Source: Alphaproteobacteria bacterium (lineage in GTDB: Bacteria > Pseudomonadota > Alphaproteobacteria > JANQMY01). From it: DNA of 64,000 nucleotides. How positions within the stretch are numbered: position 1 is the first letter of the stretch; every line of letters begins with the position of its first letter. Under the pieces are notes generated by a model. That model worked only from the letters and a program-made list of their open reading frames with translations. It had not been told where the DNA came from and made no database searches. Where the stretch lies: NCBI GenBank assembly GCA_028289425.1, contig JANQPL010000006.1, forward strand, positions 1 through 64,000, in the 5' to 3' direction. Of this stretch, positions 1-64,000 are shown in pieces. The translations under genes and the position numbers were made by a program.

Positions 1-23
1 CTGTTTTCTCAGCTGCATACTAT

Positions 24-125
24 CCCGCTAACACACGGATAGCGGGGGCGCTACTCCCCCGGGCCAAGACCCGGGGTGCCATGCGCGCGGATGGATCCCC
101 CGCGCTCGCAAGCTTGGCGGGGGAT
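24..125. repeat. Cluster of extragenic palindromes (REP-like)
   Basis: Three hairpins lie close together: CCCGCTA (24-30) with TAGCGGG (40-46), CCCCGGG (57-63) with CCCGGGG (70-76), and ATCCCCCGC (95-103) with GCGGGGGAT (117-125). The last is followed by gatgacgcgatg, the ending seen in other repeats of this window. No convincing gene is present in 1-297, and the rest of that stretch shows nothing recognisable. The first hairpin could also terminate a gene lying left of the window. Confidence 0.6.
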
Positions 126-297
126 GACGCGATGAGTGGGTCGCGCCTTGTCAAACGCAAAGCTGAACGTGTTGAGCGGCAGGGCTGCGAGGCCATGGGT
201 TTCTCCCATCTTCAAATCCACCTCGCCTACCAATTATATCACAGAAGTGCCATCCTCTTATATCCAACATGCGGAGGGAAAGATGGCTGCCCCGGCG

Positions 298-864
298 CTA
301 CTCAGTCTTATATTTCGCTCCGATCAGCCCCATACCAGTAAGAACCCATTTACTCGTGGACTTGTCCAGAGAAGTAGCCCGCCCTTTGAAACCCTGCATC
401 GACCCAAACGGCCTAAATCCTGCGTCAAGGAATACTTGTTCATTCAGTCGATTTGCATACTCCAAAATGGACACCACAGCTTTCCGTTTATCCGAATCGG
501 AAACTGTTTTTCCATGAAGAATGCGATCACGAATTTTTTCCGCTTCCTTTGCTTTTGCGACCGCTGCTTGAGAAATGTCCTTACCCATTGTGATTTTGTA
601 CAGCTCCCGAAATCGCGTTCGTGTCATGTGGTGATTGTCCACCGTTGACCTGGCAATCGTCGAGTTAACTCTATGAAGCTTCACCACGGCTCCATACACG
701 GTCATGTTTTGTGCAAGTTCGACCTGCGCGAACAGATAGCTGATCGATACATCCCAAGGATAATCCGTAGCCAAACTTGGAAAGTGGGATAAGTAAGCAC
801 GCAAACTTTCAGGAAGGGCTTCGAACAATTTAAGAATCCCAGCGGTTCTCGGTATCGGCATCAT
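298..864 (-). CDS. Uncharacterised protein with HEPN-like RxxxxH motif
   Basis: A soluble, mostly helical protein of about 188 residues with no signal peptide or membrane segment. The central part contains KIRDRILHGK, which fits the R-x4-H active-site pattern of HEPN ribonuclease or RNA-binding domains. It is followed by a conserved-looking tail (GFRPFG, then LDKSTSKW). The frame is open to a TTG at 918 and an ATG at 897. The start at 864 (or the adjoining ATG at 861) was preferred because AAAGGA precedes it. Base composition is clearly more AT-rich than the neighbouring genes, which suggests acquisition by transfer. No toxin or antitoxin partner is seen beside it. HEPN assignment rests on the motif only; a specific function is not claimed. 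Confidence 0.6.
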   Translation of the reverse strand: MMPIPRTAGILKLFEALPESLRAYLSHFPSLATDYPWDVSISYLFAQVELAQNMTVYGAVVKLHRVNSTIARSTVDNHHMTRTRFRELYKITMGKDISQAAVAKAKEAEKIRDRILHGKTVSDSDKRKAVVSILEYANRLNEQVFLDAGFRPFGSMQGFKGRATSLDKSTSKWVLTGMGLIGAKYKTE

Positions 865-1107
865 GAGTCCTTTCACCAGTTGAACGATCACATTCATGCA
901 AACCGCTTGAGTTGACAAACAAAAGAGATCGCCTTGCCGGTCGGCGTATTACTGTTCAGTATCCGCATCGTCCGGCATCCATGTCGATCACATCGAAATT
1001 TAAGATGGAAGCATCTGACGGTTTGAAGAGTTTCTTGCAACTCGTAAAATGATCAATTGGGGCCAGACCTTTACCTATCCACCGGTCCTTACAAACCCTT
1101 CTACTTC

Positions 1108-2370
1108 CTACCCGCCCGCGGCGGGCACTGTCGCCACGCCCTGGCCGTCGCGCAAATTGTCGGCGGCGCGGATCGCCGTGAACAGCAGAGCGCCCCCGAT
1201 CACGCCGCACACAGCCACGGCCCAACCATTCGCGGCATAATCACCGGTGCTGCTGATGGCACCACCGACGAGAGGGGCCAACGCTGCCCCCAAAGTAACA
1301 AATGCGGGGTGCGCGCCGGCCAGGCGGCCACTTGTGTCGATACGTGCGATTGCCCCCAAGGCAATCGGCATCATGGCAATGGGCATCATCGCGAAGAACG
1401 GCCCTGCGATGTAGAACGCGATGGGAGACGTGGCTTGGGACAACAGGATCCCCAATAGGATCATCGCCACGATGATCGCCGCCGTCGGCAGCACCGCTTT
1501 GTAGTGAGTCCCGATATAGCCCGCCGCCAGCGGCGCGACGATCCCGAACACGCTGCCGAACATGAACACCAGCCCGACGATTTCGGGGCTCAGCCCCACT
1601 TGTTCCGTACCGACGCTGACGATGAACATGACAAGCGTACCGTGACCGAAAAAGATCATGCCCAAGCCCACAAGAGCCGCCCACCCCATCAGGGGTAAAG
1701 GCGGTGCGGGCGTGTTCGATTGAGCCTGCCCCGCCATTTGAGGGGCCACGGGCACATAGCGGATGAACCCGATGGCCGCCACGGCGAGCAGCATATACAC
1801 CACATAAAGTCCGTCTACGGAGCTCAAACCGTCCAACGCGCCCAGTTTCAGAGCTTGGGGCAGCACAATGGAAAGCACCATGCCCATCACCCCCACCGCG
1901 CTGTTAATGACGCCGAAGGTGGCTTCGGGGGCCGTTGACCGTCCCGCGGTGGACATAACCGTCGCAATGACGGCGCCGGCACAGAACCCGTTCACGCCAC
2001 GCAGAACGTAAAGAAACTCGATGGACGGCGCCCAGATGGTCAACAATGTGAGACCGATGATCGACCCAATGGCGGCGATATAGATGCGGTGCGGATCAAA
2101 CCGCGGTGCGATCTGAGAGAATAACAAAGAGCCTGCGGCAACCCCGGTCATCTCGATGGTGGCCACCAAGCCGGCAGCCGTATTGGAGACCGTAAACGAA
2201 CCCACGATGGCCGTAATGTTGAAGGCCATGCCGATGGCAGCGCTGAAGGAGAGCAGCATCATCGCTGTGAGCGCCACCAGCTTGAAGCCAGAAATATCTA
2301 TCCGGCCGTCACCGTCTGTTGGACCGCCCTGCTGGGTTGCCACCTGCACATTCCCCCATGGTTGTTGCAC
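1108..2370 (-). CDS. MFS family transporter
   Basis: About 420 residues with roughly twelve hydrophobic helices, the usual size for a Major Facilitator Superfamily permease of the inner membrane. Helix 1 begins near residue 30 (KLVALTAMMLLSF). The loop after helix 2 carries a degenerate motif A (RFDPHRIY), and a central cytoplasmic linker separates two six-helix halves near residue 215. Substrate cannot be read from sequence. The frame opens at a GTG at 2370, but GGGGG followed eight bases later by another GTG at 2343 makes a slightly shorter protein plausible. It stands alone, divergent from the small secreted protein at 2543. Confidence 0.85.
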   Translation of the reverse strand: MQQPWGNVQVATQQGGPTDGDGRIDISGFKLVALTAMMLLSFSAAIGMAFNITAIVGSFTVSNTAAGLVATIEMTGVAAGSLLFSQIAPRFDPHRIYIAAIGSIIGLTLLTIWAPSIEFLYVLRGVNGFCAGAVIATVMSTAGRSTAPEATFGVINSAVGVMGMVLSIVLPQALKLGALDGLSSVDGLYVVYMLLAVAAIGFIRYVPVAPQMAGQAQSNTPAPPLPLMGWAALVGLGMIFFGHGTLVMFIVSVGTEQVGLSPEIVGLVFMFGSVFGIVAPLAAGYIGTHYKAVLPTAAIIVAMILLGILLSQATSPIAFYIAGPFFAMMPIAMMPIALGAIARIDTSGRLAGAHPAFVTLGAALAPLVGGAISSTGDYAANGWAVAVCGVIGGALLFTAIRAADNLRDGQGVATVPAAGG

Positions 2371-2542
2371 TTATTCTCGCGATAGGTAACGCTAGCACGC
2401 CCATGATACCGGTCATATGGAAATTAGCGGGCACACCTTCCTACACTCTTCAGGAGACGGAAGATTGCTCCGCCAACCGATGGCGGCGTATGCTACGGGT
2501 AAGGTCCAAATCACTCGGATGAAATTTTTGGGGAGACTGAAT

Positions 2543-2965
2543 ATGTTGAAGACGGTACTGACAACTGTTACCGCGGCAACGTCTTTAATTGTCGTGGGCA
2601 TGATGGGTTCAAACGCCGTCTTGGCGAGCGGCGAGGCCGCCAATTCCGTCTGGGAACTGATGGAACCGGCCTGTAATGCCAATGGCATCGACCCCGGGCC
2701 CTGCCGGTGCATCATGAATGCGGTGATCGAACGGCACGGGGTTGAAGCCGCCACCGTGGTTGCCCTGGAAATGCAGTTGCGTGACGACGAAGCAGCGGCC
2801 CTCAAAGAACAAATCGGCGAGGATCAGGCCATGAATGCCAGCATCTATTTCGATGAGGTGCAGAATGGTGCCTGCGCCAATGCGCCGCCACCGGCGGACG
2901 GCGGGGGCGGCACCGCCTCATCATCCATGGAAGGAGCCGCTTCAGCGACAGATGCTGCGCAATAG
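2543..2965 (+). CDS. Secreted small cysteine-containing protein
   Basis: A 140-residue protein with an N-terminal signal peptide: a basic start, then a hydrophobic run to about residue 27 ending in a small-residue cleavage site near VLASGEA. The mature part has three cysteines in one helix-like segment (C-x8-CRC) and one near the C-terminus. It ends in a low-complexity tail rich in Gly, Ser and Ala. The frame is open further upstream, but GGGGAGA six bases before the ATG at 2543, plus the signal peptide, fix the start. I do not recognise the family. A periplasmic or surface location is inferred from the signal alone. Confidence 0.65.
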   Translation: MLKTVLTTVTAATSLIVVGMMGSNAVLASGEAANSVWELMEPACNANGIDPGPCRCIMNAVIERHGVEAATVVALEMQLRDDEAAALKEQIGEDQAMNASIYFDEVQNGACANAPPPADGGGGTASSSMEGAASATDAAQ

Positions 2966-2988
2966 CACCGGACTGGTCGCCGCTTTCC

Positions 2989-3399
2989 CTAGGGCGCCAT
3001 ACCGATGGATTTAAGGAACTCCTCGCCCGTCATGCGGGGATGGTCGCCGGCAAAATCATAGCCCTTGGGTTTTTCGTCGACGTAGATTTCGCCGCCCAGC
3101 GAAAACTGTTCGGCATCCTCGAATGAGCCGGTGCACACAATGTACATGTTGGGCTCGATCATCCGGTAGAAGAGATTTGAACCGCATACGGAGCAAAAGC
3201 CCCGCTCTGCCCATTCTGAGGAGCGAAAGGTTTTGATGTTGTCTTCGCCGCCAAACTCGATCTTGCCCACCTGCGCCGCCAGCAAGGGTCCCCCCGTCCA
3301 ATTGCGGCACATGGAACAATGACAGGCGTGCACATGGGTTTCCACTTCATCCGCCGTAAATGTGACGGCACCGCAAAGACATTTTCCCTTGGCTGACAT
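2989..3399 (-). CDS. GFA/CENP-V family zinc-thiol enzyme
   Basis: 136 residues matching the glutathione-dependent formaldehyde-activating (GFA) fold. There is an early CLCG pair, HACHCSMCRNWTGG in the centre, and FCSVCGSNLFY further on, which together form the zinc-binding cysteine set of the family. Members bind zinc and act on, or near, glutathione adducts, but many have no proven substrate. The ATG at 3399 is preferred over an in-frame GTG at 3408 because GAAGGAG lies eight bases upstream. It is a single gene, converging with the secreted protein. Confidence 0.88.
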   Translation of the reverse strand: MSAKGKCLCGAVTFTADEVETHVHACHCSMCRNWTGGPLLAAQVGKIEFGGEDNIKTFRSSEWAERGFCSVCGSNLFYRMIEPNMYIVCTGSFEDAEQFSLGGEIYVDEKPKGYDFAGDHPRMTGEEFLKSIGMAP

Positions 3400-3497
3400 G
3401 ATCTTCACTCCTTCAAGGCTTTTGCTGAGTTTAGCACGTCAAATCTCAGGGAACGAAGTCTGTTGGAGGATGGAGCGCCCTCTCCTGACAGCTTTTG

Positions 3498-4421
3498 TCA
3501 GATGTCCGTGCGGTGCTGCGCAAGGGTATCGAGCGTTGCGTTGTGATCGCCCACAATCCGCAGCACGATATGGTCGGCGCCCGCGTCGACAAAGGACCGA
3601 ATGAAGGCCAACACATCTTCAACGGTTCCGCCGAAACAAGCCTGCACCTGCCGCAGGAGATCCGCCGGCGCACCGTAATAATCCTCAAGATAGGCGTTGA
3701 TCTGCTGCTCGCTGGTTGCGCCGTCGGCACCGACGCACACGGTCAAATAGACGGCCGTTATGGGCGTTTCGCGACCGGCTGCCCGTGCCGTCTCGGCCAA
3801 CAGGGCGTGCTGCGCTTTAATTGCTTCCGCCGTTGGGCCGATGGGAAACCAACCGTCATAGAGCCTCGCGGCGCGCCGCACGCCTGGGTCCACATTGGCA
3901 GCAAGCCAGATGGGTGGCCCGCCCGGCCGATAAGGCGTAGGCGCGACAACTGCATCTTTTAGCGTCCATCGGCCGTCCCAAGTGACCGGTTCGCCGGTCC
4001 AAAGGGCACGGCATAATTCGAACCCTTCGATCATCCGTCCCACGCGTTTTTCGAACGGCACGGACGCCGCTTTGAATTCGGCGTGAATGGGCGGCAGGTC
4101 GGCACCGATCCCGGCGCCGATGACAAGCCTGCCCTCGCTGATCTGATCGATGGTGGCGAGCTGCTGCGCCAGAATGACGGGATTGCGCAAGGCCGGCAGC
4201 AGCACCGCCGTGCCCAACATCACCCGCGGTACGGCGGACGCAATGCCGGCCAGCAATGTAAGGGGATCGTAGCGGGGACGTGAAAACAACGAGTCGCCGA
4301 TCCATAGGGAGTCGAAACCCAATGCTTCAGCGCGTTTCGCGGCGTCGATCAGGGGGCGTGCCTCATGAACACCGCGCATAATGTTTTCGCGCGTGGGCAG
4401 CAAGTATCCGATTTTGGTCAT
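3498..4421 (-). CDS. LLM-class flavin-dependent oxidoreductase
   Basis: 307 residues of the luciferase-like monooxygenase family, a TIM-barrel flavin enzyme using reduced FMN or F420. The N-terminus IGYLLPTRE, then GFDSLWIGDS near residue 37, LGTAVLLPALRNP near 70 and GRLVIGAGIG near 98 are typical barrel strands of the family. The length is usual for the F420/FMN oxidoreductase branch. The substrate is unknown. Neighbouring same-strand genes (an epoxide-hydrolase-like protein, a GYD protein, an NTF2-like protein and an acyl-CoA ligase) suggest a role in oxidation of small organic compounds, but this is inference. Confidence 0.88.
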   Translation of the reverse strand: MTKIGYLLPTRENIMRGVHEARPLIDAAKRAEALGFDSLWIGDSLFSRPRYDPLTLLAGIASAVPRVMLGTAVLLPALRNPVILAQQLATIDQISEGRLVIGAGIGADLPPIHAEFKAASVPFEKRVGRMIEGFELCRALWTGEPVTWDGRWTLKDAVVAPTPYRPGGPPIWLAANVDPGVRRAARLYDGWFPIGPTAEAIKAQHALLAETARAAGRETPITAVYLTVCVGADGATSEQQINAYLEDYYGAPADLLRQVQACFGGTVEDVLAFIRSFVDAGADHIVLRIVGDHNATLDTLAQHRTDI

Positions 4422-4465
4422 CAGCGGTCTCTGTCGGTCCGGCGACCGGAACGATCCCCTTCAGT

Positions 4466-4855
4466 TTATTCGGGCTGGGGCCATTTATTCATAATTGTGG
4501 GCAAATCGAAATAGTCGCGCCACATGGTGATGCGCCCGTTCTCCACTTTGAAAACGCCGGTAACGGGCAGCTCCACCCATCCATCGGGAAGGTGATGGCG
4601 GTCCAGCCGCTCGATGAACACCACGTCTCCATTGACGGCGATGTGTTTGTAGACGAACTCATTCTCAAGGGTCGGTGCGAAGAAGGGCTCCAGCACCTCT
4701 TTAACACCCTCTGGTCCTTGGACGGTGCCCATGGGTATGTTGGTGTATTCGCAATCGCTACTGACGAAGGACGGCGCCTTGTCAAATTCCTTTCGGCCCA
4801 TGGCCTCGAGGAAAGATTTGATGTGATCGATTAGTGTTGCGGCATCGGCACTCAT
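4466..4855 (-). CDS. Limonene-1,2-epoxide hydrolase-like protein
   Basis: 129 residues with the NTF2-like fold of limonene-1,2-epoxide hydrolase. The catalytic set is visible in order: Tyr and Asn in EYTNIPMG, Arg and Asp in FIERLDRHH, and the last Asp in WRDYFD. In the characterised enzyme the Asp-Arg-Asp triad activates water held by Tyr and Asn, opening an epoxide to a diol. The start at 4855 has a good SD (GGGAGGA). An in-frame extension to 5008 has no such support and would read into a repeat. Substrate may differ from limonene; steroid and fatty epoxides are used by relatives. Confidence 0.85.
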   Translation of the reverse strand: MSADAATLIDHIKSFLEAMGRKEFDKAPSFVSSDCEYTNIPMGTVQGPEGVKEVLEPFFAPTLENEFVYKHIAVNGDVVFIERLDRHHLPDGWVELPVTGVFKVENGRITMWRDYFDLPTIMNKWPQPE

Positions 4856-4950
4856 AGGGTCCTCCCGAGATTGGAAACATCTGAAGAAGATAACCGGCCA
4901 TGTGATGCCCGCAATTACGCGGGAGGTAATCGATTTGTGCGTCGTCCAAC

Positions 4951-5067
4951 CTTCGTCATTGCCGGACAAGCGGACGAACCTCCGCGTGGACCCGGCAATC
5001 CGCTGCAAATCTTCCGGATCACCGGATCATCGCGCTCCACCGGAGCGCTTGTCCGGTGATGACGACG
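4951..5067. repeat. Compound REP element (cgtcattgccgg ... gatgacg type)
   Basis: The element begins with cgtcattgccgg and closes with cttgtccggtgatgacg, so its two ends are near-complementary. Inside are the words cccggcaatcc and ggatcaccggatca. The latter and the terminal 17-mer recur exactly in the element at 25808-25906. It lies between the epoxide-hydrolase-like gene and the GYD gene, and is non-coding. Confidence 0.8.
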
Positions 5068-5087
5068 TTTGGATTGAGCAACTGCCC

Positions 5088-5381
5088 CTAGGGCAGCGAC
5101 TGCACGATCTGCCGGAACTCGGATTCCTCGAACGCTCGGAAAGATTTGGTGCGCACATTGCCTTCGCTGGAAATCGTCAGCAGCAGACGGGCGACCGTGT
5201 CGTCATTGGGGCCTTCGATGATGGTCATGATGTCGTGCTCGCCGGTCAACAAATAGAACCCTTTGACCTCCCCGCCATGATCGGCGGCGAGCTTCCGGAC
5301 CGCTTCCAACCGCATCGGCGACTCTTTGATGTTGGCGAGACCTTTTTCGGTGTAATCCGCAAAGACGATGTATGTGGGCAT
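5088..5381 (-). CDS. GYD domain protein
   Basis: 97 residues forming a single ferredoxin-like GYD domain: an N-terminal strand PTYIVFADYTEKG, then EAVRKLAADHGGEVKGFYLLTGEHDIMTIIE, which is the family signature. Biochemical function of the family is unknown; many members sit near oxidative or degradative genes. The ATG at 5381 follows a GGGAGG SD. Upstream in-frame ATG codons (to 5417) lack one. Confidence 0.85.
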   Translation of the reverse strand: MPTYIVFADYTEKGLANIKESPMRLEAVRKLAADHGGEVKGFYLLTGEHDIMTIIEGPNDDTVARLLLTISSEGNVRTKSFRAFEESEFRQIVQSLP

Positions 5382-5480
5382 GAGCGCCTCCCTTGACATG
5401 CGTGTGGGGTTCAACACCTGAAAGGGAATGGTACACCCGGCGGCCCGGGGTGGTAAGGGCTATAGGGAACACGAAGTGAT

Positions 5481-5503
5481 TACCTCCCCGCAAGGGGGAG
5501 GTT
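5481..5503. repeat. Short GC-rich palindrome (cctccccgcaagggggagg)
   Basis: The inverted repeat acctccccg-caa-gggggaggt lies between the GYD gene and the NTF2-like gene. The same sequence type occurs twice around 8556-8712, so it is a dispersed repeat rather than a gene-specific terminator. Confidence 0.65.
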
Positions 5504-5535
5504 GACTTTTTCATCGACCCATCCAGGCGTCGCCC

Positions 5536-5994
5536 TTACTTTGCCGCCCAACCGGTCTCGTATTTGGCACTCATGGTGGGTTCGACCACGCGCAGATGTT
5601 TGATCTTCCACGCGCCATCGACTTTCACATAGTCTTCTTCATAGCGGCCGGCCTGCCACCGCGCCTGGTTCCCTTTGCGAAAAGTGGATGGCAAAATAAT
5701 GTACCAACTGCCGGTCGCACGATCCCCGTGGATCTCGATGATGGGATTCGTGACCATGTGCATGGTGAAGCTCATGGCTTTTTGGAAACCCGTAAACAGC
5801 TCTCGGATCGCGGCGTGGCCTTCCGCTTTACCGATGCCCTCTCCTTCCCAAATGCCGTCTTCCGTGAACAAAGTTACGATCCGGTCGGGATTGTGGTCGT
5901 CATCGCAGATCTCACAATAGCGGGCCTTGAGCTGTTTGATCGCTTCCAGGTCCTCCATGCGCGCGATACGGGCTTCCAGGCTGCTCTCATCCAT
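5536..5994 (-). CDS. SnoaL/NTF2-like protein
   Basis: 152 residues of the SnoaL_4-type NTF2-like fold. It opens with a long helix containing IKQLKARYCEICDD, then LFTEDGIWEGEG. The central strands include MHMVTNPIIEIHGDRATG and the last strands DGAWKIKHLRVVE. Relatives include scytalone-dehydratase-like enzymes and small subunits of ring-hydroxylating dioxygenases, as well as proteins of unknown role. An AAGGAAA SD supports the start. It lies 67 bp downstream of the AbiU2-like gene on the same strand, possibly in the transcript that starts at the acyl-CoA ligase. Confidence 0.82.
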   Translation of the reverse strand: MDESSLEARIARMEDLEAIKQLKARYCEICDDDHNPDRIVTLFTEDGIWEGEGIGKAEGHAAIRELFTGFQKAMSFTMHMVTNPIIEIHGDRATGSWYIILPSTFRKGNQARWQAGRYEEDYVKVDGAWKIKHLRVVEPTMSAKYETGWAAK

Positions 5995-6061
5995 GACCGT
6001 TTCCTTTCGATATTTGCCGTGTGCAGCTATTGTATCTCTCGTATGGGTGGCACTGACTTGC

Positions 6062-6898
6062 CTATTCTAAAACTTCGATTCTGCAGCCATGCCAGAGAGC
6101 TTTCGCCCGGCGAATGGCCAACTCACGACTATCGTCCCACATAAATGCAGCACCGCGAATTGAGATGTTCAAATCATCAACAATGGAAATCGTCATGTCC
6201 ATTAGTGACTCCACTTCCGGATATTTTGGAGGGTCTATCGGTTGACCATGCCGCTTTTCTTCGTTTGTCTCTGTAAAGAGATGGGCAATCCGCTTGTGCC
6301 TGAGGTTTCGTAGTTTTCTGAGTTCATTCAATCCAACGGTATTTTTCGCTCTTTCTATTGCCCGCTCGAGCCTATCGATGCTCTTTTTTGCTTCTTCTGC
6401 GGCAATTCTTAAACCGCCCGCTTCAGCTTCTTTTGTTGCAGTCGAAATACAATTTGGATCAAGATTATCCGTATACAAACGTATATCTTTATATGCATTT
6501 GATCTTAGATACTCCGCATGTAGTGCCGCCTTAACGCCTGGATCGTTTACCAGTGAAATCACGGTGCGGATGTTCTCACCCGCTTCTGCGGGATCATCCC
6601 AGATTGCTGAAAGCTGAATCAAACCAGCCTTAATGCTCATCTCTACGAACAGGTTGAAAGCAACAGCAGCCCGAGATCTAGGAATTTGTGACGACAAGAC
6701 ATCAGAATAGACAGCAATCCGATTTGCTTCGTGAATCGACATAAGCTGCAATGCATGACCAACAAGCAATTCTGTTTTTGATTTCGCCTGCTGCAATCGC
6801 TCGTCGACAGAAAGGTCACCTGGCCATCTGGCGGCACTAGACGTCGGTGTCAATTTTTTGCCGAAGCTTCTAAAGATTTTTGACAGATTCCGCCACAA
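6062..6898 (-). CDS. AbiU2-like HEPN domain protein
   Basis: 278 residues, soluble, almost wholly helical. The middle has heptad-like Lys/Glu-rich stretches (about residues 145-190), followed by LRNLRHKRIAH near residue 203. That matches the R-x4-H HEPN motif as found in the AbiU2 family of abortive-infection-type proteins. An SD (AAGGAGG) formed right at the stop codon of the acyl-CoA ligase lies six bases before a TTG at 6898; a GTG at 6904 is too close to it. The gene therefore appears translationally linked to the ligase. Its AT content is markedly higher than that of the flanking genes, pointing to recent acquisition. AbiU2 proteins are poorly characterised, and phage defence here is only a possibility. 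Confidence 0.68.
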   Translation of the reverse strand: MWRNLSKIFRSFGKKLTPTSSAARWPGDLSVDERLQQAKSKTELLVGHALQLMSIHEANRIAVYSDVLSSQIPRSRAAVAFNLFVEMSIKAGLIQLSAIWDDPAEAGENIRTVISLVNDPGVKAALHAEYLRSNAYKDIRLYTDNLDPNCISTATKEAEAGGLRIAAEEAKKSIDRLERAIERAKNTVGLNELRKLRNLRHKRIAHLFTETNEEKRHGQPIDPPKYPEVESLMDMTISIVDDLNISIRGAAFMWDDSRELAIRRAKALWHGCRIEVLE

Positions 6899-6911
6899 AT
6901 GCACTCCTCCT

Positions 6912-8456
6912 TTAGCGCAGCTCCAGTTTCGCGGGCACGCTTTTACGAAGTTCGAATTTCAGCACCTTGCCGGTCGCGTTGCGCGGCAGGGCATCGACGA
7001 CGGTCATGTGCACCGGTTGCTTAAACCGCGCCAAGCGCCCGTCAACGTGGGAGGCAATTTCCGCCATGGTCAGCGCGTGGCCATCCTTCAACGCCACGAC
7101 CGCGCAGCCCACCTCGCCCCATTTGGAATCTTCCACGCCGATGACCGCCACTTCCGCGATCTGCTCAAGTTCGTACAGTACATTTTCGATTTCGGCGGGA
7201 TAGACATTCTCGCCACCGGAAATGTACATGTCCTTCACCCGGTCCTCGATATAGAAGAAGCCTTTCTCATCTTGCCGGCCCACATCGCCTGACCGGAACC
7301 ATCCGTCCACGAAGCATTCTTCATTGGCCTCCGGACGATTCCAGTAACCCGGCGTGATGACGGGCCCGCGCATCCAGATTTCACCTAGCTCACCCGGGTC
7401 CGCTTCCGTGCCGTCTTCCCGCGCGATCTTCATTTCGCAATGCATGAGCGGCTTGCCGCAGGAGCCAACCATTTCCGGCACATCTTCGGGCGGGATGATA
7501 CAGCTCGACGCTGTGGTTTCCGTCATGCCGTAGCCTTCTTGGATGACGATCCCGCGCTCATACCACCAATTGACCAAGGCGTTAGGCACGGCTTCGGCGC
7601 CCGCCAACACGGTTTTCAGCCGCGACAAATCCGTCTCCGGATTTTTGGGGTGCATCTTCAGCGCGTTGAAAATGGCCGGCACGCCGATGAAATGGGTAAT
7701 GCCCAAGTCCGCGCTGTTAAAAGCATCGAGCGTTTCGCCCGGTTCGAAGGCGCGCTGAACCACGGAGCAGCCGCCCGCATACAGCACAGGACAGGCGAAT
7801 ACTTGAATGCCGCCTATGTGGAAGAGCGGCATGGTGGCCAAGTTGACCGAGCTTCGATCGATGCTGCCGAGGGAGGCCGCATTGGTAGCGGCAAAGAACA
7901 GCATTTCATGGGTGATGATCACGCCCTTGGGCCGCCCGGTGGTGCCCGACGAATACATGAGGATGGCCATCTCCTCGAGCGGTTGCTGAAGCGTTTTGGT
8001 CAAGAGCGGCGTGGCCTCTGCAAGCGCCGTCTCATAGGGTGACGGGCCGCCCAGGCCGTCCGTGACAATCCAGTGTTTGACGTCTGTGGTCTTTTGGAGC
8101 TCTGCCGCCAGCTCCGCAAAGCCGTGATCCAAAAAAATGATGTCGGGTGTGGAGTCCTTGATGATGAATTCGAGCTCGGGCGCGGTAAGCCGCCAATTGA
8201 GCGCCAGACTGGCCGCCCCCATGCGCCAGCAGCCCAATATGATCTCCAACACGTCCGTGGAGTTCATATTGAGAAACCCCACCCGGTCGCCCGGCTTCAC
8301 GCCGAGAGACGTGAGATGGGCCGCCACCCGCCCCACCCGATCGTTCATCTGGGCGTAGCTGAACACGCGGCCGCTGGCGAGGTCTACAAGGGCCCGGCTC
8401 TCGGGCGCGACTTTCGCGTGATAAGCGGTCCAATCAACGGTGAAGGGTTTCGACAT
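6912..8456 (-). CDS. AMP-dependent acyl-CoA synthetase/ligase
   Basis: 514 residues of the adenylate-forming superfamily, activating a carboxylic acid with ATP to an acyl-AMP and then an acyl-CoA. Core motifs are present: MYSSGTTGRPKGV (ATP-binding P-loop), EGYGMTET, the GWFRSGDVG region with the adenine-contacting Asp, KDMYISGGENVYPAEIE (hinge), and the C-terminal catalytic Lys in PRNATGKVLK. Size and motifs fit long- or medium-chain fatty acid or aromatic acid ligases; the acid is not predictable. The start at 8456 follows GGGAGA; a longer frame to 8522 lacks support. It heads a probable transcript with the AbiU2-like and NTF2-like genes. Confidence 0.92.
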   Translation of the reverse strand: MSKPFTVDWTAYHAKVAPESRALVDLASGRVFSYAQMNDRVGRVAAHLTSLGVKPGDRVGFLNMNSTDVLEIILGCWRMGAASLALNWRLTAPELEFIIKDSTPDIIFLDHGFAELAAELQKTTDVKHWIVTDGLGGPSPYETALAEATPLLTKTLQQPLEEMAILMYSSGTTGRPKGVIITHEMLFFAATNAASLGSIDRSSVNLATMPLFHIGGIQVFACPVLYAGGCSVVQRAFEPGETLDAFNSADLGITHFIGVPAIFNALKMHPKNPETDLSRLKTVLAGAEAVPNALVNWWYERGIVIQEGYGMTETTASSCIIPPEDVPEMVGSCGKPLMHCEMKIAREDGTEADPGELGEIWMRGPVITPGYWNRPEANEECFVDGWFRSGDVGRQDEKGFFYIEDRVKDMYISGGENVYPAEIENVLYELEQIAEVAVIGVEDSKWGEVGCAVVALKDGHALTMAEIASHVDGRLARFKQPVHMTVVDALPRNATGKVLKFELRKSVPAKLELR

Positions 8457-8555
8457 TCTTTTGTTCTCCCTAAGCCTCCATTTCCCCGCCAAAACCGTAG
8501 CGTGAGCAGGCTTAGGGAGCAACGACGCGATTTCAAGGAAAGGAATGAGCTCGTC

Positions 8556-8712
8556 TCAACCTCCCCCTTGTGGGGAGGTCGAAAAATTGGCCGATAGGAT
8601 GATTTTTCGGGTGGGGGTAGGCGTAGGCGGATGGAACGTTGTTTCGCGAAATGGGCCCATCCCCCCACCCAGCTCGTTTCACTCGCTGACCTCCCCACCG
8701 GGGGGAGGTTAA
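8556..8712. repeat. Paired cctcccc palindromes
   Basis: Two copies of the cctcccc...ggggagg palindrome face one another (about 8559-8580 and 8689-8710). They are separated by a central segment with its own inverted gggtgggggta / ccccccaccc stretch (about 8610-8660). Together they form a long potential hairpin upstream of the ribosomal operon promoter. Family members occur at 5481 and in many alphaproteobacterial genomes. The stretch 8457-8720 holds no gene. Confidence 0.65.
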
Positions 8713-8720
8713 GAAATACA

Positions 8721-8753
8721 TTGACTTGCAATCAGTCCCTTTTTGGCTATAGT
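8721..8753 (+). promoter_or_regulatory. Probable promoter of rpsF-rpsR-rplI
   Basis: A TTGACT box at 8721-8726 and a TATAGT box at 8748-8753 lie about 180 bp before rpsF. Their spacing of 21 bp is long, and TTGCAA at 8726-8731 would give 16 bp instead. The following 8754-8934 is a long untranslated leader containing a hairpin TTCCG (8785-8789) / CGGAA (8799-8803). S6 operons in many bacteria have S6-S18-binding leaders, but I cannot confirm that motif here. Confidence 0.5.
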
Positions 8754-8934
8754 GCCGCGCCTCGAAAGATCGTGGCCGGTGCCGTTCCGTTTTTTTGGCG
8801 GAATCAAGGGGTTAGGTGAAGGCGACCCCCAGCGCAGCGGGCCATGGCGGAGAAACAACCTGGCGGCAACAGCCGGGCCCTTCGTCCCACGATGGATCGG
8901 TGACCAAAAGGTCGAAGAAGAAAAGGAAAGACGT

Positions 8935-9444
8935 ATGGCTTTGTACGAGCACATTTTTGCTGCGCGCCAAGATATCTCATCGCAGCAGGTCGAAACATTG
9001 ACCGAGAATTTCAAGAAGATCATCACGGACAATGGCGGTACGGTCAGCAAGACCGAACCCTGGGGTCTTAAGAATTTGGCGTTTCGGATCAAGAAGAACC
9101 GCAAGGCCCATTTCGTGCTGATGAACGTGGACGCCCCCGCTGCTGCGATCCAGGAATTGGAGCGCCAAGAGCGCTTGGACGAGGATGTCATCCGCATTCT
9201 GACCATCAAGGTAGACGAGCTGGAAGAAGGCCCCTCGGCCATGATGCAGAGCCGCGGCGGCCGTGACGGTGACCGGGGACGGCGCGACGGCGACCGCCGT
9301 CCGCCCAGAGACGATCGGCGTGATGGCGACCGGCGTCCCCGTGAAGCGGCTCCGGCAACTGAAACCACCTCTGATGCCCCCGCTGCCCCTGCAGAAACCG
9401 CGGCCGCCCCGGCAAGCGATGCCGACAAACCGGCCAGCGAATAA
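8935..9444 (+). CDS. rpsF: 30S ribosomal protein S6
   Basis: 169 residues. The first ~95 are the S6 ferredoxin-like fold: [40 protein letters not shown] and the [14 protein letters not shown] ending. The C-terminal ~70 residues are an extension of repeated Arg-Asp-Gly units ([14 protein letters not shown]) followed by an Ala/Pro/Glu tail, as seen in alphaproteobacterial S6. S6 binds 16S rRNA with S18 in the platform of the small subunit. The ATG at 8935 follows AAAGGAAAG; the frame is open upstream into the leader but lacks S6 homology there. First gene of the operon with rpsR and rplI. Confidence 0.97.
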
Positions 9445-9455
9445 GGAGAACGACA

Positions 9456-9713
9456 ATGAGTGAGAGACCCGCAGGCGGTGGTGGCGGACAACGCCGTCCC
9501 TTTTTCCGCCGCAGGAAAACCTGCCCGTTCTCCGGCGCCAATGCGCCCAAGATCGACTATAAGGACATTCGATTGCTGCAGCGCTTCATTTCCGAGCGCG
9601 GCAAGATCGTGCCCAGCCGCATTACCGCCGTTTCCGCCAAGAAACAGCGGGAACTCAGCAAGGCCATCAAGCGCGCCCGCTTTTTGGGTCTGTTGCCCTA
9701 CATTGTGAAATAG
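9456..9713 (+). CDS. rpsR: 30S ribosomal protein S18
   Basis: 85 residues. The N-terminal Gly/Arg-rich segment is followed by [27 protein letters not shown] and [19 protein letters not shown], which is the S18 signature throughout. S18 pairs with S6 on the 30S platform. The start has a strong AAGGAG SD, and the gene is 11 bp after rpsF. Some alphaproteobacteria carry a DUF2232 membrane-protein gene between rpsR and rplI; here only 22 bp separate them. Confidence 0.97.
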
Positions 9714-9735
9714 TCAGGGGACGGAGGACACAGAG

Positions 9736-10392
9736 ATGCAAGTGGTATTGCTCGAACGCGTCGCAAAGCTTGGTCAGATGGGCGATGTGGTGAATGTGAA
9801 AGACGGCTATGCCCGGAACTTCCTGCTGCCGCGCAAGAAAGCACTGCGCGCCACACCGGAAAACATGGCCCATTTCGAAACTCAGAAAGCGCAGCTTGAA
9901 GCCCGCAATCTGGAACTCAAGAAAGAAGCCGAGCAGGTGGCCGGCAAACTTGACAGCCAAAGTTTCATTATTATCCGCCAAGCCGGTGAAAGCGGCCAGC
10001 TCTATGGCTCCGTGTCGGCCCGCGACATCGCCACCGCCATCAGCGACGGCGGTGTGTCGGTTGAGCGTAGCCAAATCAGCATGCAACGGCCCATCAAGAC
10101 GCTCGGCCTGCACGATGAGACTGTTGTACTGCATCCGGAAGTGAGCGTGGGCGTGATCGTTAATGTGGCGCGCTCCGAAGAAGAAGCCGAACGCCAAGCC
10201 CGCGGCGAAGACGTGACCGCCCAGGTTGACGAGGACGAAGGCGAAGAGACGATCGCCGTCGAAGACGTCTTCGAAGACGAGGCCCAAGCGCAAGAAGCGC
10301 TTGCGGAAGTCGAAGGCGACACGGAGGGCGACGGCGATGCGGCCGAAGCGGCCCCGGCTGAAGACAGCACGCCTGAGAAGACGGAAGACTAG
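9736..10392 (+). CDS. rplI: 50S ribosomal protein L9
   Basis: 218 residues. The N-terminal rRNA-binding domain [22 protein letters not shown]...[10 protein letters not shown] is diagnostic. A long connecting helix (about 45-80) and the C-terminal domain (to ~150) follow. The last ~65 residues are an unusually acidic tail rich in Glu, Asp and Ala, an extension known in alphaproteobacterial L9. L9 binds 23S rRNA near the L1 stalk. Last gene of the ribosomal operon, followed by an inverted repeat and a strong terminator. In relatives dnaB usually follows at once; here it is 11 kb away. Confidence 0.96.
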
Positions 10393-10411
10393 TCACCAAA
10401 ATCAAACCGTC

Positions 10412-10445
10412 ATCCCGGTTTCAAGCGCAGCTTGAAGACCGGGAT
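10412..10445. repeat. Extragenic palindrome after rplI
   Basis: ATCCCGGTTTCAAGC pairs with GCTTGAAGACCGGGAT with one bulge, giving a 15-bp stem. It is preceded by gtc, like the gtcatccc ends of other REP elements. It lacks a following T-run, so it is more likely a REP unit than the operon terminator. Confidence 0.6.
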
Positions 10446-10565
10446 CCATATCCCCAGTGCCAGTTTCGCTGGCGACAGTGGTTATGGGTCCCTGCAGGAG
10501 TTTATGCTCGTGCTGGCCGGAGGCCAGACACGGGCGCAAGGCGACGCGAAGTGGCTTGATTCAAG

Positions 10566-10597
10566 ATCCGCCCCAGAGCCCCGGGCGGATTTTTTTG
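10566..10597 (+). terminator. Rho-independent terminator of the rpsF operon
   Basis: ATCCGCCC (10566-10573) pairs with GGGCGGAT (10583-10590) around a nine-base loop and is followed by an unbroken run of T. It is the clearest intrinsic terminator in the window. It lies 174 bp after rplI and just before the monooxygenase gene. Confidence 0.85.
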
Positions 10598-10637
10598 TGC
10601 GCGCTCTTCTGCCATCGGCTTAAGCTAAAGAAAAACG

Positions 10638-12239
10638 GTGGAGGAAATGGGCAGCAGAAAAACCTTTGTGCTTATCGTGGGCGGTGGGCCGGCGGGCCTC
10701 ACCATGTCTCTTCTGTTATCGCAGTTGAGGGTCGCGCATATCCTTGTCGACCGGCGGCCCGACACAAGCAATCATCCGCGCGGACGCTTGTACGATATCT
10801 GCACGCTGGAACTCTTCCGCCAATTCGGCATCCAAGAAGCGATCGAGGAGACAGGGGGTGGACCGCGATGGACTCGGTTTAACAGATGGTTTGAAAACCT
10901 GTCGCGGCCCGAAATTGCCCATATGCACACATCGTCGTTCTACTCGGTGCCCACGGCCAAAAGCCCCACCATGCCGGTCATGTCGTCGCAGGACTACGTG
11001 GAGGCCATCATGCTCCGCCGGGTGCATAGATTTGGTGTTGCCGACATCCGCTTTCACACCGAGGCCGGCAACATATTGCAAGAGTCGCAGGGCTGCCGCA
11101 TCACGCTTCAAGATCTGAGAACACATAAGAGGATGGAGGTCGTTGCCGATTACATCGTGGCGGCTGACGGCGTGAATAGCTCCATCCGTACACAGATCGA
11201 TTTGCCGCTGGGCGGCGACCCCATTGACGTGCATATGCAGGATGTGTTGTTCAACGCAGACCTGTCGGAGTGGTTTGCCGGAAATGAGGGCGGCGTTGTG
11301 CTGGTAGCTCATGAAATGGGCAGCGGCGCCTTTCAGCCCATCGATGGTAAGACAAGGTATCGGGCGCAGATCGCCAATTTCCCACGAGAAAAACAGATCA
11401 CGGACGATTTTTGCATCGCGTGGATCAAGAGCGCCCTGGGGTCCACCAAAGACATCAACATTCAGATCCAATCCGTGCGCCCGTGGCAATTCATCGCCGG
11501 CATGGCGAAGGAATTCCGCAAAGACCGCGTTTTCCTAGTGGGCGATGCCGCCCATGCCTTCATCCCCACGGGCGGCCTGGGCAGCAATGCGGGATTCCAA
11601 GGGGCGCGTAATCTCGCTTGGAAACTTGCCTACGTGCTGAAGGGGGCCTCCCCCGACAGCCTGCTCGATACGTATTTTGAGGAACACAGCGCCCTAGCAC
11701 AAACGCGGATAGATGAGTCCCTCAAGATCTCTCGCCTCACCGGTGCGCTGTTGAGCGCCCATTTCGGCGGACGGGATACGGCAAATGAAAAAGCCGCCTT
11801 GAAGAGCTGGGGCAATTATGACGGCCTAATCCTGGGCTTCGAACATCGTTCATCGTTGTGCGTTCCGGAAGACACACCGCCCCCCGCAATGGACGATCCG
11901 ATACGAGACTTTATCCCCACCATCCGTTCGGGCCGGCGCGCGCCGCACATATGGTTGGATGATGAACGGACCCTGTCGACGCTGGATTGGTTCAACACTG
12001 ACTATGTTGCGATCTTGGGACGTGACGTGAAAGAGGCCGCTTGGTCGCAAGCGGTGGCAGATCTATCGGCAAGGGGTTTTCCTATCCGCATCGAATGCTT
12101 GCCGGACGCCGAAGTGGCCCCTTACACGCAGGATGAGATCGTACTCGTTCGGCCAGACGGCATAATCGCGGCGCATTGGCCGTCCGCCGCCGAGGACGCT
12201 GTCGGTTTGCTGAAGACCTGCCTTCCGCTTAGCCGCTAG
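10638..12239 (+). CDS. FAD-dependent aromatic monooxygenase (PheA/TfdB type)
   Basis: About 533 residues of the flavoprotein hydroxylase family. The ADP-binding motif VLIVGGGPAGLTMS lies at the N-terminus, VAADGVNSSIR (DG motif) near 180, and VGDAAHAFIPTGGLGSNAG (GD motif) near 300. A C-terminal thioredoxin-like domain ends in LVRPDGIIAAHWP, as in phenol hydroxylase and TfdB. Such enzymes use NAD(P)H and oxygen to hydroxylate an aromatic or polyketide-like substrate. The start may be the GTG at 10638 or the ATG at 10647; GGAGGAA is close to both. It converges with the TetR gene, overlapping by 11 bp at the 3' ends. Confidence 0.9.
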   Translation: MEEMGSRKTFVLIVGGGPAGLTMSLLLSQLRVAHILVDRRPDTSNHPRGRLYDICTLELFRQFGIQEAIEETGGGPRWTRFNRWFENLSRPEIAHMHTSSFYSVPTAKSPTMPVMSSQDYVEAIMLRRVHRFGVADIRFHTEAGNILQESQGCRITLQDLRTHKRMEVVADYIVAADGVNSSIRTQIDLPLGGDPIDVHMQDVLFNADLSEWFAGNEGGVVLVAHEMGSGAFQPIDGKTRYRAQIANFPREKQITDDFCIAWIKSALGSTKDINIQIQSVRPWQFIAGMAKEFRKDRVFLVGDAAHAFIPTGGLGSNAGFQGARNLAWKLAYVLKGASPDSLLDTYFEEHSALAQTRIDESLKISRLTGALLSAHFGGRDTANEKAALKSWGNYDGLILGFEHRSSLCVPEDTPPPAMDDPIRDFIPTIRSGRRAPHIWLDDERTLSTLDWFNTDYVAILGRDVKEAAWSQAVADLSARGFPIRIECLPDAEVAPYTQDEIVLVRPDGIIAAHWPSAAEDAVGLLKTCLPLSR

Positions 12240-12822
12240 ATGAGGCAAGCGTCATTGTCGCCTCAACGACCTGCGCCAGCCGCCCTTTATGGGATCCGGG
12301 CAACGTATCGTCCAACACAAACTCATGGAGCAAGGCCTGGCCGGCGCGGGCCACAAGGGCCGCTTTGAGGGTGGCCCTTGCGGGCGTCAGCCCTTGCTCA
12401 TTGAAATAGTCGGCAAGTATTTGCTCGATCGCGGCATCGAAGGATTTGAGTTTTGCTTGCAAGGCGGCCGGGCGCGGCGCTTCGGAATACAAGAAGCGGT
12501 GCAATCGCGGGCGCGACTTGTGGACCGCCAGCGCTTCCTCGAAGACGATTTGCATCCGCGCTTCCAGATCGAGGTGGTTGCTTTTCTGCAACCGGGCAAG
12601 CACCCGGGCCCCGGCCGCGTCCACATGCCGTTCGGCCACGGCGGTTAAAACCTCTTCCTTGTTCTTGAACCATTCATAAAGGCCGCCGACGGAAATCTCC
12701 GCATGTTCCGCTAGCGCATTCATGCTCGCTTTGGTGTAGCCGCGCTGATCGAACAGATCTTCGGCCGCATCCAAAATGCGGTCATAGGTTTCGTGGGCCC
12801 GTTGTTGCTGGGGATGCTTCAT
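12229..12822 (-). CDS. TetR family transcriptional regulator
   Basis: 197 residues. The N-terminal helix-turn-helix domain is clear: TYDRILDAAEDLFDQRGYTKASMNALAEHAEISVGGLYEWFKNKEEVL in residues ~12-60. A ligand-binding helical domain follows and probably dimerises. The longer frame to 12966 reads through the operator region and is rejected; the ATG at 12822 begins the canonical domain. It is divergent from the SRPBCC/hydrolase pair, and a large palindrome lies between them, so it probably represses that pair and itself. Confidence 0.92.
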   Translation of the reverse strand: MKHPQQQRAHETYDRILDAAEDLFDQRGYTKASMNALAEHAEISVGGLYEWFKNKEEVLTAVAERHVDAAGARVLARLQKSNHLDLEARMQIVFEEALAVHKSRPRLHRFLYSEAPRPAALQAKLKSFDAAIEQILADYFNEQGLTPARATLKAALVARAGQALLHEFVLDDTLPGSHKGRLAQVVEATMTLASSSG

Positions 12823-12894
12823 AGGGGGTCTTCTTTCCCATCGGCTCGATGGCGGCTTTCGGCGCCACAAGAATTTTATAGCACCGATTCCTTG

Positions 12895-12940
12895 AAAACC
12901 GAATAATCCTCGGTTATATAACCGAGAGTTACTCGGTTTT
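12895..12940. promoter_or_regulatory. 46-bp nested palindrome, probable TetR operator
   Basis: A perfect 18-bp core CTCGGTTATATAACCGAG (12909-12926) sits at the exact centre of a wider dyad that starts AAAACCGA and ends TCGGTTTT. Across the full 46 bp, 20 of 23 base pairs are symmetrical. It lies 73 bp before the TetR start and 25 bp before the SRPBCC start. The two nested half-site pairs would suit two TetR dimers. Confidence 0.75.
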
Positions 12941-12964
12941 GAGAAAGGAACAAGACACCCCATC

Positions 12965-13444
12965 ATGGACAGTTATGGGTTTCGTGGGTTTGAGATTTCC
13001 ACAGTGATTGTGGGTGTGGACATAGAGGCGGTCTGGGACCGCGTGGAGACATGGCAAGGTGTCAATTATGAACTTAGCCCCTTGGTGCGCATGACGGCAC
13101 CGGCAGCCTATCCGCGTGTGAGCGACATCCCAGCCGATGGGGAAATCCACTTCACCTCCTACATCCTGCTGTTCGGCGTGCTTCCCATCGATGCCCATCG
13201 ATTCGCCTTGCGGGCTAGGGAGGCGCCCTTCTATTTCGACGAGCGCTCCCACAATTCCTTGATTAAGGTGTGGACGCACCGGCGCTCCCTTGAAGCGGTA
13301 GAGGGCGGTGTGCGGGTGACCGACCACTGCACCATAAAGCCGCGGCTTTATCTTACGGGCGGTTTGCTCGGGTTCATTTATCGCCAGATCTTTCGTCACC
13401 GGCACCGGCGGCTGAAGCGATATTTCGCCCGCCGACCAAGCTAG
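12965..13444 (+). CDS. SRPBCC superfamily protein
   Basis: 159 residues resembling the START/Bet v1-like (SRPBCC) ligand-binding fold. An N-terminal strand ISTVIVGVDIEAVWDRVETW is followed by central strands and a final amphipathic helix with many Arg and His (RQIFRHRHRRLKRYF), the long C-terminal helix of the fold. These proteins bind hydrophobic ligands or act as cyclases, and this one has no recognisable catalytic motif. It is six bases before the hydrolase gene and under the TetR palindrome, so the two are an operon. Confidence 0.7.
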   Translation: MDSYGFRGFEISTVIVGVDIEAVWDRVETWQGVNYELSPLVRMTAPAAYPRVSDIPADGEIHFTSYILLFGVLPIDAHRFALRAREAPFYFDERSHNSLIKVWTHRRSLEAVEGGVRVTDHCTIKPRLYLTGGLLGFIYRQIFRHRHRRLKRYFARRPS

Positions 13445-13450
13445 ACCGCC

Positions 13451-14287
13451 ATGAACAAAGTCACTGTAACGGCAGAGGCGTGCGCCGTGGTGCTCCCTGA
13501 CGGCCAACACCTACATGTGAGAGACGACGGGTGCGGACCGCCCTTGATCTTCATCCATGGGCTTCCGGGCCTCGCGTCCGACTTCGGCCCCCTTACCAAA
13601 GCGCTCAGCGATACGGTGCGGTGCATTTCCTATGATCGTGCGGGGTATGGCCAATCGACACCGGCGGTCCGGCACCGTCCCATCGGTATAGATGCCAATG
13701 TGGCCGATCTGGCAGCCCTCATGGACGGGCTGCAAATTCAGCGCGCTGCATTGGTGGGCTGGTCTTATGGGGGCGCAGTTGCCCTTACGGCAGCGGCCCA
13801 ATTGCCCGATCGGGTCGACCAAGTGATCCTGCTGGGTTCGGCGGGCCCGGCCCTCCGGTTTCCGGTTTCGTTCGCCGATTATCTGCTTTTCCGCACGCCC
13901 TTTGGAAAACTCATTATACGGATATTACGCGCACTCGGTCCCTCGGCGTTCCGCGGCCCCCTCAACGAAGCCTATGGCACCAGAGCCCCTGACCATGTGG
14001 TGCAAGCGTTTTGGACAAGCCTGGGGCGTCCTGGCGCCGTCTCTCAATGGCTGCGGGAAGGCGTCTGCTGGGATCCGTTAGAAATACCGCTGGCAGAGGT
14101 GCATCAACCCTGTCTGATCTTGCATGGGGACAGCGACACGCGGGTGCCCTATTCCGTCGCGCAGCATCTGGCCGCAGGATTGCTCCAAGCCAAGCTGATC
14201 GAGATTCCAGGCGCAGGCCATTGGCCCTTTGCCACGCACACAGGCCTGGTGCGCGATCACATAATCCGGTTTTTGGCGACGCAATAA
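13451..14287 (+). CDS. Alpha/beta hydrolase
   Basis: 278 residues with the complete fold pattern: oxyanion-hole segment FIHGLPG near residue 35, nucleophile elbow GWSYGGA near 100, acid in LHGDSDTRVP near 225, and catalytic His in GAGHWPF near 255. Arrangement and length match the general esterase, epoxide hydrolase or haloperoxidase-like family. The serine nucleophile favours an esterase, lactonase or C-C hydrolase over an epoxide hydrolase. The partner SRPBCC protein and the upstream monooxygenase hint at catabolism of a cyclic compound. Confidence 0.88.
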   Translation: MNKVTVTAEACAVVLPDGQHLHVRDDGCGPPLIFIHGLPGLASDFGPLTKALSDTVRCISYDRAGYGQSTPAVRHRPIGIDANVADLAALMDGLQIQRAALVGWSYGGAVALTAAAQLPDRVDQVILLGSAGPALRFPVSFADYLLFRTPFGKLIIRILRALGPSAFRGPLNEAYGTRAPDHVVQAFWTSLGRPGAVSQWLREGVCWDPLEIPLAEVHQPCLILHGDSDTRVPYSVAQHLAAGLLQAKLIEIPGAGHWPFATHTGLVRDHIIRFLATQ

Positions 14288-14289
14288 CC

Positions 14290-14670
14290 TTAGGCCGCAG
14301 GCTTCATGACGTACAAAACAACCGCCACGGCGAGCGCGGCTGCAGCCACAACATCGGCGATGACGACCGTGCGCAGGGCGTCATTGGTGCCCCCAACGGC
14401 ATAGATCAAATAGAAAAACGATCCCACACTGACGAAGGCCGCCAGAAACGCGGCCGGCTGATGGAGCGGCACAAAAGCCGCATAGGCGAAATAGGCACCC
14501 AGAATGCCGAACATCACCGCGCGGTGCCGCATCAACACCTCCAGATTGGGATCGGTAATGGGCGTGCCGTAAAGGGCATTCAGCCGTTCCACCCCAATCG
14601 CCCCGGATATCGGCAGAAGATGGATGACAGCAACTACCAGCATTGATCCTGTAATGACGCGGTCGAGCAT
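14290..14670 (-). CDS. Small four-helix membrane protein
   Basis: 126 residues with four predicted membrane helices (about 5-25, 50-70, 75-95, 102-122). It has the motif HLLPISGAIGVERLNALYG, then DPNLEVLMRHRAVMFG. I recall similar proteins being labelled phosphopantetheine adenylyltransferase in databases, but nothing of that enzyme's nucleotide-binding fold is visible, so the label should not be transferred. The ATG at 14670 has a GGAAGAAG SD. It converges with the hydrolase gene, two bases apart. Function unknown. Confidence 0.7.
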   Translation of the reverse strand: MLDRVITGSMLVVAVIHLLPISGAIGVERLNALYGTPITDPNLEVLMRHRAVMFGILGAYFAYAAFVPLHQPAAFLAAFVSVGSFFYLIYAVGGTNDALRTVVIADVVAAAALAVAVVLYVMKPAA

Positions 14671-14750
14671 GGGACTTCTTCCAACGAAAAGGCCTTCATG
14701 CCTCGCGAAACGGCAAGAGATCAATTACCCGGGACGTAATACGCCCTATT

Positions 14751-16229
14751 CTAATCGGCGGCCTTTTCGTCCATCCGGGCCAGCCTGCGGGACAGCGTCT
14801 CCCGCAACCGCGCATGGCGCTCGGGCGTCAGCGGATAGGACCAGATAAGCCCCATGGCCAAGGCATAAAAGAAGATCGGCCCGCAGCAATAGACCAGCCG
14901 CAGGGACAGCACGCCCACATCGGTGGAGGCCTCAATGCCGCCGCGGGCGGCAAACCCTAAAATGCCCACCAGGTTGAGGGCAAAGCCGGTGCCGAACGCG
15001 ACCGCCAACTTCTCCGTCAAGCCAAGGATCGAGAAATAGGTCCCAGCCCGGCGGCCGCCGGTGCGCGCCGTGTCCACATCGATCACGTCGGCCATCATGG
15101 CCAAGGGCAAAAACTGCAATCCGCCAAAGCAAAACCCTTTGAGCAGAAACAACAGGAAGAACGGCAGATAGTCGCCAAAGCTGAGGAACAGGTTTGCGGC
15201 ACTCACCAGGGAGACAATGATCAGTGTCCACATGAATGCCCGATGTTTGCCAACTTTCCGTCCCAGCCACAGCCAAAACGGAATGGCGCTAAGGCCAAAG
15301 ACGAAATAAAAGAAGTAAGCCGCCCCAATGGTGGGAATGCCCACAATGTCGCGAATGAAAAACAGCGACACGGCGTTGCGGCAGGATTCCCCCATCATCA
15401 CCAGGAACGCGATGATCAACACCCGGCGCATAGGGCCATTGCGCCAGAGGTAGCGGACACCTTCGCGGAACGGCACTCGCTCGCGCGGCGCCGGCGGCGG
15501 TTCTTTTACAAAAGCAAGAACGGCGAAAGCACAGACCGGCAGAATCAGGATCACCGTCCACGCCAACCCTTCCAAAACCGGTCCGGTGAGGGCTGCCCGG
15601 TCGGCCGGTTTGAGGTCCGCCGTTTGGCCGCCCAGCACAGCGGCTGCATCTCCCCAGATCTTGCCGAAGAATTGGGCGACACCTCCGCCCCCATCGGCGG
15701 TTAGTTCGACGGCCAGGGGGACGGCCGCCGCAACCATCAAACCGAACAGCACATAGGATTCGCGCGCCGCCGTCACACGGCTGCGCTGATGGTAGTCGGG
15801 CGACAATTCCGCGCCCCATGCCCGATGGGGCAACGCGATCATGGTCGCGCCGAGAAAGAAAACGGTCAGCCAAATCAGGAAGTAGAATAGGCCGACCCCC
15901 TCGGGCGGTACGAACAGCCAATAGGCGCCCAACATCATCACCGGCGGGCCGATCAACAGCCAGGGCCGGCGCCGGCCGAACGGCGTACGCCAGCGGTCCG
16001 AAATCTCGCCCATCAGCGGATCGGTCACCACATCGGTAAGCCGGGCCAGCATGAGGATCGTCCCCACGGTCGCCAGCGGTAGACCCAAGCTGCCCGCATA
16101 GTGCGCCGGAATCCAAATAGCCAAGGGGTATCCGATCACGGCAAGGGGCAGGCCCATGGAGCCGTGTATAAAGATTGTGGACGTAGACAGGTCGCGCGGC
16201 GGGTCGTTTTGGGCGTCGGGTTCTCTCAT
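14751..16229 (-). CDS. GPH/MelB-type MFS symporter
   Basis: 492 residues and about twelve membrane helices. The signature of the glycoside-pentoside-hexuronide:cation symporters is present: LTDVVTDPLMGEISDRWRTPFGRRRPWLL in residues ~67-95, where the two Asp residues coordinate the coupling cation in MelB. A second cytoplasmic loop has GRKVGKHRAFMW. Substrate is unknown; alphaproteobacterial relatives are often labelled sugar transporters without proof. An SD GGGAGGAG precedes the ATG at 16229. Confidence 0.88.
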   Translation of the reverse strand: MREPDAQNDPPRDLSTSTIFIHGSMGLPLAVIGYPLAIWIPAHYAGSLGLPLATVGTILMLARLTDVVTDPLMGEISDRWRTPFGRRRPWLLIGPPVMMLGAYWLFVPPEGVGLFYFLIWLTVFFLGATMIALPHRAWGAELSPDYHQRSRVTAARESYVLFGLMVAAAVPLAVELTADGGGGVAQFFGKIWGDAAAVLGGQTADLKPADRAALTGPVLEGLAWTVILILPVCAFAVLAFVKEPPPAPRERVPFREGVRYLWRNGPMRRVLIIAFLVMMGESCRNAVSLFFIRDIVGIPTIGAAYFFYFVFGLSAIPFWLWLGRKVGKHRAFMWTLIIVSLVSAANLFLSFGDYLPFFLLFLLKGFCFGGLQFLPLAMMADVIDVDTARTGGRRAGTYFSILGLTEKLAVAFGTGFALNLVGILGFAARGGIEASTDVGVLSLRLVYCCGPIFFYALAMGLIWSYPLTPERHARLRETLSRRLARMDEKAAD

Positions 16230-16345
16230 GCCCGGCTCTCCTCCCTGAGTATCCGACCATAAACGTGGGCTGGCCAGGAACAGTCCAGCTTAATCCCAGT
16301 TAGCGCGGCGGCGGCATAAAGAGTCTTGATCGGATTCTCCAATAG

Positions 16346-16720
16346 TCAGTCGTCCCAGACGTCGAAAACCGCCTCGATATTGTGGCCGTCCGGATCCAAC
16401 ACAAAGCACGCGTAATAGTTTTCGGTGTATTGAGGCCGCGGTCCCGGTGCGCCATTGTCTCGCGCGCCGGCGGCCAGCGCTGCGCGGTGGAAATCGTCCA
16501 CCTTACGGTGGCTTTCGACGCGAAAGGCCACATGGGTGGAGGTGAGGGGGTCGCTGCTGGGTGGCCGGCAAATCTCGAACAGCCCCTTGCCGATATCGAA
16601 TGCCCAGAACACCTGGGGCTCGCCGAAAGAAACCGTATAGCCAAGTGGGGCGAACGCGGCTTCATAGAAGAGCTTGCTTCGTTCCACATCTCGAACGGCG
16701 ATGGTGACGTGATCGATCAT
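16346..16720 (-). CDS. VOC family (glyoxalase/dioxygenase fold) protein
   Basis: 124 residues with two beta-alpha-beta-beta-beta modules. The first begins MIDHVTIAVRDVERSKLFYE, where His is a metal ligand. The second includes STHVAFRVES and ends YYACFVLDPDGHNIEAVF, where Glu is the final ligand. The vicinal-oxygen-chelate fold is shared by glyoxalase I, dioxygenases and resistance proteins, and the sequence does not choose among them. It is divergent from the MaoC gene, with 114 bp between. Confidence 0.88.
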   Translation of the reverse strand: MIDHVTIAVRDVERSKLFYEAAFAPLGYTVSFGEPQVFWAFDIGKGLFEICRPPSSDPLTSTHVAFRVESHRKVDDFHRAALAAGARDNGAPGPRPQYTENYYACFVLDPDGHNIEAVFDVWDD

Positions 16721-16834
16721 GGTGGCCCTGTGATCTCAATGAAAGACGCAAACGCCCTATTGTGGCATCAATCGGCCGCGCTTGTCTGTTTCCAGGCGCC
16801 GGGATAAGACGGTTCAGAAAACGAGGCAAACGCC

Positions 16835-17269
16835 GTGCTCTATTTCGACGATATTCCCGTGGGCTATAGAAGCCATATCGGGTCTTACAAGATTACCAGA
16901 GAAGAGATCATCGAGCTTGCGGCGCGGTGGGACCCCCAGCCCTTCCACATCGACGAAGCCGCCGCCAAGGACTCGGCATTTGGTGGCTTGGTTGCCTCAT
17001 CTCTGCATCTGTTTGCCATCTGCACGCGGCTGTTCTTCGACCACGAAGACCGCATTCAAACCATGGCCATGCTTTCCAAAGATGAGATCAAGCTGCCCAA
17101 TCCCGCACGGCCCGGCGACACACTGCAATACGACACCGAATGCATCGACCGCCGCGAAACCAAGAAGCCCGACAGGGGCATCATCACTCTATCGGATGTG
17201 CTGAGTAACCAGAACGGAGACCCCGTGCTGACACAGAAAGTCACGTTGCTGGTGGCAAGGAAACATTGA
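16835..17269 (+). CDS. MaoC-like dehydratase
   Basis: 144 residues with a single hot-dog domain. The hydratase-2 motif is intact: WDPQPFHIDEAAA near residue 33, with catalytic Asp and His, followed by AFGGLVASSLH. Members add or remove water on enoyl-CoA thioesters. The start is a GTG at 16835, as no ATG lies suitably placed. It is 119 bp before fbaA and could be transcribed with it or alone. Confidence 0.88.
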   Translation: MLYFDDIPVGYRSHIGSYKITREEIIELAARWDPQPFHIDEAAAKDSAFGGLVASSLHLFAICTRLFFDHEDRIQTMAMLSKDEIKLPNPARPGDTLQYDTECIDRRETKKPDRGIITLSDVLSNQNGDPVLTQKVTLLVARKH

Positions 17270-17388
17270 TTTTCGTCAAGGACAGCCGGTCGCAACCCGA
17301 CCAAGATAGGCGATAGCAATTTAAAGGCTAACAGGCTAAAAGACAGGCAACCCAGTCCCCTTTTTTGGATTTTCAAGGAGTAACGCGC

Positions 17389-18450
17389 ATGTCCGTGAAG
17401 CCCGGCGTCGTGAGCGGCGAAGACTACAAAACCCTGCTAAAGGCCTGCAAAGACGGCAAATATGCGTTGCCGGCCGTCAATGTGGTCGGCACGAACACGG
17501 TCAACGCGGTGTTGGAAGCGGCGGCCAAGAACAAATCCGACGTGATCATTCAGGCGTCGAACGGCGGCGCCGAGTTTTATGCGGGCAAGGGCATGCCCGA
17601 CAGCTTCCAGGCCAAGGTTCTGGGCGCCGTGTCGCTGGCGCAGCACGTGCATCTTTTGGCGGAACAGTATGGTGTGTGTGTTGTTCTGCATACGGATCAC
17701 GCCAACAAAAAGCTGATCCCCTGGGTCGAGGCGTTGTTGGACCATGGCGAGGCGTTCCACAAGGAAAACGGTAAGCCCCTTTACAGCACCCATATGCTGG
17801 ACCTGTCGGAAGAGGAACTGGACGAAAACATCAATGAATGCGCCCGGGTTTTAAAGCGCATGGTGCCGTTGGATATGAGCCTGGAAATCGAGCTGGGCGT
17901 GACCGGCGGCGAGGAAGACGGCGTGGGCTCCGACCATGTGGACAATGACAAGCTCTACACCCAGCCGGCGGATGTGCTGAAAGCGCACGACGTGCTGTCA
18001 CCCATCGGCCATTATTCTCTCGCAGCGTCCTTCGGAAATGTGCACGGCGTTTATAAGCCGGGTAATGTGCAGTTGCGTCCCGAAATCTTGAAGAACAGCC
18101 AGGCGCTTATCCAAGAGCGCTATCAAACAAGCGAAAACCCGCTCGATCTTGTGTTTCATGGCGGTTCGGGTTCCGAAAAAGCGAAGATCGATGAAGCGCT
18201 GCAATATGGCGTCTTCAAGATGAACATCGACACGGACACCCAGTTCGCACAGGCAGAGGCCGTGGGCAAATATGTGGACGAGCACCCGCGCGCGTTCAAA
18301 TACCAGATCGATCCGGACGACGACACGCCCTACAAGAAGCAATACGACCCGCGCAAATGGCTGCGGGCGGCAGAAGAAAGCATGGTCGCACGCTTGGACG
18401 AGGCCTTTGCGGATCTAAAGTCGACGGGCAAAACCATCGCGGGCGCTTAG
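17389..18450 (+). CDS. fbaA: Class II fructose-bisphosphate aldolase
   Basis: 353 residues, typical of the long class IIA zinc aldolases. Motifs include CVVLHTDHANKKLIPW (zinc-binding and catalytic region), SLEIELGVTGGEEDGV, NVHGVYKPGNVQLRPEIL, LVFHGGSGS and MNIDTDTQFA (substrate phosphate site). It reversibly cleaves fructose 1,6-bisphosphate to two triose phosphates in glycolysis and gluconeogenesis. AAGGAG lies eight bases before the ATG at 17389; the ATG-less extension to 17365 is not needed. No intrinsic terminator is evident downstream before the toxin gene. Confidence 0.95.
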   Translation: MSVKPGVVSGEDYKTLLKACKDGKYALPAVNVVGTNTVNAVLEAAAKNKSDVIIQASNGGAEFYAGKGMPDSFQAKVLGAVSLAQHVHLLAEQYGVCVVLHTDHANKKLIPWVEALLDHGEAFHKENGKPLYSTHMLDLSEEELDENINECARVLKRMVPLDMSLEIELGVTGGEEDGVGSDHVDNDKLYTQPADVLKAHDVLSPIGHYSLAASFGNVHGVYKPGNVQLRPEILKNSQALIQERYQTSENPLDLVFHGGSGSEKAKIDEALQYGVFKMNIDTDTQFAQAEAVGKYVDEHPRAFKYQIDPDDDTPYKKQYDPRKWLRAAEESMVARLDEAFADLKSTGKTIAGA

Positions 18451-18541
18451 AGCGCGTGAGATAGCTGAGAACAGGCATTCCCTTTGTTAGGTCGACGGCT
18501 CGCCCACGCGAAGCCGAAAAAGCAAGCTTGCACATCGTGTC

Positions 18542-18837
18542 CTAGCGATTGGGTATCTCGGACGCATTTGGGAATTCCATTGATGTGTGACGAATGTGGG
18601 CGATCCGCATGACATCAGACCGCACTTCGTAAAACACGTAGTGCATTCGGAATACATAGAAGCGGGCGGCAGTCTCCGGCACGACACGCCCAACAGAGGA
18701 TTATCTAGCAGAAGGTCGAAGCTGCCATACAACGCACCCACATGTTCGTCCATTTGGGCGCGTCCGAAGTTTTCAAGAGTATATCGAATGATCGCGCGGA
18801 TATCGTCAGCGGCGCGCTCCGATAGCTCATAGCGCAT
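18542..18837 (-). pseudogene. ParE-like toxin gene with a -1 frameshift
   Basis: From the ATG at 18837 the frame reads a ParE/RelE N-terminal half (MRYELSERAADDIRAIIRYT, then LYGSFDLLLDNPLLG). Near 18662-18670 (plus strand gcgggcggc) the homology jumps to another frame, reading RFYVFRMHYVFYEV then MRIAHIRHTSMEF and stopping at 18542. This C-terminal half is typical ParE, including the basic His-Arg end. Adding one base in that GC run would give a normal toxin of about 98 residues. Reading the first frame alone gives an unrelated Cys-rich tail. It overlaps the antitoxin gene by 11 bp. A decayed gene, a sequencing error or a programmed shift are all possible. Confidence 0.8.
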
Positions 18838-19036
18838 CGGCATATTCGGCAAGCACCTGAGCGACCAGCTCATCCTTGCCGAAATTCTTTGCCACCGGCC
18901 CGTCCAATCCCTGCCGAACATCATTGAGAATGATGGCCCGCTTCTCCGCTTCGGACAGGCTATGCCATAGCTTCAGATCTTCCGCTGTTGGAAACGCAGT
19001 CGAACTGAACTTTATGTGCGACACATCAATCGTCAT
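18827..19036 (-). CDS. Antitoxin of a ParDE-like pair
   Basis: 69 residues, starting at the ATG at 19036. The chain is acidic and helical: LKLWHSLSEAEKRAIILNDVRQGLDG, then a Lys/Glu-rich end LVAQVLAEYADAL. The N-terminal 25 residues contain a strand-like segment (IDVSHIKF). In size, order and stop/start overlap (the toxin ATG lies within the last codons) it fits a ParD-type antitoxin, which binds and neutralises the toxin and represses the operon. The homology is inferred mainly from context. If the toxin is dead, this is an orphan antitoxin. Confidence 0.72.
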   Translation of the reverse strand: MTIDVSHIKFSSTAFPTAEDLKLWHSLSEAEKRAIILNDVRQGLDGPVAKNFGKDELVAQVLAEYADAL

Positions 19037-19085
19037 GGGCACCAATGTAGCACAAACGGAGGGCGGAAATCCATTAGCGGTTGGG

Positions 19086-19919
19086 TTAACGGCGATCCAA
19101 CAACAGCCCTGCATCCTCATAATCCACCAGGCCAAGCCGCGCGGCCGCCGGCGGCACATAGGACCGGAAGCCCAACATGTACTGAACGTGTTCCGGCATG
19201 GCGCGGGCGTCGTCTAACGTGGTGGTGAGCTGGTGGTTTTCTTCCGCGCGCAGCCAGCCGAGCACAAAGCCTGCATGCAGCCCAACGCGCCACTGATCGG
19301 CCGAGTGGTTCTCGCCACCGCCATGGATGACCTTGCCGCTATACAGTAGCGCATCGCCTGCCTTCATAATGGCTTGGCAGGTGGTGCCTTCGGGCACGTC
19401 CGGCATGGCGCCCGGCCATTTGTGGCTGCCCGGGGCGATTACCGTTGCGCCGTTCTCCTCGGTAAAATCGGTAAGCGCAAAGATCGCCGTGATCGTGATT
19501 TCCTGTTCGGGCGACGTGGCCTCCGGCCAATTGAGCTCGTCCCGGTGAAGAATCTGCGGTGTCTCGCCCGGTCCAATGCAGATGAGCTGACCCGTGTTGA
19601 GATAGTAATTATCCGCCCCCAGATAATGGTCGCCCATGGCGCGGTACACAGGATCGCACAGCAAATCGCACCAAGCCTTCGATTTGCCGGCCAACCCGGT
19701 AATGCGCTTGGTGGCTTCGCCGTGAAATTCCTTCCAGAATTCATTGCCCGCCTGCACACCGGGTGTGTGTTCCCGGACCAGCGGCATGGCGTCATCCCTT
19801 AACCGCGACAGCAAATCAGAATCGATAAAGTTGTCGATGATCACGCCGCCATCTTCGTCGATGGCCGCCCAGATTTCCTTTTCGGATGCCGTCTTCGGCA
19901 AGTGTTTGAGCGCCGGCAT
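19086..19919 (-). CDS. Phytanoyl-CoA dioxygenase (PhyH) family protein
   Basis: 277 residues of the Fe(II)/2-oxoglutarate oxygenase superfamily, PhyH branch. The facial triad is visible as HRDELNWPE (His and Asp) in the middle and the distal His in VIHGGGENHS, followed by the Arg-containing WRVGLHAGF for 2-oxoglutarate. Such enzymes hydroxylate lipids or natural products. GGAGG spaced eight bases from the ATG at 19919 decides the start against upstream ATGs at 19934 and 19952. It is divergent from the TetR gene with a palindrome between them, so it is the likely target. Confidence 0.9.
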   Translation of the reverse strand: MPALKHLPKTASEKEIWAAIDEDGGVIIDNFIDSDLLSRLRDDAMPLVREHTPGVQAGNEFWKEFHGEATKRITGLAGKSKAWCDLLCDPVYRAMGDHYLGADNYYLNTGQLICIGPGETPQILHRDELNWPEATSPEQEITITAIFALTDFTEENGATVIAPGSHKWPGAMPDVPEGTTCQAIMKAGDALLYSGKVIHGGGENHSADQWRVGLHAGFVLGWLRAEENHQLTTTLDDARAMPEHVQYMLGFRSYVPPAAARLGLVDYEDAGLLLDRR

Positions 19920-19949
19920 TGCGCGTGCCTCCATGTTTTTCGTTTGTAA

Positions 19950-19965
19950 CATATCAATTGATATG
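19950..19965. promoter_or_regulatory. 16-bp palindrome, probable TetR operator
   Basis: CATATCAATTGATATG is a perfect 16-bp dyad midway between the divergent PhyH and TetR genes. A TATAAA box begins at 19967, and the dyad overlaps the likely promoters of both genes. Confidence 0.6.
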
Positions 19966-20007
19966 CTATAAAATGGGTCACGTCAACACCTACCTGAAAG
20001 TAAGCCC

Positions 20008-20586
20008 ATGCCCCGCCCTGCCCGCCCCGTCGAACGCCGCGCCGAAATCGTCGAAGGCGCGTTTCGTCTTCTGGCACGGGACGGCATCGAGGGGTTCTCC
20101 ATGCGCGCCGTGGCCCAGGAAGCCGGCTGCACGATCGGGCTCATCAATCATTGGTTTGCATCCAAAGACGAGTTGATTGACGCCGCGCTCGCGCAAGCCA
20201 TTGATGACGCGCTGGCGCGCAACGAAGCCGCTCTCGCCGACGGCAACCGGTCGATCGATCGAGGGCTCGCTCAGTTTCTGCCTTTGGATGAAACGCGAGA
20301 GGCGGAGTTGCGCATTTGGCTCGCCTTTTGGGCCTTGGCGGTCAGCCGCCCAAATCTGAATGCACGGCACAATGCGCGCGCCCATGAGCTTCGCAAGATG
20401 TTGCGCCAGGAAGCGGCGGCCCTTGGTGTCAGCAAAGATAAGATCGACAAAGCCGTCGATGTGGTCATGCCGCTGCTCGACGGCATTACCGTGAACGCCT
20501 TGCTTGATCCCGACTATTGGACACCCACGCGCCAATTGAAATCAGTGCGCACCGTGCTCGCGGCCTTACAAATTGAACCGAAGTGA
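20008..20586 (+). CDS. TetR family regulator (BetI-like)
   Basis: 192 residues. The helix-turn-helix domain occupies residues ~8-55 (RRAEIVEGAFRLLARDGIEG, then MRAVAQEAGCTIGLINHWF and ASKDELIDAAL). The C-terminal domain with LRIWLAFWALAVSRPNLN is close to the BetI/TetR_C_6 type. It is probably a local repressor of the divergent PhyH oxygenase gene through the 16-bp palindrome; the inducer is unknown. Confidence 0.9.
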   Translation: MPRPARPVERRAEIVEGAFRLLARDGIEGFSMRAVAQEAGCTIGLINHWFASKDELIDAALAQAIDDALARNEAALADGNRSIDRGLAQFLPLDETREAELRIWLAFWALAVSRPNLNARHNARAHELRKMLRQEAAALGVSKDKIDKAVDVVMPLLDGITVNALLDPDYWTPTRQLKSVRTVLAALQIEPK

Positions 20587-20684
20587 CGTGGTATTGCAAA
20601 ATTTCCTGAATGCCGTCAATCACTTGGCGCCGTTTGCCGGGCGGGATAGGATGCGTCAAACAACACGTTCGCAGGGAGTGATTG

Positions 20685-21284
20685 ATGGCAAAAGTCCAAA
20701 CAACCGAACATGAAGTGGTCTCGATTTATCCGTTCTCGGATGAAGACCGCAATACGCTTCTTACCCATTCCGGTGAAGCGGTGCTCATGTGGTCGACGAA
20801 AGACGGTTGGCCCGTGGGCGTCACCCATGCCTTCGTCTGGCAGGACGGCAAAGTGTGGCTCACCTTTGCGGTTCACCGGCATCGCGCCACGGCAATCAAG
20901 AGGGACCCCCGCGTGTCCGTTAATGTGAGCAGCGAGAGCTATGGTGCGACGGCCCCGGAAGGTGCCCCCACCGGCGCCATCACCATAAAAGGCCGCGCCG
21001 AATTCCACGACGATGACGCGACCAAGAAATGGTTCTATCCGGCATTGTCGAAGAAGGTGATGCCGGGTAATCCGGATGGTGAAGCCTTCTTCAACAATCT
21101 TTTGGACACACCGTTGCGCACGATCATTTCGGTCACGCCGGAAAAATACATTATGTACAACAGCGGTTTGGCAAACCGGCACATGATGGGCGGCGTCGAT
21201 GAATCCGAATTGGGTGAACGCCAAAGTGCAGACGCTACGCGCATGAACAAAGAACGCGAAAAGCGCGGGCTGGCGCCGAAATAG
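20685..21284 (+). CDS. Pyridoxamine 5'-phosphate oxidase-like FMN protein
   Basis: 199 residues with a split-barrel flavin-binding fold: VVSIYPFSDEDR at the start, then VLMWSTKDGWPVGVTHAFVW, KVWLTFAVHRHRATAIKRDPRVSV and GAITIKGRAEFHDDD. The RHRATAIKRDPRV segment is the usual FMN-phosphate contact of the family. Members reduce F420- or flavin-linked substrates or oxidise pyridoxamine phosphate; the sequence does not decide. GGGAG precedes the ATG at 20685. It is followed by a strong stem-loop. Confidence 0.82.
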   Translation: MAKVQTTEHEVVSIYPFSDEDRNTLLTHSGEAVLMWSTKDGWPVGVTHAFVWQDGKVWLTFAVHRHRATAIKRDPRVSVNVSSESYGATAPEGAPTGAITIKGRAEFHDDDATKKWFYPALSKKVMPGNPDGEAFFNNLLDTPLRTIISVTPEKYIMYNSGLANRHMMGGVDESELGERQSADATRMNKEREKRGLAPK

Positions 21285-21304
21285 CGACAAACAACTTTTT
21301 TACA

Positions 21305-21334
21305 AGAAGCGCTGCGGCAAAGCAGCGCTTCTTT
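21305..21334 (+). terminator. Stem-loop terminator between PNPOx-like gene and dnaB
   Basis: AGAAGCGCTGC (21305-21315) pairs perfectly with GCAGCGCTTCT (21322-21332) around a six-base loop. The T-run is short (ttct), so termination may be partial. It begins 20 bp after the oxidase stop codon. Confidence 0.65.
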
Positions 21335-21508
21335 CTGCGCAAAAAAATAACAACGGAAAAAAGTTTTCGACCGCGCGAAATCCTGAACAAGCCTTTGATT
21401 GAAATTGTTTAGGCGTCGCCCTTGTGTTTCCACATTATCCACAGGACCGAAATTTCTTGTGGAAATCCCGGAGACCCCGTTTCCGTTCGCGACCGATGGC
21501 AGTATAAA

Positions 21509-23035
21509 ATGGGGATGAACGCCTCCATCCCCCCAACCCCAGACTTTTCAGAAGACGCCGAACCGCCGCGACGAGAACAGGTGCGCGATCTTCCCTTTAA
21601 CATCGAAGCCGAGCAGGCCTTGTTGGGCGCCATCTTGTTCAACAACAAAGCCTATGAACGCGTCTCCGATTTCTTATTGCCGGAACACTTTTACGATCCG
21701 GTACATGCCCACATTTACGAAACCAGTGGCGAACTGATTCGCCGCGGGCAAATTGCCAGCCCCATTACGCTGAAATCGTTTTTCGACCAAAACCCCGCCT
21801 TGAAAGCGCTGGAAGGCGGCGGCGCGGGCTATTTGGCACGGCTCGCGGCCGCGACGGTGTCGGTCTACAACGCGAAAGACTTCGGTCAAACCGTCTACGA
21901 TCTGGCGGTGCGCCGCGAACTCATCGCCATTGGCGACGAGATGCAGGAGGTCGCCTATGACTCTCCTGTCGATCTCAGCCCTGCAGATCAGATCGAACAA
22001 ATCGAAGGTCAGCTCTTCCAACTGGCGGAAAAAGGCAAAGTCAATTCGGGCTTCATGAAGTTCGATTCCGCTTCTCAAAAAGCGATCGAACTGGCTGAAC
22101 TTGCTTACAAAAAGCCGGCGGGTGTTTCCGGCATTGCCACCGGCTTGACGGATATAGACGACAAACTTGGCGGCCTGCAGAAATCGGATCTGCTGATCAT
22201 TGCCGGCCGCCCCGGCATGGGCAAAACGTCGCTCGCGACAAACATCGCTTTCCATGTGGCCAAGAACTTTCGAACGGAAACCGACGAGCATAGCCGCGAT
22301 GTCACCGTGGACGGCGGACGCGTCGCCTTCTTCTCTCTGGAGATGTCGTCGGAGCAACTGGCCACCCGTATTCTTTCGGAGCAATCGCGGGTGAGTTCCA
22401 GCGCCATCCGCAAGGGCACGATCGACGAAGACGATTTCAGGCGGTTTGCGCGCGCGGTGACCGACCTGCAGCATATTCCTCTGTATATTGACGAAACGGG
22501 TGGCATTTCTATCGCCACCCTGTCGTCGCGCGCCCGGCGTTTGAAGCGCACCGCGGGCGGCTTGGACCTGATCGTTGTCGATTATCTGCAACTCGCCACC
22601 GGCGCCGGCCGGCGGAGTGACAACCGCGTGCTTGAGGTGGGCGAAATCACACAAGGCCTCAAAGCCTTAGCCAAAGAGCTTGATGTACCGGTCATTGCCC
22701 TTTCCCAGCTCAGCCGCGCCGTCGAACAACGGGACGACAAGCGCCCCAACCTGTCGGACTTACGGGAATCCGGATCGATCGAGCAAGACGCCGACGTGGT
22801 GATGTTCGTTTACCGCGAGGCCTATTACGTTAACAACCGCGAACCGGCCGAAGGCACGGCGGAGCACGACACCTGGCAACAAGATATGGAGCGGGTGCAA
22901 GGCAAAGCGGAAGTGATCATCGCGAAGCAGCGGCACGGTCCGGTGGGCAAAGTTGAATTGTATTTCGAGGAACGGTTTACCAAATTTGGAAATTTGGACC
23001 GCCATCATACGGAGGATTTTGGGGGCTTCAATTAA
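21509..23035 (+). CDS. dnaB: Replicative DNA helicase DnaB
   Basis: 508 residues from the ATG at 21509 (an ATG two codons later is equally possible). The N-terminal primase-interacting domain begins LPFNIEAEQALLGAILFNN. The RecA-like motor domain has Walker A GRPGMGKTSLA, FFSLEMSSEQL, LIVVDYLQL (Walker B) and LRESGSIEQDADVV. It unwinds DNA ahead of the replisome as a hexamer on the lagging strand. A frame open back to 21422 has no homology. An 11-kb block separates it from rplI. alr follows after 32 bp. Confidence 0.97.
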   Translation: MGMNASIPPTPDFSEDAEPPRREQVRDLPFNIEAEQALLGAILFNNKAYERVSDFLLPEHFYDPVHAHIYETSGELIRRGQIASPITLKSFFDQNPALKALEGGGAGYLARLAAATVSVYNAKDFGQTVYDLAVRRELIAIGDEMQEVAYDSPVDLSPADQIEQIEGQLFQLAEKGKVNSGFMKFDSASQKAIELAELAYKKPAGVSGIATGLTDIDDKLGGLQKSDLLIIAGRPGMGKTSLATNIAFHVAKNFRTETDEHSRDVTVDGGRVAFFSLEMSSEQLATRILSEQSRVSSSAIRKGTIDEDDFRRFARAVTDLQHIPLYIDETGGISIATLSSRARRLKRTAGGLDLIVVDYLQLATGAGRRSDNRVLEVGEITQGLKALAKELDVPVIALSQLSRAVEQRDDKRPNLSDLRESGSIEQDADVVMFVYREAYYVNNREPAEGTAEHDTWQQDMERVQGKAEVIIAKQRHGPVGKVELYFEERFTKFGNLDRHHTEDFGGFN

Positions 23036-23067
23036 GCAGGTCCGACTGACGGACCAGGGCAATCTTC

Positions 23068-24231
23068 ATGCAGACCCATAGTGTAAATGCGTATCGCAGA
23101 GGCCTGGCGGCGGCCGAATGTGCCTGGCTGACCATTAATCTGGGCGCAATTGCGCGGAATTACCAAAAGCTGTGTGCGCTTGCAGCGGGCACCCGGGTAA
23201 TGGCAACCGTGAAGGCAGACGCCTATGGGCTCGGGATCGAGCAGGTGGGGCCGGCGCTGGTGCGCGCTGGATGCGAGACTTTTTTTGTCGCACTGGTGGC
23301 GGAAGGCGCCCGGTTACGGCGCATCTTGGACGATAACGGCCTGTCCGCAGATATTTATGTGCTGAATGGCTTTCAAACGGGCAGTGAGGCAGCGTTTGCA
23401 GCGGCCTCCTTGTTCCCGGTTCTCAATTCATTGGAGCAAGTGAACGCCTGGCGTGCATTGGGGGCCCCCCTTCCGGCGGCCCTGCACATCGACACGGGCA
23501 TGAACCGCCTGGGCCTTTCGCCGCAAGATGCGGAAGCAATCGATCCCGCAGCCGTTTCGGGGCTCAATCTCAGTTTGGTCATGAGCCATCTGGCTTGTGC
23601 CGATGACCCGGCCGATCCCAAAAATGAACACCAAAGAAACCTTTTCGAAACCCTGTCGAAACCATTCCAAGGTATCCCGAAAAGCCTTTGCAATTCGGCG
23701 GGTGTGTTGTTGGGAGATGCTTACCATTTCGACGTGATCCGCCCCGGTCTGGCGCTCTATGGCGGAGCACCGTCGCGCTCAAAATCCGAAGAGTTTGAAC
23801 CCGTTGTGACCCTTTCTTCAAAAATCCTTCAAGTGCGGCAGATTGACAAAGAACAGACCGTCGGATATGGGGCAACACATCGTGCAGCAGGCCCGGCGCG
23901 TATCGCCACGCTCGGGATTGGCTATGCCGACGGTTACAGATGGGGCCTTGGCGGGAAGGCCCGCGGATTTCTTGGCGAGACAGGGGTACCAGTCGTGGGG
24001 CGTATCTCTATGGATTTGACGTCGGTGGATGTGAGCCACGTGCCGCAAGGTGCAGCACAGCCGGGTGATGTGGTCACCCTGCTTGACCATCGCATCACCA
24101 TTAATGACGCCGCCGCCGTCGCCGGGACAATCCCTTATGAGATCTTAACGGGCCTGGGCGCGCGCCTGGAACGAACCTATGTGGATGGCGCGCCGACCCA
24201 TGTTCCCCCGCCGGCAGGAGGCGCCGTGTGA
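23068..24231 (+). CDS. alr: Alanine racemase
   Basis: 387 residues. The PLP lysine is in MATVKADAYGLG (K49) and the catalytic Tyr in VGYGATHRA (Y267). The TIM-barrel N-domain (LHIDTGMNRLGL, VMSHLACADD) and the C-terminal beta domain (VGRISMDLTSVDVS) are complete. It makes D-alanine for peptidoglycan. The stop overlaps the start of the next gene by four bases (GTGA), which implies translational coupling to the lipid transporter permease. Confidence 0.95.
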   Translation: MQTHSVNAYRRGLAAAECAWLTINLGAIARNYQKLCALAAGTRVMATVKADAYGLGIEQVGPALVRAGCETFFVALVAEGARLRRILDDNGLSADIYVLNGFQTGSEAAFAAASLFPVLNSLEQVNAWRALGAPLPAALHIDTGMNRLGLSPQDAEAIDPAAVSGLNLSLVMSHLACADDPADPKNEHQRNLFETLSKPFQGIPKSLCNSAGVLLGDAYHFDVIRPGLALYGGAPSRSKSEEFEPVVTLSSKILQVRQIDKEQTVGYGATHRAAGPARIATLGIGYADGYRWGLGGKARGFLGETGVPVVGRISMDLTSVDVSHVPQGAAQPGDVVTLLDHRITINDAAAVAGTIPYEILTGLGARLERTYVDGAPTHVPPPAGGAV

Positions 24232-25001
24232 ATATTTTTGCCGCCATCGGCGCCATCACTCTGGCCTTCTTGGCTGAAACCGGCCGCTTCTCGCAGTTTA
24301 CGTTGTCGGCGGTGCTCCATTGTCTGCGCCCACCCTTCTTCGTGGGGATCTGGGCGCGGCAAATGATGTCAATCGGCTATTACTCGCTGCCGGTGGTGGG
24401 CCTGACCGCCTTCTTCACCGGCGGTGTGCTGGCACTTCAGATCTATATTGGCGGCACGCGCTTCAATGCGGAGAGCATCGTGCCCACCATTGTGGTGCTG
24501 GGCATCACCCGAGAGCTTGGACCGGTGATCGGCGGGCTCATGGTGGCGGGCCGCGTGAGCGCCGCCATCGCGGCGGAAATCGGTACCATGCGGGTGACGG
24601 AGCAAATCGATGCGCTGACGACCCTGTCCACCAACCCGTTCAACTATTTGATCGCGCCGCGCCTGATCGCAGCCGTGGTGACCCTGCCGCTGTTGGTGTT
24701 TATCGGCGACATTATCGGTGTGATGGGCGGCTTTATCGTCAGCACCCAGAGCTTGGGCTTCAACCCCGCCACTTACATCAAGAACACGGCAGATTTCGTG
24801 GAAGTGGGCGACGTGACTTCCGGCCTGTGGAAGGCGGCCGTCTTCGGCTTCATTATTGCGCTCATGGGCTGCTATCACGGCTTCCACAGCCGCGGCGGCG
24901 CGCAAGGCGTGGGCAGCGCGACCACCTATGCGGTGGTGGCGGCGTCCATTTTGATCCTGGCGGCCAACTACGTCATGACGTCAATCCTGTTCTCGGACTA
25001 A
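24228..25001 (+). CDS. mlaE: MlaE family ABC transporter permease
   Basis: 257 residues with about five or six membrane helices. The family signature RELGPVIGGLMVAGRVSAAI followed by EIGTMRVTEQIDAL (residues ~90-125) is intact. MlaE is the inner-membrane permease of systems moving phospholipid between inner and outer membranes. The GTG start at 24228 overlaps the alr stop. It is paired with the ATPase gene 13 bp downstream. No MlaD-type (MCE) substrate-binding gene is adjacent. Confidence 0.92.
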   Translation: MNIFAAIGAITLAFLAETGRFSQFTLSAVLHCLRPPFFVGIWARQMMSIGYYSLPVVGLTAFFTGGVLALQIYIGGTRFNAESIVPTIVVLGITRELGPVIGGLMVAGRVSAAIAAEIGTMRVTEQIDALTTLSTNPFNYLIAPRLIAAVVTLPLLVFIGDIIGVMGGFIVSTQSLGFNPATYIKNTADFVEVGDVTSGLWKAAVFGFIIALMGCYHGFHSRGGAQGVGSATTYAVVAASILILAANYVMTSILFSD

Positions 25002-25014
25002 GACGAGGAGCCCC

Positions 25015-25791
25015 GTGGCAGCCACGCCGAAAATTGAACTCAAGAGTGTGCACAAGAGCTTCGGGCCGAAGACAGTACTCGATGGCGTGAATCTGCGTGT
25101 GAGGCCGGGCGAGTCGTTGGTGGTGATCGGCGGTTCGGGCACCGGTAAGTCGGTCATGCTGAAGTGCATTCTGGGCCTAATGTATCCGGACAAGGGCAAA
25201 ATCTTTATCGACGGCGAGGACACGACCCGGATTTCGGGCCGCGCCCGCGAACAAGCCATGCGCAAGTTCGGCATGCTGTTTCAGGGCGCCGCCTTGTTCG
25301 ACAGCCTTCCCGTTTGGGAGAATGTGGCCTTCGGACTGATCCGCGGCCGTAAGCTTAGGCGCGGGGAAGCAAAAGACATTGCCATGGACAAACTTGCGAA
25401 GGTCGGCCTGAGCGAGGATGTGGCGATGCTCAGCCCGGCGGAATTGTCGGGCGGCATGCAAAAGCGCGTGGGACTTGCCCGTGCTATCGCGGCCGACCCG
25501 GAGATCATCTTCTTTGATGAGCCCACCACCGGGCTCGATCCCATCATGGCCGACGTGATCAACGAGTTGATCGTGGACTCGGTGCGCGATTTGGGCGCCA
25601 CCACCCTATCGATCACCCACGACATGGCCAGCGCCCGCAAGATCGCCGATCACATCGCCATGCTCTACAAGGGCCACATCATTTGGTCAGGCCCCGCCGA
25701 AGACATCGACCAGACCGGCAATGAATATGTGGATCAGTTCATCCACGGCCGCGCCGAAGGCCCCATCCAAATGGAAGTGCGCCGGCCTTAA
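25015..25791 (+). CDS. mlaF: MlaF family ABC transporter ATP-binding protein
   Basis: 258 residues. Walker A GGSGTGKSVMLK, signature LSGGMQKRVGLARA and Walker B IIFFDEPTTGLDP are complete, with the H-loop in SITHDMASA. The MQKRV form of the signature is typical of MlaF/MkL-type ATPases. It drives the MlaE permease. It starts at a GTG (25015), with GAGGAG nearby. It is followed directly by REP DNA, so the operon probably ends here. Confidence 0.93.
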   Translation: MAATPKIELKSVHKSFGPKTVLDGVNLRVRPGESLVVIGGSGTGKSVMLKCILGLMYPDKGKIFIDGEDTTRISGRAREQAMRKFGMLFQGAALFDSLPVWENVAFGLIRGRKLRRGEAKDIAMDKLAKVGLSEDVAMLSPAELSGGMQKRVGLARAIAADPEIIFFDEPTTGLDPIMADVINELIVDSVRDLGATTLSITHDMASARKIADHIAMLYKGHIIWSGPAEDIDQTGNEYVDQFIHGRAEGPIQMEVRRP

Positions 25792-25795
25792 GTCC

Positions 25796-25908
25796 AACTC
25801 CCAAACTCGTCATTGCCGGGCTTGACCTGTTAATCCAAGCATTCAATACCTAATGAATCAGTTGGATCACCGGATCAGCGGGCGAAGCCCTTGTCCGGTG
25901 ATGACGAA
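25796..25908. repeat. REP element, left flank of the GIY-YIG gene
   Basis: It starts with a 32-bp sequence (25796-25827, beginning aactcccaaactcgtcattg) that is repeated exactly at 26222-26253. It runs on through ggatcaccggatca to cttgtccggtgatgacg (ends 25906), which matches the element at 4951-5067. The two ends are roughly inverted copies of one another. The start codon of the endonuclease gene lies 22 bp further on. Confidence 0.85.
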
Positions 25909-25929
25909 AAAGGAAAGGCGAAGTCCTCA

Positions 25930-26223
25930 ATGGCTAGAGGTGGATTCGTCTACATTCTCAGTAATCGACCAAATGGAACACTATACGTCGGAGTGACGAA
26001 CAACCTCATCCGAAGGACGTATGAACACAGAGAGGGACTCGTTGCCGGTTTCACAAAACGTTATGGCGTGAAAAAACTTGTCTACTTCGAACAGCACGCC
26101 ACGATGCCTCTTGCCATACAACGTGAGAAAAACATCAAACACTGGTCCCGCGCGTGGAAGATTGATCTCATACGCAGCCAAAATCCCAAATGGCAAGATC
26201 TATACGAAGAAATCGCGGGATAA
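25930..26223 (+). CDS. Small GIY-YIG endonuclease family protein
   Basis: 97 residues, nearly all one GIY-YIG domain. FVYILSNRPNGTLYVGVT holds the two-strand signature. NNLIRRTYEHREG gives the catalytic Arg and His region, then FTKRYGVKKLVYFE and IQREKNIKHW, where Glu is the metal ligand. Stand-alone versions of this size are widespread in alphaproteobacteria and have no settled role. The ATG at 25930 begins the domain; an upstream extension reads REP DNA. The stop codon overlaps the first bases of the downstream 32-bp repeat, so the gene fits exactly between two REP copies. Confidence 0.9.
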   Translation: MARGGFVYILSNRPNGTLYVGVTNNLIRRTYEHREGLVAGFTKRYGVKKLVYFEQHATMPLAIQREKNIKHWSRAWKIDLIRSQNPKWQDLYEEIAG

Positions 26224-26262
26224 CTCCCAAACTCGTCATTGCCGGGCTTGACCCGGCAATCC
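26222..26262. repeat. REP element, right flank of the GIY-YIG gene
   Basis: An exact 32-bp copy of 25796-25827 is at 26222-26253. It continues into cccggcaatcca, which completes a short palindrome (gccggg...cccggc). Only the left half of the upstream element is duplicated here. Confidence 0.85.
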
Positions 26263-26295
26263 ACCCAGCATCGCCAACACGTCTAGCATTCAGAA

Positions 26296-26871
26296 CTAAT
26301 TCCGCACCCAGCGTTCGTTCCACTCAAAGCCGTCGGCGAGGTCTTCGAACGACACACGCTCCAAATTGTGTCCCACGGGCTGGCCGAAATAGATGTCTTC
26401 GCCCACGAGCTTGCCCTTGCCGTCATTGGGCCACACCGTGATTAATTGGTTCGTACCCAGATAGACTGCACCTGGGTCCAGCGCCTCACCGTTTACTTCC
26501 GAGACCCCCATAGCGGCAAGATCCTCGCCCGCATAGAGCTGCTTTACTTGCCCTTCGGTCACGACGCGCCCCCGGTCGGCAATGATGTTTTCCGTGACCA
26601 CTTCGAATTGTTGAGCGCCACGGGAGATCATGTCCGTGTAAAAGCCGCGCACGGCCTCCTGCCCCTCCAACACCATCTCCGGCAAATGGCCCCAAAAATG
26701 ATAGACCGGATTTTCGGTGAGCGTGGCCATCAAGGGCTTCAGTTCCCCGGTGATCTCCGCTTTCATGTGATCACGCACTTCCGCGATGAGGGCCTTCACC
26801 ACATCATCTGTTTCGCTGGCAAGCCGCGCCTCAAAGCGCTCCCAGCTCCGTCGCGGATCTATTTTGACCAT
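26296..26871 (-). CDS. NTF2-like protein
   Basis: 191 residues. The first ~55 are helical and charged. The rest looks like an NTF2/SnoaL-type cone fold: NPVYHFWGHLPEMVLEGQEAVRGFYTDMI, then the strands FEVVTENIIADRGRVVTEGQVK and a final strand pair with LITVWPNDGKGKLVGEDIYFG. No catalytic set is certain. The ATG at 26871 begins the conserved part; the frame extends to 26967 without support. It is a single gene between REP DNA and radA. Confidence 0.75.
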   Translation of the reverse strand: MVKIDPRRSWERFEARLASETDDVVKALIAEVRDHMKAEITGELKPLMATLTENPVYHFWGHLPEMVLEGQEAVRGFYTDMISRGAQQFEVVTENIIADRGRVVTEGQVKQLYAGEDLAAMGVSEVNGEALDPGAVYLGTNQLITVWPNDGKGKLVGEDIYFGQPVGHNLERVSFEDLADGFEWNERWVRN

Positions 26872-27053
26872 CTTGTTTTGCCTCCCGACTTCTGCTCTGC
26901 CGCAGACTTGCGCGAACCATGGAAACGCGCAAGCACAGACCCGCATTCCTCGCACAGGGCCGCGCAACGTTGCATGTTTTCCTAGCCCGAGCGGCAGTTT
27001 AAGATCGCGGTTCGTGAATCACTTTGTTTTAGATCAACCGGATAGTCCTGCTT

Positions 27054-28409
27054 ATGGCCCGTGCCGCCCATTCCTATGTCTGCCAAGCTTGCGGTGCTGT
27101 CACCAGCCGATGGGCCGGCCGCTGTGACAATTGCGGCGAGTGGAACACGATCTCCGAAGAAGCAACTGTCAGTACACCCCCTAAATCGGCCCGCGGGAAA
27201 GGCCGGCTGATCGCCCTTGAAAATCTGGACGGCGCCACGGAAGAGGCACCGCGCATCGTTTCCGGTGTCGCCGAATTCGACCGAGTGTGCGGCGGTGGCC
27301 TGGTTCCCGGATCCGCGCTGCTGGTGGGCGGCGATCCCGGCATCGGTAAATCCACCATCTTGCTTCAAGCAAGCGCCGCTCTCGCCGCCAAGGGCAGCCG
27401 CGTTTTGTATTTGTCGGGCGAAGAGGCTGTCGCGCAAGTGCGTCTGCGCGCCCAACGGCTTGGCCTTGAGAAAGCGCCCGTGGCCTTGGCCGCCGCAACG
27501 GATCTGCGCGACATTCTGCAGACACTTGAAGTGGAGAAGGATCTTGCTTGTGTGGTGATCGATTCCATTCAAACTCTGTGGTCGGGCGCCTTGGAGTCGG
27601 CGCCCGGTACCGTCGCCCAAGTGCGCGCCTGTGCCCAGGAACTCATTCGGTTTGCCAAGCGGTCGGGCACGACTGTGATCCTGGTGGGCCACGTCACCAA
27701 AGAAGGACAGATCGCAGGCCCGCGGGTCGTCGAACATATGGTCGACACGGTGCTTTATTTCGAGGGCGAGCGGGGTCACCAGTTCCGCATTCTGCGCGCG
27801 GTCAAAAACCGCTTCGGTCCCACCGATGAAATCGGCGTGTTCGAAATGACCGGCGGCGGCCTGATGGAAGTGGCCAACCCCTCTGCCCTGTTCCTGTCCG
27901 ACCGGGAAGACGACGTGGCCGGCACCGCCGTGTTTGCGGGCATTGAAGGCACGCGGCCAGTACTGGTGGAAATCCAGGCGCTGCTAGCACCCACAAGCTA
28001 TGGCACGCCGCGCCGCGCGGTTGTGGGCTGGGACAGCGGGCGGCTCTCCATGGTGTTGGCCGTACTCGAATCCCGCGCCGGTTTGGGGCTCGGCGGTCAA
28101 GACGTTTACTTGAACGTGGCCGGCGGCTTGCGCGTTTCCGAACCGGCCGCCGATCTCGCCGTGGCAGGGGCGCTCATCTCCTCCCACTTCGGCATACCGC
28201 TGCCGACGCAATCCATATTGTTCGGTGAGATCAGCCTGTCCGGCAGCATTCGCCCGGTCGCCCAAAGCGAACTGCGCCTTAAAGAAGCCGAAAAGCTTGG
28301 CTTTACTTCCGCCATGGTGCCCAAAGGCACCAAGGTTAACCAAACCGGGCAATTTTCGCTGTCGCGCTTCGATAAACTCCAGGATTTGGTGACGGCGCTT
28401 GGTTCTTAA
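27054..28409 (+). CDS. radA: DNA repair protein RadA
   Basis: 451 residues. A four-cysteine zinc finger (C10, C13, C24, C27) is followed by a RecA-like ATPase with Walker A GGDPGIGKST. The RadA-specific motif KNRFGPTDE sits near residue 250, and a Lon-protease-like C-terminal domain carries NVAGGLRVSEPAADLAVAGAL. RadA promotes branch migration in homologous recombination. It lies upstream of cvpA and purF, a common alphaproteobacterial order. Confidence 0.96.
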   Translation: MARAAHSYVCQACGAVTSRWAGRCDNCGEWNTISEEATVSTPPKSARGKGRLIALENLDGATEEAPRIVSGVAEFDRVCGGGLVPGSALLVGGDPGIGKSTILLQASAALAAKGSRVLYLSGEEAVAQVRLRAQRLGLEKAPVALAAATDLRDILQTLEVEKDLACVVIDSIQTLWSGALESAPGTVAQVRACAQELIRFAKRSGTTVILVGHVTKEGQIAGPRVVEHMVDTVLYFEGERGHQFRILRAVKNRFGPTDEIGVFEMTGGGLMEVANPSALFLSDREDDVAGTAVFAGIEGTRPVLVEIQALLAPTSYGTPRRAVVGWDSGRLSMVLAVLESRAGLGLGGQDVYLNVAGGLRVSEPAADLAVAGALISSHFGIPLPTQSILFGEISLSGSIRPVAQSELRLKEAEKLGFTSAMVPKGTKVNQTGQFSLSRFDKLQDLVTALGS

Positions 28410-28489
28410 GATATGGTGCGCTTTGTCAGCTGTCTGGCTAGGCCATACATAAGCTGTCAGGGGAACGAAAATACAAACTGAGCGATGGG

Positions 28490-29065
28490 ATGATCGGGGG
28501 ATTCACCACCTTTGATGGGTTGCTGATCGGAATTGCGCTGATCTCGGGCTTGCTGGGCATGATGCTGGGCGTGACCATGGAGATCTTGACCATCATGGCC
28601 TTCGGCCTAGCGGTGTTGATCGCGTTGGTGGCGTTGCCTTTCTTGCGCCCGCTCACCGCGGACTACTTACCGGCGGGGGTTCTGCAAGACGGCACCTTGA
28701 TCCTTGTGGTCTTTTTCCTCGCGCTTATCCCCATTTGGATCATCTTCTACCGCATGGCCCGAGGTATTGCCGATTCGGGTCTTGGGCCGCTGGACAAAAG
28801 CTTCGGGTTTTTGTTCGGGATCGGCCGGGCTTTCCTCATTTTCGGGCTGCTATTTTTGGTCGCAACCCAGTTCGTCTTTACCGACAAAAGGCCGCCCTGG
28901 CTCACCGAAGGCCGCGTTATTCCTATCGTCGAGCCCATTGCAAACTGGTTGGGCAGCACGTTTTTGGGCGATATCATCGAAGATGCGCGCGACGCCCAAG
29001 AAAAGGGATATACGGCGCAACAAATTCGTGACAAAGAGAGCCTGATTGAACAGTCCTCTAAGTGA
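28490..29065 (+). CDS. cvpA: CvpA family membrane protein
   Basis: 191 residues with four hydrophobic segments (about 8-30, 35-55, 68-90, 108-128) and a charged C-terminal tail ending in IRDKESLIEQ. Pattern and position, nine bases before purF, identify the CvpA family, named for colicin V production in E. coli. Its molecular function is unsettled. Genes downstream in the operon may depend on its promoter. Confidence 0.9.
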   Translation: MIGGFTTFDGLLIGIALISGLLGMMLGVTMEILTIMAFGLAVLIALVALPFLRPLTADYLPAGVLQDGTLILVVFFLALIPIWIIFYRMARGIADSGLGPLDKSFGFLFGIGRAFLIFGLLFLVATQFVFTDKRPPWLTEGRVIPIVEPIANWLGSTFLGDIIEDARDAQEKGYTAQQIRDKESLIEQSSK

Positions 29066-29074
29066 TCGAAGAGC

Positions 29075-30538
29075 ATGACTGACGCGGATCTTACCGCCGA
29101 CAAATTCAGGGAAGAATGCGGCGTTTTCGGCGTGTTTGGCCATCCCGACGCCGCCAAGCTCACGGCCCTTGGGCTGCATGGGCTGCAGCATCGCGGCCAG
29201 GAAGCGGCCGGCATTCTGTCCTATGACGGCGAACACTTCCATGCGGAACGGCGCATGGGCCTGGTGGGCGACCACTTCTCGCGGGAATCGGTCATCAACC
29301 GACTGCCGGGCAAAATGGCGATCGGCCATAACCGCTATTCCACCACCGGCGAAACGGCCCTGCGCAATGTGCAGCCCTTCTTCGCCGACCTGTCCATCGG
29401 CGGCATCGCGGTCGCGCACAACGGCAACCTGACCAACGCCACCACTTTGCGCGACTCACTTGTGGACAAGGGGTCGATCTTCCATTCCACGTCGGACACG
29501 GAAACCATTGTCCATCTGGTGGCCACCAGCCGCTTTACTTCTGTGAACGATCGGATCGTCGATGCGCTGCATCAGGTAGAAGGCGCCTATTCCCTCTTGG
29601 CACTGACGAAAAAGAAACTTGTGGGCGCCCGCGATCCGCTGGGCGTGCGGCCCCTGGTGCTGGGCATGTATGACGGGTGCTATGTGCTGGCATCGGAATC
29701 CTGCGCCTTCGACATTATCGGCGCAAAGTTCGTGCGCGATGTGGAACCGGGCGAGATGGTCGTCATCAATGAAGACGGCATTAAATCGCTGCACCCGTTT
29801 CCGAAACAAAAATCGCGTTTCTGCATTTTCGAATATGTTTATTTTGCGCGGCCCGACAGTACGGTCGAAGGCTTTAGCGTCACCCAAGCCCGCGAAGCGA
29901 TCGGCCAAGAACTTGCCCGCGAGCAGCCGGCGGATGCGGACATCATTGTGCCCGTGCCCGACTCCGGCGTTCCCGCAGCACTTGGGTTTGCACAAGAATC
30001 CGGCTTGCCCTTCCGCTTCGGCATCATCCGCAGCCACTATGTGGGCCGCACCTTCATTCAGCCCACCGACACGACGCGCCAGGCCGGCGTGCGCATGAAG
30101 CACAATGCCAACCGCGCCGTGCTGGACGGCCAACGCATTGTGCTGGTGGACGACAGCATCGTGCGCGGCACCACCTCCATGAAGATCGTGCAGATGGTGC
30201 GCGAAGCAGGCGCGAAGGAAGTGCATATGCGCATCGCCAGTCCGCCCACCACCGATTGCTGCTATTACGGGGTGAATACGCCGGAGCGCAAGAAACTGCT
30301 GGCCGCCACCCACAAAGTGGATGAGATGGCGAAGATCATCGGTGTGGACAGTTTGGGGTTCGTCTCGCTGGACGGTCTTTATCGCGCGGTGGGCAAGCCC
30401 GGCCGGAACAATGACAGCCCCCAGTTTTGCGACGGGTGCTTCAGCGGTGAATACCCGACCGCCCTTACCGACATTTCCGGCGGCGACGAACGGCGCCAGC
30501 TCTCCTTGCTATCCGAACAATACAACGCGGCGGAGTGA
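29075..30538 (+). CDS. purF: Amidophosphoribosyltransferase
   Basis: 487 residues. A 14-residue propeptide precedes the nucleophile Cys15 in ECGVFGVFG, which must be freed by self-cleavage. The glutaminase domain has GHNRYSTTG and AHNGNLTN. The phosphoribosyltransferase domain has IVLVDDSIVRGTTS, and C-terminal cysteines (TDCCYYG and FCDGCF) suggest the Fe-S cluster ligands of the B. subtilis-type enzyme. It catalyses the first committed step of purine synthesis from PRPP and glutamine. Last gene of the radA-cvpA-purF run before a REP. Confidence 0.97.
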   Translation: MTDADLTADKFREECGVFGVFGHPDAAKLTALGLHGLQHRGQEAAGILSYDGEHFHAERRMGLVGDHFSRESVINRLPGKMAIGHNRYSTTGETALRNVQPFFADLSIGGIAVAHNGNLTNATTLRDSLVDKGSIFHSTSDTETIVHLVATSRFTSVNDRIVDALHQVEGAYSLLALTKKKLVGARDPLGVRPLVLGMYDGCYVLASESCAFDIIGAKFVRDVEPGEMVVINEDGIKSLHPFPKQKSRFCIFEYVYFARPDSTVEGFSVTQAREAIGQELAREQPADADIIVPVPDSGVPAALGFAQESGLPFRFGIIRSHYVGRTFIQPTDTTRQAGVRMKHNANRAVLDGQRIVLVDDSIVRGTTSMKIVQMVREAGAKEVHMRIASPPTTDCCYYGVNTPERKKLLAATHKVDEMAKIIGVDSLGFVSLDGLYRAVGKPGRNNDSPQFCDGCFSGEYPTALTDISGGDERRQLSLLSEQYNAAE

Positions 30539-30560
30539 GTGCTCTTCCGCTTCAATTCTC

Positions 30561-30660
30561 CGTCATTGCGAGGAGCGCAGCGACGAAGCAATCTAGGACA
30601 GCCAGCGCTCTGACAAAGAATCTGGATTGCCGCGGGCGCTAGCGCGCCCTCGCAATGACG
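30561..30660. repeat. REP pair (cgtcattgcgag ... ctcgcaatgacg)
   Basis: Two perfectly complementary ends, cgtcattgcgag (30561-30572) and ctcgcaatgacg (30649-30660), enclose two inner copies (gaagcaatct and ctggattgc). This gives the head-to-head form of the common alphaproteobacterial REP. It fills the purF-SDR intergenic region. Confidence 0.85.
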
Positions 30661-30698
30661 ATTTGTGATACAGATATTGATTTTTTATCAGTCTACAG

Positions 30699-31424
30699 AT
30701 GACCTCTGATCCCCAAAACAAACCCCTCGCCGGCCGCATTGCCCTCGTCACCGGCGCTTCGCGCGGCATCGGCTATGCCACGGCTAAGGCGCTGGGCGCA
30801 GCAGGCGCCCAGGTAATCGCTGTTGCCCGCACGGTCGGTGGCCTTGAAGAGCTTGACGATGAGATCAAGGCGTCGGGCGGCAGCGCCACCCTAGTACCGC
30901 TGGACATCACCGACTATGACGGCCTCGACCGCATGGGCGCCTCGCTCTATGAGCGTTGGGGCAAGCTCGACATCTTGGTCGCCAATGCAGGTGTCTTGGG
31001 CGTCATCACACCCATCACCCATTTAGAGCCAAAAGAATGGCAAACCCTGCTGGATGTGAACCTGACCGCCAATTGGCGCCTGCTGCGTTCGATGGACCCC
31101 TTACTCCGCCAATCGGAAGACGCACGCGCTGTCTTCCTTTCCTCATCGGTGGGCAGCAAAGCGCGCGCCTATTGGGGCGGTTACGCCATCACCAAAGCGG
31201 GGCTTGAAATGATGGCGCGCACTTACGCGCTTGAAACGCAAAAGACCAATACCAAAGTGGTGATCGTCAATCCCGGCGGCACGCGCACCGCCATGCGTGC
31301 CAAAGCCATGCCGGGTGAGGACCCTGCCACCCTGCCCAGTCCCGACGCACAAGCGCAGAAGATTCTGTCGATCATTCAAGATCCTGCACTTGAGAGCGGC
31401 GCCTTCGTCGATCTCAAAAACTAA
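30699..31424 (+). CDS. Short-chain dehydrogenase/reductase
   Basis: 241 residues of the classical SDR type. The cofactor motif is TGASRGIGYA, the structural motif NAGVLG is present, and the active site is SSSVGSKARAYWGGYAITKAG (Ser, then Tyr-x3-Lys). The adenine-binding region suggests NADP(H) because of the Arg after the first strand (AVARTV). Substrate unknown. An SDR after purF is frequent in alphaproteobacteria. The SD before the ATG at 30699 is weak. Confidence 0.93.
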   Translation: MTSDPQNKPLAGRIALVTGASRGIGYATAKALGAAGAQVIAVARTVGGLEELDDEIKASGGSATLVPLDITDYDGLDRMGASLYERWGKLDILVANAGVLGVITPITHLEPKEWQTLLDVNLTANWRLLRSMDPLLRQSEDARAVFLSSSVGSKARAYWGGYAITKAGLEMMARTYALETQKTNTKVVIVNPGGTRTAMRAKAMPGEDPATLPSPDAQAQKILSIIQDPALESGAFVDLKN

Positions 31425-31463
31425 GTCATCTTTGCGGTACAAGATTGGTGGAGTGGCAACCGG

Positions 31464-33944
31464 TCAGCCGCCGGCGGCTCGTGCTGCCGGCGCTTCATCG
31501 CTTGAAACATCATCGGCCGACCCTTCAGAGAATGCGCGCATGAGCGCTTCGACGAGCATTTCAATGTCGACGGGTTTGGACAGATAATCGTCCATGCCGG
31601 CCGCCAAATATCTTTCCCGGTCCCCCTTCAATGAATTCGCCGTAACGCACACAATGGGTGTCGTCAAATTCGGTCCGTCATTGCTGCGGATCCGTTTGGC
31701 CGCCTCAACACCATCAAGAACAGGCATGCTGACATCCATCAGTATGGCGTCATAATGAAACGACCGGGCGAATTGCAGGGCTTCCGCACCATTGTTCGCC
31801 ACATCCGTTATGATTCCCATCTTTTCCATAACGGTCACCATAAGCCGCTGGTTGGCAGTGTTGTCTTCCGCGAGCAAGACACGCATCGCTCTCCCCGGAA
31901 TACTGAAAGCTCCCTGCTGGTTTTCTGCCGCGGGCGCGGAGGCATTTTCGGAACCGTTATCTTCCTGCTGTGTCAACAGGTCGAGTGCCTCACCCGAGCC
32001 CGCATTGTCGGCCGCGGCTTCATTGAAGGCAGCAACAATGGCAGCGTGCAGATCTTTCGTCCGAAACGGCCTCATAAAGGCGGCATGAAAACCATCGGCC
32101 AGCAGCGCCTCCTTCTTGATCGGCATACCGCAGGACGACAAAACGAGTTTCAGCGACGCTAATCGGGCGTCTGCGGACACCAACCTGGCAAAAGCCAACC
32201 CGTCAATGCCCGACAATAGGTGATCCACGATCACCAAATCGAACGGATCGTTCTTCTCCGTCGCTCCAATCAAAACGCCAAGCGCCGATTGGGCATCGGG
32301 CGCTGCTTCGCCGTGGGCACCGAAATCCTCCAGCGTCAATTGGAAAACCCGGCGGTTGAGCGCGTTATCGTCGACGACCAAAACGCGCTTGTCGCGGATT
32401 TGTTCGTTGTCCAGGCCGCTCACATTGGCGGCATCCACGGGGACGGCCTCTAGTGACAGCTCGATCCTGAACGTGCAGCCCGCCCCCACATCGCTATGGA
32501 CACCGATCACCCCGCCCATGGCCGTGACGAGTTTCCGGCATATGGCAAGACCCAGCCCTGTGCCGCCGAACTTACGGGTCACACTGCCATCCGCCTGCGA
32601 AAACGCATCGAATATACTGTCTTGCCGGTCCGGGCTGATGCCGACGCCAGTGTCAATCACAAGCAACTCAAGACCCACCATACTTTCATCGGCGTGTCCT
32701 GTACGGTGCACTTCGATGGCAACCCCGCCACAATCCGTGAACTTAATGGCATTTCCGACCAGATTGATGAGGATCTGGCGCATGCGCCCGGAATCGCCGA
32801 TCAGTCTGCGCGGTATGGCCGGATCAACATAACTTACCAAGTCGACCTTTTTGCCCTCTGCGCTCGGCCCCAAAACGCTACAGCATTGCTGAATCAATGT
32901 GTCGAAACAAATCTCATGATCTTCCAATTCCAGTTTGCCGGCTTCGAACTTCGAAAAATCCAGAATGTCATTCAGAATGGCCACAAGACTTTCGCTCGAC
33001 TCGACGATCGTTTCCACATAGTCGGTCTGCACAGGGTCTAAACCGGTCGTCCGCAGCATATTGGCAAACCCGGTGACGGCATTCATGGGCGTGCGCAACT
33101 CGTGACTCATCACCGCCAAGAATTCGCCCTTCGTGGCCTCCGCGGCGATCGCCCGGTCGCGCTCTTCGATGAGGCCGGCTTGGGTTTCGTTTACCTGCCG
33201 CGCCATTGGCCGAAAGATGACCAGCCAAAAGGTAAGGCTCAAAAGCAGTCCGCATATGGGGACGGACCAAAGGGCCGGCATCAAAAACCTCAGGCTTCCC
33301 CGGGACTGGGCGTCAAGCATTTGAGGAATGGCTTTCAGATAGGGCTCGATCCGATGAAAACTGATGTCGTGTTCGTCGGAGATGGACCTAAGTTCGTCTG
33401 TCGTCCGAATGTCGGAAAGATGCTGCGCATAATCCACGACAGAGATGATGAAAAGGCCGAACTCGCGTTCCATAGACGCCTTCGATGTCTTTTCGCTTTC
33501 CCATAGATCTGCAAGCGCCCTTGGAAGGTAATCGTGGTCGATCCCCAGTGAAGCCGCCTTACGACGAACGGCCACCGGACTGACAACGGTACTGAGAATG
33601 TCGTCCAGCCTTTCCTCGAGCGCTTCATCACTGTCGGCGCGATCACGATCCGTCAAATTGCCATCCGGATCGCTCAAACGTAACGCCTGGAAGATGAGGA
33701 TCAGATCGGTGAGAGCTTCGTTCAACGGCGTGCTATCCGGCAACCGTCCGGTCGCCAGGGAGAATTGCGATTTGGCGAACTGCGTCTCTACCGCTTCGGT
33801 ACGTTCTGCTAGTTTGACAAACGCGCTGGAGTAGTCTTGAAGACGGGTGAGCCGATTGACACCCCATAAGGACAGGGAAAAGATAACCGCCAACGCGATG
33901 CACGTGATACCGATCACGCTCACCAAACGTTGGTTGAACGACAT
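31464..33944 (-). CDS. Hybrid sensor histidine kinase with two receiver domains
   Basis: 826 residues. Two membrane helices (near residues 8-27 and 220-244) bracket a ~190-residue periplasmic sensor of no recognised family. HisKA follows with the phosphoacceptor His in FLAVMSHELRTP, then HATPase_c with LINLVGNAIKF, IDTGVGISP and FGGTGLGLAI. Receiver 1 has VLVVDDNALNRRV and Asp in VIVDHLLSGIDG. Receiver 2 has VLLAEDNTANQRL, Asp in LMDVSMPVLDG, and SKP. In receiver 1 the usual conserved Lys is Arg (MRPFR). There is no HPt domain and no partner regulator nearby. The start at 33944 (or 33965) depends on GAGGGG. Confidence 0.92.
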   Translation of the reverse strand: MSFNQRLVSVIGITCIALAVIFSLSLWGVNRLTRLQDYSSAFVKLAERTEAVETQFAKSQFSLATGRLPDSTPLNEALTDLILIFQALRLSDPDGNLTDRDRADSDEALEERLDDILSTVVSPVAVRRKAASLGIDHDYLPRALADLWESEKTSKASMEREFGLFIISVVDYAQHLSDIRTTDELRSISDEHDISFHRIEPYLKAIPQMLDAQSRGSLRFLMPALWSVPICGLLLSLTFWLVIFRPMARQVNETQAGLIEERDRAIAAEATKGEFLAVMSHELRTPMNAVTGFANMLRTTGLDPVQTDYVETIVESSESLVAILNDILDFSKFEAGKLELEDHEICFDTLIQQCCSVLGPSAEGKKVDLVSYVDPAIPRRLIGDSGRMRQILINLVGNAIKFTDCGGVAIEVHRTGHADESMVGLELLVIDTGVGISPDRQDSIFDAFSQADGSVTRKFGGTGLGLAICRKLVTAMGGVIGVHSDVGAGCTFRIELSLEAVPVDAANVSGLDNEQIRDKRVLVVDDNALNRRVFQLTLEDFGAHGEAAPDAQSALGVLIGATEKNDPFDLVIVDHLLSGIDGLAFARLVSADARLASLKLVLSSCGMPIKKEALLADGFHAAFMRPFRTKDLHAAIVAAFNEAAADNAGSGEALDLLTQQEDNGSENASAPAAENQQGAFSIPGRAMRVLLAEDNTANQRLMVTVMEKMGIITDVANNGAEALQFARSFHYDAILMDVSMPVLDGVEAAKRIRSNDGPNLTTPIVCVTANSLKGDRERYLAAGMDDYLSKPVDIEMLVEALMRAFSEGSADDVSSDEAPAARAAGG

Positions 33945-33965
33945 ATTGACCAAACCCCTCAGCAT

Positions 33966-34362
33966 AATGAATAACCTCTACCCACTCTCGATCGACACTA
34001 TAAGCTTGTTGCTTCATGCAGCGCCGGCCTAGAAAGTTAGAGAAATAAACTGAAAGATTGGTTGTCGAAATTTAAACCCAAAGCTGAGTGACGAACCACA
34101 AGCACCCCAAACTGACGGTAACATAGATCAATATACTCAGTATACGATGCAATTACAGTTGGTCTCTATGCAGGTTGCGCCCCCTTCTTTTGTCGGCACA
34201 ACACCAAATGCTCGTGTGATCTGCGGGCAATATCGACAAGGCCGCGAAAGTAGCACTTTTCAAGTGCAATGGATTTCGGACTAAACCCCAATTTCCTATC
34301 GCCATGATCTCTCAAGCGAATTGGAAGGGGCCGCTAGAACGGCGGCGGACAAAGACCAAGGC
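33966..34362. other. Gene-free AT-rich stretch with a small palindrome
   Basis: This is the ~400-bp gap between the kinase start and the PAP2 gene end. It is AT-richer than its surroundings and shows no supported ORF. TATACT-C-AGTATA at 34132-34144 is a perfect 13-bp dyad. It probably holds the kinase promoter, but none can be assigned. Confidence 0.5.
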
Positions 34363-35319
34363 CTATGCACCGCTTTGTGACGGGCCACGGAGTCCGAACC
34401 TGTCAAAGAAATAGGGCGCAACGAAGAGCCCCATGACACCGGCCAGCACATAGCCTGCGTAGTAAAACAAATGCCCAACGATGGCCGACAGAGCCATCAG
34501 TGGTTCGACAATTTCATCAATCACCAGGACAGGGATCATCACCATCACCACGGTCAAGCCCCACCTTCCGATCTTCTGAGGAAGGCTGCCGCTTGTGGGG
34601 TCCAACCCAACTCTTTGGCTTTCCATCGGCCGTGCGATGAAGACGCCTGTGAGAAACCCGAAATAGCCGAGATAAGGAACGGACAGGTCCGCTGGATCGC
34701 CACCTTTCGCGGCAAGCGACACCAGCCATATCAAAGCCGCGCCCACGAAAGTGAGACTCACCTGGTGGGACAGAGAGAACCGGCTCCAAATCTCGACGAT
34801 TTGTGCTTCATACTTCAAAGCACTGACGATGATTGCACCTCCCACAAGCCACCCGAGAAGAATATCTTCCACATAGTGAACACCGATATAGGGCCGCGCC
34901 GCTCCGATAAGACCGATGACCACAATGGCGACGGCGACCACCCACGGCTGCCGCATACACGCTGCCAAATAACCGTAAAACGCGGATCCTGCCATGGCAT
35001 GACCGGAGGGCGTCGAAAATTCGGCGGCAAGTTCCCGCGCCTTGAAGGGGGAAACGTCCCATTTTTCTGTATACGTTCCTTCGGCGATAAACGGACGCGG
35101 GTTTTGCACACTTATTTTGATGACATGATTGAGCGTCATGGTCACCAGGACCAGAACCGAGGCGCGGATCGCCAAGCGTTTGTCAAAGCAGGTGTAAATC
35201 AGGGAGACGACGAGAATGAAGCCCTCCACTTCGCCTAAAAAATTGAAGACGCCAAAAAAGACCGACAGCGCAGATGTTCTATGTTCTGAGAAAAAGTCGA
35301 TGATTTCGCTGTTGAACAT
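34363..35319 (-). CDS. PAP2-type phosphatase, inner membrane
   Basis: 318 residues with about eight membrane helices. The acid-phosphatase motifs are KISVQNPRPF (K-x6-RP), TPSGHAMAGS (PSGH) and ARPYIGVHYVED, which retains Arg, His and Asp although Ala replaces the usual first Ser. The long C-terminal half carries four extra helices, so it is a two-part protein rather than a minimal PAP2 enzyme. It probably dephosphorylates an isoprenoid or phospholipid phosphate. AAAGGTGG before the ATG at 35319 decides the start over a GTG at 35328. Confidence 0.85.
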   Translation of the reverse strand: MFNSEIIDFFSEHRTSALSVFFGVFNFLGEVEGFILVVSLIYTCFDKRLAIRASVLVLVTMTLNHVIKISVQNPRPFIAEGTYTEKWDVSPFKARELAAEFSTPSGHAMAGSAFYGYLAACMRQPWVVAVAIVVIGLIGAARPYIGVHYVEDILLGWLVGGAIIVSALKYEAQIVEIWSRFSLSHQVSLTFVGAALIWLVSLAAKGGDPADLSVPYLGYFGFLTGVFIARPMESQRVGLDPTSGSLPQKIGRWGLTVVMVMIPVLVIDEIVEPLMALSAIVGHLFYYAGYVLAGVMGLFVAPYFFDRFGLRGPSQSGA

Positions 35320-35540
35320 GTAAGCCACCTTTGCCGGAACAAGCCTAAGGCGTTACGTCAGCATTCCAGCCGCTCGTCCAGATCCAATCCAATCGCGTTT
35401 ACCGACCGGCGCGGGGACGCGGCCGCCAAGCGGCATGAACATTAGACGAAAACCGAGCCCAACATCCCTATCACGTCCGCTTCCGCCATTTTTCCCGACA
35501 GGGTTGTGGCTTTTCCCTGTCTGCAAGCCAGATTGTGACA

Positions 35541-35568
35541 TTTTTGCCCCGCCGCACTGCGGCAAAAA
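35541..35568. repeat. Symmetrical stem-loop in the PAP2/secreted-protein gap
   Basis: TTTTTGCC (35541-35548) pairs with GGCAAAAA (35561-35568), enclosing an inner GCCGCACTGCGGC hairpin. With T/A runs on both sides it could act as a terminator in either direction. The rest of 35320-35703 holds no supported gene. Confidence 0.5.
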
Positions 35569-35703
35569 CCTGGTCTACCCACCAAAGTGTCGGACAAGCT
35601 TGTCGTGCATTCTCACGCTCGGTGTAATCGGCCTTCGGCGCTGCATATTCCGCACGCGAAGCGGTTTGCCTCAAGCGTCTTAATCCAACCAAGGGAGAGC
35701 TAA

Positions 35704-36180
35704 ATGGTGGGGAAGTTGAAAAAGATCAGTACAGCAATTACTGCGGTGACCGTTGCATTCCTTATGTCATCCAATGCGTGGGCGGATGAAACGTTTACAT
35801 TCACCACGACCACGGAAGAACCAACGACGGTCGGCGGTCCGGTGCCCGGCGGCGGAGCCGTTGGCGGCGCGTTCTGGACCGCAACCTCTGAGGTAACGTT
35901 TGCGGACGGACGGAAATCGACTAACACGTCGACCTGCATCTCCATGATCCAACCGCCACGCGATGCGATCTTTATGACTCATAGCGTGTGTGACGGCACC
36001 GGGCCGGACGGAAACTTTACGGTGATTTCCGGTTGCAACTGGCTCAACGAAGAGCGCACTGAAAACAGTTGCGTCGGAGGCCTTATCGGACGATCGGGCA
36101 GATATGAGGGCCGCCGGGGATCCGTGACAATTCACGGCAAGGACAACGGGGCCTCCGGCACCGGCCAGTGGTTCGAATAG
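35704..36180 (+). CDS. Secreted protein of unknown function
   Basis: 158 residues. The signal peptide runs to about residue 27 (hydrophobic TAVTVAFLMSSNAWA, cleavage after AWA). The mature protein is strand-rich, with a Gly/Pro-rich stretch (PVPGGGAVGG), three Cys (in TCISM, SVCDG and GCNWL) plus one more in NSCVGG, and a final GRSGRYEGRRGSVTI. The latter resembles the repeated Gly-Tyr strand pattern of small beta-barrels such as the allene oxide cyclase-like fold, but that is only a resemblance. AGGGAG precedes the ATG. A terminator-like hairpin follows. Confidence 0.75.
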   Translation: MVGKLKKISTAITAVTVAFLMSSNAWADETFTFTTTTEEPTTVGGPVPGGGAVGGAFWTATSEVTFADGRKSTNTSTCISMIQPPRDAIFMTHSVCDGTGPDGNFTVISGCNWLNEERTENSCVGGLIGRSGRYEGRRGSVTIHGKDNGASGTGQWFE

Positions 36181-36208
36181 AACGCCAAAGAAGATTGGCA
36201 AAAGTCAG

Positions 36209-36236
36209 GGGGCTGGCCACCGTGGCCGGCCCCTTA
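36209..36236 (+). terminator. Probable terminator of the secreted-protein gene
   Basis: GGGGCTGGCCA (36209-36219) pairs with TGGCCGGCCCC (36223-36233) with one G-T pair and a three-base loop, followed by a short T-containing stretch. It lies 28 bp after the stop codon. Confidence 0.6.
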
Positions 36237-36280
36237 CTGTTCCGAAAGAATGTGCCGAATTGAGCGGGACGGTGCAGCGG

Positions 36281-37228
36281 TCAGTTCAAAGACTTTGCTG
36301 CGTTCGAGATCCCCCGGTCGACCTCCAGGTCTTGCCCGTCCGCCTGTTCTGTAATGATGCGGTCCCTGCCCGCAGATTTTGCTTCGTAAAGAAGCGTGTC
36401 CGCCTGCTTTAGGATCTCCTCAGGCCCTGACACATTGCAAAACGATGCGGTCAGACCGATGCTGACCGTGATGCGGATCGTTCCGGCATCGGTTTCCATG
36501 TCGCGGTTCCTGATCTCGTCCAACAGGCGACCGCAGGCCTTGTTTGCTTCCTGAATATCCGTGTTCGGAAACAGGATTGCGAATTCCTCACCCCCCAAAC
36601 GCCCGGCAACGTCGATGAGCCGAAGAGACCGCCCCAGTAAATCCGACAGGGCAACCAAAACCTGGTCGCCGGCCGCATGACCATAAGTGTCGTTCACCTT
36701 TTTGAAGTGGTCGATGTCGATCATGGCCACCGAGAACGGATTTCCATAGCGCTGATGGCTGCCGATTTCTTGCTGCAAATGCTGCAGGAAGTGGCGACGG
36801 TTCGACAGGCCGGTCAGTTCGTCTGTCAGCGACTGGGATTGGAGATGCCGGTAGGCCCGGTCAAGTTCGCGCAGACTGATGACGCCGGCAAGCCCTTTCG
36901 GGCCCATTACCGGAATGTGCCGGATGCGGTGCTTGTTCATCACCTTCAGGACGTCGGAGGCTGATTCATCCAATCCGCACGTGATGACAGACCGCGTCAT
37001 CACTTCGCTTACCGGAATTTCCACGAGTCCCACATCAAACAAAGTCAGTGCCCGCACCAAATCCCGTTCTGAGATCACACCGACCAGTTCACCCATATCA
37101 TTGGTCACGAGCAGCGCGCCGATATTGTGCGTCACCATTTCCCGCGCGGCCGCGCGCAAGGACCTGTCAGGCGTGATGTGAATGATTTTGTTCCGGCTCT
37201 TGAAAGCCAGAAGGTCGCGAATAAGCAT
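36281..37228 (-). CDS. Diguanylate cyclase with tandem CBS domains
   Basis: 315 residues. Two CBS motifs fill residues ~8-125 (GALLVTNDMGELVGVISERDLV and the later HRIRHIPVMGPKGLAGVISL). They are followed by a GGDEF domain starting DELTGLSNRRHFL. The active site RLGGEEFAI is intact, and an I-site RxxD (RLID) lies five residues before it, so product inhibition is likely. CBS pairs bind adenine nucleotides, suggesting c-di-GMP synthesis gated by energy charge; this is inference. There is no membrane segment. It is a single gene. Confidence 0.92.
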   Translation of the reverse strand: MLIRDLLAFKSRNKIIHITPDRSLRAAAREMVTHNIGALLVTNDMGELVGVISERDLVRALTLFDVGLVEIPVSEVMTRSVITCGLDESASDVLKVMNKHRIRHIPVMGPKGLAGVISLRELDRAYRHLQSQSLTDELTGLSNRRHFLQHLQQEIGSHQRYGNPFSVAMIDIDHFKKVNDTYGHAAGDQVLVALSDLLGRSLRLIDVAGRLGGEEFAILFPNTDIQEANKACGRLLDEIRNRDMETDAGTIRITVSIGLTASFCNVSGPEEILKQADTLLYEAKSAGRDRIITEQADGQDLEVDRGISNAAKSLN

Positions 37229-37359
37229 ACACGAAAGCCCGTCTTTGTTGCGTTCACCCGACGGGTCAAATGATATAACACCAATTGTTAACGACTGGTT
37301 TTGGCCGAATGAGATGTATACGGACTATGTCTAACGCATAAGTTGCCTGCAAGGCACGT

Positions 37360-37890
37360 TCATGCCCGCAGCTCTGTGGCAACATGTTCCGAGATCGACC
37401 GCAACATCTGCCGCCGGATATACAGGCTGAAGGGCTTGATCACGCTCCAATAAACCCGCATGGAGGCTTTTGCTTGCGCACCGTTCGACCGGACACGGGA
37501 TTCGGTGGAAATGCGCGTGCGGCCGGCCCCGCGCGGCGCCAACAAAAAATTCATGACAACGATGCTGTGACCGGGTTCGGCGTAAGCCGCAAAATCGTCG
37601 GCGCCAATCTGAACCGCGCCCCCATCCCGCTTCCAAAACTGTCCGGCAAGACCCATGACAAATTCGCGGGGCGGGTCCTCGCCGATCAAAACAAAGCCGC
37701 GCTCGATCATGCCGTCAATTGACGATGGAAAGTCGGGAATACCCCTAATCTGATACAACAGGCGGGTTGCCCAAGTGGTGCCAAAGTCGGCGTGCCGCAC
37801 AATTGGGAACAGCACATCCGGCGTGCCGGACACGACCGTACTTTCAAAATGGGCGTGATCGTAATTGGGGATAACTTGATCAAGAAGCAT
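37360..37890 (-). CDS. SRPBCC-like protein of unknown function
   Basis: 176 residues. The strand-helix pattern suggests a START/SRPBCC fold: FESTVVSGTPDVLFPIVRHADF at the start, central strands including SIVVMNFLLAPRGAGRTRISTESRV, and a long final helix from YWSVIKPFSLYIRRQMLRSI. Relatives known to me are uncharacterised. It is divergent from the EamA transporter with 40 bp between. Confidence 0.65.
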   Translation of the reverse strand: MLLDQVIPNYDHAHFESTVVSGTPDVLFPIVRHADFGTTWATRLLYQIRGIPDFPSSIDGMIERGFVLIGEDPPREFVMGLAGQFWKRDGGAVQIGADDFAAYAEPGHSIVVMNFLLAPRGAGRTRISTESRVRSNGAQAKASMRVYWSVIKPFSLYIRRQMLRSISEHVATELRA

Positions 37891-37930
37891 GTGTGAGTTC
37901 TGCGCGTGTATTGGATTGTTAGATTAGCCC

Positions 37931-38797
37931 ATGTCCAATGAACGAACAGCATTGATTTGCGCTGTTGGGACAATCGCCCTGTGGTCGACCGTCGCAACCG
38001 GCTTCAAGCTCGGTCTGGAGGTTCTGGAGCCAATCCAGCTCTTGTTCCTGGGTTCGGCGACCGCATTGGTCATCTTTTGCATCGCCGCCATCCGAACGGG
38101 CTGGCCCAGAGACGGGTTTTACGCGGGCGAAGGGCTGCTTCTCGGTGTGCTAAACCCGTTTCTCTACTATGTCGTCCTGTTTGAAGCCTATGACAGGTTG
38201 CCCGCCCATATTGCTCAGCCCCTCAACCAAACCTGGGCCGTCACCCTCGCTATCCTGTCGGTCCCGATCCTGGGACAAAAGCTTTCCTTACGAACCATCA
38301 TCGGAATTCTTGTGAGCTATGGGGGCGTGCTCATTTTGCTGTCACAGGGACGCATCACCGTCGCCACGGAATTTGACGGTCTTGGCATTTTTCTGGCCCT
38401 GTTCAGTACAATTCTGTGGGCGGTCTATTGGCTCTTCAATGCCCGGTCGAAAACTTCCGCCGAAGCGCTCATGGCAACCAGTTTCCTCATTGCCACCCCC
38501 ATCATTGGACTTGTGTGTTGGGCGGAGCCGGGTTTGCCACCGATCACACCGCAAACGATGTTCTACGGGGCTTGGGTCGGCGTTGCCGAAATGGGGATTG
38601 CGTTCCTGCTGTGGCAGCGGGCGCTTCGGCTTACCCAAAATGTGGCACGCATGGGGCAGCTGATCTTCCTGGTGCCGTTCGTCTCTCTGATCATGATTGG
38701 TGCGGTCGTCGGGGAAAAGGTTGGGGCCAGCGCGTGGATCGGACTGGTCGTCATTGTCGCCGGCGTGCTGCTCGCCCGACGGGAAACAACAAACTAG
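37931..38797 (+). CDS. EamA/DMT superfamily transporter
   Basis: 288 residues with ten membrane helices in two EamA repeats of about five each (residues ~8-130 and ~150-285). PLNQTWAVTLAILSVPILGQKL closes the first repeat, and FLVPFVSLIMIGAVVGEK marks the same place in the second. Such proteins export metabolites or amino acids across the inner membrane; substrate unknown. Its stop overlaps the end of the convergent lipoprotein gene by four bases. Confidence 0.9.
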   Translation: MSNERTALICAVGTIALWSTVATGFKLGLEVLEPIQLLFLGSATALVIFCIAAIRTGWPRDGFYAGEGLLLGVLNPFLYYVVLFEAYDRLPAHIAQPLNQTWAVTLAILSVPILGQKLSLRTIIGILVSYGGVLILLSQGRITVATEFDGLGIFLALFSTILWAVYWLFNARSKTSAEALMATSFLIATPIIGLVCWAEPGLPPITPQTMFYGAWVGVAEMGIAFLLWQRALRLTQNVARMGQLIFLVPFVSLIMIGAVVGEKVGASAWIGLVVIVAGVLLARRETTN

Positions 38798-38985
38798 AGC
38801 CGCCGCCAGCGCGCTTCGTCTTCATCCTCCGGACAAGGGCCGCGATCGCGGGTTTCTTCGCGGCAAATGCTGTCGCCGATGGAATCGCCCAGTGTTTTGG
38901 GATCGTAATTTTCGCAGCCCACCAACAGAAAAGTGCCTGCCGTCAGTATGACAACACACAAAGTTTGACGCATGTGTTTGATCAT
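38794..38985 (-). CDS. Small lipoprotein of the DUF2975/XRE operon
   Basis: 63 residues. The lipoprotein signal is clear: basic start, hydrophobic LCVVILTAGTF, and the lipobox LVGC with Cys24. The mature part is ~40 residues, acidic (CPEDEDEARW), with two more Cys. Its ATG at 38985 overlaps the stop of the XRE gene as ATGA, so translation is coupled. I do not recognise the family. Its anchoring, size and regulator partner suggest an envelope accessory factor. Confidence 0.68.
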   Translation of the reverse strand: MIKHMRQTLCVVILTAGTFLLVGCENYDPKTLGDSIGDSICREETRDRGPCPEDEDEARWRRL

Positions 38986-39188
38986 TCTCTTGAAAACTCC
39001 AGTAAATCGCCGGGTTGGCAATCGAGCACATCGCAAATCTTCATCAAGGTTTCGAAGCGCATGCCCTTCACCTTGCCGGTTTTAATGAGCGACAGGTTTT
39101 GTTCTGCAATGCCGATAGCCTTCGCCAAATCCTTCATCTTCATTTTGCGCTTGGCGAGCATCACATCCAGATTGACAATAATCCGCAC
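38982..39188 (-). CDS. XRE/Cro-type regulator (YozG-like)
   Basis: 68 residues, a single helix-turn-helix domain: MLAKRKMKMKDLAKAIGI, then EQNLSLIKTGKVKGMRFETL and ICDVLDCQPGDLLEF. This compact form with the CQPGDLLE ending is the YozG type, which is usually encoded next to a DUF2975 membrane protein, as here (nine bases apart). It probably binds the palindrome upstream of the operon. Confidence 0.9.
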   Translation of the reverse strand: MRIIVNLDVMLAKRKMKMKDLAKAIGIAEQNLSLIKTGKVKGMRFETLMKICDVLDCQPGDLLEFSRE

Positions 39189-39197
39189 GGGATCGAC

Positions 39198-39734
39198 CTA
39201 AACGAAGCTTGCGTTTTCTTCGGCAATCGCGCGGGCCTGAGCGAACAGATGTCCCACCGCGACAAGTAGGCCTGCGAGGAACAATCCAACAACGTCGTGG
39301 GAGCTGAGCTGGATCGCCAGAACTCTCTGTCCTGGTGGAAAATGAAAGGACAAAACGACGCTCAAAGCGGCCTTCATAATCGGTACACTGATCACGTAAA
39401 ACAAGACTGCCCAAGCAAAGTGCCGAAAACCGTCGACCGAGGGCTGCGAAAATGGCACCCCTGCAGCGCTTTCAAGAAAGGTGCGCCGCAAATGCGCCAA
39501 GCCATAAAGGCCAATCGCCGTTGGCACCATCATGACCAAAAATCCGACCAGCCTGGCCCCTACCCCCACCTGGGTCGGGTCGTAGTCCAGCCCCAGCGGA
39601 ACAAAGGTGTCCGGCGGCAACGCGTCGAAGAAAATCCAGACACTGGCGGTCACTGTCGGTGCCAGCACCATCATCACCAGGGTCGCGTTTGCCATAAACC
39701 GCGCAAACCCGCCTTTTCGGGCTGTATTCGTCAT
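39198..39734 (-). CDS. DUF2975 family membrane protein
   Basis: 178 residues with four membrane helices (about 14-36, 57-78, 105-127, 143-164). The pattern, together with the adjoining XRE gene, matches DUF2975 (YoaS-like), whose function is unknown. GAGG lies four bases before the ATG at 39734. The operon is DUF2975 - XRE - lipoprotein, all within 950 bp. Confidence 0.85.
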   Translation of the reverse strand: MTNTARKGGFARFMANATLVMMVLAPTVTASVWIFFDALPPDTFVPLGLDYDPTQVGVGARLVGFLVMMVPTAIGLYGLAHLRRTFLESAAGVPFSQPSVDGFRHFAWAVLFYVISVPIMKAALSVVLSFHFPPGQRVLAIQLSSHDVVGLFLAGLLVAVGHLFAQARAIAEENASFV

Positions 39735-39761
39735 GAACCTCACCGCTCTTAGATACGACAA

Positions 39762-39782
39762 AATTCATGTAATACATGAATT
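39762..39782. promoter_or_regulatory. 21-bp palindrome before the DUF2975 operon
   Basis: A perfect odd-centred dyad: TTCATGTA-A-TACATGAA extended by AA and TT on the outside. It lies 27 bp before the DUF2975 ATG, where it would overlap the promoter. Overlapping ATACAT...ATGTAT symmetry continues to about 39790. The likely binder is the XRE protein of the operon. Confidence 0.65.
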
Positions 39783-39819
39783 AATGTATTTCAAGGATTA
39801 AGTTTTTGGAAGACGATGT

Positions 39820-41301
39820 TTATTCGGTCACCACATCAGCCCAGGGCTCCCGATCTTCTTCGCCGCCGAAGAAATCCGGATCCCAAATCATTTCGGACGG
39901 TGGCGGATTGATCACCTCGCCACGTGGGAAGGCCTCGATCTTTGCCTGAAGTACGTCGACGATTTCCGGATGCTTGTCGGCCAAATTGTCCTGTTCGGTA
40001 GGATCCGCGGTCAGATAATAGAGTTCCACGCCGTCTTGAAGCACCAACAACTTCCATTCATCTTGATAGTAGGCCTGATCGAAATAGCCGCCGATCAAAA
40101 AGTCCGGCGCCGGCGTATTGGCATTTGCGTCGATGACATCCCAGCGGCTGATCCCATCCACATCTTCATCGAACGCAACGTCAAGGCCGATCGCTTCCGC
40201 AATTGTGGGAAACACATCCTGAACAGTAATACGTCCACTGACTTTCTTGCTGGCAATGCCGTCGGGCCAATGGATGAAAGACGGTACGCGAACGCCGCCT
40301 TCCAGCACGGATGCCTTGCCACCCCGAAACGGCGTGTTATCGCTGCCGCCCTCTTCCATGTTGATGCGAAAGAACTCCAAGAACTTGATCGGGATTGGCA
40401 CACCCAGAACGGCCTTAAACGTATCCATCCAGGAAAACAACCCGGTTTCGTATGTTGTCGGAACCAGTCCACCATTATCGCTCATAAACCAAATCAGGGT
40501 ATTGTCGAGCATACCTTCCTGATCGAGCGTCTCCACCACGCGGCCGATGCCTGCATCTAGCTCTGCCACCATGGCCGCATGGATGCGCCGGAACTCGTTC
40601 TCAATATCCTCATATTGCGCAATGGTTTCTTCAGGCGCCTCGTTGGGAAGATGTGGTGCATTGTAGGAAAGGTAGAGAAACAGCGGTTTATCTTTGTTCC
40701 GCTCACGGATCACCCGCACGGCCTCGTCGGACAGAAGGTGGGTCGTGTAGCCCTCTTCCCGCACCGTCACGCCATTGCGCTGCCAGTCATACCCGCCCCC
40801 GTGGACGTGATCCCAATGGCCGACGCCGCCGGTGAGATTGCCGTAAAAATGGTCGAACCCGCGCGATGTGGGCTGCATGGCCCGTGTGGCATGCCCCAAA
40901 TGCCACTTGCCCACCAAAGCGGTCTGATAGCCGGCCTCTTGGAAATGCTCCGGCATCAGCTTTTCGGACAGCGGCAGGCTCGTCTTGGCGTTCTTTGAGA
41001 TCGGCAGAATGACGCCCAGGCGAGCCGGCGATTTGCCGGTCATCAACGCGGTGCGCGTGGGGCTGCAAGTGGGATGGGCATAGAAATCAGCGAGTTCTAT
41101 GCCGTCCCCCGCCAAGCGGTCGATCGTCGGCGTGGCAATTTCGCTGCCGTGATAGCCCACATCGCGATAGCCCATATCGTCGATCAAAATGATGAGCACG
41201 TTTGGCTTTTCAGGCGACGGCATTGTCGGTGCCTGCGCCGCCGCCAACGGCACAACCGGCACCAATAGAATAAGGATTAGCGCTCGAATAACTGCCCGCA
41301 T
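39820..41301 (-). CDS. Sulfatase (arylsulfatase family), exported
   Basis: 493 residues. The signal peptide is MRAVIRALILILLVPVVPL with cleavage near AAAQA. Metal-binding Asp41-Asp42 (IDDMGYRDVG) and the formylglycine signature CSPTR (Cys79-Arg83) are intact; Cys79 must be converted to formylglycine by a maturation enzyme not encoded here. Other family elements are GKWHLGH, GFDHFYG and MSDNGG. It hydrolyses sulfate esters, probably in the periplasm. The ATG at 41301 has GGGGAA upstream; an extension to 41334 would spoil the signal peptide. It stands alone. Confidence 0.92.
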   Translation of the reverse strand: MRAVIRALILILLVPVVPLAAAQAPTMPSPEKPNVLIILIDDMGYRDVGYHGSEIATPTIDRLAGDGIELADFYAHPTCSPTRTALMTGKSPARLGVILPISKNAKTSLPLSEKLMPEHFQEAGYQTALVGKWHLGHATRAMQPTSRGFDHFYGNLTGGVGHWDHVHGGGYDWQRNGVTVREEGYTTHLLSDEAVRVIRERNKDKPLFLYLSYNAPHLPNEAPEETIAQYEDIENEFRRIHAAMVAELDAGIGRVVETLDQEGMLDNTLIWFMSDNGGLVPTTYETGLFSWMDTFKAVLGVPIPIKFLEFFRINMEEGGSDNTPFRGGKASVLEGGVRVPSFIHWPDGIASKKVSGRITVQDVFPTIAEAIGLDVAFDEDVDGISRWDVIDANANTPAPDFLIGGYFDQAYYQDEWKLLVLQDGVELYYLTADPTEQDNLADKHPEIVDVLQAKIEAFPRGEVINPPPSEMIWDPDFFGGEEDREPWADVVTE

Positions 41302-41361
41302 CGTTTTCCCCTTCCCCGTCTGGGAACAAATCATACCGGCCTTACACGCCGCACTCGAAAA

Positions 41362-42705
41362 TTATTTGCGTTTGCTGTCCGCATAAGGGTTTTCCCCTTT
41401 GCGCATGAGCACCCGAATGGGCGTTCCTTCGAAATCAAACGTGTCGCGCAATCCATTCACCAAATACCGCGTATAAGCCGCCGGGAGCGCCGATGGGCGG
41501 CTGACAAACACGACAAATGTCGGGGGCCGCGCCTTGGTTTGTGTCATGTAGCGAATCTTGATCCGCCGGCCACTGACAGCCGGGGGCGGGTGCCGCTCCA
41601 AGGCCTCGGAAAGCCACTGGTTAAGCGCCGACGTGCCGATCCGCTTGTTCCACACCTCATAGGCCGAATTGACGGCGGGCAAGATCTTTTGCAGGCCCTC
41701 ACCCGTCAGGCCCGACACCAGCACATGGCGCACACCCGAGAGCTGAGGCAAGTCGCTTTCGATCCGCTTGCGCAGGGCTTTCGCCATGCCGTCGCGTTCG
41801 TCAACGATGTCCCATTTATTGATTGCGATCACCACCGCACGGCCTTCACGCCCAATCATATCGGCAATCTGCAGATCCTGTTTTTCCAGCGGGTGCTCGG
41901 CGTCAAGGACCAACACGGTCACATCCGAAAACCGGATGGCACGCAGTGTGTCGGCGACCGACAAACGCTCTAGCTTCTTGACCACCTTGGCCTTCTTGCG
42001 CATGCCCGCCGTATCGAACAACCGGAAGGTATCGCCGCCGGATGTCCACTCGACGCTAATGGCATCGCGCGTGATTCCGGCTTCGGGACCGGTGAGCAGG
42101 CGATCTTCGCCAATCAGCTTGTTGATCAGGGTCGATTTGCCCACATTGGGGCGCCCAACGATGGCCACGTGGATCGGACGTATGCCTTCTTCTTCTTCCG
42201 GTGCGTCGCTCTGCCGTTCAAACGGCAGCAGCGCGTCATAAAGATCGCTTAAGCCCTCTCCGTGGGCGGCGGAAATGGGAATGGGGTCGCCAAGACCCAA
42301 CTGAAACGCTTCATAGACACCGGCATCGGCCGCATTGCCTTCGCATTTGTTGGCAACCAGGATGACACTGCCGGCCGACCGGCGCAGCATATCCGCCCAC
42401 TGAGCATCTGTCGGCGTGATGCCGGCACGCGCATCGATCAGAAACAAGCAGACATCCGCCATTTCCACGGCAAGCTGGGTCTGCACCTGAATACGCGCGT
42501 CAAGACTATCACCGGACGCTTCTTCAAATCCGGCCGTGTCGATGACCGTAAAGGTCAAATCGCCGATGCGCCCTTCCCCGTCCCGGCGGTCGCGGGTGAC
42601 CCCCGGCAGATCGTCCACCAACGCCAGTTTTTGTCCGACCAGGCGGTTAAAAAGCGTCGACTTCCCCACATTTGGGCGGCCGACAATGGCAACAGTGAAC
42701 GACAT
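41362..42705 (-). CDS. der: GTPase Der (EngA)
   Basis: 447 residues. Two consecutive GTPase domains each have GRPNVGKST (residues ~8 and ~188), DxxG (DTAGFEEA and DTAGMRKK) and NKxD elements (VANKCE and INKWD). The C-terminal KH-like domain ends in [15 protein letters not shown]. Der acts in 50S subunit maturation. The first NKxD is replaced by NKCE, a variant known in this family. The order yfgM-like, bamB, der is the classical one. Confidence 0.96.
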
Positions 42706-42729
42706 GGGCTTGCAGTTTCAACGCGGGCC

Positions 42730-44082
42730 TCAGCGCATTGCGATCAGGTCCGCGTCATCCGTCAGGACATAGAGAGTCTTGTTTGCAACGATCGGCGGAA
42801 TAAACGTGCCGTCGGGAATCGTGATGCCCCCCGTGACGCCACCAACATAAGGCGACACGGACACCGCAAATCCATCCGAAGAAACGACGATCAAGCGGTC
42901 ACCGGCCAGAACCGGCCCCGCCCATTCGATGGGATCTTCTTTCTTTTTCTCGTTGCGGTAGCGGGGTAATTGGGTGATCCAGCGGATACGCCCGTCGCGG
43001 CGGGAGATGCACAATACTTCCGCATCCAACGTCACCACATAGATAAAGTCGCCGGCGACCCAGGGCGTTTGCACACCGCCAATATCGCGGGTCCAAACCC
43101 GCTGCCCCGTGCGCGCATCGATCGATACCATGCGGCCCGAATGGCTAATGGCGACCACACGTCCGCGATCGAGCACCGGACGCCCGGCAATATCATTGAG
43201 CGCCGTCAGCGCCGTCAAATTGCCGGTGCGCGACAGGGAATCGCTCCAGGCGGTTTGGCCATTCTGCACGCGTAGGGCATACACTTCACCTGACGTATAC
43301 GGAACAATCACGATCTCGCCGGAGACCGCTGCGCTGGAGCTGCCCAGCAGGCCGGCCGACTCTGATATCCCCTGATGGTCCCACAGAACGCGGCCGTCCG
43401 CCGTGGCAAGGACCTGCAACTGATTGTCCGTCGTCGTAACGAATACCCGCCCGCCATCGGCGGTTGGTGACGCACGAAACGGCACGTCGAATTCTTTCTT
43501 CCAGATTTCTTCACCGGTCGCAGCATCCAGCGCGTGCACATTGCCGAACCCGGTAGAGACGAACAACCGTCCATCGTCAAAGGACACACCGCCGCCGAAT
43601 CCAGCCTGCGGGCTTTGCTTGCGCGGCGTCAGTTCCGTCCGCCACAACCGGTCGCCGGTTTCCGTATCGAAGGCCGCCACACGGGCCCTGGCATCCAACA
43701 CATAGATCCGCCCGTCGGCTATGACCGGGGTTGCGGTCAGCCGCGTATTGCCGCCAGACCCGGTGCCCACACGGGTGCGCCAAATCCGGCGCGGCGCGTC
43801 CCCCAATTCCAGATGATGCATCGCATGGCTGGCAAATCCCCCTGGCTGGGGCCAATCGGCATTCACATAGGGCTGTGGCAGCCGCACCTGCAGATCTGCG
43901 ATACGGGGGTCCGCCTCGAGCTGTTGCTCAAGCGTCAGAACGGAAATCCGTTCGCCCGGAAGTCGGTCTTTGCTGCCGCCGCTGGAACTAAAGATGTCGG
44001 ACACGGTTTCGCAACCGCCGAGCGGCAGCAGCGCCACCAGACCAACACCGGCAATCAATCGGGCAACGGTACGCACACTCAT
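42730..44082 (-). CDS. bamB: Outer-membrane assembly lipoprotein BamB
   Basis: 450 residues. The signal peptide ends at lipobox LPLGGC (Cys near residue 23). The mature protein is an eight-bladed PQQ-type beta-propeller, with blade motifs such as GRIYVLDARARVAAFDTETG and GRLFVSTGFGNVHALDAATG. BamB supports beta-barrel insertion by the BAM complex. AGGGGGAAG precedes the ATG at 44082, 20 bp after the upstream gene. der follows after 24 bp. Confidence 0.94.
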   Translation of the reverse strand: MSVRTVARLIAGVGLVALLPLGGCETVSDIFSSSGGSKDRLPGERISVLTLEQQLEADPRIADLQVRLPQPYVNADWPQPGGFASHAMHHLELGDAPRRIWRTRVGTGSGGNTRLTATPVIADGRIYVLDARARVAAFDTETGDRLWRTELTPRKQSPQAGFGGGVSFDDGRLFVSTGFGNVHALDAATGEEIWKKEFDVPFRASPTADGGRVFVTTTDNQLQVLATADGRVLWDHQGISESAGLLGSSSAAVSGEIVIVPYTSGEVYALRVQNGQTAWSDSLSRTGNLTALTALNDIAGRPVLDRGRVVAISHSGRMVSIDARTGQRVWTRDIGGVQTPWVAGDFIYVVTLDAEVLCISRRDGRIRWITQLPRYRNEKKKEDPIEWAGPVLAGDRLIVVSSDGFAVSVSPYVGGVTGGITIPDGTFIPPIVANKTLYVLTDDADLIAMR

Positions 44083-44102
44083 GGTCGACTTCCCCCTACT
44101 CA

Positions 44103-44825
44103 TTACTCACTTACTCCCGATTCCGAAGACTGCCCGTCCGGGTCTTCAATTACGACCGGTGCTGGCGATGCCTCTCCGCTCGGAGCATCCAATATGATCA
44201 GCATTTCGGTCGCCCGTGTGCGGATACTGATGGGTGTTTCAGGATCTTCCGCCAAGCGCTGAAAGCTTTGTATGGCCCTGGCCGGATCGTCATGCTTGAA
44301 CGCGGCGTATCCCAAGATCTCCAAAGCCGAAAATCGCCATGGCGTTTGGGATTCCGCCAGCGGCACAACCCGGTCGCGAATGTCGACATAAGGGGCGGAT
44401 TCCGCAAGCAGAACGGCAGCCTTGATTTGCGCCAGCCGCCGAAAAGAGTCGTCGATCGCCGGGTCGCCGGCAATCTCATCGAACAGCGCGATCGCTTCGT
44501 CGATCTTGTCTTGGTCGCCCAAAATCCCGGCCTTGCGAAATTTCGCCAGCGCCTGGTACCCCTCGGAGCCCGTCTTTGCCAGCGCCTCAAACGCCGAGAG
44601 CGCTTGGTCCTGCTGGTCGTTGCGGTCGAGTTCGGACGCGGCAATGTACGCATCCGCATAATTTAGGCGCTGCGAACTCTGATAGCCCTGCCAGATTTGG
44701 TAGCCCGCGGTACCGAAAACGATGATTACCACCACCGCAACGATCAGCATGCCCCATTCGTCCCAAATCTTTCTGTAGTTATCTTGACGAAGGTCTTCTT
44801 CGACTTCGCGGAAAATGTCGCTCAA
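44103..44825 (-). CDS. YfgM-like membrane-anchored TPR protein
   Basis: 240 residues. The N-terminus is cytoplasmic (FREVEEDLRQDNYRKIWDEWG), then comes one membrane helix at ~26-46, and the rest is periplasmic helical TPR-like (TPR_21 domain). The last ~20 residues are a Pro/Ser/Glu tail. YfgM interacts with the Sec translocon and periplasmic chaperones in E. coli, and its gene precedes bamB there too. First gene of the operon with bamB and der. Confidence 0.9.
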   Translation of the reverse strand: MSDIFREVEEDLRQDNYRKIWDEWGMLIVAVVVIIVFGTAGYQIWQGYQSSQRLNYADAYIAASELDRNDQQDQALSAFEALAKTGSEGYQALAKFRKAGILGDQDKIDEAIALFDEIAGDPAIDDSFRRLAQIKAAVLLAESAPYVDIRDRVVPLAESQTPWRFSALEILGYAAFKHDDPARAIQSFQRLAEDPETPISIRTRATEMLIILDAPSGEASPAPVVIEDPDGQSSESGVSE

Positions 44826-44982
44826 TCTAAACTCCGGCCATAGTCGTTTGTGGAATGTGCCAGGGTGGCGCCGTTCTTATATCTACTGACCCCGAAAAAT
44901 TGCGCGTAAGTTACATGGCACGCGCGAACATCGCAAATGGCCGGATTAATGATTTTTGGGAGGGTGCGGGCCCCGCCGCTCA

Positions 44983-45008
44983 GGGAGCCCACGCACAAAG
45001 GGGCTCCC
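44983..45008. repeat. Inverted repeat upstream of the yfgM-like gene
   Basis: GGGAGCCC (44983-44990) pairs with GGGCTCCC (45001-45008) around ten bases, without a T-run. The 265-bp gap 44826-45090 probably also holds the promoter of the yfgM-bamB-der operon; no gene is seen in it. Confidence 0.4.
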
Positions 45009-45090
45009 GTCACGGAGCGCGTTTTCGCTCGCTGAGAACGCCTTTAATACCCAGTTATGACAAGCGAAGCCTTTAAGCTTCCCCGCAGTT

Positions 45091-45324
45091 TCAATGGCGG
45101 GTCCGGGTTTCGGCCTGTTGGCTGGTAAATGCCGCCAGGAGACGGATATCTTTGTCGGTGATGCCGTCGCGGGTCATCATGATTCTGACAACGTCCGACT
45201 CAAGCAACGCATCAAGAGACAGTTCGTCAAACAAATCCGCATCAGACAACTCAGCCGCTTCAACGGCGCCTTGCCTGTACGCCCCCGGCTTCCTTTCCCC
45301 CTTACGTTTCAGAAATCCAAGCAT
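45091..45324 (-). CDS. Small hypothetical protein
   Basis: 77 residues, soluble. A basic start (MLGFLKRKGERKPGAY) is followed by an acidic helical middle (SDADLFDELSLDALLESDVV) and an end IRLLAAFTSQQAETRTRH. An excellent SD GGAGGAG lies seven bases before the ATG at 45324, which argues that the gene is real. It is 108 bp downstream of guaA on the same strand. Family not recognised. Confidence 0.6.
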   Translation of the reverse strand: MLGFLKRKGERKPGAYRQGAVEAAELSDADLFDELSLDALLESDVVRIMMTRDGITDKDIRLLAAFTSQQAETRTRH

Positions 45325-45432
45325 GGGCTCCTCCACGGGTCCAGAAGTCGACTTAATGGTTAACACAGCATAGCACAAATGGCGTGCCGGGTCCTAAGGG
45401 AAAGCATCAAGATTTAAAGACAGTTAAAGCCT

Positions 45433-46980
45433 CTATTCCCATTCGATGGTGCCGGGCGGTTTTGAAGTAATATCATAGACAACCCTATTTATCCCCTTGA
45501 CTTGATTGATAATTTGAGTTGCCACATTACCTAGGAAATCATGGGAAAAATCATAGTAATCAGCCGTCATCCCGTCGGTTGAGGTGACAGCCCGCAGCGC
45601 GCACACATAGTCATAGGTGCGTTCATCGCCCATCACACCAACAGTCCGAACCGGCAGAAGGACCGCGAATGCCTGCCAGATTTCGTCATAAAGTCCGGCC
45701 TTGCGGATTTCATCCAAATAGATCTGATCGGCCTGGCGCAGGATATGAAGCTTGTCCGCCGTAATCTCCCCCGGCAGACGAATGGCCAGTCCGGGTCCCG
45801 GGAAGGGATGGCGCCCGACAAAGGTTTCGGGGAGCCCGAGTTCGCGCCCTAAAGCGCGCACTTCATCCTTGAAGAGTTCGCGAAGGGGCTCCACCAGATC
45901 CATCTTCATGCGTTCCGGTAGGCCACCCACATTGTGGTGGGATTTGATGGTGACCGAGGGGCCGCCCGTGAAGGACACGCTTTCGATCACATCCGGATAA
46001 AGGGTGCCCTGGGCGAGGAAATCCGCGCCGCCAATCTTGTTGGCTTCCGCTTCGAAAACGTCGATGAAAGTGGAGCCGATGATTTTGCGCTTCTGCTCCG
46101 GGTCTTCCACGCCCTCCAGCCGGCTCAAAAACGTGCCGGCGGCATCCACATGAACCAAAGGAATGTTGTAAGTGTCACGAAACAGCGAGACCACTTGTTC
46201 CGGCTCGTTCGCCCGCATCATGCCCGTGTCGACGAACACACAGGTGAGCTGGTCGCCTATGGCTTCGTGCAGCAACACGGCCACAACGGACGAGTCCACC
46301 CCGCCGGATAGGCCACACAGAACCCGCCCATCGCCCACCTGTTTGCGGACGTGATCGATGGCGGCGGTTTTAAAAGCCCCCATGGACCAATCACCCGAGC
46401 AGCCGGCGACGCGATGAGTGAAGTTGCGCAACAGGTCGGCGCCACGGGGCGTATGCACCACTTCCGGATGGAATTGGACGCCATAGAAATGGCGTTCATC
46501 GTCAGCAATCGCCGCAAAGGGTGCCGAATGCGTGCTGGCGACCACCCGAAAGCCGTCCGGCAGGGAGATCACCCGGTCCCCATGGCTCATCCAAACGGGC
46601 TCTTCCGATCCGGTTTCGAAGACTCCATGAAACAGTGCGCAATCGTCTTCAATCTTGACGGTGGCGCGTCCGAATTCCCGATGGTCTGCGTTCTCAACCT
46701 GGCCGCCCAGCTGCGCCACCATGGTTTGTTCCCCATAGCAAATGCCGAGCACCGGCAGGCCCATGTCAAACAAGTGCGGTGGAGCCAAAGGCGGTTCATC
46801 CAGGGTAACGCTTGACGGACCGCCGGACAGTATCACGGCCTTGGGATCGAAACTCTGAAGCGCTTGGCCCGCTTTTTGGAAGGGGACGATTTCGCAATAA
46901 ACGCCGCTTTCACGAACCCGCCGCGCGATCAGCTGCGTGACTTGAGATCCGAAATCGATGATCAGTATACGATCGGTCAA
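45433..46980 (-). CDS. guaA: GMP synthase (glutamine-hydrolysing)
   Basis: 515 residues. The glutamine amidotransferase domain has nucleophile Cys in GICYGEQ and the His-Glu pair in [11 protein letters not shown]. The ATP-pyrophosphatase domain has [10 protein letters not shown], and the C-terminal dimerisation domain ends [18 protein letters not shown]. It converts XMP to GMP. The start must be a TTG at 46980 (then [12 protein letters not shown]), since no ATG or GTG is available without losing conserved residues. It overlaps the preceding TPR gene's stop as TTGA. Confidence 0.96.
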
Positions 46981-47450
46981 TTGGTTGCTTTTGCCTTATA
47001 CGCGTCGACGGCAGCATAGAGTTCTTGGTATTCCCTGCAAGCCTCCCCGCAAATACGCGACAGGCGGTCGAGCTTTAAAAGGGCTGAATCCAAATCTTCA
47101 GACGACAGGTCAGATTGTCCGCCCCAATTCAGCGCATTGAGTTCGTCGGGATTGATCGCAAGGGCGATACCAAAATACTTTTGTGCTTCCGGCTCGTTGT
47201 CGGTCTGCTGGTGACAATAGCCAAGATAGGCAAACGCCCGTGCATTTTTTGGGTCCGCCACGGCCGCTTGTTCGAACAGTTTGGTCGCTTCCTCGAAGCG
47301 CTTTTGGCTCACCAGCGCAATACCTTCGCTGAGCAAGCGTTCCGACGCGCGTTCGTATTGTTGCGTGTATCTTGCGGCGACGACCGGCGACAGAACGCTG
47401 AAGGCGACGCTCGCCGCGACCAGAGCCGTGATAAGCTTTCGGTTGCGCAT
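46977..47450 (-). CDS. Exported TPR-repeat protein
   Basis: 157 residues. The signal peptide runs from [15 protein letters not shown] to about VVAA. One to two TPR units follow ([51 protein letters not shown]), and then a helix with two Cys (ICGEACREY). It is translationally coupled to guaA through a four-base overlap, which is an unusual partner for a periplasmic protein. An in-frame start at 47501 is possible but adds a second hydrophobic stretch. Confidence 0.75.
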
Positions 47451-47527
47451 CTTCAATGAGCCAAAAATAAGCAGAATCCCCTGTAAAGTGCCAATTCTCA
47501 TGCTTCGTGGGGCGCCGTCAAGGGGCC

Positions 47528-48811
47528 CTATTCTTGTTTCTCAAGAACGTTAATGAAAAATCCGTCTGTATTATGGCGGTAGGGCGTGAGTTGAACGCCG
47601 TTAGCATTGCCATCGTCAAGCCCGCAAAGACCAGCTTTGGCGGCCAATTCATCCCACGCCATTGACGCGATTGCGCCGCATTGTTCTTCAAAAGAACGAA
47701 CAAGGTCTTGATTCTCCGGTGGCAAGACCGAACAGGTCACATAGACGAGGCGGCCGCCGGGCTTCACCAACATTTGAGCCAAGGCGAGAAGCTCATGCTG
47801 CGTTTTCACAAATCCCGCCAGCATTTGGGGCGTGAGCCACCAGCGCGCCTCGGGCCGGCGGCGCCACGTGCCCGAGCCGCTGCACGGCGCATCCACGAGA
47901 ACCACATCGGCCGCGTTAGCAAGTTCCTGAACCAGCACCTCTTCACCGCCTGACCCCAGGAGCCGCGTCTCGACGCATTCAACACCGGCCCGGCCCGCGC
48001 GGCGGACGAAGCGGTCCAGCCGACGCTGATCCACATCGCAGGCAATCAGCCGGCCTTGATTGCTCATGGCGGCGGCGAGTTGAAGGGTTTTGCCGCCCGC
48101 GCCCGCCGCCAGATCCACCACGAGCATGCCTTCTTCGACAGCGCAGATCTGCCCGGCGATCTGTGAGCCCAGATCTTGGATTTCGAATGCGCCTTCTTTG
48201 TAGAGGTCCAGATCCAGAAGCCGCGTGTCCTCCGGCAATTCAAGGGCGGTTGGACACAGCGGCGACGGTGTGGACGGGATGTCGAGGCGTTTCAGATCCG
48301 CTTGCAATTCGGGCAGCGTCGTTCGAACCGTATTGATGCGGATGAACAGCTGTGCGCGGCCGGACATCGCCGCCATTTCGTCCGCAAGATCGTCGCCAAA
48401 TTGGCGCTTCAGATGTGGCTCCAACCACTCGGGCACATTCAGCTTGGCCCACAGCGGCATATCCTCATCGCGCTGCCGGTTAAGCACATCGCGTTCGGCT
48501 TCGCTCAAAGCGGGCGGTCCATATTTTGTCCCGCTGAAATCCGTTTCGATGTGGGCAAGGTCCTGTCCTTCGCACCACCGCCGCAGACCCGCCACCAGCA
48601 GACGCACATCGTCGCTGCCCGCGCGCCAACGCAATTCCCCCATGTGCCGGAAGACTTGAAAAACGATCTCTTTAATTGCCGCCCGGTCCTTTGACCCCGC
48701 ATAGCGGTGTTGGCGCGCCCAATTGCGGAAATACTCGTCAAACCGGATCTGCCGGCCGAGCACGTCATCCAATATGTCGATGGCCGCTTGCGTGCGCGCA
48801 GCGGGCGTCAT
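47528..48811 (-). CDS. RsmB/RsmF-type rRNA cytosine-C5 methyltransferase
   Basis: 427 residues. The N-terminal helical part (to ~100) resembles a NusB-like region. The SAM-dependent domain follows with VVDLAAGAGGKTLQLA (motif I), VDAPCSGSGTWRRRPE (motif IV, PC pair) and VYVTCSVLPPENQ (motif VI, catalytic Cys). It methylates cytosine-5 in rRNA, probably 16S. GGAGA six bases before the ATG at 48811 sets the start. It lies between guaB and the TPR gene, in the same direction. Confidence 0.92.
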   Translation of the reverse strand: MTPAARTQAAIDILDDVLGRQIRFDEYFRNWARQHRYAGSKDRAAIKEIVFQVFRHMGELRWRAGSDDVRLLVAGLRRWCEGQDLAHIETDFSGTKYGPPALSEAERDVLNRQRDEDMPLWAKLNVPEWLEPHLKRQFGDDLADEMAAMSGRAQLFIRINTVRTTLPELQADLKRLDIPSTPSPLCPTALELPEDTRLLDLDLYKEGAFEIQDLGSQIAGQICAVEEGMLVVDLAAGAGGKTLQLAAAMSNQGRLIACDVDQRRLDRFVRRAGRAGVECVETRLLGSGGEEVLVQELANAADVVLVDAPCSGSGTWRRRPEARWWLTPQMLAGFVKTQHELLALAQMLVKPGGRLVYVTCSVLPPENQDLVRSFEEQCGAIASMAWDELAAKAGLCGLDDGNANGVQLTPYRHNTDGFFINVLEKQE

Positions 48812-48855
48812 GCTCATTCTCCAACATTGGCCCGACCGGCCTGGGCGTAAGGTGC

Positions 48856-50346
<1,491 letters not shown>

Positions 50347-50513
50347 TTAACTGGATGGCCAGAGGGCATATCACCAACGCATCGGCAAAGTAAAGATGCG
50401 GCGTGCTCTGGTTGCGCATGGTGCGCGCGAAATCGCCCTCCTGATGTAAGAAACGCCAGAGTTTATGGGGGTTTTAGAGCAAAACGGCAGCACGATTTAC
50501 AAAGCGGGACTGG

Positions 50514-51227
50514 TCACCGGGGGCCCTTAAACCCGCTCGCAATGACATACAACTCCGAGGAGCCGGCGCGACTCGCTTTGGGCTTCACATGGCGCACGGT
50601 CAAGAAGTGCCGTTTCATTTGGTCCAACAGGTCTCGTTCCGAGCCGCCCTGGAACACTTTCGCCAGGAATGTGCCCCCCGGATGCAGGCATTCCATGGCG
50701 AAATCGAGCGCCGCTTCACACATGCCCATAATTCTCAAGTGATCCGTCTTGCGGTGGCCGGTGGTTGACGGCGCCATGTCGGACAGAACCACATCCACTT
50801 TGCCCCCCAGGAGATGCTGCAACCGCTCGGGCGCGTCCGCATCCATAAAGTCCATCTGCACGATCTGTGCGCCCGGGATGGGATCCATTTCGAGAATATC
50901 AATGCCGATGACTTGAGCGTCACCGTCAGCGCCCACACGCTCCACGGCCACCTGCGTCCAGCCGCCCGGCGCCGCCCCCAGATCGAGCACCCGCGCATGC
51001 CGTTTTAGAAACTTGAACCTGTCGTCCATCTCGATGAGCTTGTAGGCGGAGCGCGAACGGTAACCCGCCCGCTTGGCGGCCGCCACATAAGGGTCGTTGA
51101 GCTGGCGTTCAAGCCAAAGTGTGGAGGACAAGCGACGGCCCTTCGCGGTCTTAACCCGTGTTTTCAGTTCGCGCCCTGTGGGCGACGCAGCGCGCTTCTT
51201 GCCGCTTTTGCCTTTTTTCGCTGGCAT
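50514..51227 (-). CDS. rlmE: 23S rRNA (uridine-2'-O-)methyltransferase RlmE (FtsJ)
   Basis: 237 residues. The N-terminal extension is basic ([11 protein letters not shown]). The Rossmann domain has [15 protein letters not shown] for SAM. The catalytic set is Lys in RSAYKLIE, Asp in VVLSDMAPS, Lys in FLAKVFQGG and Glu in [11 protein letters not shown]. It methylates U2552 of 23S rRNA late in 50S assembly. It is 41 bp downstream of the Ppx/GppA gene on the same strand, a frequent alphaproteobacterial arrangement. Confidence 0.95.
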
Positions 51228-51268
51228 GAGTTTTGGGTCTCGAAAGGATCGGAAAGCCGATTATAGGC

Positions 51269-52432
51269 TTAACTGGCCCCGGCAGGCACGGTCAATTGCG
51301 AGCCGACGGTGATTTGCTGTTCGTCTTGGGACGGATAATGCAGGCGATCCGCCGTCTCCATCAACGCCAGCAGCATGCCTTCCCTCAATCCCCTGTCGGC
51401 GACGCGCAGCCTTTCGCACGGCCAAACATTGTTAATCGCCTCGAGGATAGCGCAGCCGGCCACCACCAGGTCCGCCCGTTCCCGGCCGACGCAGGGTTCG
51501 GCAACGCGGGCTTGAAAATCCATCTGCGACAGGCGGCGCGCTACGGCCATCACATCGTCGAATGTGATCCATTTGCCGTCGACCCGGCGCCGGTCATAGC
51601 GCTTCAGTTCCAGATGCACGCCGGCAATGGTTGTGACCGTTCCCGATGTGCCGACCATGTGAAACGGCCGCGTCCGGTCGAACGGTCCAAGCTCTTCGGC
51701 AAAGCTGGTCAGATGAGGCATCACGAAATCGACCATGGTCTGGTAGACCTGGCTTGGAATATCATGGCCGCCGAACCGCTCCGCCAGTGAGATCACGCCG
51801 ATGGGGATGGAAGTCCATGCCTTGATGGTCACGGGTACATTGCCCGTAGGCCGATGATCCAAGTCGAGCCAAATCAGTTCCGTGCTGCCGCCGCCAATGT
51901 CGAACACCAGCGCGCCATCGCATTCCTGGTCTACCAACGGCCAGCAGCCCGCGACCGCCAGTTTGGCTTCTTCATTGGGCGTGATGATATCCAGCTCGAG
52001 GCCCGTGTCTTCGCGCACCCGCTCGATGAACTCGGCGCCGTTGGCCGCCTTCCGGCACGCCTCTGTCGCGACGCAGCGGTTGAGGGTGACGCCGCGCTTG
52101 CGCATCTTCGCAGCGCAGATGCCCAACGCCTCCAGCGCCCGGTCCATGGCAGCTTGGGACAAAGCGCCATTCTGGTCCAACCCTTCCCCTAATCTGACAA
52201 TGCGGGAAAACGAGTCGATGACGCGGAAACCCTTTTTGTCGGGCTTCGCCACAAGCAAGCGGCAATTGTTGGTCCCTAAATCAAGCGCGGAATAGATATG
52301 CCCCCAACGGCCGTTCGCGCCCGACTGGCCGCCACTCGCCGATGACTGACCATTCGCTGTCGGTTGGCCGGGCCCCTTTCCTAAGGACCGATCGAATTTC
52401 CGTTTGCCGCGCACACTTTCCAGTCTAGGCAT
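51269..52432 (-). CDS. Exopolyphosphatase / pppGpp phosphohydrolase (Ppx/GppA)
   Basis: 387 residues. An extra ~45-residue N-terminus rich in Gly, Ser and Gln precedes the ASKHA fold: YSALDLGTNNCRLLVAKP (phosphate-1) and LVFDIGGGSTELIWLD (phosphate-2), with MVGTSGTVTTIAGVH later. Enzymes of this group trim polyphosphate or convert pppGpp to ppGpp. The short form without a C-terminal HD domain is typical of alphaproteobacterial members next to rlmE. Confidence 0.92.
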   Translation of the reverse strand: MPRLESVRGKRKFDRSLGKGPGQPTANGQSSASGGQSGANGRWGHIYSALDLGTNNCRLLVAKPDKKGFRVIDSFSRIVRLGEGLDQNGALSQAAMDRALEALGICAAKMRKRGVTLNRCVATEACRKAANGAEFIERVREDTGLELDIITPNEEAKLAVAGCWPLVDQECDGALVFDIGGGSTELIWLDLDHRPTGNVPVTIKAWTSIPIGVISLAERFGGHDIPSQVYQTMVDFVMPHLTSFAEELGPFDRTRPFHMVGTSGTVTTIAGVHLELKRYDRRRVDGKWITFDDVMAVARRLSQMDFQARVAEPCVGRERADLVVAGCAILEAINNVWPCERLRVADRGLREGMLLALMETADRLHYPSQDEQQITVGSQLTVPAGAS

Positions 52433-52750
52433 CCTACCCCAGCATGCCTAAACCCCCCATTTTAGCCGTTATAGCAGTGTACCAGTTTGGGACAGATGAA
52501 GGAACGGGGCGGCCTCATGTTTCTTCGCATATGGTTTACGCGGGTCCCACGCTCCCCAAAACGGCGCCGAAATTTGGGCTATTAGCGGCATTTCAGGGCA
52601 GAATAGAGCGATTTACCGCTTCTTGAGAAATCCAGCCGACACTGGAGCCATCTGGAGGGCATGATTGATGTCAACTCATGATCATTTCCCAGAGTGCGTC
52701 GGGGCGGTGTTGGAGCCCCAATCCCCAAGCCCTAGTTTAGGGGATATCCG
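52433..52750. other. Gene-free stretch before the 34-residue ORF
   Basis: No gene is supported here. A 60-codon plus-strand frame (52444-52626) has no SD, no recognisable composition and no homology that I can see. It probably contains the promoters of the divergent Ppx/GppA gene and the downstream plus-strand genes. Confidence 0.4.
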
Positions 52751-52855
52751 GTGAGAGAGCCGGCGAGAGGCAGGCCGTGGTCGCGCCTGTTCAATCTGCT
52801 GATTGTCGCCTCAGCATTCTTTTTCCTATTCGCCTACGTCTATCCGGGACACTAA
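52751..52855 (+). CDS. Possible 34-residue single-span membrane peptide
   Basis: It starts at a GTG at 52751 with AGGGG seven bases upstream. The N-terminus is basic (REPARGRPWSR), then one hydrophobic helix (LFNLLIVASAFFFLFAYVY) and a PGH end. Basic-in topology and a strong SD fit a small inner-membrane peptide. The SMP-30 gene begins 82 bp later on the same strand. The family is unknown, and the evidence is composition and SD only. Confidence 0.42.
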   Translation: MREPARGRPWSRLFNLLIVASAFFFLFAYVYPGH

Positions 52856-52936
52856 AACGCCCCGCCGACGGCCATTGGCGCCGCTCGAGCCCCAGTGATA
52901 CGTTTGCCGCCCCAAAACGTATCCGGGAGATCCGCC

Positions 52937-53776
52937 ATGGCCCAAGTGAACACTCTTGCAGACGGGTTTCGGTTTACCGAAGGACCCAGATGGCACCAGG
53001 ACCGTCTGTGGTTTTCGGACATGCATGACCACAAGGTTTGGGCTGTGGACATTGACGGCAACAAGGAACTCATGGCCGAAGTTCCCAACGAACCGTCTGG
53101 ACTTGGCTGGCTGCCGGACGGCCGCTTGCTGGTCGTCTCTATGATCGATCGTAAACTCCTTCGACAAGACCCGGAAGGATTGGTGGTCGCGGCGGACCTG
53201 TCGGCGCTTACCGACCACCGATGCAATGACATGGTGGTGGATGCCCAGGGCCGCGCCTATGTAGGCAATTTCGGTTTCGATCTGCATGCGGATGAAAAGC
53301 CAAAGGCAACCTGCCTCATTCTTGCAGAAACGGACGGCTCGGTGCGCGTGGTGGCCGAAGATGTGATGTTCCCAAACGGCACCGTCATCACCCCGGACGG
53401 CAAGACCCTGATCCTGGGTGAAAGCTTCGGTGCCCGCCTGACCGCCTTTACGATTGGTGATGACGGATCGTTGAGCGACCGTCGGGTTTGGGCCCAGATG
53501 GACGGCGCTGCGCCCGACGGCATTTGCCTTGACGAAGAAGGTGCCATTTGGGTGGCCTCGCCGGTCGGCAATTGCGTGCTGCGGCTTGCGGAAGGCAGCG
53601 AGGTGCTGGACCGGATCGACCTCGATCGCGGAGCCTTTGCCTGCATGCTTGGGGGACCTGACCGGCGCCGATTGTTTATCTGCACCGCCAAGACGTCCCA
53701 CCCGGATAAGACCCATGAGCGCACCGCGCGCATCGATTTTGTCGATGTGAAAGTGCCGGGCGCCGGGCTGCCGTAA
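52937..53776 (+). CDS. SMP-30/gluconolactonase family hydrolase
   Basis: 279 residues folding as a six-bladed propeller. It begins with FRFTEGPRWHQDRLWFSDM, the blade that carries the metal-binding Glu. NDMVVDAQGRAYVGNFGF supplies the metal-binding Asn, and PNGTVITPDGKTLILGES and PDGICLDEEGAIWVASPV carry the later Asn and Asp. Members hydrolyse lactones with a divalent cation. GGGAGA six bases before the ATG at 52937 decides the start. Confidence 0.9.
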   Translation: MAQVNTLADGFRFTEGPRWHQDRLWFSDMHDHKVWAVDIDGNKELMAEVPNEPSGLGWLPDGRLLVVSMIDRKLLRQDPEGLVVAADLSALTDHRCNDMVVDAQGRAYVGNFGFDLHADEKPKATCLILAETDGSVRVVAEDVMFPNGTVITPDGKTLILGESFGARLTAFTIGDDGSLSDRRVWAQMDGAAPDGICLDEEGAIWVASPVGNCVLRLAEGSEVLDRIDLDRGAFACMLGGPDRRRLFICTAKTSHPDKTHERTARIDFVDVKVPGAGLP

Positions 53777-53780
53777 TTGT

Positions 53781-54365
53781 CTAGTTGGTGAACGTGAGCG
53801 GCTTGAACCTGAAGCCGTATCTCAGCCCAACGCTGTCGCTTCCTTCATTGGCCTGGCAGATGCCGGCGTTCGACATGTGGTCCGCGAGGATTGAAATGTT
53901 GTGCCTCTCGGTGATGTTGTACCCCAGCGAGAAACTACCTCGAATGAGCACACTGCACCCCAATGTCTTTCGGCCTTCAACCTCCGCAGCAAACACCGGA
54001 AACGTGAACCCGTCGTGATAGACCGCGCCGACACCCAGCTCGATAAACATGCGCGAGGGCGCCTGGTGATCCCAGGTAAAGCCGCCATAGAAGCGATTGG
54101 TATCGCCCGCACTGTTCAAGGCAAACCCCGCATGGGGCCGGGGCACCAACCAGTGCTGCTTGGGCTTTTGAAACAGGATTTCCGCGTTGAAGTCGACCCC
54201 ATCCTCTTCCTTGTCGGCAAACGGACCCACATCGTGGGCAAGAACCCCCACCCTCAGCTCTGAAAATATGCTCTGTTCGGCGTGGGCCGCCATGGGCGAG
54301 GCCCCGAAATGAGAGATGGAGAGCGCCAAAAACGCCACGAACCGTCGACACCAAATCGCGCACAT
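53781..54365 (-). CDS. PagL-like lipid A deacylase (acyloxyacyl hydrolase)
   Basis: 194 residues. The signal peptide runs to about residue 28 (VAFLALSIS ... MAAHA). The rest is an eight-strand outer-membrane barrel in appearance: alternating strands with PRPHAGFALN and RFYGGFTWDH. The PagL active site is visible as HMSNAG (His163, Ser165, Asn166) and NEGSDSVGLRYGFRF (Glu174). PagL removes the 3-O acyl chain of lipid A, altering immune and polymyxin responses in pathogens. GGGG before the ATG at 54365 is preferred over a TTG at 54377. It converges with the SMP-30 gene. Confidence 0.8.
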   Translation of the reverse strand: MCAIWCRRFVAFLALSISHFGASPMAAHAEQSIFSELRVGVLAHDVGPFADKEEDGVDFNAEILFQKPKQHWLVPRPHAGFALNSAGDTNRFYGGFTWDHQAPSRMFIELGVGAVYHDGFTFPVFAAEVEGRKTLGCSVLIRGSFSLGYNITERHNISILADHMSNAGICQANEGSDSVGLRYGFRFKPLTFTN

Positions 54366-54559
54366 AAATGACCCCAATTTGCCGCGCGGGCGGGCGGCTC
54401 AGCAGAAATCCGGTGTTTTTCAGGTTAACCCCTTGGAGCGCCATAGTCGCAAAGGTTGGAACCTTGGGCAAGCTGCAGACGCTCGCAAGCGCTTCACATT
54501 TTGCTGTTTGCGACAAATTGTGCAGGTGTCTTGCAACTTGATTTCAACCCTTGAAATGC

Positions 54560-54580
54560 TATATCGGGCCTATATATCGG
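54560..54580. promoter_or_regulatory. Repeated TATATCGG boxes before padR
   Basis: TATATCGG occurs at 54560-54567 and 54573-54580, 13 bp apart, about 100 bp before the PadR gene in the 313-bp gap 54366-54678. PadR proteins often bind repeated AT-rich sites at their own promoters, so autoregulation is likely. The rest of the gap shows no gene. Confidence 0.4.
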
Positions 54581-54678
54581 TCTGATAGAGACAGGGAACC
54601 CCGGAGCGGCAAAACTGCGGGGAATTACCTGCGTGAAAATCCCAGCCGGTTGTTCCGGAAACGAATGGAAGCTGACCC

Positions 54679-55245
54679 ATGGAAGTGAAGACCCTTTGCC
54701 TTGGTGTTCTGAACCTTGGCGCCGCGAGTGGGTATGAAATCAAGAAGAAGTTTGAGGACAGTCCCGTCGGCGACTTCATGGAAGCGAGCTATGGCTCGAT
54801 CTATCCAGCCTTGACCAAACTAACGGAAGAAGGGCTCGTGACGTGCGAAGCACAGGCACAGGAAGGACGCCCCGACAAAAAAGTCTACTCCATCACCGAA
54901 AAAGGTAAGGCGGCTTTTGTGTCGGCGATGTCAGTTTCGCCCTCCGAAGACAAATACCGCTCCGAATTCGCTTTCATGATGTTGTTCGCGGATTTGCTGG
55001 CACCACATCAAGTCTCTCATTTGATCGACTTACAGATTCTCAGATACCGCCAGAAACAGGTTGAAGAGCGTTTTCAGTTGCTGCCTCCAGAGTCTCGAAG
55101 CGCCCAATTCCTGGAAGGTTATGGGCAGGCTGTTTTCGCGGCAGCCATCAAATATCTGGAAGAAAACCGACACCTGGTTGAAGCCCGGCCCAACGGAAAA
55201 ACGCAAACGGCCGCGGCAGCAACAAAGGAAGCCGCAACCGCATAG
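54679..55245 (+). CDS. PadR family transcriptional regulator
   Basis: 188 residues. The winged-helix domain is LGVLNLGAASGYEIKKKFE, then YGSIYPALTKLTEEGLV and PDKKVYSITEKGKAAF, the PadR signature. A C-terminal helical (Vir/AphA-like) domain for dimerisation follows, with an Ala/Thr-rich tail. It lies 11 bp before the adaptor gene, so it is the first gene of the efflux operon and its probable repressor. Confidence 0.92.
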   Translation: MEVKTLCLGVLNLGAASGYEIKKKFEDSPVGDFMEASYGSIYPALTKLTEEGLVTCEAQAQEGRPDKKVYSITEKGKAAFVSAMSVSPSEDKYRSEFAFMMLFADLLAPHQVSHLIDLQILRYRQKQVEERFQLLPPESRSAQFLEGYGQAVFAAAIKYLEENRHLVEARPNGKTQTAAAATKEAATA

Positions 55246-55256
55246 ACCGACTGACG

Positions 55257-56375
55257 ATGAACAACGTAATCAAAGGCATAACGAACTGGCGAATTAACTC
55301 GTCGATTATTGTGGCGGGCGTGGTGCTGCTTGTGGCCATCGCTTGGGTTTTCTCAGGGCAAATCTTCGGCAACCGAGCGAATTCCGCGGATGAATCGATT
55401 GCCGACGCCGGCGCCGAAACGGCCGTCATCCCGTCAGTGCGGGTGAAGGCCATTGTCGCCGAACAGCGGCAGGCAGACGTGGTTGTGCGCGGCCGAACGG
55501 AGGCGATCCGCAAGGTGGATGTCCGGGCCCGAACCATCGGGCCGGTGATCGCGGTGCATGCGGAAAAGGGCGACTTCGTCAAAGAAGGCGACGTGATTTG
55601 CGAGCTCAAGATAGATGCCCGCGAAGCCGAAATGGAAAAGGCGAATGCCCTTGTCCGCCAGCGGGAGCTTGAATACAACGGCTCTAAAAAGCTGAAGGCG
55701 AAGGGTGTTCGTTCGGAAACACAGGTCGCCGCAGATAAAGCCGCGTTCGAGACCGCCAAAGCAGAGGCCTTGGCGATGGAAATCGAACTGGAAAACCTGA
55801 AGATGACGGCACCGTTCGACGGCATCGTCGATGCGCGCCCCATCGAGATCGGCGACCTCATGGCGGTTAACAATATTTGCGCCACGGTGGTCGATCTAGA
55901 TCCCATGCTGGTGGTTGGCCAAGTTTCGGAAAATGTCGTCAATTCTCTGCGCATTGGTGCGGAAGGGCGCGCCAACCTGATCACGGGAGAAGAACTGGTT
56001 GGGCGCATCCGGTTCGTATCGTCAAGCGCTGACGAAGCGACACGCACCTTCCGTGTAGAGCTGGAAGTGCCGAACACGGACGGTTCCGTGCGCGACGGCA
56101 TTACCAGCGAAATCTATGTGCCGGTCAAATCGGTGAAAGCGCATTTGGTATCGCCCGCAATCCTGGTGTTTAACGCCCAAGGCGTGGTGGGCATTCGGCA
56201 CATTGACGACAACAACGTCGTTAAATTCCAGGAAGTAGAGATATTGTCCGACAGCCCGGAAGGGGCCTGGATCACCGGACTCCCGGAGAAGGCGACCATC
56301 ATCACCGTCGGCCAAGAGTTCGTGTCCGAAGGGCAAAAGGTGAAACCCACATTTGAAGGTGACACCGCTTCATGA
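55257..56375 (+). CDS. RND efflux periplasmic adaptor (membrane fusion protein)
   Basis: 372 residues. An uncleaved membrane anchor lies at ~15-37. The lipoyl halves are DVRARTIGPVIAVHAEKGDFVKEGDV and, after the alpha-hairpin (about 120-185), LKMTAPFDGIVDARPIEIGD. The beta-barrel domain follows (MLVVGQVSENVVNSLRIG). It links the inner-membrane pump to an outer-membrane channel. Its stop overlaps the permease start by four bases (ATGA). No outer-membrane channel gene is in the window. Confidence 0.93.
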   Translation: MNNVIKGITNWRINSSIIVAGVVLLVAIAWVFSGQIFGNRANSADESIADAGAETAVIPSVRVKAIVAEQRQADVVVRGRTEAIRKVDVRARTIGPVIAVHAEKGDFVKEGDVICELKIDAREAEMEKANALVRQRELEYNGSKKLKAKGVRSETQVAADKAAFETAKAEALAMEIELENLKMTAPFDGIVDARPIEIGDLMAVNNICATVVDLDPMLVVGQVSENVVNSLRIGAEGRANLITGEELVGRIRFVSSSADEATRTFRVELEVPNTDGSVRDGITSEIYVPVKSVKAHLVSPAILVFNAQGVVGIRHIDDNNVVKFQEVEILSDSPEGAWITGLPEKATIITVGQEFVSEGQKVKPTFEGDTAS

Positions 56376-59300
56376 CCAGTATGATTGACGCCTTTATCGG
56401 ACGTACCCGGACAGTGCTCACCATTATGGTGGTGCTGGTGGTTGCCGGCTGGGGCACTTACCTCAACATCCCTAAGGAAGCTGACCCGGACATCCCAATC
56501 CCGATCGTGCGTGTGGCGGTCATGCATCCCGGCATCTCGCCTGAGGATGCGGAGCGCCTGATCATCAAGCCCATGGAAACGCGCCTGCGGACCATCGAGG
56601 GACTTGAAGAAGTGCGGGCCTTCGCAAGCCAGGGCAATGCGACGATCATTCTTGAGTTCGATGTCAGCTTCGATGTGGACCAGGCTCTGCTCGATGTGCG
56701 AGAGCAAGTGGATCTGGCAAAGGCCGACTTGCCGGAAGAGTCCGAAGAACCGATTGTCAGCGAAATCAATCTGAGCCTCTTTCCGGTGATTTCCGTCGCC
56801 ATCTCGGGCGATCTTCCGGAACGCTCTCTCAATACGCTGGCCCGCAGGCTGCAAGACAAAATTGAAACCATCCCCACTGTTCTGGAAGCGAACCTGACGG
56901 GCAATCGGGAAGAGCTGCTTGAGGTGGTCGTCGATCCGGCGAAGCTTGAAAGTTACAACATTTCGCAGGGTGAGCTCATCTCGATCGTCGCCAACAACAA
57001 TAGGCTGGTGGCGGCGGGGTCGCTTGATACGGGCCGTGGGCGCTTCCAGGTGAAAGTGCCTGGCCTGTTCGAAACCCGCGAAGACGTGCTGTTCCTGCCG
57101 ATCAAAGTGAGCGGCGACGGCGTGGTGCGATTGTCGGACATTGCCGACATCCGGCGCACCTTCAAGGATTCGAGCACATTCGCCCGGTTCGACGGCAAAC
57201 CCACCATCGCGATCGAAGTTGTGAAGCGGATCGGTGCCAACATCATCGAAACCAACGATGCTGTGCGCGCGCTTGTGCATGAAGAACAGAGGTCTTGGCC
57301 GGAAGGCGTACGTGCGGACTTTACCCAAGACCAATCGCACTGGATTTATTCGTCACTCGGGTCGCTGGAAGGCTCGATCATGACGGCGATCCTCTTGGTG
57401 ATGGTCATTGCCGTGGCAGCGCTTGGCTTTCGGTCCGCTGCTTTGGTGGGGATCGCGATCCCAACCTCGTTCCTGATCGGCTTCTTCCTCATGGGCGTCA
57501 TGGATATGACGCTCAACATGATGGTCATGTTCGGCATGGTGTTGTCGGTGGGCATCTTGGTCGATGGCGCGATTGTGGTCGTCGAATACGCCGACCGGAA
57601 GATGTCCGAAGGGCTAGAACGTGTGGAAGCCTATGCGCTGGCCGCGAAGCGCATGTTTTGGCCGATCGTGTCGTCGACCGCAACGACACTGGCGGCGTTC
57701 GTACCGCTGTTGTTCTGGCCCGGCGTTCCGGGTGAGTTCATGAAGCACTTGCCGATCTCACTCATCTTTGTGCTGAGTGCGTCGCTGGTCACCGCCATGG
57801 TGTTCATCCCGGTGCTGGGATCGATTTTCGGCAAGGCCCATAGCGATGCGTCGACCATGAAAGCCCTGTCGGCCGCGGAGCACAGCAATGTGTCCGCCAT
57901 GCCGGGTCTCACCGGCACCTATGCCCGTACGGTCACCAACCTCATCAACCGCCCCTTTCAGGTCTTGGCTTTCGGCTTTGGACTAACAGCGCTGGTGATC
58001 GTGCTGTTCACCCAGTTCGGCCGAGGCTTGGAGTTTTTCATCACGTCCGAGCCTGAAGATGCCTTCGTTATCGTGGCGGCGCGCGGCAATCTGTCGGCGC
58101 AAGAAATGCGAGACCTGACCGTCGGGGTGGAGAAAATTGTGCGCGAGGTGGACGGCATCAAAACCGCCTATACCCGTTCCGGTCTTCAGGATGTGGGCGA
58201 CAGTTTCTTTAGCAGCGGCTCGCGCTCCGACATGATCGGGCGCATCTTCGTGGAGTTTGACGATTGGAAAGGCCGAGATCAAACGGGCTGGGATATCCTT
58301 CAGGCGCTGAGAGACAAAACGGCCAACCTGCCCGGCATCATTGTCGAGGTTCAGGAGCGCGATCAGGGCCCCGAAGAAGGCAAAGACATTCAGATGGAGC
58401 TCGCCTCGCTCGACCCGGTGGCGCTTGCCCGGGAAACGGCGCGGGTTCGGAACAAACTGGAGTCGCTCGCCGGCGTCATCGAAGTAGAAGACAGCCGTCC
58501 GTTGCCGGGCATTGAATATGAACTGACGGTTGACCGCACCCAAGCCGGCCGTTTCGGCGCGGATGTCACCCAGGTGGGAGCTGCCGTGCAGCTTGTTACC
58601 AATGGGGTCAAGATTGGCGAATACCGGCCTGATGATGCCGAAGACGAAGTCGAGATCCGCGCGCGCTATCCCGAGGATGCGCGTGGGATTAACGAGCTCG
58701 ATTCCCTACGCATCACAACGGCGTCAGGCTTGGTGCCCATCAGCAATTTTGTCGAACGCACGCCTGTTCAAAAAGTCTCCCGCATCGAACGGGTAGATGG
58801 TTTCCGGGTCTACAAGATCAACGCCAATTCGGCCCAGGGGTTCTTGGCGAACGATCATCTCAACATCATGAAAGAGTGGCTGGCGACGGAGGCCGGGATA
58901 GATCCGTCCGTACGCGTCTATTTCACAGGTAATGAGGCGGAACGGCGCCGGTCGTCCAGTTTCTTAGGCAATGCCTTCTTAGCCTCGTTGTTCCTGATGG
59001 CCATCATTCTACTGACCCAGTTCAATAGTTTCTATCATTCCCTGTTGATCCTCTCGTCGGTCATCTTTTCCACCGTCGGTGTGCTGATCGGCATGATGGC
59101 GTTTGGCCACACCTTCAGCGTGATCATGACCGGTACCGGCATATTGGCGCTGGCCGGTATTGTGGTGAACAACAACATTGTTTTGATCGACACCTATCAG
59201 CGCTTGGTGTCGCAAGGATATGACAAGATCGAAGCGGTGGTGACGACCGCAGCACAACGCTTGCGGCCTGTCTTCCTCACCACATTCACCACCATTTGCG

Positions 59301-59662
59301 GTCTGCTGCCGATGGTCTATCAAATCAACATCAACTTCTTCGAGCGCGCGTGGACGGTTGGCGGTCCAATCTCTTATTGGTGGGTGCAATTGTCGACCGC
59401 TGTCGTATGCGGTTTGGCCTTTTCGACCCTGCTGACGCTGGCCATGACCCCTGTTCTTCTGGCCCTGCCGACCGTTCTCAGGACACGGCAGACGGCGATC
59501 TCGGTTATAGCCCAGTTTGTCCGTCGGCGCGTCACCGACTTGCTGGGTCAGGAACAAGATACACGCGGTCCCGCGCAGCCTTGGAGCGTGCCTGTGGCAA
59601 ACGAGATCGCGGACACACCGGTCGAAGAAAAATCCGAAGAACCGTTACGCGCGGCAGAATAA
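56372..59662 (+). CDS. RND efflux permease, first of a tandem pair
   Basis: 1096 residues with the RND layout: one helix, a large periplasmic domain, six helices, a second periplasmic domain, five helices. Starting motifs are IPKEADPDIPIPIV and GISPEDAERLI. In helix 4 the proton-relay Asp-Asp of AcrB appears as Asp398-Gly399 (ILVDGAIVVVEYADR). In the helix-10 region the Lys is replaced (GIVVNNNIVLIDTYQRL). The last ~60 residues are a cytoplasmic tail. It aligns without gaps to the next gene over the first 420 residues, with clearly more than half identical. Confidence 0.94.
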   Translation: MTSMIDAFIGRTRTVLTIMVVLVVAGWGTYLNIPKEADPDIPIPIVRVAVMHPGISPEDAERLIIKPMETRLRTIEGLEEVRAFASQGNATIILEFDVSFDVDQALLDVREQVDLAKADLPEESEEPIVSEINLSLFPVISVAISGDLPERSLNTLARRLQDKIETIPTVLEANLTGNREELLEVVVDPAKLESYNISQGELISIVANNNRLVAAGSLDTGRGRFQVKVPGLFETREDVLFLPIKVSGDGVVRLSDIADIRRTFKDSSTFARFDGKPTIAIEVVKRIGANIIETNDAVRALVHEEQRSWPEGVRADFTQDQSHWIYSSLGSLEGSIMTAILLVMVIAVAALGFRSAALVGIAIPTSFLIGFFLMGVMDMTLNMMVMFGMVLSVGILVDGAIVVVEYADRKMSEGLERVEAYALAAKRMFWPIVSSTATTLAAFVPLLFWPGVPGEFMKHLPISLIFVLSASLVTAMVFIPVLGSIFGKAHSDASTMKALSAAEHSNVSAMPGLTGTYARTVTNLINRPFQVLAFGFGLTALVIVLFTQFGRGLEFFITSEPEDAFVIVAARGNLSAQEMRDLTVGVEKIVREVDGIKTAYTRSGLQDVGDSFFSSGSRSDMIGRIFVEFDDWKGRDQTGWDILQALRDKTANLPGIIVEVQERDQGPEEGKDIQMELASLDPVALARETARVRNKLESLAGVIEVEDSRPLPGIEYELTVDRTQAGRFGADVTQVGAAVQLVTNGVKIGEYRPDDAEDEVEIRARYPEDARGINELDSLRITTASGLVPISNFVERTPVQKVSRIERVDGFRVYKINANSAQGFLANDHLNIMKEWLATEAGIDPSVRVYFTGNEAERRRSSSFLGNAFLASLFLMAIILLTQFNSFYHSLLILSSVIFSTVGVLIGMMAFGHTFSVIMTGTGILALAGIVVNNNIVLIDTYQRLVSQGYDKIEAVVTTAAQRLRPVFLTTFTTICGLLPMVYQININFFERAWTVGGPISYWWVQLSTAVVCGLAFSTLLTLAMTPVLLALPTVLRTRQTAISVIAQFVRRRVTDLLGQEQDTRGPAQPWSVPVANEIADTPVEEKSEEPLRAAE

Positions 59663-59730
59663 ATGGACACGGAGGCGGTGAGTCGCCGCCCCTGACGAAA
59701 GAACGCGAAGGCTCGGGAGGCGCCTGACAG

Positions 59731-62700
59731 ATGAACGCAATGATCGATGCATTCATCAGCCGCTCGCGCACCGTGCTCACCATTCTCGTGGTTTCGGTCA
59801 TCGCCGGCCTGGGAAGTTATCTTGGCATCCCCAAGGAAGCCGACCCCGACATTCCCATCCCGTTCGTTCTCGTCACCATTCCGCACCAAGGGATTTCGCC
59901 GCTCGACGCCGAGCGCCTATTGCTTAAGCCCATGGAGACGACCCTTCAAACCATTGAAGGGCTTGAAAACATCCGTGCATTCGGATCGCAGGGCGTTGCG
60001 TCCATCGTTCTCGAATTCGACGTCAATTTCGACAAAGACCAGGCCTTGCTGGATGTGCGGGAGAAAGTGGACGAGGCCAAGGCGGAACTTCCCGACGATT
60101 CCGAGGAACCCATCGTCACGGAAGTGAATGCCAGCCTGTTCCCGGTGATACTGGTCACCGTTTCCGGCAATTTGCCCCAACGCGCCCTCTACCGCCTGGC
60201 CCAAGAGGCTCAGGATGAGATCGAAACCGTTTCGACCGTGCTGGAAGCAAACATTATGGGCCAGCCGGAAGAAATGCTGGAAGTGGTGTTCGATCCGGCC
60301 AAGCTTGAAAACTACAACATCTCTCTTGGCTCGCTCATCGGCATCGTCTCATCCAACAATCGCTTGGTGGCCGCCGGTTCCCTCGACACCGGTCAAGGGC
60401 GCTTTCAGGTCAAAGTGCCAGGGCTTTTCGAAACAAAAGAAGACCTGCTGGGAATTCCGGTAAAAACCAGCGGCGACACGGTGGTCACCCTTTCCGATAT
60501 CGCCAGCATTCGACGCACCTTCAAAGACGCCGACAGTTACGCCCGTTTCAACGGCAATCCCACCATCGCCATTTCGGTGGTCAAGCGGCTCGGGTCGAAC
60601 ATCTTGGAGACCAACAAAAATGTTCGGGCAGCCGTTGCCCGTATCAGCCAGGATTGGCCGGAAGAAGTGCAGGTAGGCTTCAGCTTCGATCAGTCGGATT
60701 TCATCCGTATCATGATCGACAGTTTGCAGGCCGCCATCATGACCGCCATCGTTCTGGTCATGGTGCTGGTGGTCGCCGCCCTGGGGATTAGATCCGGTGC
60801 CCTTGTGGGCATGGCCATTCCAAGTTCGTTCCTGATCGGTTTCTTCTTCCTGGGCACCATGGGCTACACCATCAATATGATGGTCATGTTCGGCATGCTG
60901 CTGTCGGTCGGCGTGCTGGTCGATGGCGCGATCGTCGTCGTTGAATATGGCGACCGCAAAATGTCGGAGGGGCTGGACCGCAAGGAAGCCTATGCGCTGG
61001 CCGCCAAGCGTATGTTCTGGCCCATCGTGTCGTCCACCGGCACCACACTGGCCGCCTTTATCCCCTTGCTGTTGTGGCCTGGCATTTCCGGCAAGTTCAT
61101 GAGCTATTTGCCCATCACAACGATCTTTGTCCTCAGCGCGTCGCTGCTTGTGGCGCTTGTTTTCTTACCGGTGGTTGGGTCGCTGGTGGCAAAACCGCAG
61201 CCCGGCAACGAAGAGACCATGAAGGCGCTGGCCGCATCGGAAAGCGGCGAGCTGAACACCCTGCCCGGGTTTACCGGTGCCTATGCCCGGTTTGTCGCCC
61301 GCTCGATCGAACATCCCTTGATGGTGCTGTGCGGCGCTATCTTGATTTCAGCGTTTTCTATTGTGCTGTTCATGTATGGCAATCACGGCGTCTTGTATTC
61401 CATCAATTCCGAACCGGAGGAAGTGGCTGTCATTATCGGTGCCCGGGGCAATCTGTCTGCAGAGGAAATGCGCGACATCGTCATCGATGTGGAGGAGCGC
61501 CTTTTGGGCATCGAGGGTCTTAAGACCATCTATGCCAATTCCGGTCTTCAGCGCAGCGCCGCCGCAGCCGGTGGAGACGGGGACGTGCCGGAAGACACAA
61601 TCGGCCGCATTGATGTCCAAATTTCAATGGACAAGGACGGCTTTCGGGTCTTTGACGAAATGCGTGAAGCGACCGCCGACATTCCGGGTATCCGTGTTGA
61701 GCTGCGCAAGCGCGAGCAGGGCCCCGCCACGGGCAAGGACATTCAAATCGAATTGTCGTCAAACGATCCGTTGGCCTTGGCCATGATGGCGGACCGGCTG
61801 CGCACCCATCTGGAATCGGACAGAGAGCTCATCGATGTGGAGGATTCACGCCCGCCGCCCGGCATTGAGTGGCAACTCACCATCGACCGGGAACAGGCCG
61901 GCCGTTTCGGCGCCGACGTCATTCAAGTCGGCACGGCGGTGCAGCTTGTCACCAATGGCGTTAAGATCGCGGAATACCGGCCGGACGATGCAGAGGATGA
62001 ATTGGAAATCCGCGCGCGTTTGCCGCGCGATGAACGGTCGATCAACCAACTCGATTCACTGCGCGTCTCGACCGACCAAGGGCTGGTGCCCATTACCAAT
62101 TTCGTGGAACGCCGACCGGTGCCGCTGGTCAACCGCATCGAGCGGCTCAACGGACTGCGCATTCTTACCGTCAATGCCAACACCATCCCGGAGGTGCTGC
62201 CCAACGACAAAGTCGGCGAATTACAAGCCTGGCTCGCGACACAAGATCTGGACCCAAATGTGGCCATCAAGTTTGGTGGGGCGAATGAGGATCAGATCGA
62301 GGCCGTGAACTTTCTTGTGGGGCTTGCCTTCCCCATGTCGCTGTTCCTCATGGCCATAATCCTGCTCACCCAGTTCAACAGCTTCTATCATGCGCTGCTC
62401 ATCCTTTCGTCGGTGATCTTCTCAACGATCGGGGTTCTGTTGGGCACGGTCCTGACATTCCAAACGCTGAGCGTGATCATGAGCGGCACGGGGATCATCG
62501 CCCTGGCCGGCATTGTCGTGAACAACAACATCGTGCTGATCGACACCTATCAACGTCTGATCCGCGAAGGATTCGACTATCAAAATGCGATCATACGCAC
62601 GGCGGCACAGCGGCTGCGTCCGGTGTTCTTGACAACGATCACCACAATCTTCGGCTTGCTGCCCATGGTGTTCTCGGTGGGGATTGATTTCATCTCGCGC

Positions 62701-62943
62701 GAGGTGACGGTCGGCGGGCCAGGCGGATTGTGGTTTCAGCCCCTTGCCACGGCCATCGTCTCCGGCCTTGCATTTTCCACCATCCTCACCCTGGTGTTGA
62801 CACCGGCCATGCTGGCCCTGCCCTTTAAGCTCAAAGAGATCACGGTCCAATCGACACGCGAGCGACTAAAGGGGGCTGCGTCGGCCATCCAATCCGGGTT
62901 CAAATCGCCAACCGCCAAACCACCGCAGTCTCCGGCGGAATAG
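59731..62943 (+). CDS. RND efflux permease, second of a tandem pair
   Basis: 1070 residues, with the same fold and the same relay variation as the preceding permease (Asp398-Gly399, VVNNNIVLID). In the first 60 residues 43 are identical to it, so the two arose by tandem duplication followed by divergence. The intergenic gap is 68 bp with an SD-like GGGAGG, so they are probably cotranscribed. Such pairs can form mixed trimers as MdtB and MdtC do in E. coli. The substrate is unknown. Confidence 0.94.
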   Translation: MNAMIDAFISRSRTVLTILVVSVIAGLGSYLGIPKEADPDIPIPFVLVTIPHQGISPLDAERLLLKPMETTLQTIEGLENIRAFGSQGVASIVLEFDVNFDKDQALLDVREKVDEAKAELPDDSEEPIVTEVNASLFPVILVTVSGNLPQRALYRLAQEAQDEIETVSTVLEANIMGQPEEMLEVVFDPAKLENYNISLGSLIGIVSSNNRLVAAGSLDTGQGRFQVKVPGLFETKEDLLGIPVKTSGDTVVTLSDIASIRRTFKDADSYARFNGNPTIAISVVKRLGSNILETNKNVRAAVARISQDWPEEVQVGFSFDQSDFIRIMIDSLQAAIMTAIVLVMVLVVAALGIRSGALVGMAIPSSFLIGFFFLGTMGYTINMMVMFGMLLSVGVLVDGAIVVVEYGDRKMSEGLDRKEAYALAAKRMFWPIVSSTGTTLAAFIPLLLWPGISGKFMSYLPITTIFVLSASLLVALVFLPVVGSLVAKPQPGNEETMKALAASESGELNTLPGFTGAYARFVARSIEHPLMVLCGAILISAFSIVLFMYGNHGVLYSINSEPEEVAVIIGARGNLSAEEMRDIVIDVEERLLGIEGLKTIYANSGLQRSAAAAGGDGDVPEDTIGRIDVQISMDKDGFRVFDEMREATADIPGIRVELRKREQGPATGKDIQIELSSNDPLALAMMADRLRTHLESDRELIDVEDSRPPPGIEWQLTIDREQAGRFGADVIQVGTAVQLVTNGVKIAEYRPDDAEDELEIRARLPRDERSINQLDSLRVSTDQGLVPITNFVERRPVPLVNRIERLNGLRILTVNANTIPEVLPNDKVGELQAWLATQDLDPNVAIKFGGANEDQIEAVNFLVGLAFPMSLFLMAIILLTQFNSFYHALLILSSVIFSTIGVLLGTVLTFQTLSVIMSGTGIIALAGIVVNNNIVLIDTYQRLIREGFDYQNAIIRTAAQRLRPVFLTTITTIFGLLPMVFSVGIDFISREVTVGGPGGLWFQPLATAIVSGLAFSTILTLVLTPAMLALPFKLKEITVQSTRERLKGAASAIQSGFKSPTAKPPQSPAE

Positions 62944-62951
62944 TCGGCGAT

Positions 62952-64000
62952 TTATTCGCCCGCCAGGACGGGCGCAGGCACGTCCTCATCACCGAATTGC
63001 TTGAGCTTTTCGCGCGCCGCCGCGGCTTCTTGCTGCCGCTGCCACATGCCCGCATAGACGCCGTGCTGCGCCAACAATTCTTTGTGCTTACCACGTTCGA
63101 CAATCTGTCCTTGTTCAAGCACCAGAATTTCGTCGGCGTCGATCACGGTGGACAGGCGGTGGGCAATGACCAATGTGGTCCGGTTTTCTGCCACCTTGTA
63201 AAGTGCGTTCTGAATCTCTTTTTCCGTATGCGTATCAAGTGCGGAGGTTGCTTCGTCGAGCAGTAGGATGGGCGGATTTTTCAAGATCGTCCGCGCGATG
63301 GCCACCCGTTGCTTTTCACCGCCGGAGAGTTTAAGTCCGCGCTCGCCCACCATTGATTTGTACCCATCAGGCAGGCCTACGACGAAATCATGAATTTGGG
63401 CAAGCTTGGCCGCTTCTTCTACCTCGGCATCGGTGGCGTCCGGCCGGCCATAACGAATGTTGTAAAGGATCGTATCGTTGAACAGCACCGTGTCCTGAGG
63501 AACGATACCGATGGCCCGGCGCAAACTTTCCTGAGTGACGGTGCGAATGTCCTGTCCGTCAATGCGAACACTGCCTTCGGCAATGTCGTAAAACCGATAC
63601 AAGATGCGCGACAGGGTGGATTTGCCGGCGCCACTGGGGCCCACCACCGCCACCATCTTGCCGGCAGGCACGGTGAAACTCACATCTTTGAGAATGGGCC
63701 GGGCCGGCTCGTAGTGAAAGAACACATTGTCGAACGCAACCTCTGCGCCCTCCACCTCAAGAGGTGCTGCGTTGGGATCGTCCACCACTTCCGCTGCCAC
63801 TTTAGTGAGGTCGAACATCTCTTCCATGTCCACCAGCGACTGCTTCACCTCGCGATAGACCATGCCCAACAGATTGAGCGGCTGATAAAGCTGCATCATG
63901 TACAGATTGACCATGGTGAATTCGCCCACCGTCATCAATCCTGCCGCGGCGCCATAAACCGTCAGCACAAGAAGCAGTCCAAGCCCCAAATTGAATATCA
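62952..64000 (-). CDS. Atm1-type ABC exporter (5' part outside the window)
   Basis: The frame runs off the right edge, so about 345 C-terminal residues are seen: the end of the membrane domain with LLGMVYREVKQSLVDMEEMFDL, typical of Atm1/ABCB7/HMT1 relatives, then a full nucleotide-binding domain. Walker A is GPSGAGKST, Q-loop VPQDTVLFNDT, signature LSGGEKQRVAIAR, Walker B ILLLDEATSALD and H-loop IAHRLST. Atm1-type exporters move glutathione-linked sulfur or metal compounds. It converges with the RND gene, eight bases apart. Confidence 0.92.
   Translation of the reverse strand, partial: IFNLGLGLLLVLTVYGAAAGLMTVGEFTMVNLYMMQLYQPLNLLGMVYREVKQSLVDMEEMFDLTKVAAEVVDDPNAAPLEVEGAEVAFDNVFFHYEPARPILKDVSFTVPAGKMVAVVGPSGAGKSTLSRILYRFYDIAEGSVRIDGQDIRTVTQESLRRAIGIVPQDTVLFNDTILYNIRYGRPDATDAEVEEAAKLAQIHDFVVGLPDGYKSMVGERGLKLSGGEKQRVAIARTILKNPPILLLDEATSALDTHTEKEIQNALYKVAENRTTLVIAHRLSTVIDADEILVLEQGQIVERGKHKELLAQHGVYAGMWQRQQEAAAAREKLKQFGDEDVPAPVLAGE

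Follow-up and report, generated by a model that had tools for sequence, protein, structure and literature searches.

An AbiU2-family HEPN gene, probably acquired recently, between an acyl-CoA ligase gene and a SnoaL/NTF2-like gene of an alphaproteobacterium

Introduction

How does a gene of the abortive infection type come to lie among metabolic genes, and what would it do there? This question is raised by a minus-strand gene in the 64,000-nucleotide stretch of alphaproteobacterial DNA analyzed here (the window). AbiU2 is described in PMC3710099 as a predicted HEPN domain protein with an Rx4-6H RNase motif which occurs in restriction-modification operons. A first-pass annotation, made from the letters of the window, had proposed an AT-rich, AbiU2-like HEPN gene with an RHKRIAH motif behind an acyl-CoA ligase gene and had regarded it as a possible recent arrival. 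Our analysis favors, at slightly better than even odds (about 0.55), a single acquired gene for a defence-type HEPN RNase of the AbiU2 family which sits in the gap between the ligase gene and a SnoaL/NTF2-like gene and is read together with the ligase transcript. The features on which this reading is built are listed in Table 1.

Table 1. Positions in the window of the AbiU2-type gene, its predicted key residues and the flanking features
Feature	Position	Strand	Evidence
GYD, LEH and luciferase-like monooxygenase genes	3498..5417	-	PF08734, PF07858, PF00296
SnoaL/NTF2-like gene	5536..5994	-	PF13577, E 1.2e-30; 82% identical to the congener (G001) protein
Segment without counterpart in the congener, ~0.9 kb	6009..6911	-	Gap of 30 bp in G001; 3' limit set by eye
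AbiU2-type HEPN gene	6062..6904	-	PF18734 match, E 5e-18
Predicted catalytic motif R202-HKRIA-H208 (R-x5-H)	6281..6301	-	R202 and H208 invariant in 8/8
Conserved acidic residue D103	6596..6598	-	Invariant in 8/8 aligned members
Shine-Dalgarno sequence AAGGAGG	6906..6912	-	First base is the last A of the ligase stop TAA
Acyl-CoA ligase (AMP-binding) gene	6912..8456	-	PF00501, E 3.7e-85; 87% identical to the G001 protein

Results

The reading frame of the gene is unbroken and encodes 280 amino acids from GTG 6904 or 278 from TTG 6898. Its match to the Pfam family HEPN_AbiU2 (65.7 bits, cut-off 26.8) spans residues 43-270 of the protein and profile positions 7-193 of 193, and it is the sole match to this family in its own 5.4-Mb genome. 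The profile search thus supports the assignment of the predicted product to the AbiU2 family of HEPN proteins, and the RHKRIAH motif named by the first-pass annotation is found intact at residues 202-208. We aligned the protein with members from seven further genomes of the same class. Five of these (G051, G053, G061, G072 and G080) belong, with our own, to a set of eight genomes that matched PF18734, of which G020 and G039 score below the cut-off and were left out; G168 and G700 were added, while further genomes of the 16-genome class scan were not included. Three columns of this eight-genome alignment are invariant, namely D103, R202 and H208. The active site of HEPN RNases is described as an Rx4-6H pair which is probably assisted by an upstream acidic residue, and the position after the motif arginine is typically occupied by N, D or H (PMC3710099); in the protein studied here it is H. 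Metal-independent RNase activity using R202 and H208 is predicted for the protein. Searches of the PADLOC-DB models and of NCBIfam gave no family matching the protein at E <= 1.

Structure prediction yielded models of low confidence, with a mean pLDDT of 40.8 from the single sequence and of 46.8 (pTM 0.41) from AlphaFold2 with a five-sequence alignment, the latter being helical. With this low-confidence AlphaFold2 model as query, Foldseek returned no match at E <= 0.001 and the best VIA-align Z was 6.2. Fold matches to the vinculin tail, PRORP, DUF1342, YicC and others were set aside as mostly unrelated helical proteins hit by a weak model. No HEPN title occurred among the best 50 matches of each fold search with a model of this quality, and no PDB chain matched the protein sequence below E 0.4.

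At its 5' end the gene is closely joined to the ligase gene, whose own start (ATG 8456) was chosen by comparison with the congener. The ligase stop TAA (6914-6912) is followed by AGGAGGA (6911-6905), GTG (6904), CAT and TTG (6898). The candidate starts thus lie 7 (GTG) and 13 (TTG) bases past the ligase stop, which is the interval that had been annotated, and the Shine-Dalgarno sequence is indeed built on the stop codon, with which it shares one base. Since this sequence is spaced 7 nt from TTG 6898 and 1 nt from GTG 6904, the TTG is more likely to be the start. Residues before about position 30 vary among the aligned relatives and therefore the comparison favors neither codon.

The description of the gene as wedged between metabolic genes holds as well, as Pfam assigns the ligase to one side and the SnoaL/NTF2-like protein to the other. 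On the same strand, the ligase gene lies upstream and the SnoaL/NTF2, GYD, LEH and luciferase-like monooxygenase (LLM) genes lie downstream. Every adjoining gene covered by the Pfam scan is metabolic or ribosomal, and none is a recognized partner. A scan for minus-strand terminator-like sites, in which the counts were at shuffle level, found none between the ligase gene and the AbiU2-type gene nor between the latter and the NTF2 gene. Promoter-like counts, from a scan limited to certain promoter types, were at shuffle level too.

To trace the origin of the gene, the interval between the ligase and NTF2 genes was compared with that of one congener, G001, a fragmented assembly of 630 contigs (97% complete, 10% contamination). 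A 3309-bp contig of this assembly (C356, locus L003) carries the syntenic block of S6, ligase, NTF2 and GFA genes, whose proteins are 80%, 87%, 82% and 77% identical to their counterparts here. From ligase stop to NTF2 start it measures 30 bp in G001 versus 917 bp in our genome, and a PF18734 search of the 630 contigs returned nothing. The gene is thus present here and absent from the same gap in this congener, and universal conservation at this place, which would have counted against an arrival, does not hold in G001. In both genomes a similar Shine-Dalgarno sequence precedes NTF2 (junctions compared by eye), and therefore the extra segment extends roughly from 6009 to 6911. No mobile-element ends, terminal repeats or target duplication were found at the site beyond matches of chance size: the two ends of the segment share 6-bp matches only, one of which is AAAGGA, as expected from two Shine-Dalgarno sequences.

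The congener differs at a further point of the same locus, where GFA directly follows NTF2 and the GYD, LEH and LLM genes are absent; the best match to the monooxygenase in the whole G001 assembly is 33% identical (E 1.3e-28). Because the congener also lacks these three genes, the locus is variable in general; the AbiU2-type gene accounts for one of two differences, and the operon around it is not otherwise conserved. We also inspected other ligase loci (L004-L031). As they contain no match to S6, NTF2, GFA or AbiU2 at E <= 1e-3, they provide no outgroup for the ligase-NTF2 gap.

The AT-rich composition reported for the gene is borne out by a GC content of 0.458 and a GC3 of 0.427. Among 52 window ORFs of about 150 amino acids or more, which were picked mechanically, no other has so low a GC3 (mean 0.679, sd 0.067, the AbiU2 ORF included). 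For the LLM, LEH and GYD genes GC3 is normal, at 0.685-0.782. Together with the rarity of the gene described below, its composition favors gain here over loss in G001. The proposal of a recent single-gene arrival is thereby supported, by absence in the congener and by foreign composition, and with one congener for comparison we consider a recent single-gene acquisition probable. The further suggestion of the first-pass annotation, that the gene borrows the host promoter, may apply.

Two other AT-rich genes were observed in the window. The ORF at 298-918 (-), with 206 amino acids and the second lowest GC3 of the 52 (0.483), contains an R-x4-H motif resembling that of HEPN proteins (RDRILH) and matches HEPN_Swt1 (E 0.036) and the PADLOC Cas13a model (E 4.5e-4) weakly. 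It has no match in the congener and matches in 3/279 class genomes, its own included. The terminal 7 kb of contig C2 thus hold two HEPN-like AT-rich genes. The other, at 25891-26223 (+), is a small gene for a GIY-YIG endonuclease (PF01541, E 3.7e-15; GC3 0.505).

The distribution of PF18734 in the class is patchy: at E <= 0.001 it matches 16 of 372 genomes, of which 13 also exceed the cut-off. Relatives at the protein level are rarer still, occurring in 2/385 class genomes and 2/398 phylum genomes, our own counted in each. An alignment query matched 3/385 class genomes, two of which are members of the query alignment while the third (G160) matches positions 73-253 of 275. A single-protein scan with our own protein found nothing in genome contigs, tblastn against plasmid and phage collections gave no match, and a first alignment scan of viral contigs was likewise empty. 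Alignment queries recovered three loci in genome contigs and one in viral contigs, and a further scan returned the same viral contig only. The relatives named in this way are from the MAG RHODO3 (35% identity), Bradyrhizobium sp. CCBAU 51627 (32%), Y36 (31%) and the IMG/VR contig IMGVR_UViG_3300050821_016136 (33%). All four are near full-length relatives at 31-35% identity and have the stretches QIPxSxAA, A(I/L)WD and LWxxC in common with our protein.

These relatives differ from our gene in their genomic places. Both Bradyrhizobium genes are situated just upstream of purD (L048 in CCBAU 51627, L049 in Y36), and on the IMG/VR contig a serine recombinase ORF, which combines DUF2924, Resolvase and Recombinase domains, is followed after about 0.7 kb by the AbiU2-like gene. 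In RHODO3 (L047) the AbiU2-like gene overlaps an upstream ORF by 4 nt; its next neighbor, on the opposite strand, is a DUF5677 gene, and about 4 kb beyond there is an ORF with a helicase domain. Another of the closer relatives, that of G700, is a weak PF18734 match (29.5 bits), and its gene converges with a DUF2726 gene. With the RHODO3 relative as query, nothing was found in viral contigs or plasmids. The ORF that overlaps the RHODO3 gene (L047 1436-2056 (+), 206 amino acids, no Pfam match) may be an operon partner of AbiU2; PMC3710099 records the Bxe_C0808 HEPN family as such a partner. In Y36 a 419-aa ORF without Pfam match (L049 4458-5717 (+)) lies upstream of the AbiU2-like gene and has RSRATHGG near its C-terminus, possibly a further R-x4-H HEPN motif. 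The purD-side site looks variable, as the upstream neighbor differs between Y36 and CCBAU 51627.

More distant family members were inspected at their loci as well. The G053 member (L043), which overlaps hsdS by 4 nt and is embedded between hsdS and hsdR of a type I restriction operon, matches PF18734 with E 2.6e-19 and has the same R and H residues, but it has 215 amino acids and is 17% identical to our protein. The G061 member (L044) and a carbon-nitrogen hydrolase gene are arranged convergently, with genes for a GMC oxidoreductase and a luciferase-like monooxygenase nearby. The G051 member (L036) begins 170 nt after a gene with a transketolase domain, in the same orientation. The family is thus found in defence or mobile company at some loci and among metabolic genes at others. 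The first-pass annotation regarded defence islands as the usual place of such genes. In this family a position elsewhere is not unusual, as two relatives adjoin purD and two distant members adjoin metabolic genes, although the G053 member is enclosed in an hsd operon.

Discussion

We propose that one AbiU2-family HEPN gene entered the gap between the acyl-CoA ligase and SnoaL/NTF2 genes horizontally; the direction of this change would be gain. Because its own Shine-Dalgarno sequence overlaps the ligase stop codon, the gene is probably part of the ligase transcript and would be translated by re-initiation or by coupling to ligase termination. For its product we predict a helical HEPN RNase which needs no metal and would be held inactive as long as the cell is healthy. 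Phage infection may be the trigger upon which RNA would be cut and phage production stopped, in most cases with the loss of the cell itself. In favor of the proposal also speak the patchy distribution of the family, the relative behind a serine recombinase ORF and the member in a type I restriction operon. By profile, and with its R-x5-H motif, our protein falls into the Pfam family of the AbiU2 of Lactococcus lactis. In that organism abiU2 is paired with abiU1 (PMC3985639), whereas here the scanned adjacent genes are metabolic or ribosomal. Cloned L. lactis abiU2 alone was reported not to inhibit the growth of E. coli (PMC3985639), and therefore a simple always-on toxin is disfavored. This growth test also weighs against the proposal as a whole, as do the missing recognized partner, the lack of PADLOC, NCBIfam, plasmid and phage matches, the site devoid of mobile-element ends and target duplication, the low-confidence fold and the comparison with a single, fragmented congener. 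The function of AbiU2 looks little studied: in the mostly non-subscription literature covered, this growth test (PMC3985639) is the sole experiment.

The gene could also be a passenger which was acquired in the same way, is intact because it is recent and provides no useful defence, being unexpressed or having left a partner behind. We regard this as possible but not probable. No recognized partner stands beside the gene, while the RHODO3 relative overlaps its upstream 206-aa ORF, for which no homologue was detected in our genome (in a search without positive control), and the lack of a growth effect of L. lactis abiU2 alone (PMC3985639) points in the same direction. On the other hand, the frame is unbroken, the catalytic residues are intact and a strong Shine-Dalgarno sequence is well spaced from the TTG. 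Moreover, the CCBAU 51627 relative likewise has no listed same-strand ORF of at least 130 amino acids within 1 kb upstream. Alternatively, the gene may have been present in the ancestor and lost in G001, as the GYD, LEH and LLM genes maybe were, so that no recent arrival took place. The comparison is with one congener, and this genome is shorter at two places of the same locus. The GC3 of the AbiU2-type gene is far from that of its neighbors, though, whereas the other three genes are normal in this respect, and protein-level relatives are confined to two of 385 class genomes, one being our own. We therefore consider ancestral presence unlikely.

A regulatory role, in which the HEPN protein was recruited to regulate or process its metabolic transcript, appears more improbable still. 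It would suit the tight position behind the ligase gene and the two distant family members that adjoin metabolic genes, among them the one behind the transketolase-domain gene. MtlR-type proteins, which reside in mannitol operons, are a recorded precedent of an operon-resident HEPN protein (PMC3710099, Table 1). They resemble our protein in residing in a metabolic operon but belong to another HEPN family, tied to mannitol genes and not to PF18734, and their RNase motif is recorded as 60% conserved (PMC3710099, Table 1), whereas it is intact here. Furthermore, both flanking genes are retained in the congener, where the AbiU2-type gene is missing between them, and the same neighbors recur at no other locus inspected. 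An acquired defence-type gene read with the ligase transcript remains our preferred explanation.

The AbiU2-type gene adds a member, at an unusual location, to a known family and does not constitute a new system. As a case of a mobile defence-type gene it is credible but ordinary. The presence of the gene here and its absence in G001 form a pair which offers a natural comparison. As searches for defence genes lean on clustering in islands, a lone AbiU2-family gene among metabolic genes, with no PADLOC or NCBIfam match, is a small example of what they overlook. A broader and rather doubtful idea is that our protein and its closer relatives (about 263-289 amino acids, with QIPxSxAA, A(I/L)WD and LWxxC) may form a distinct, sparse AbiU2 subfamily which moves on its own into housekeeping or metabolic surroundings, not into defence islands, and, bringing its own start-proximal Shine-Dalgarno sequence, would be expressible from any operon that receives it. 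If true, this would be phage defence in a plug-in form without a promoter, which searches based on islands fail to see.
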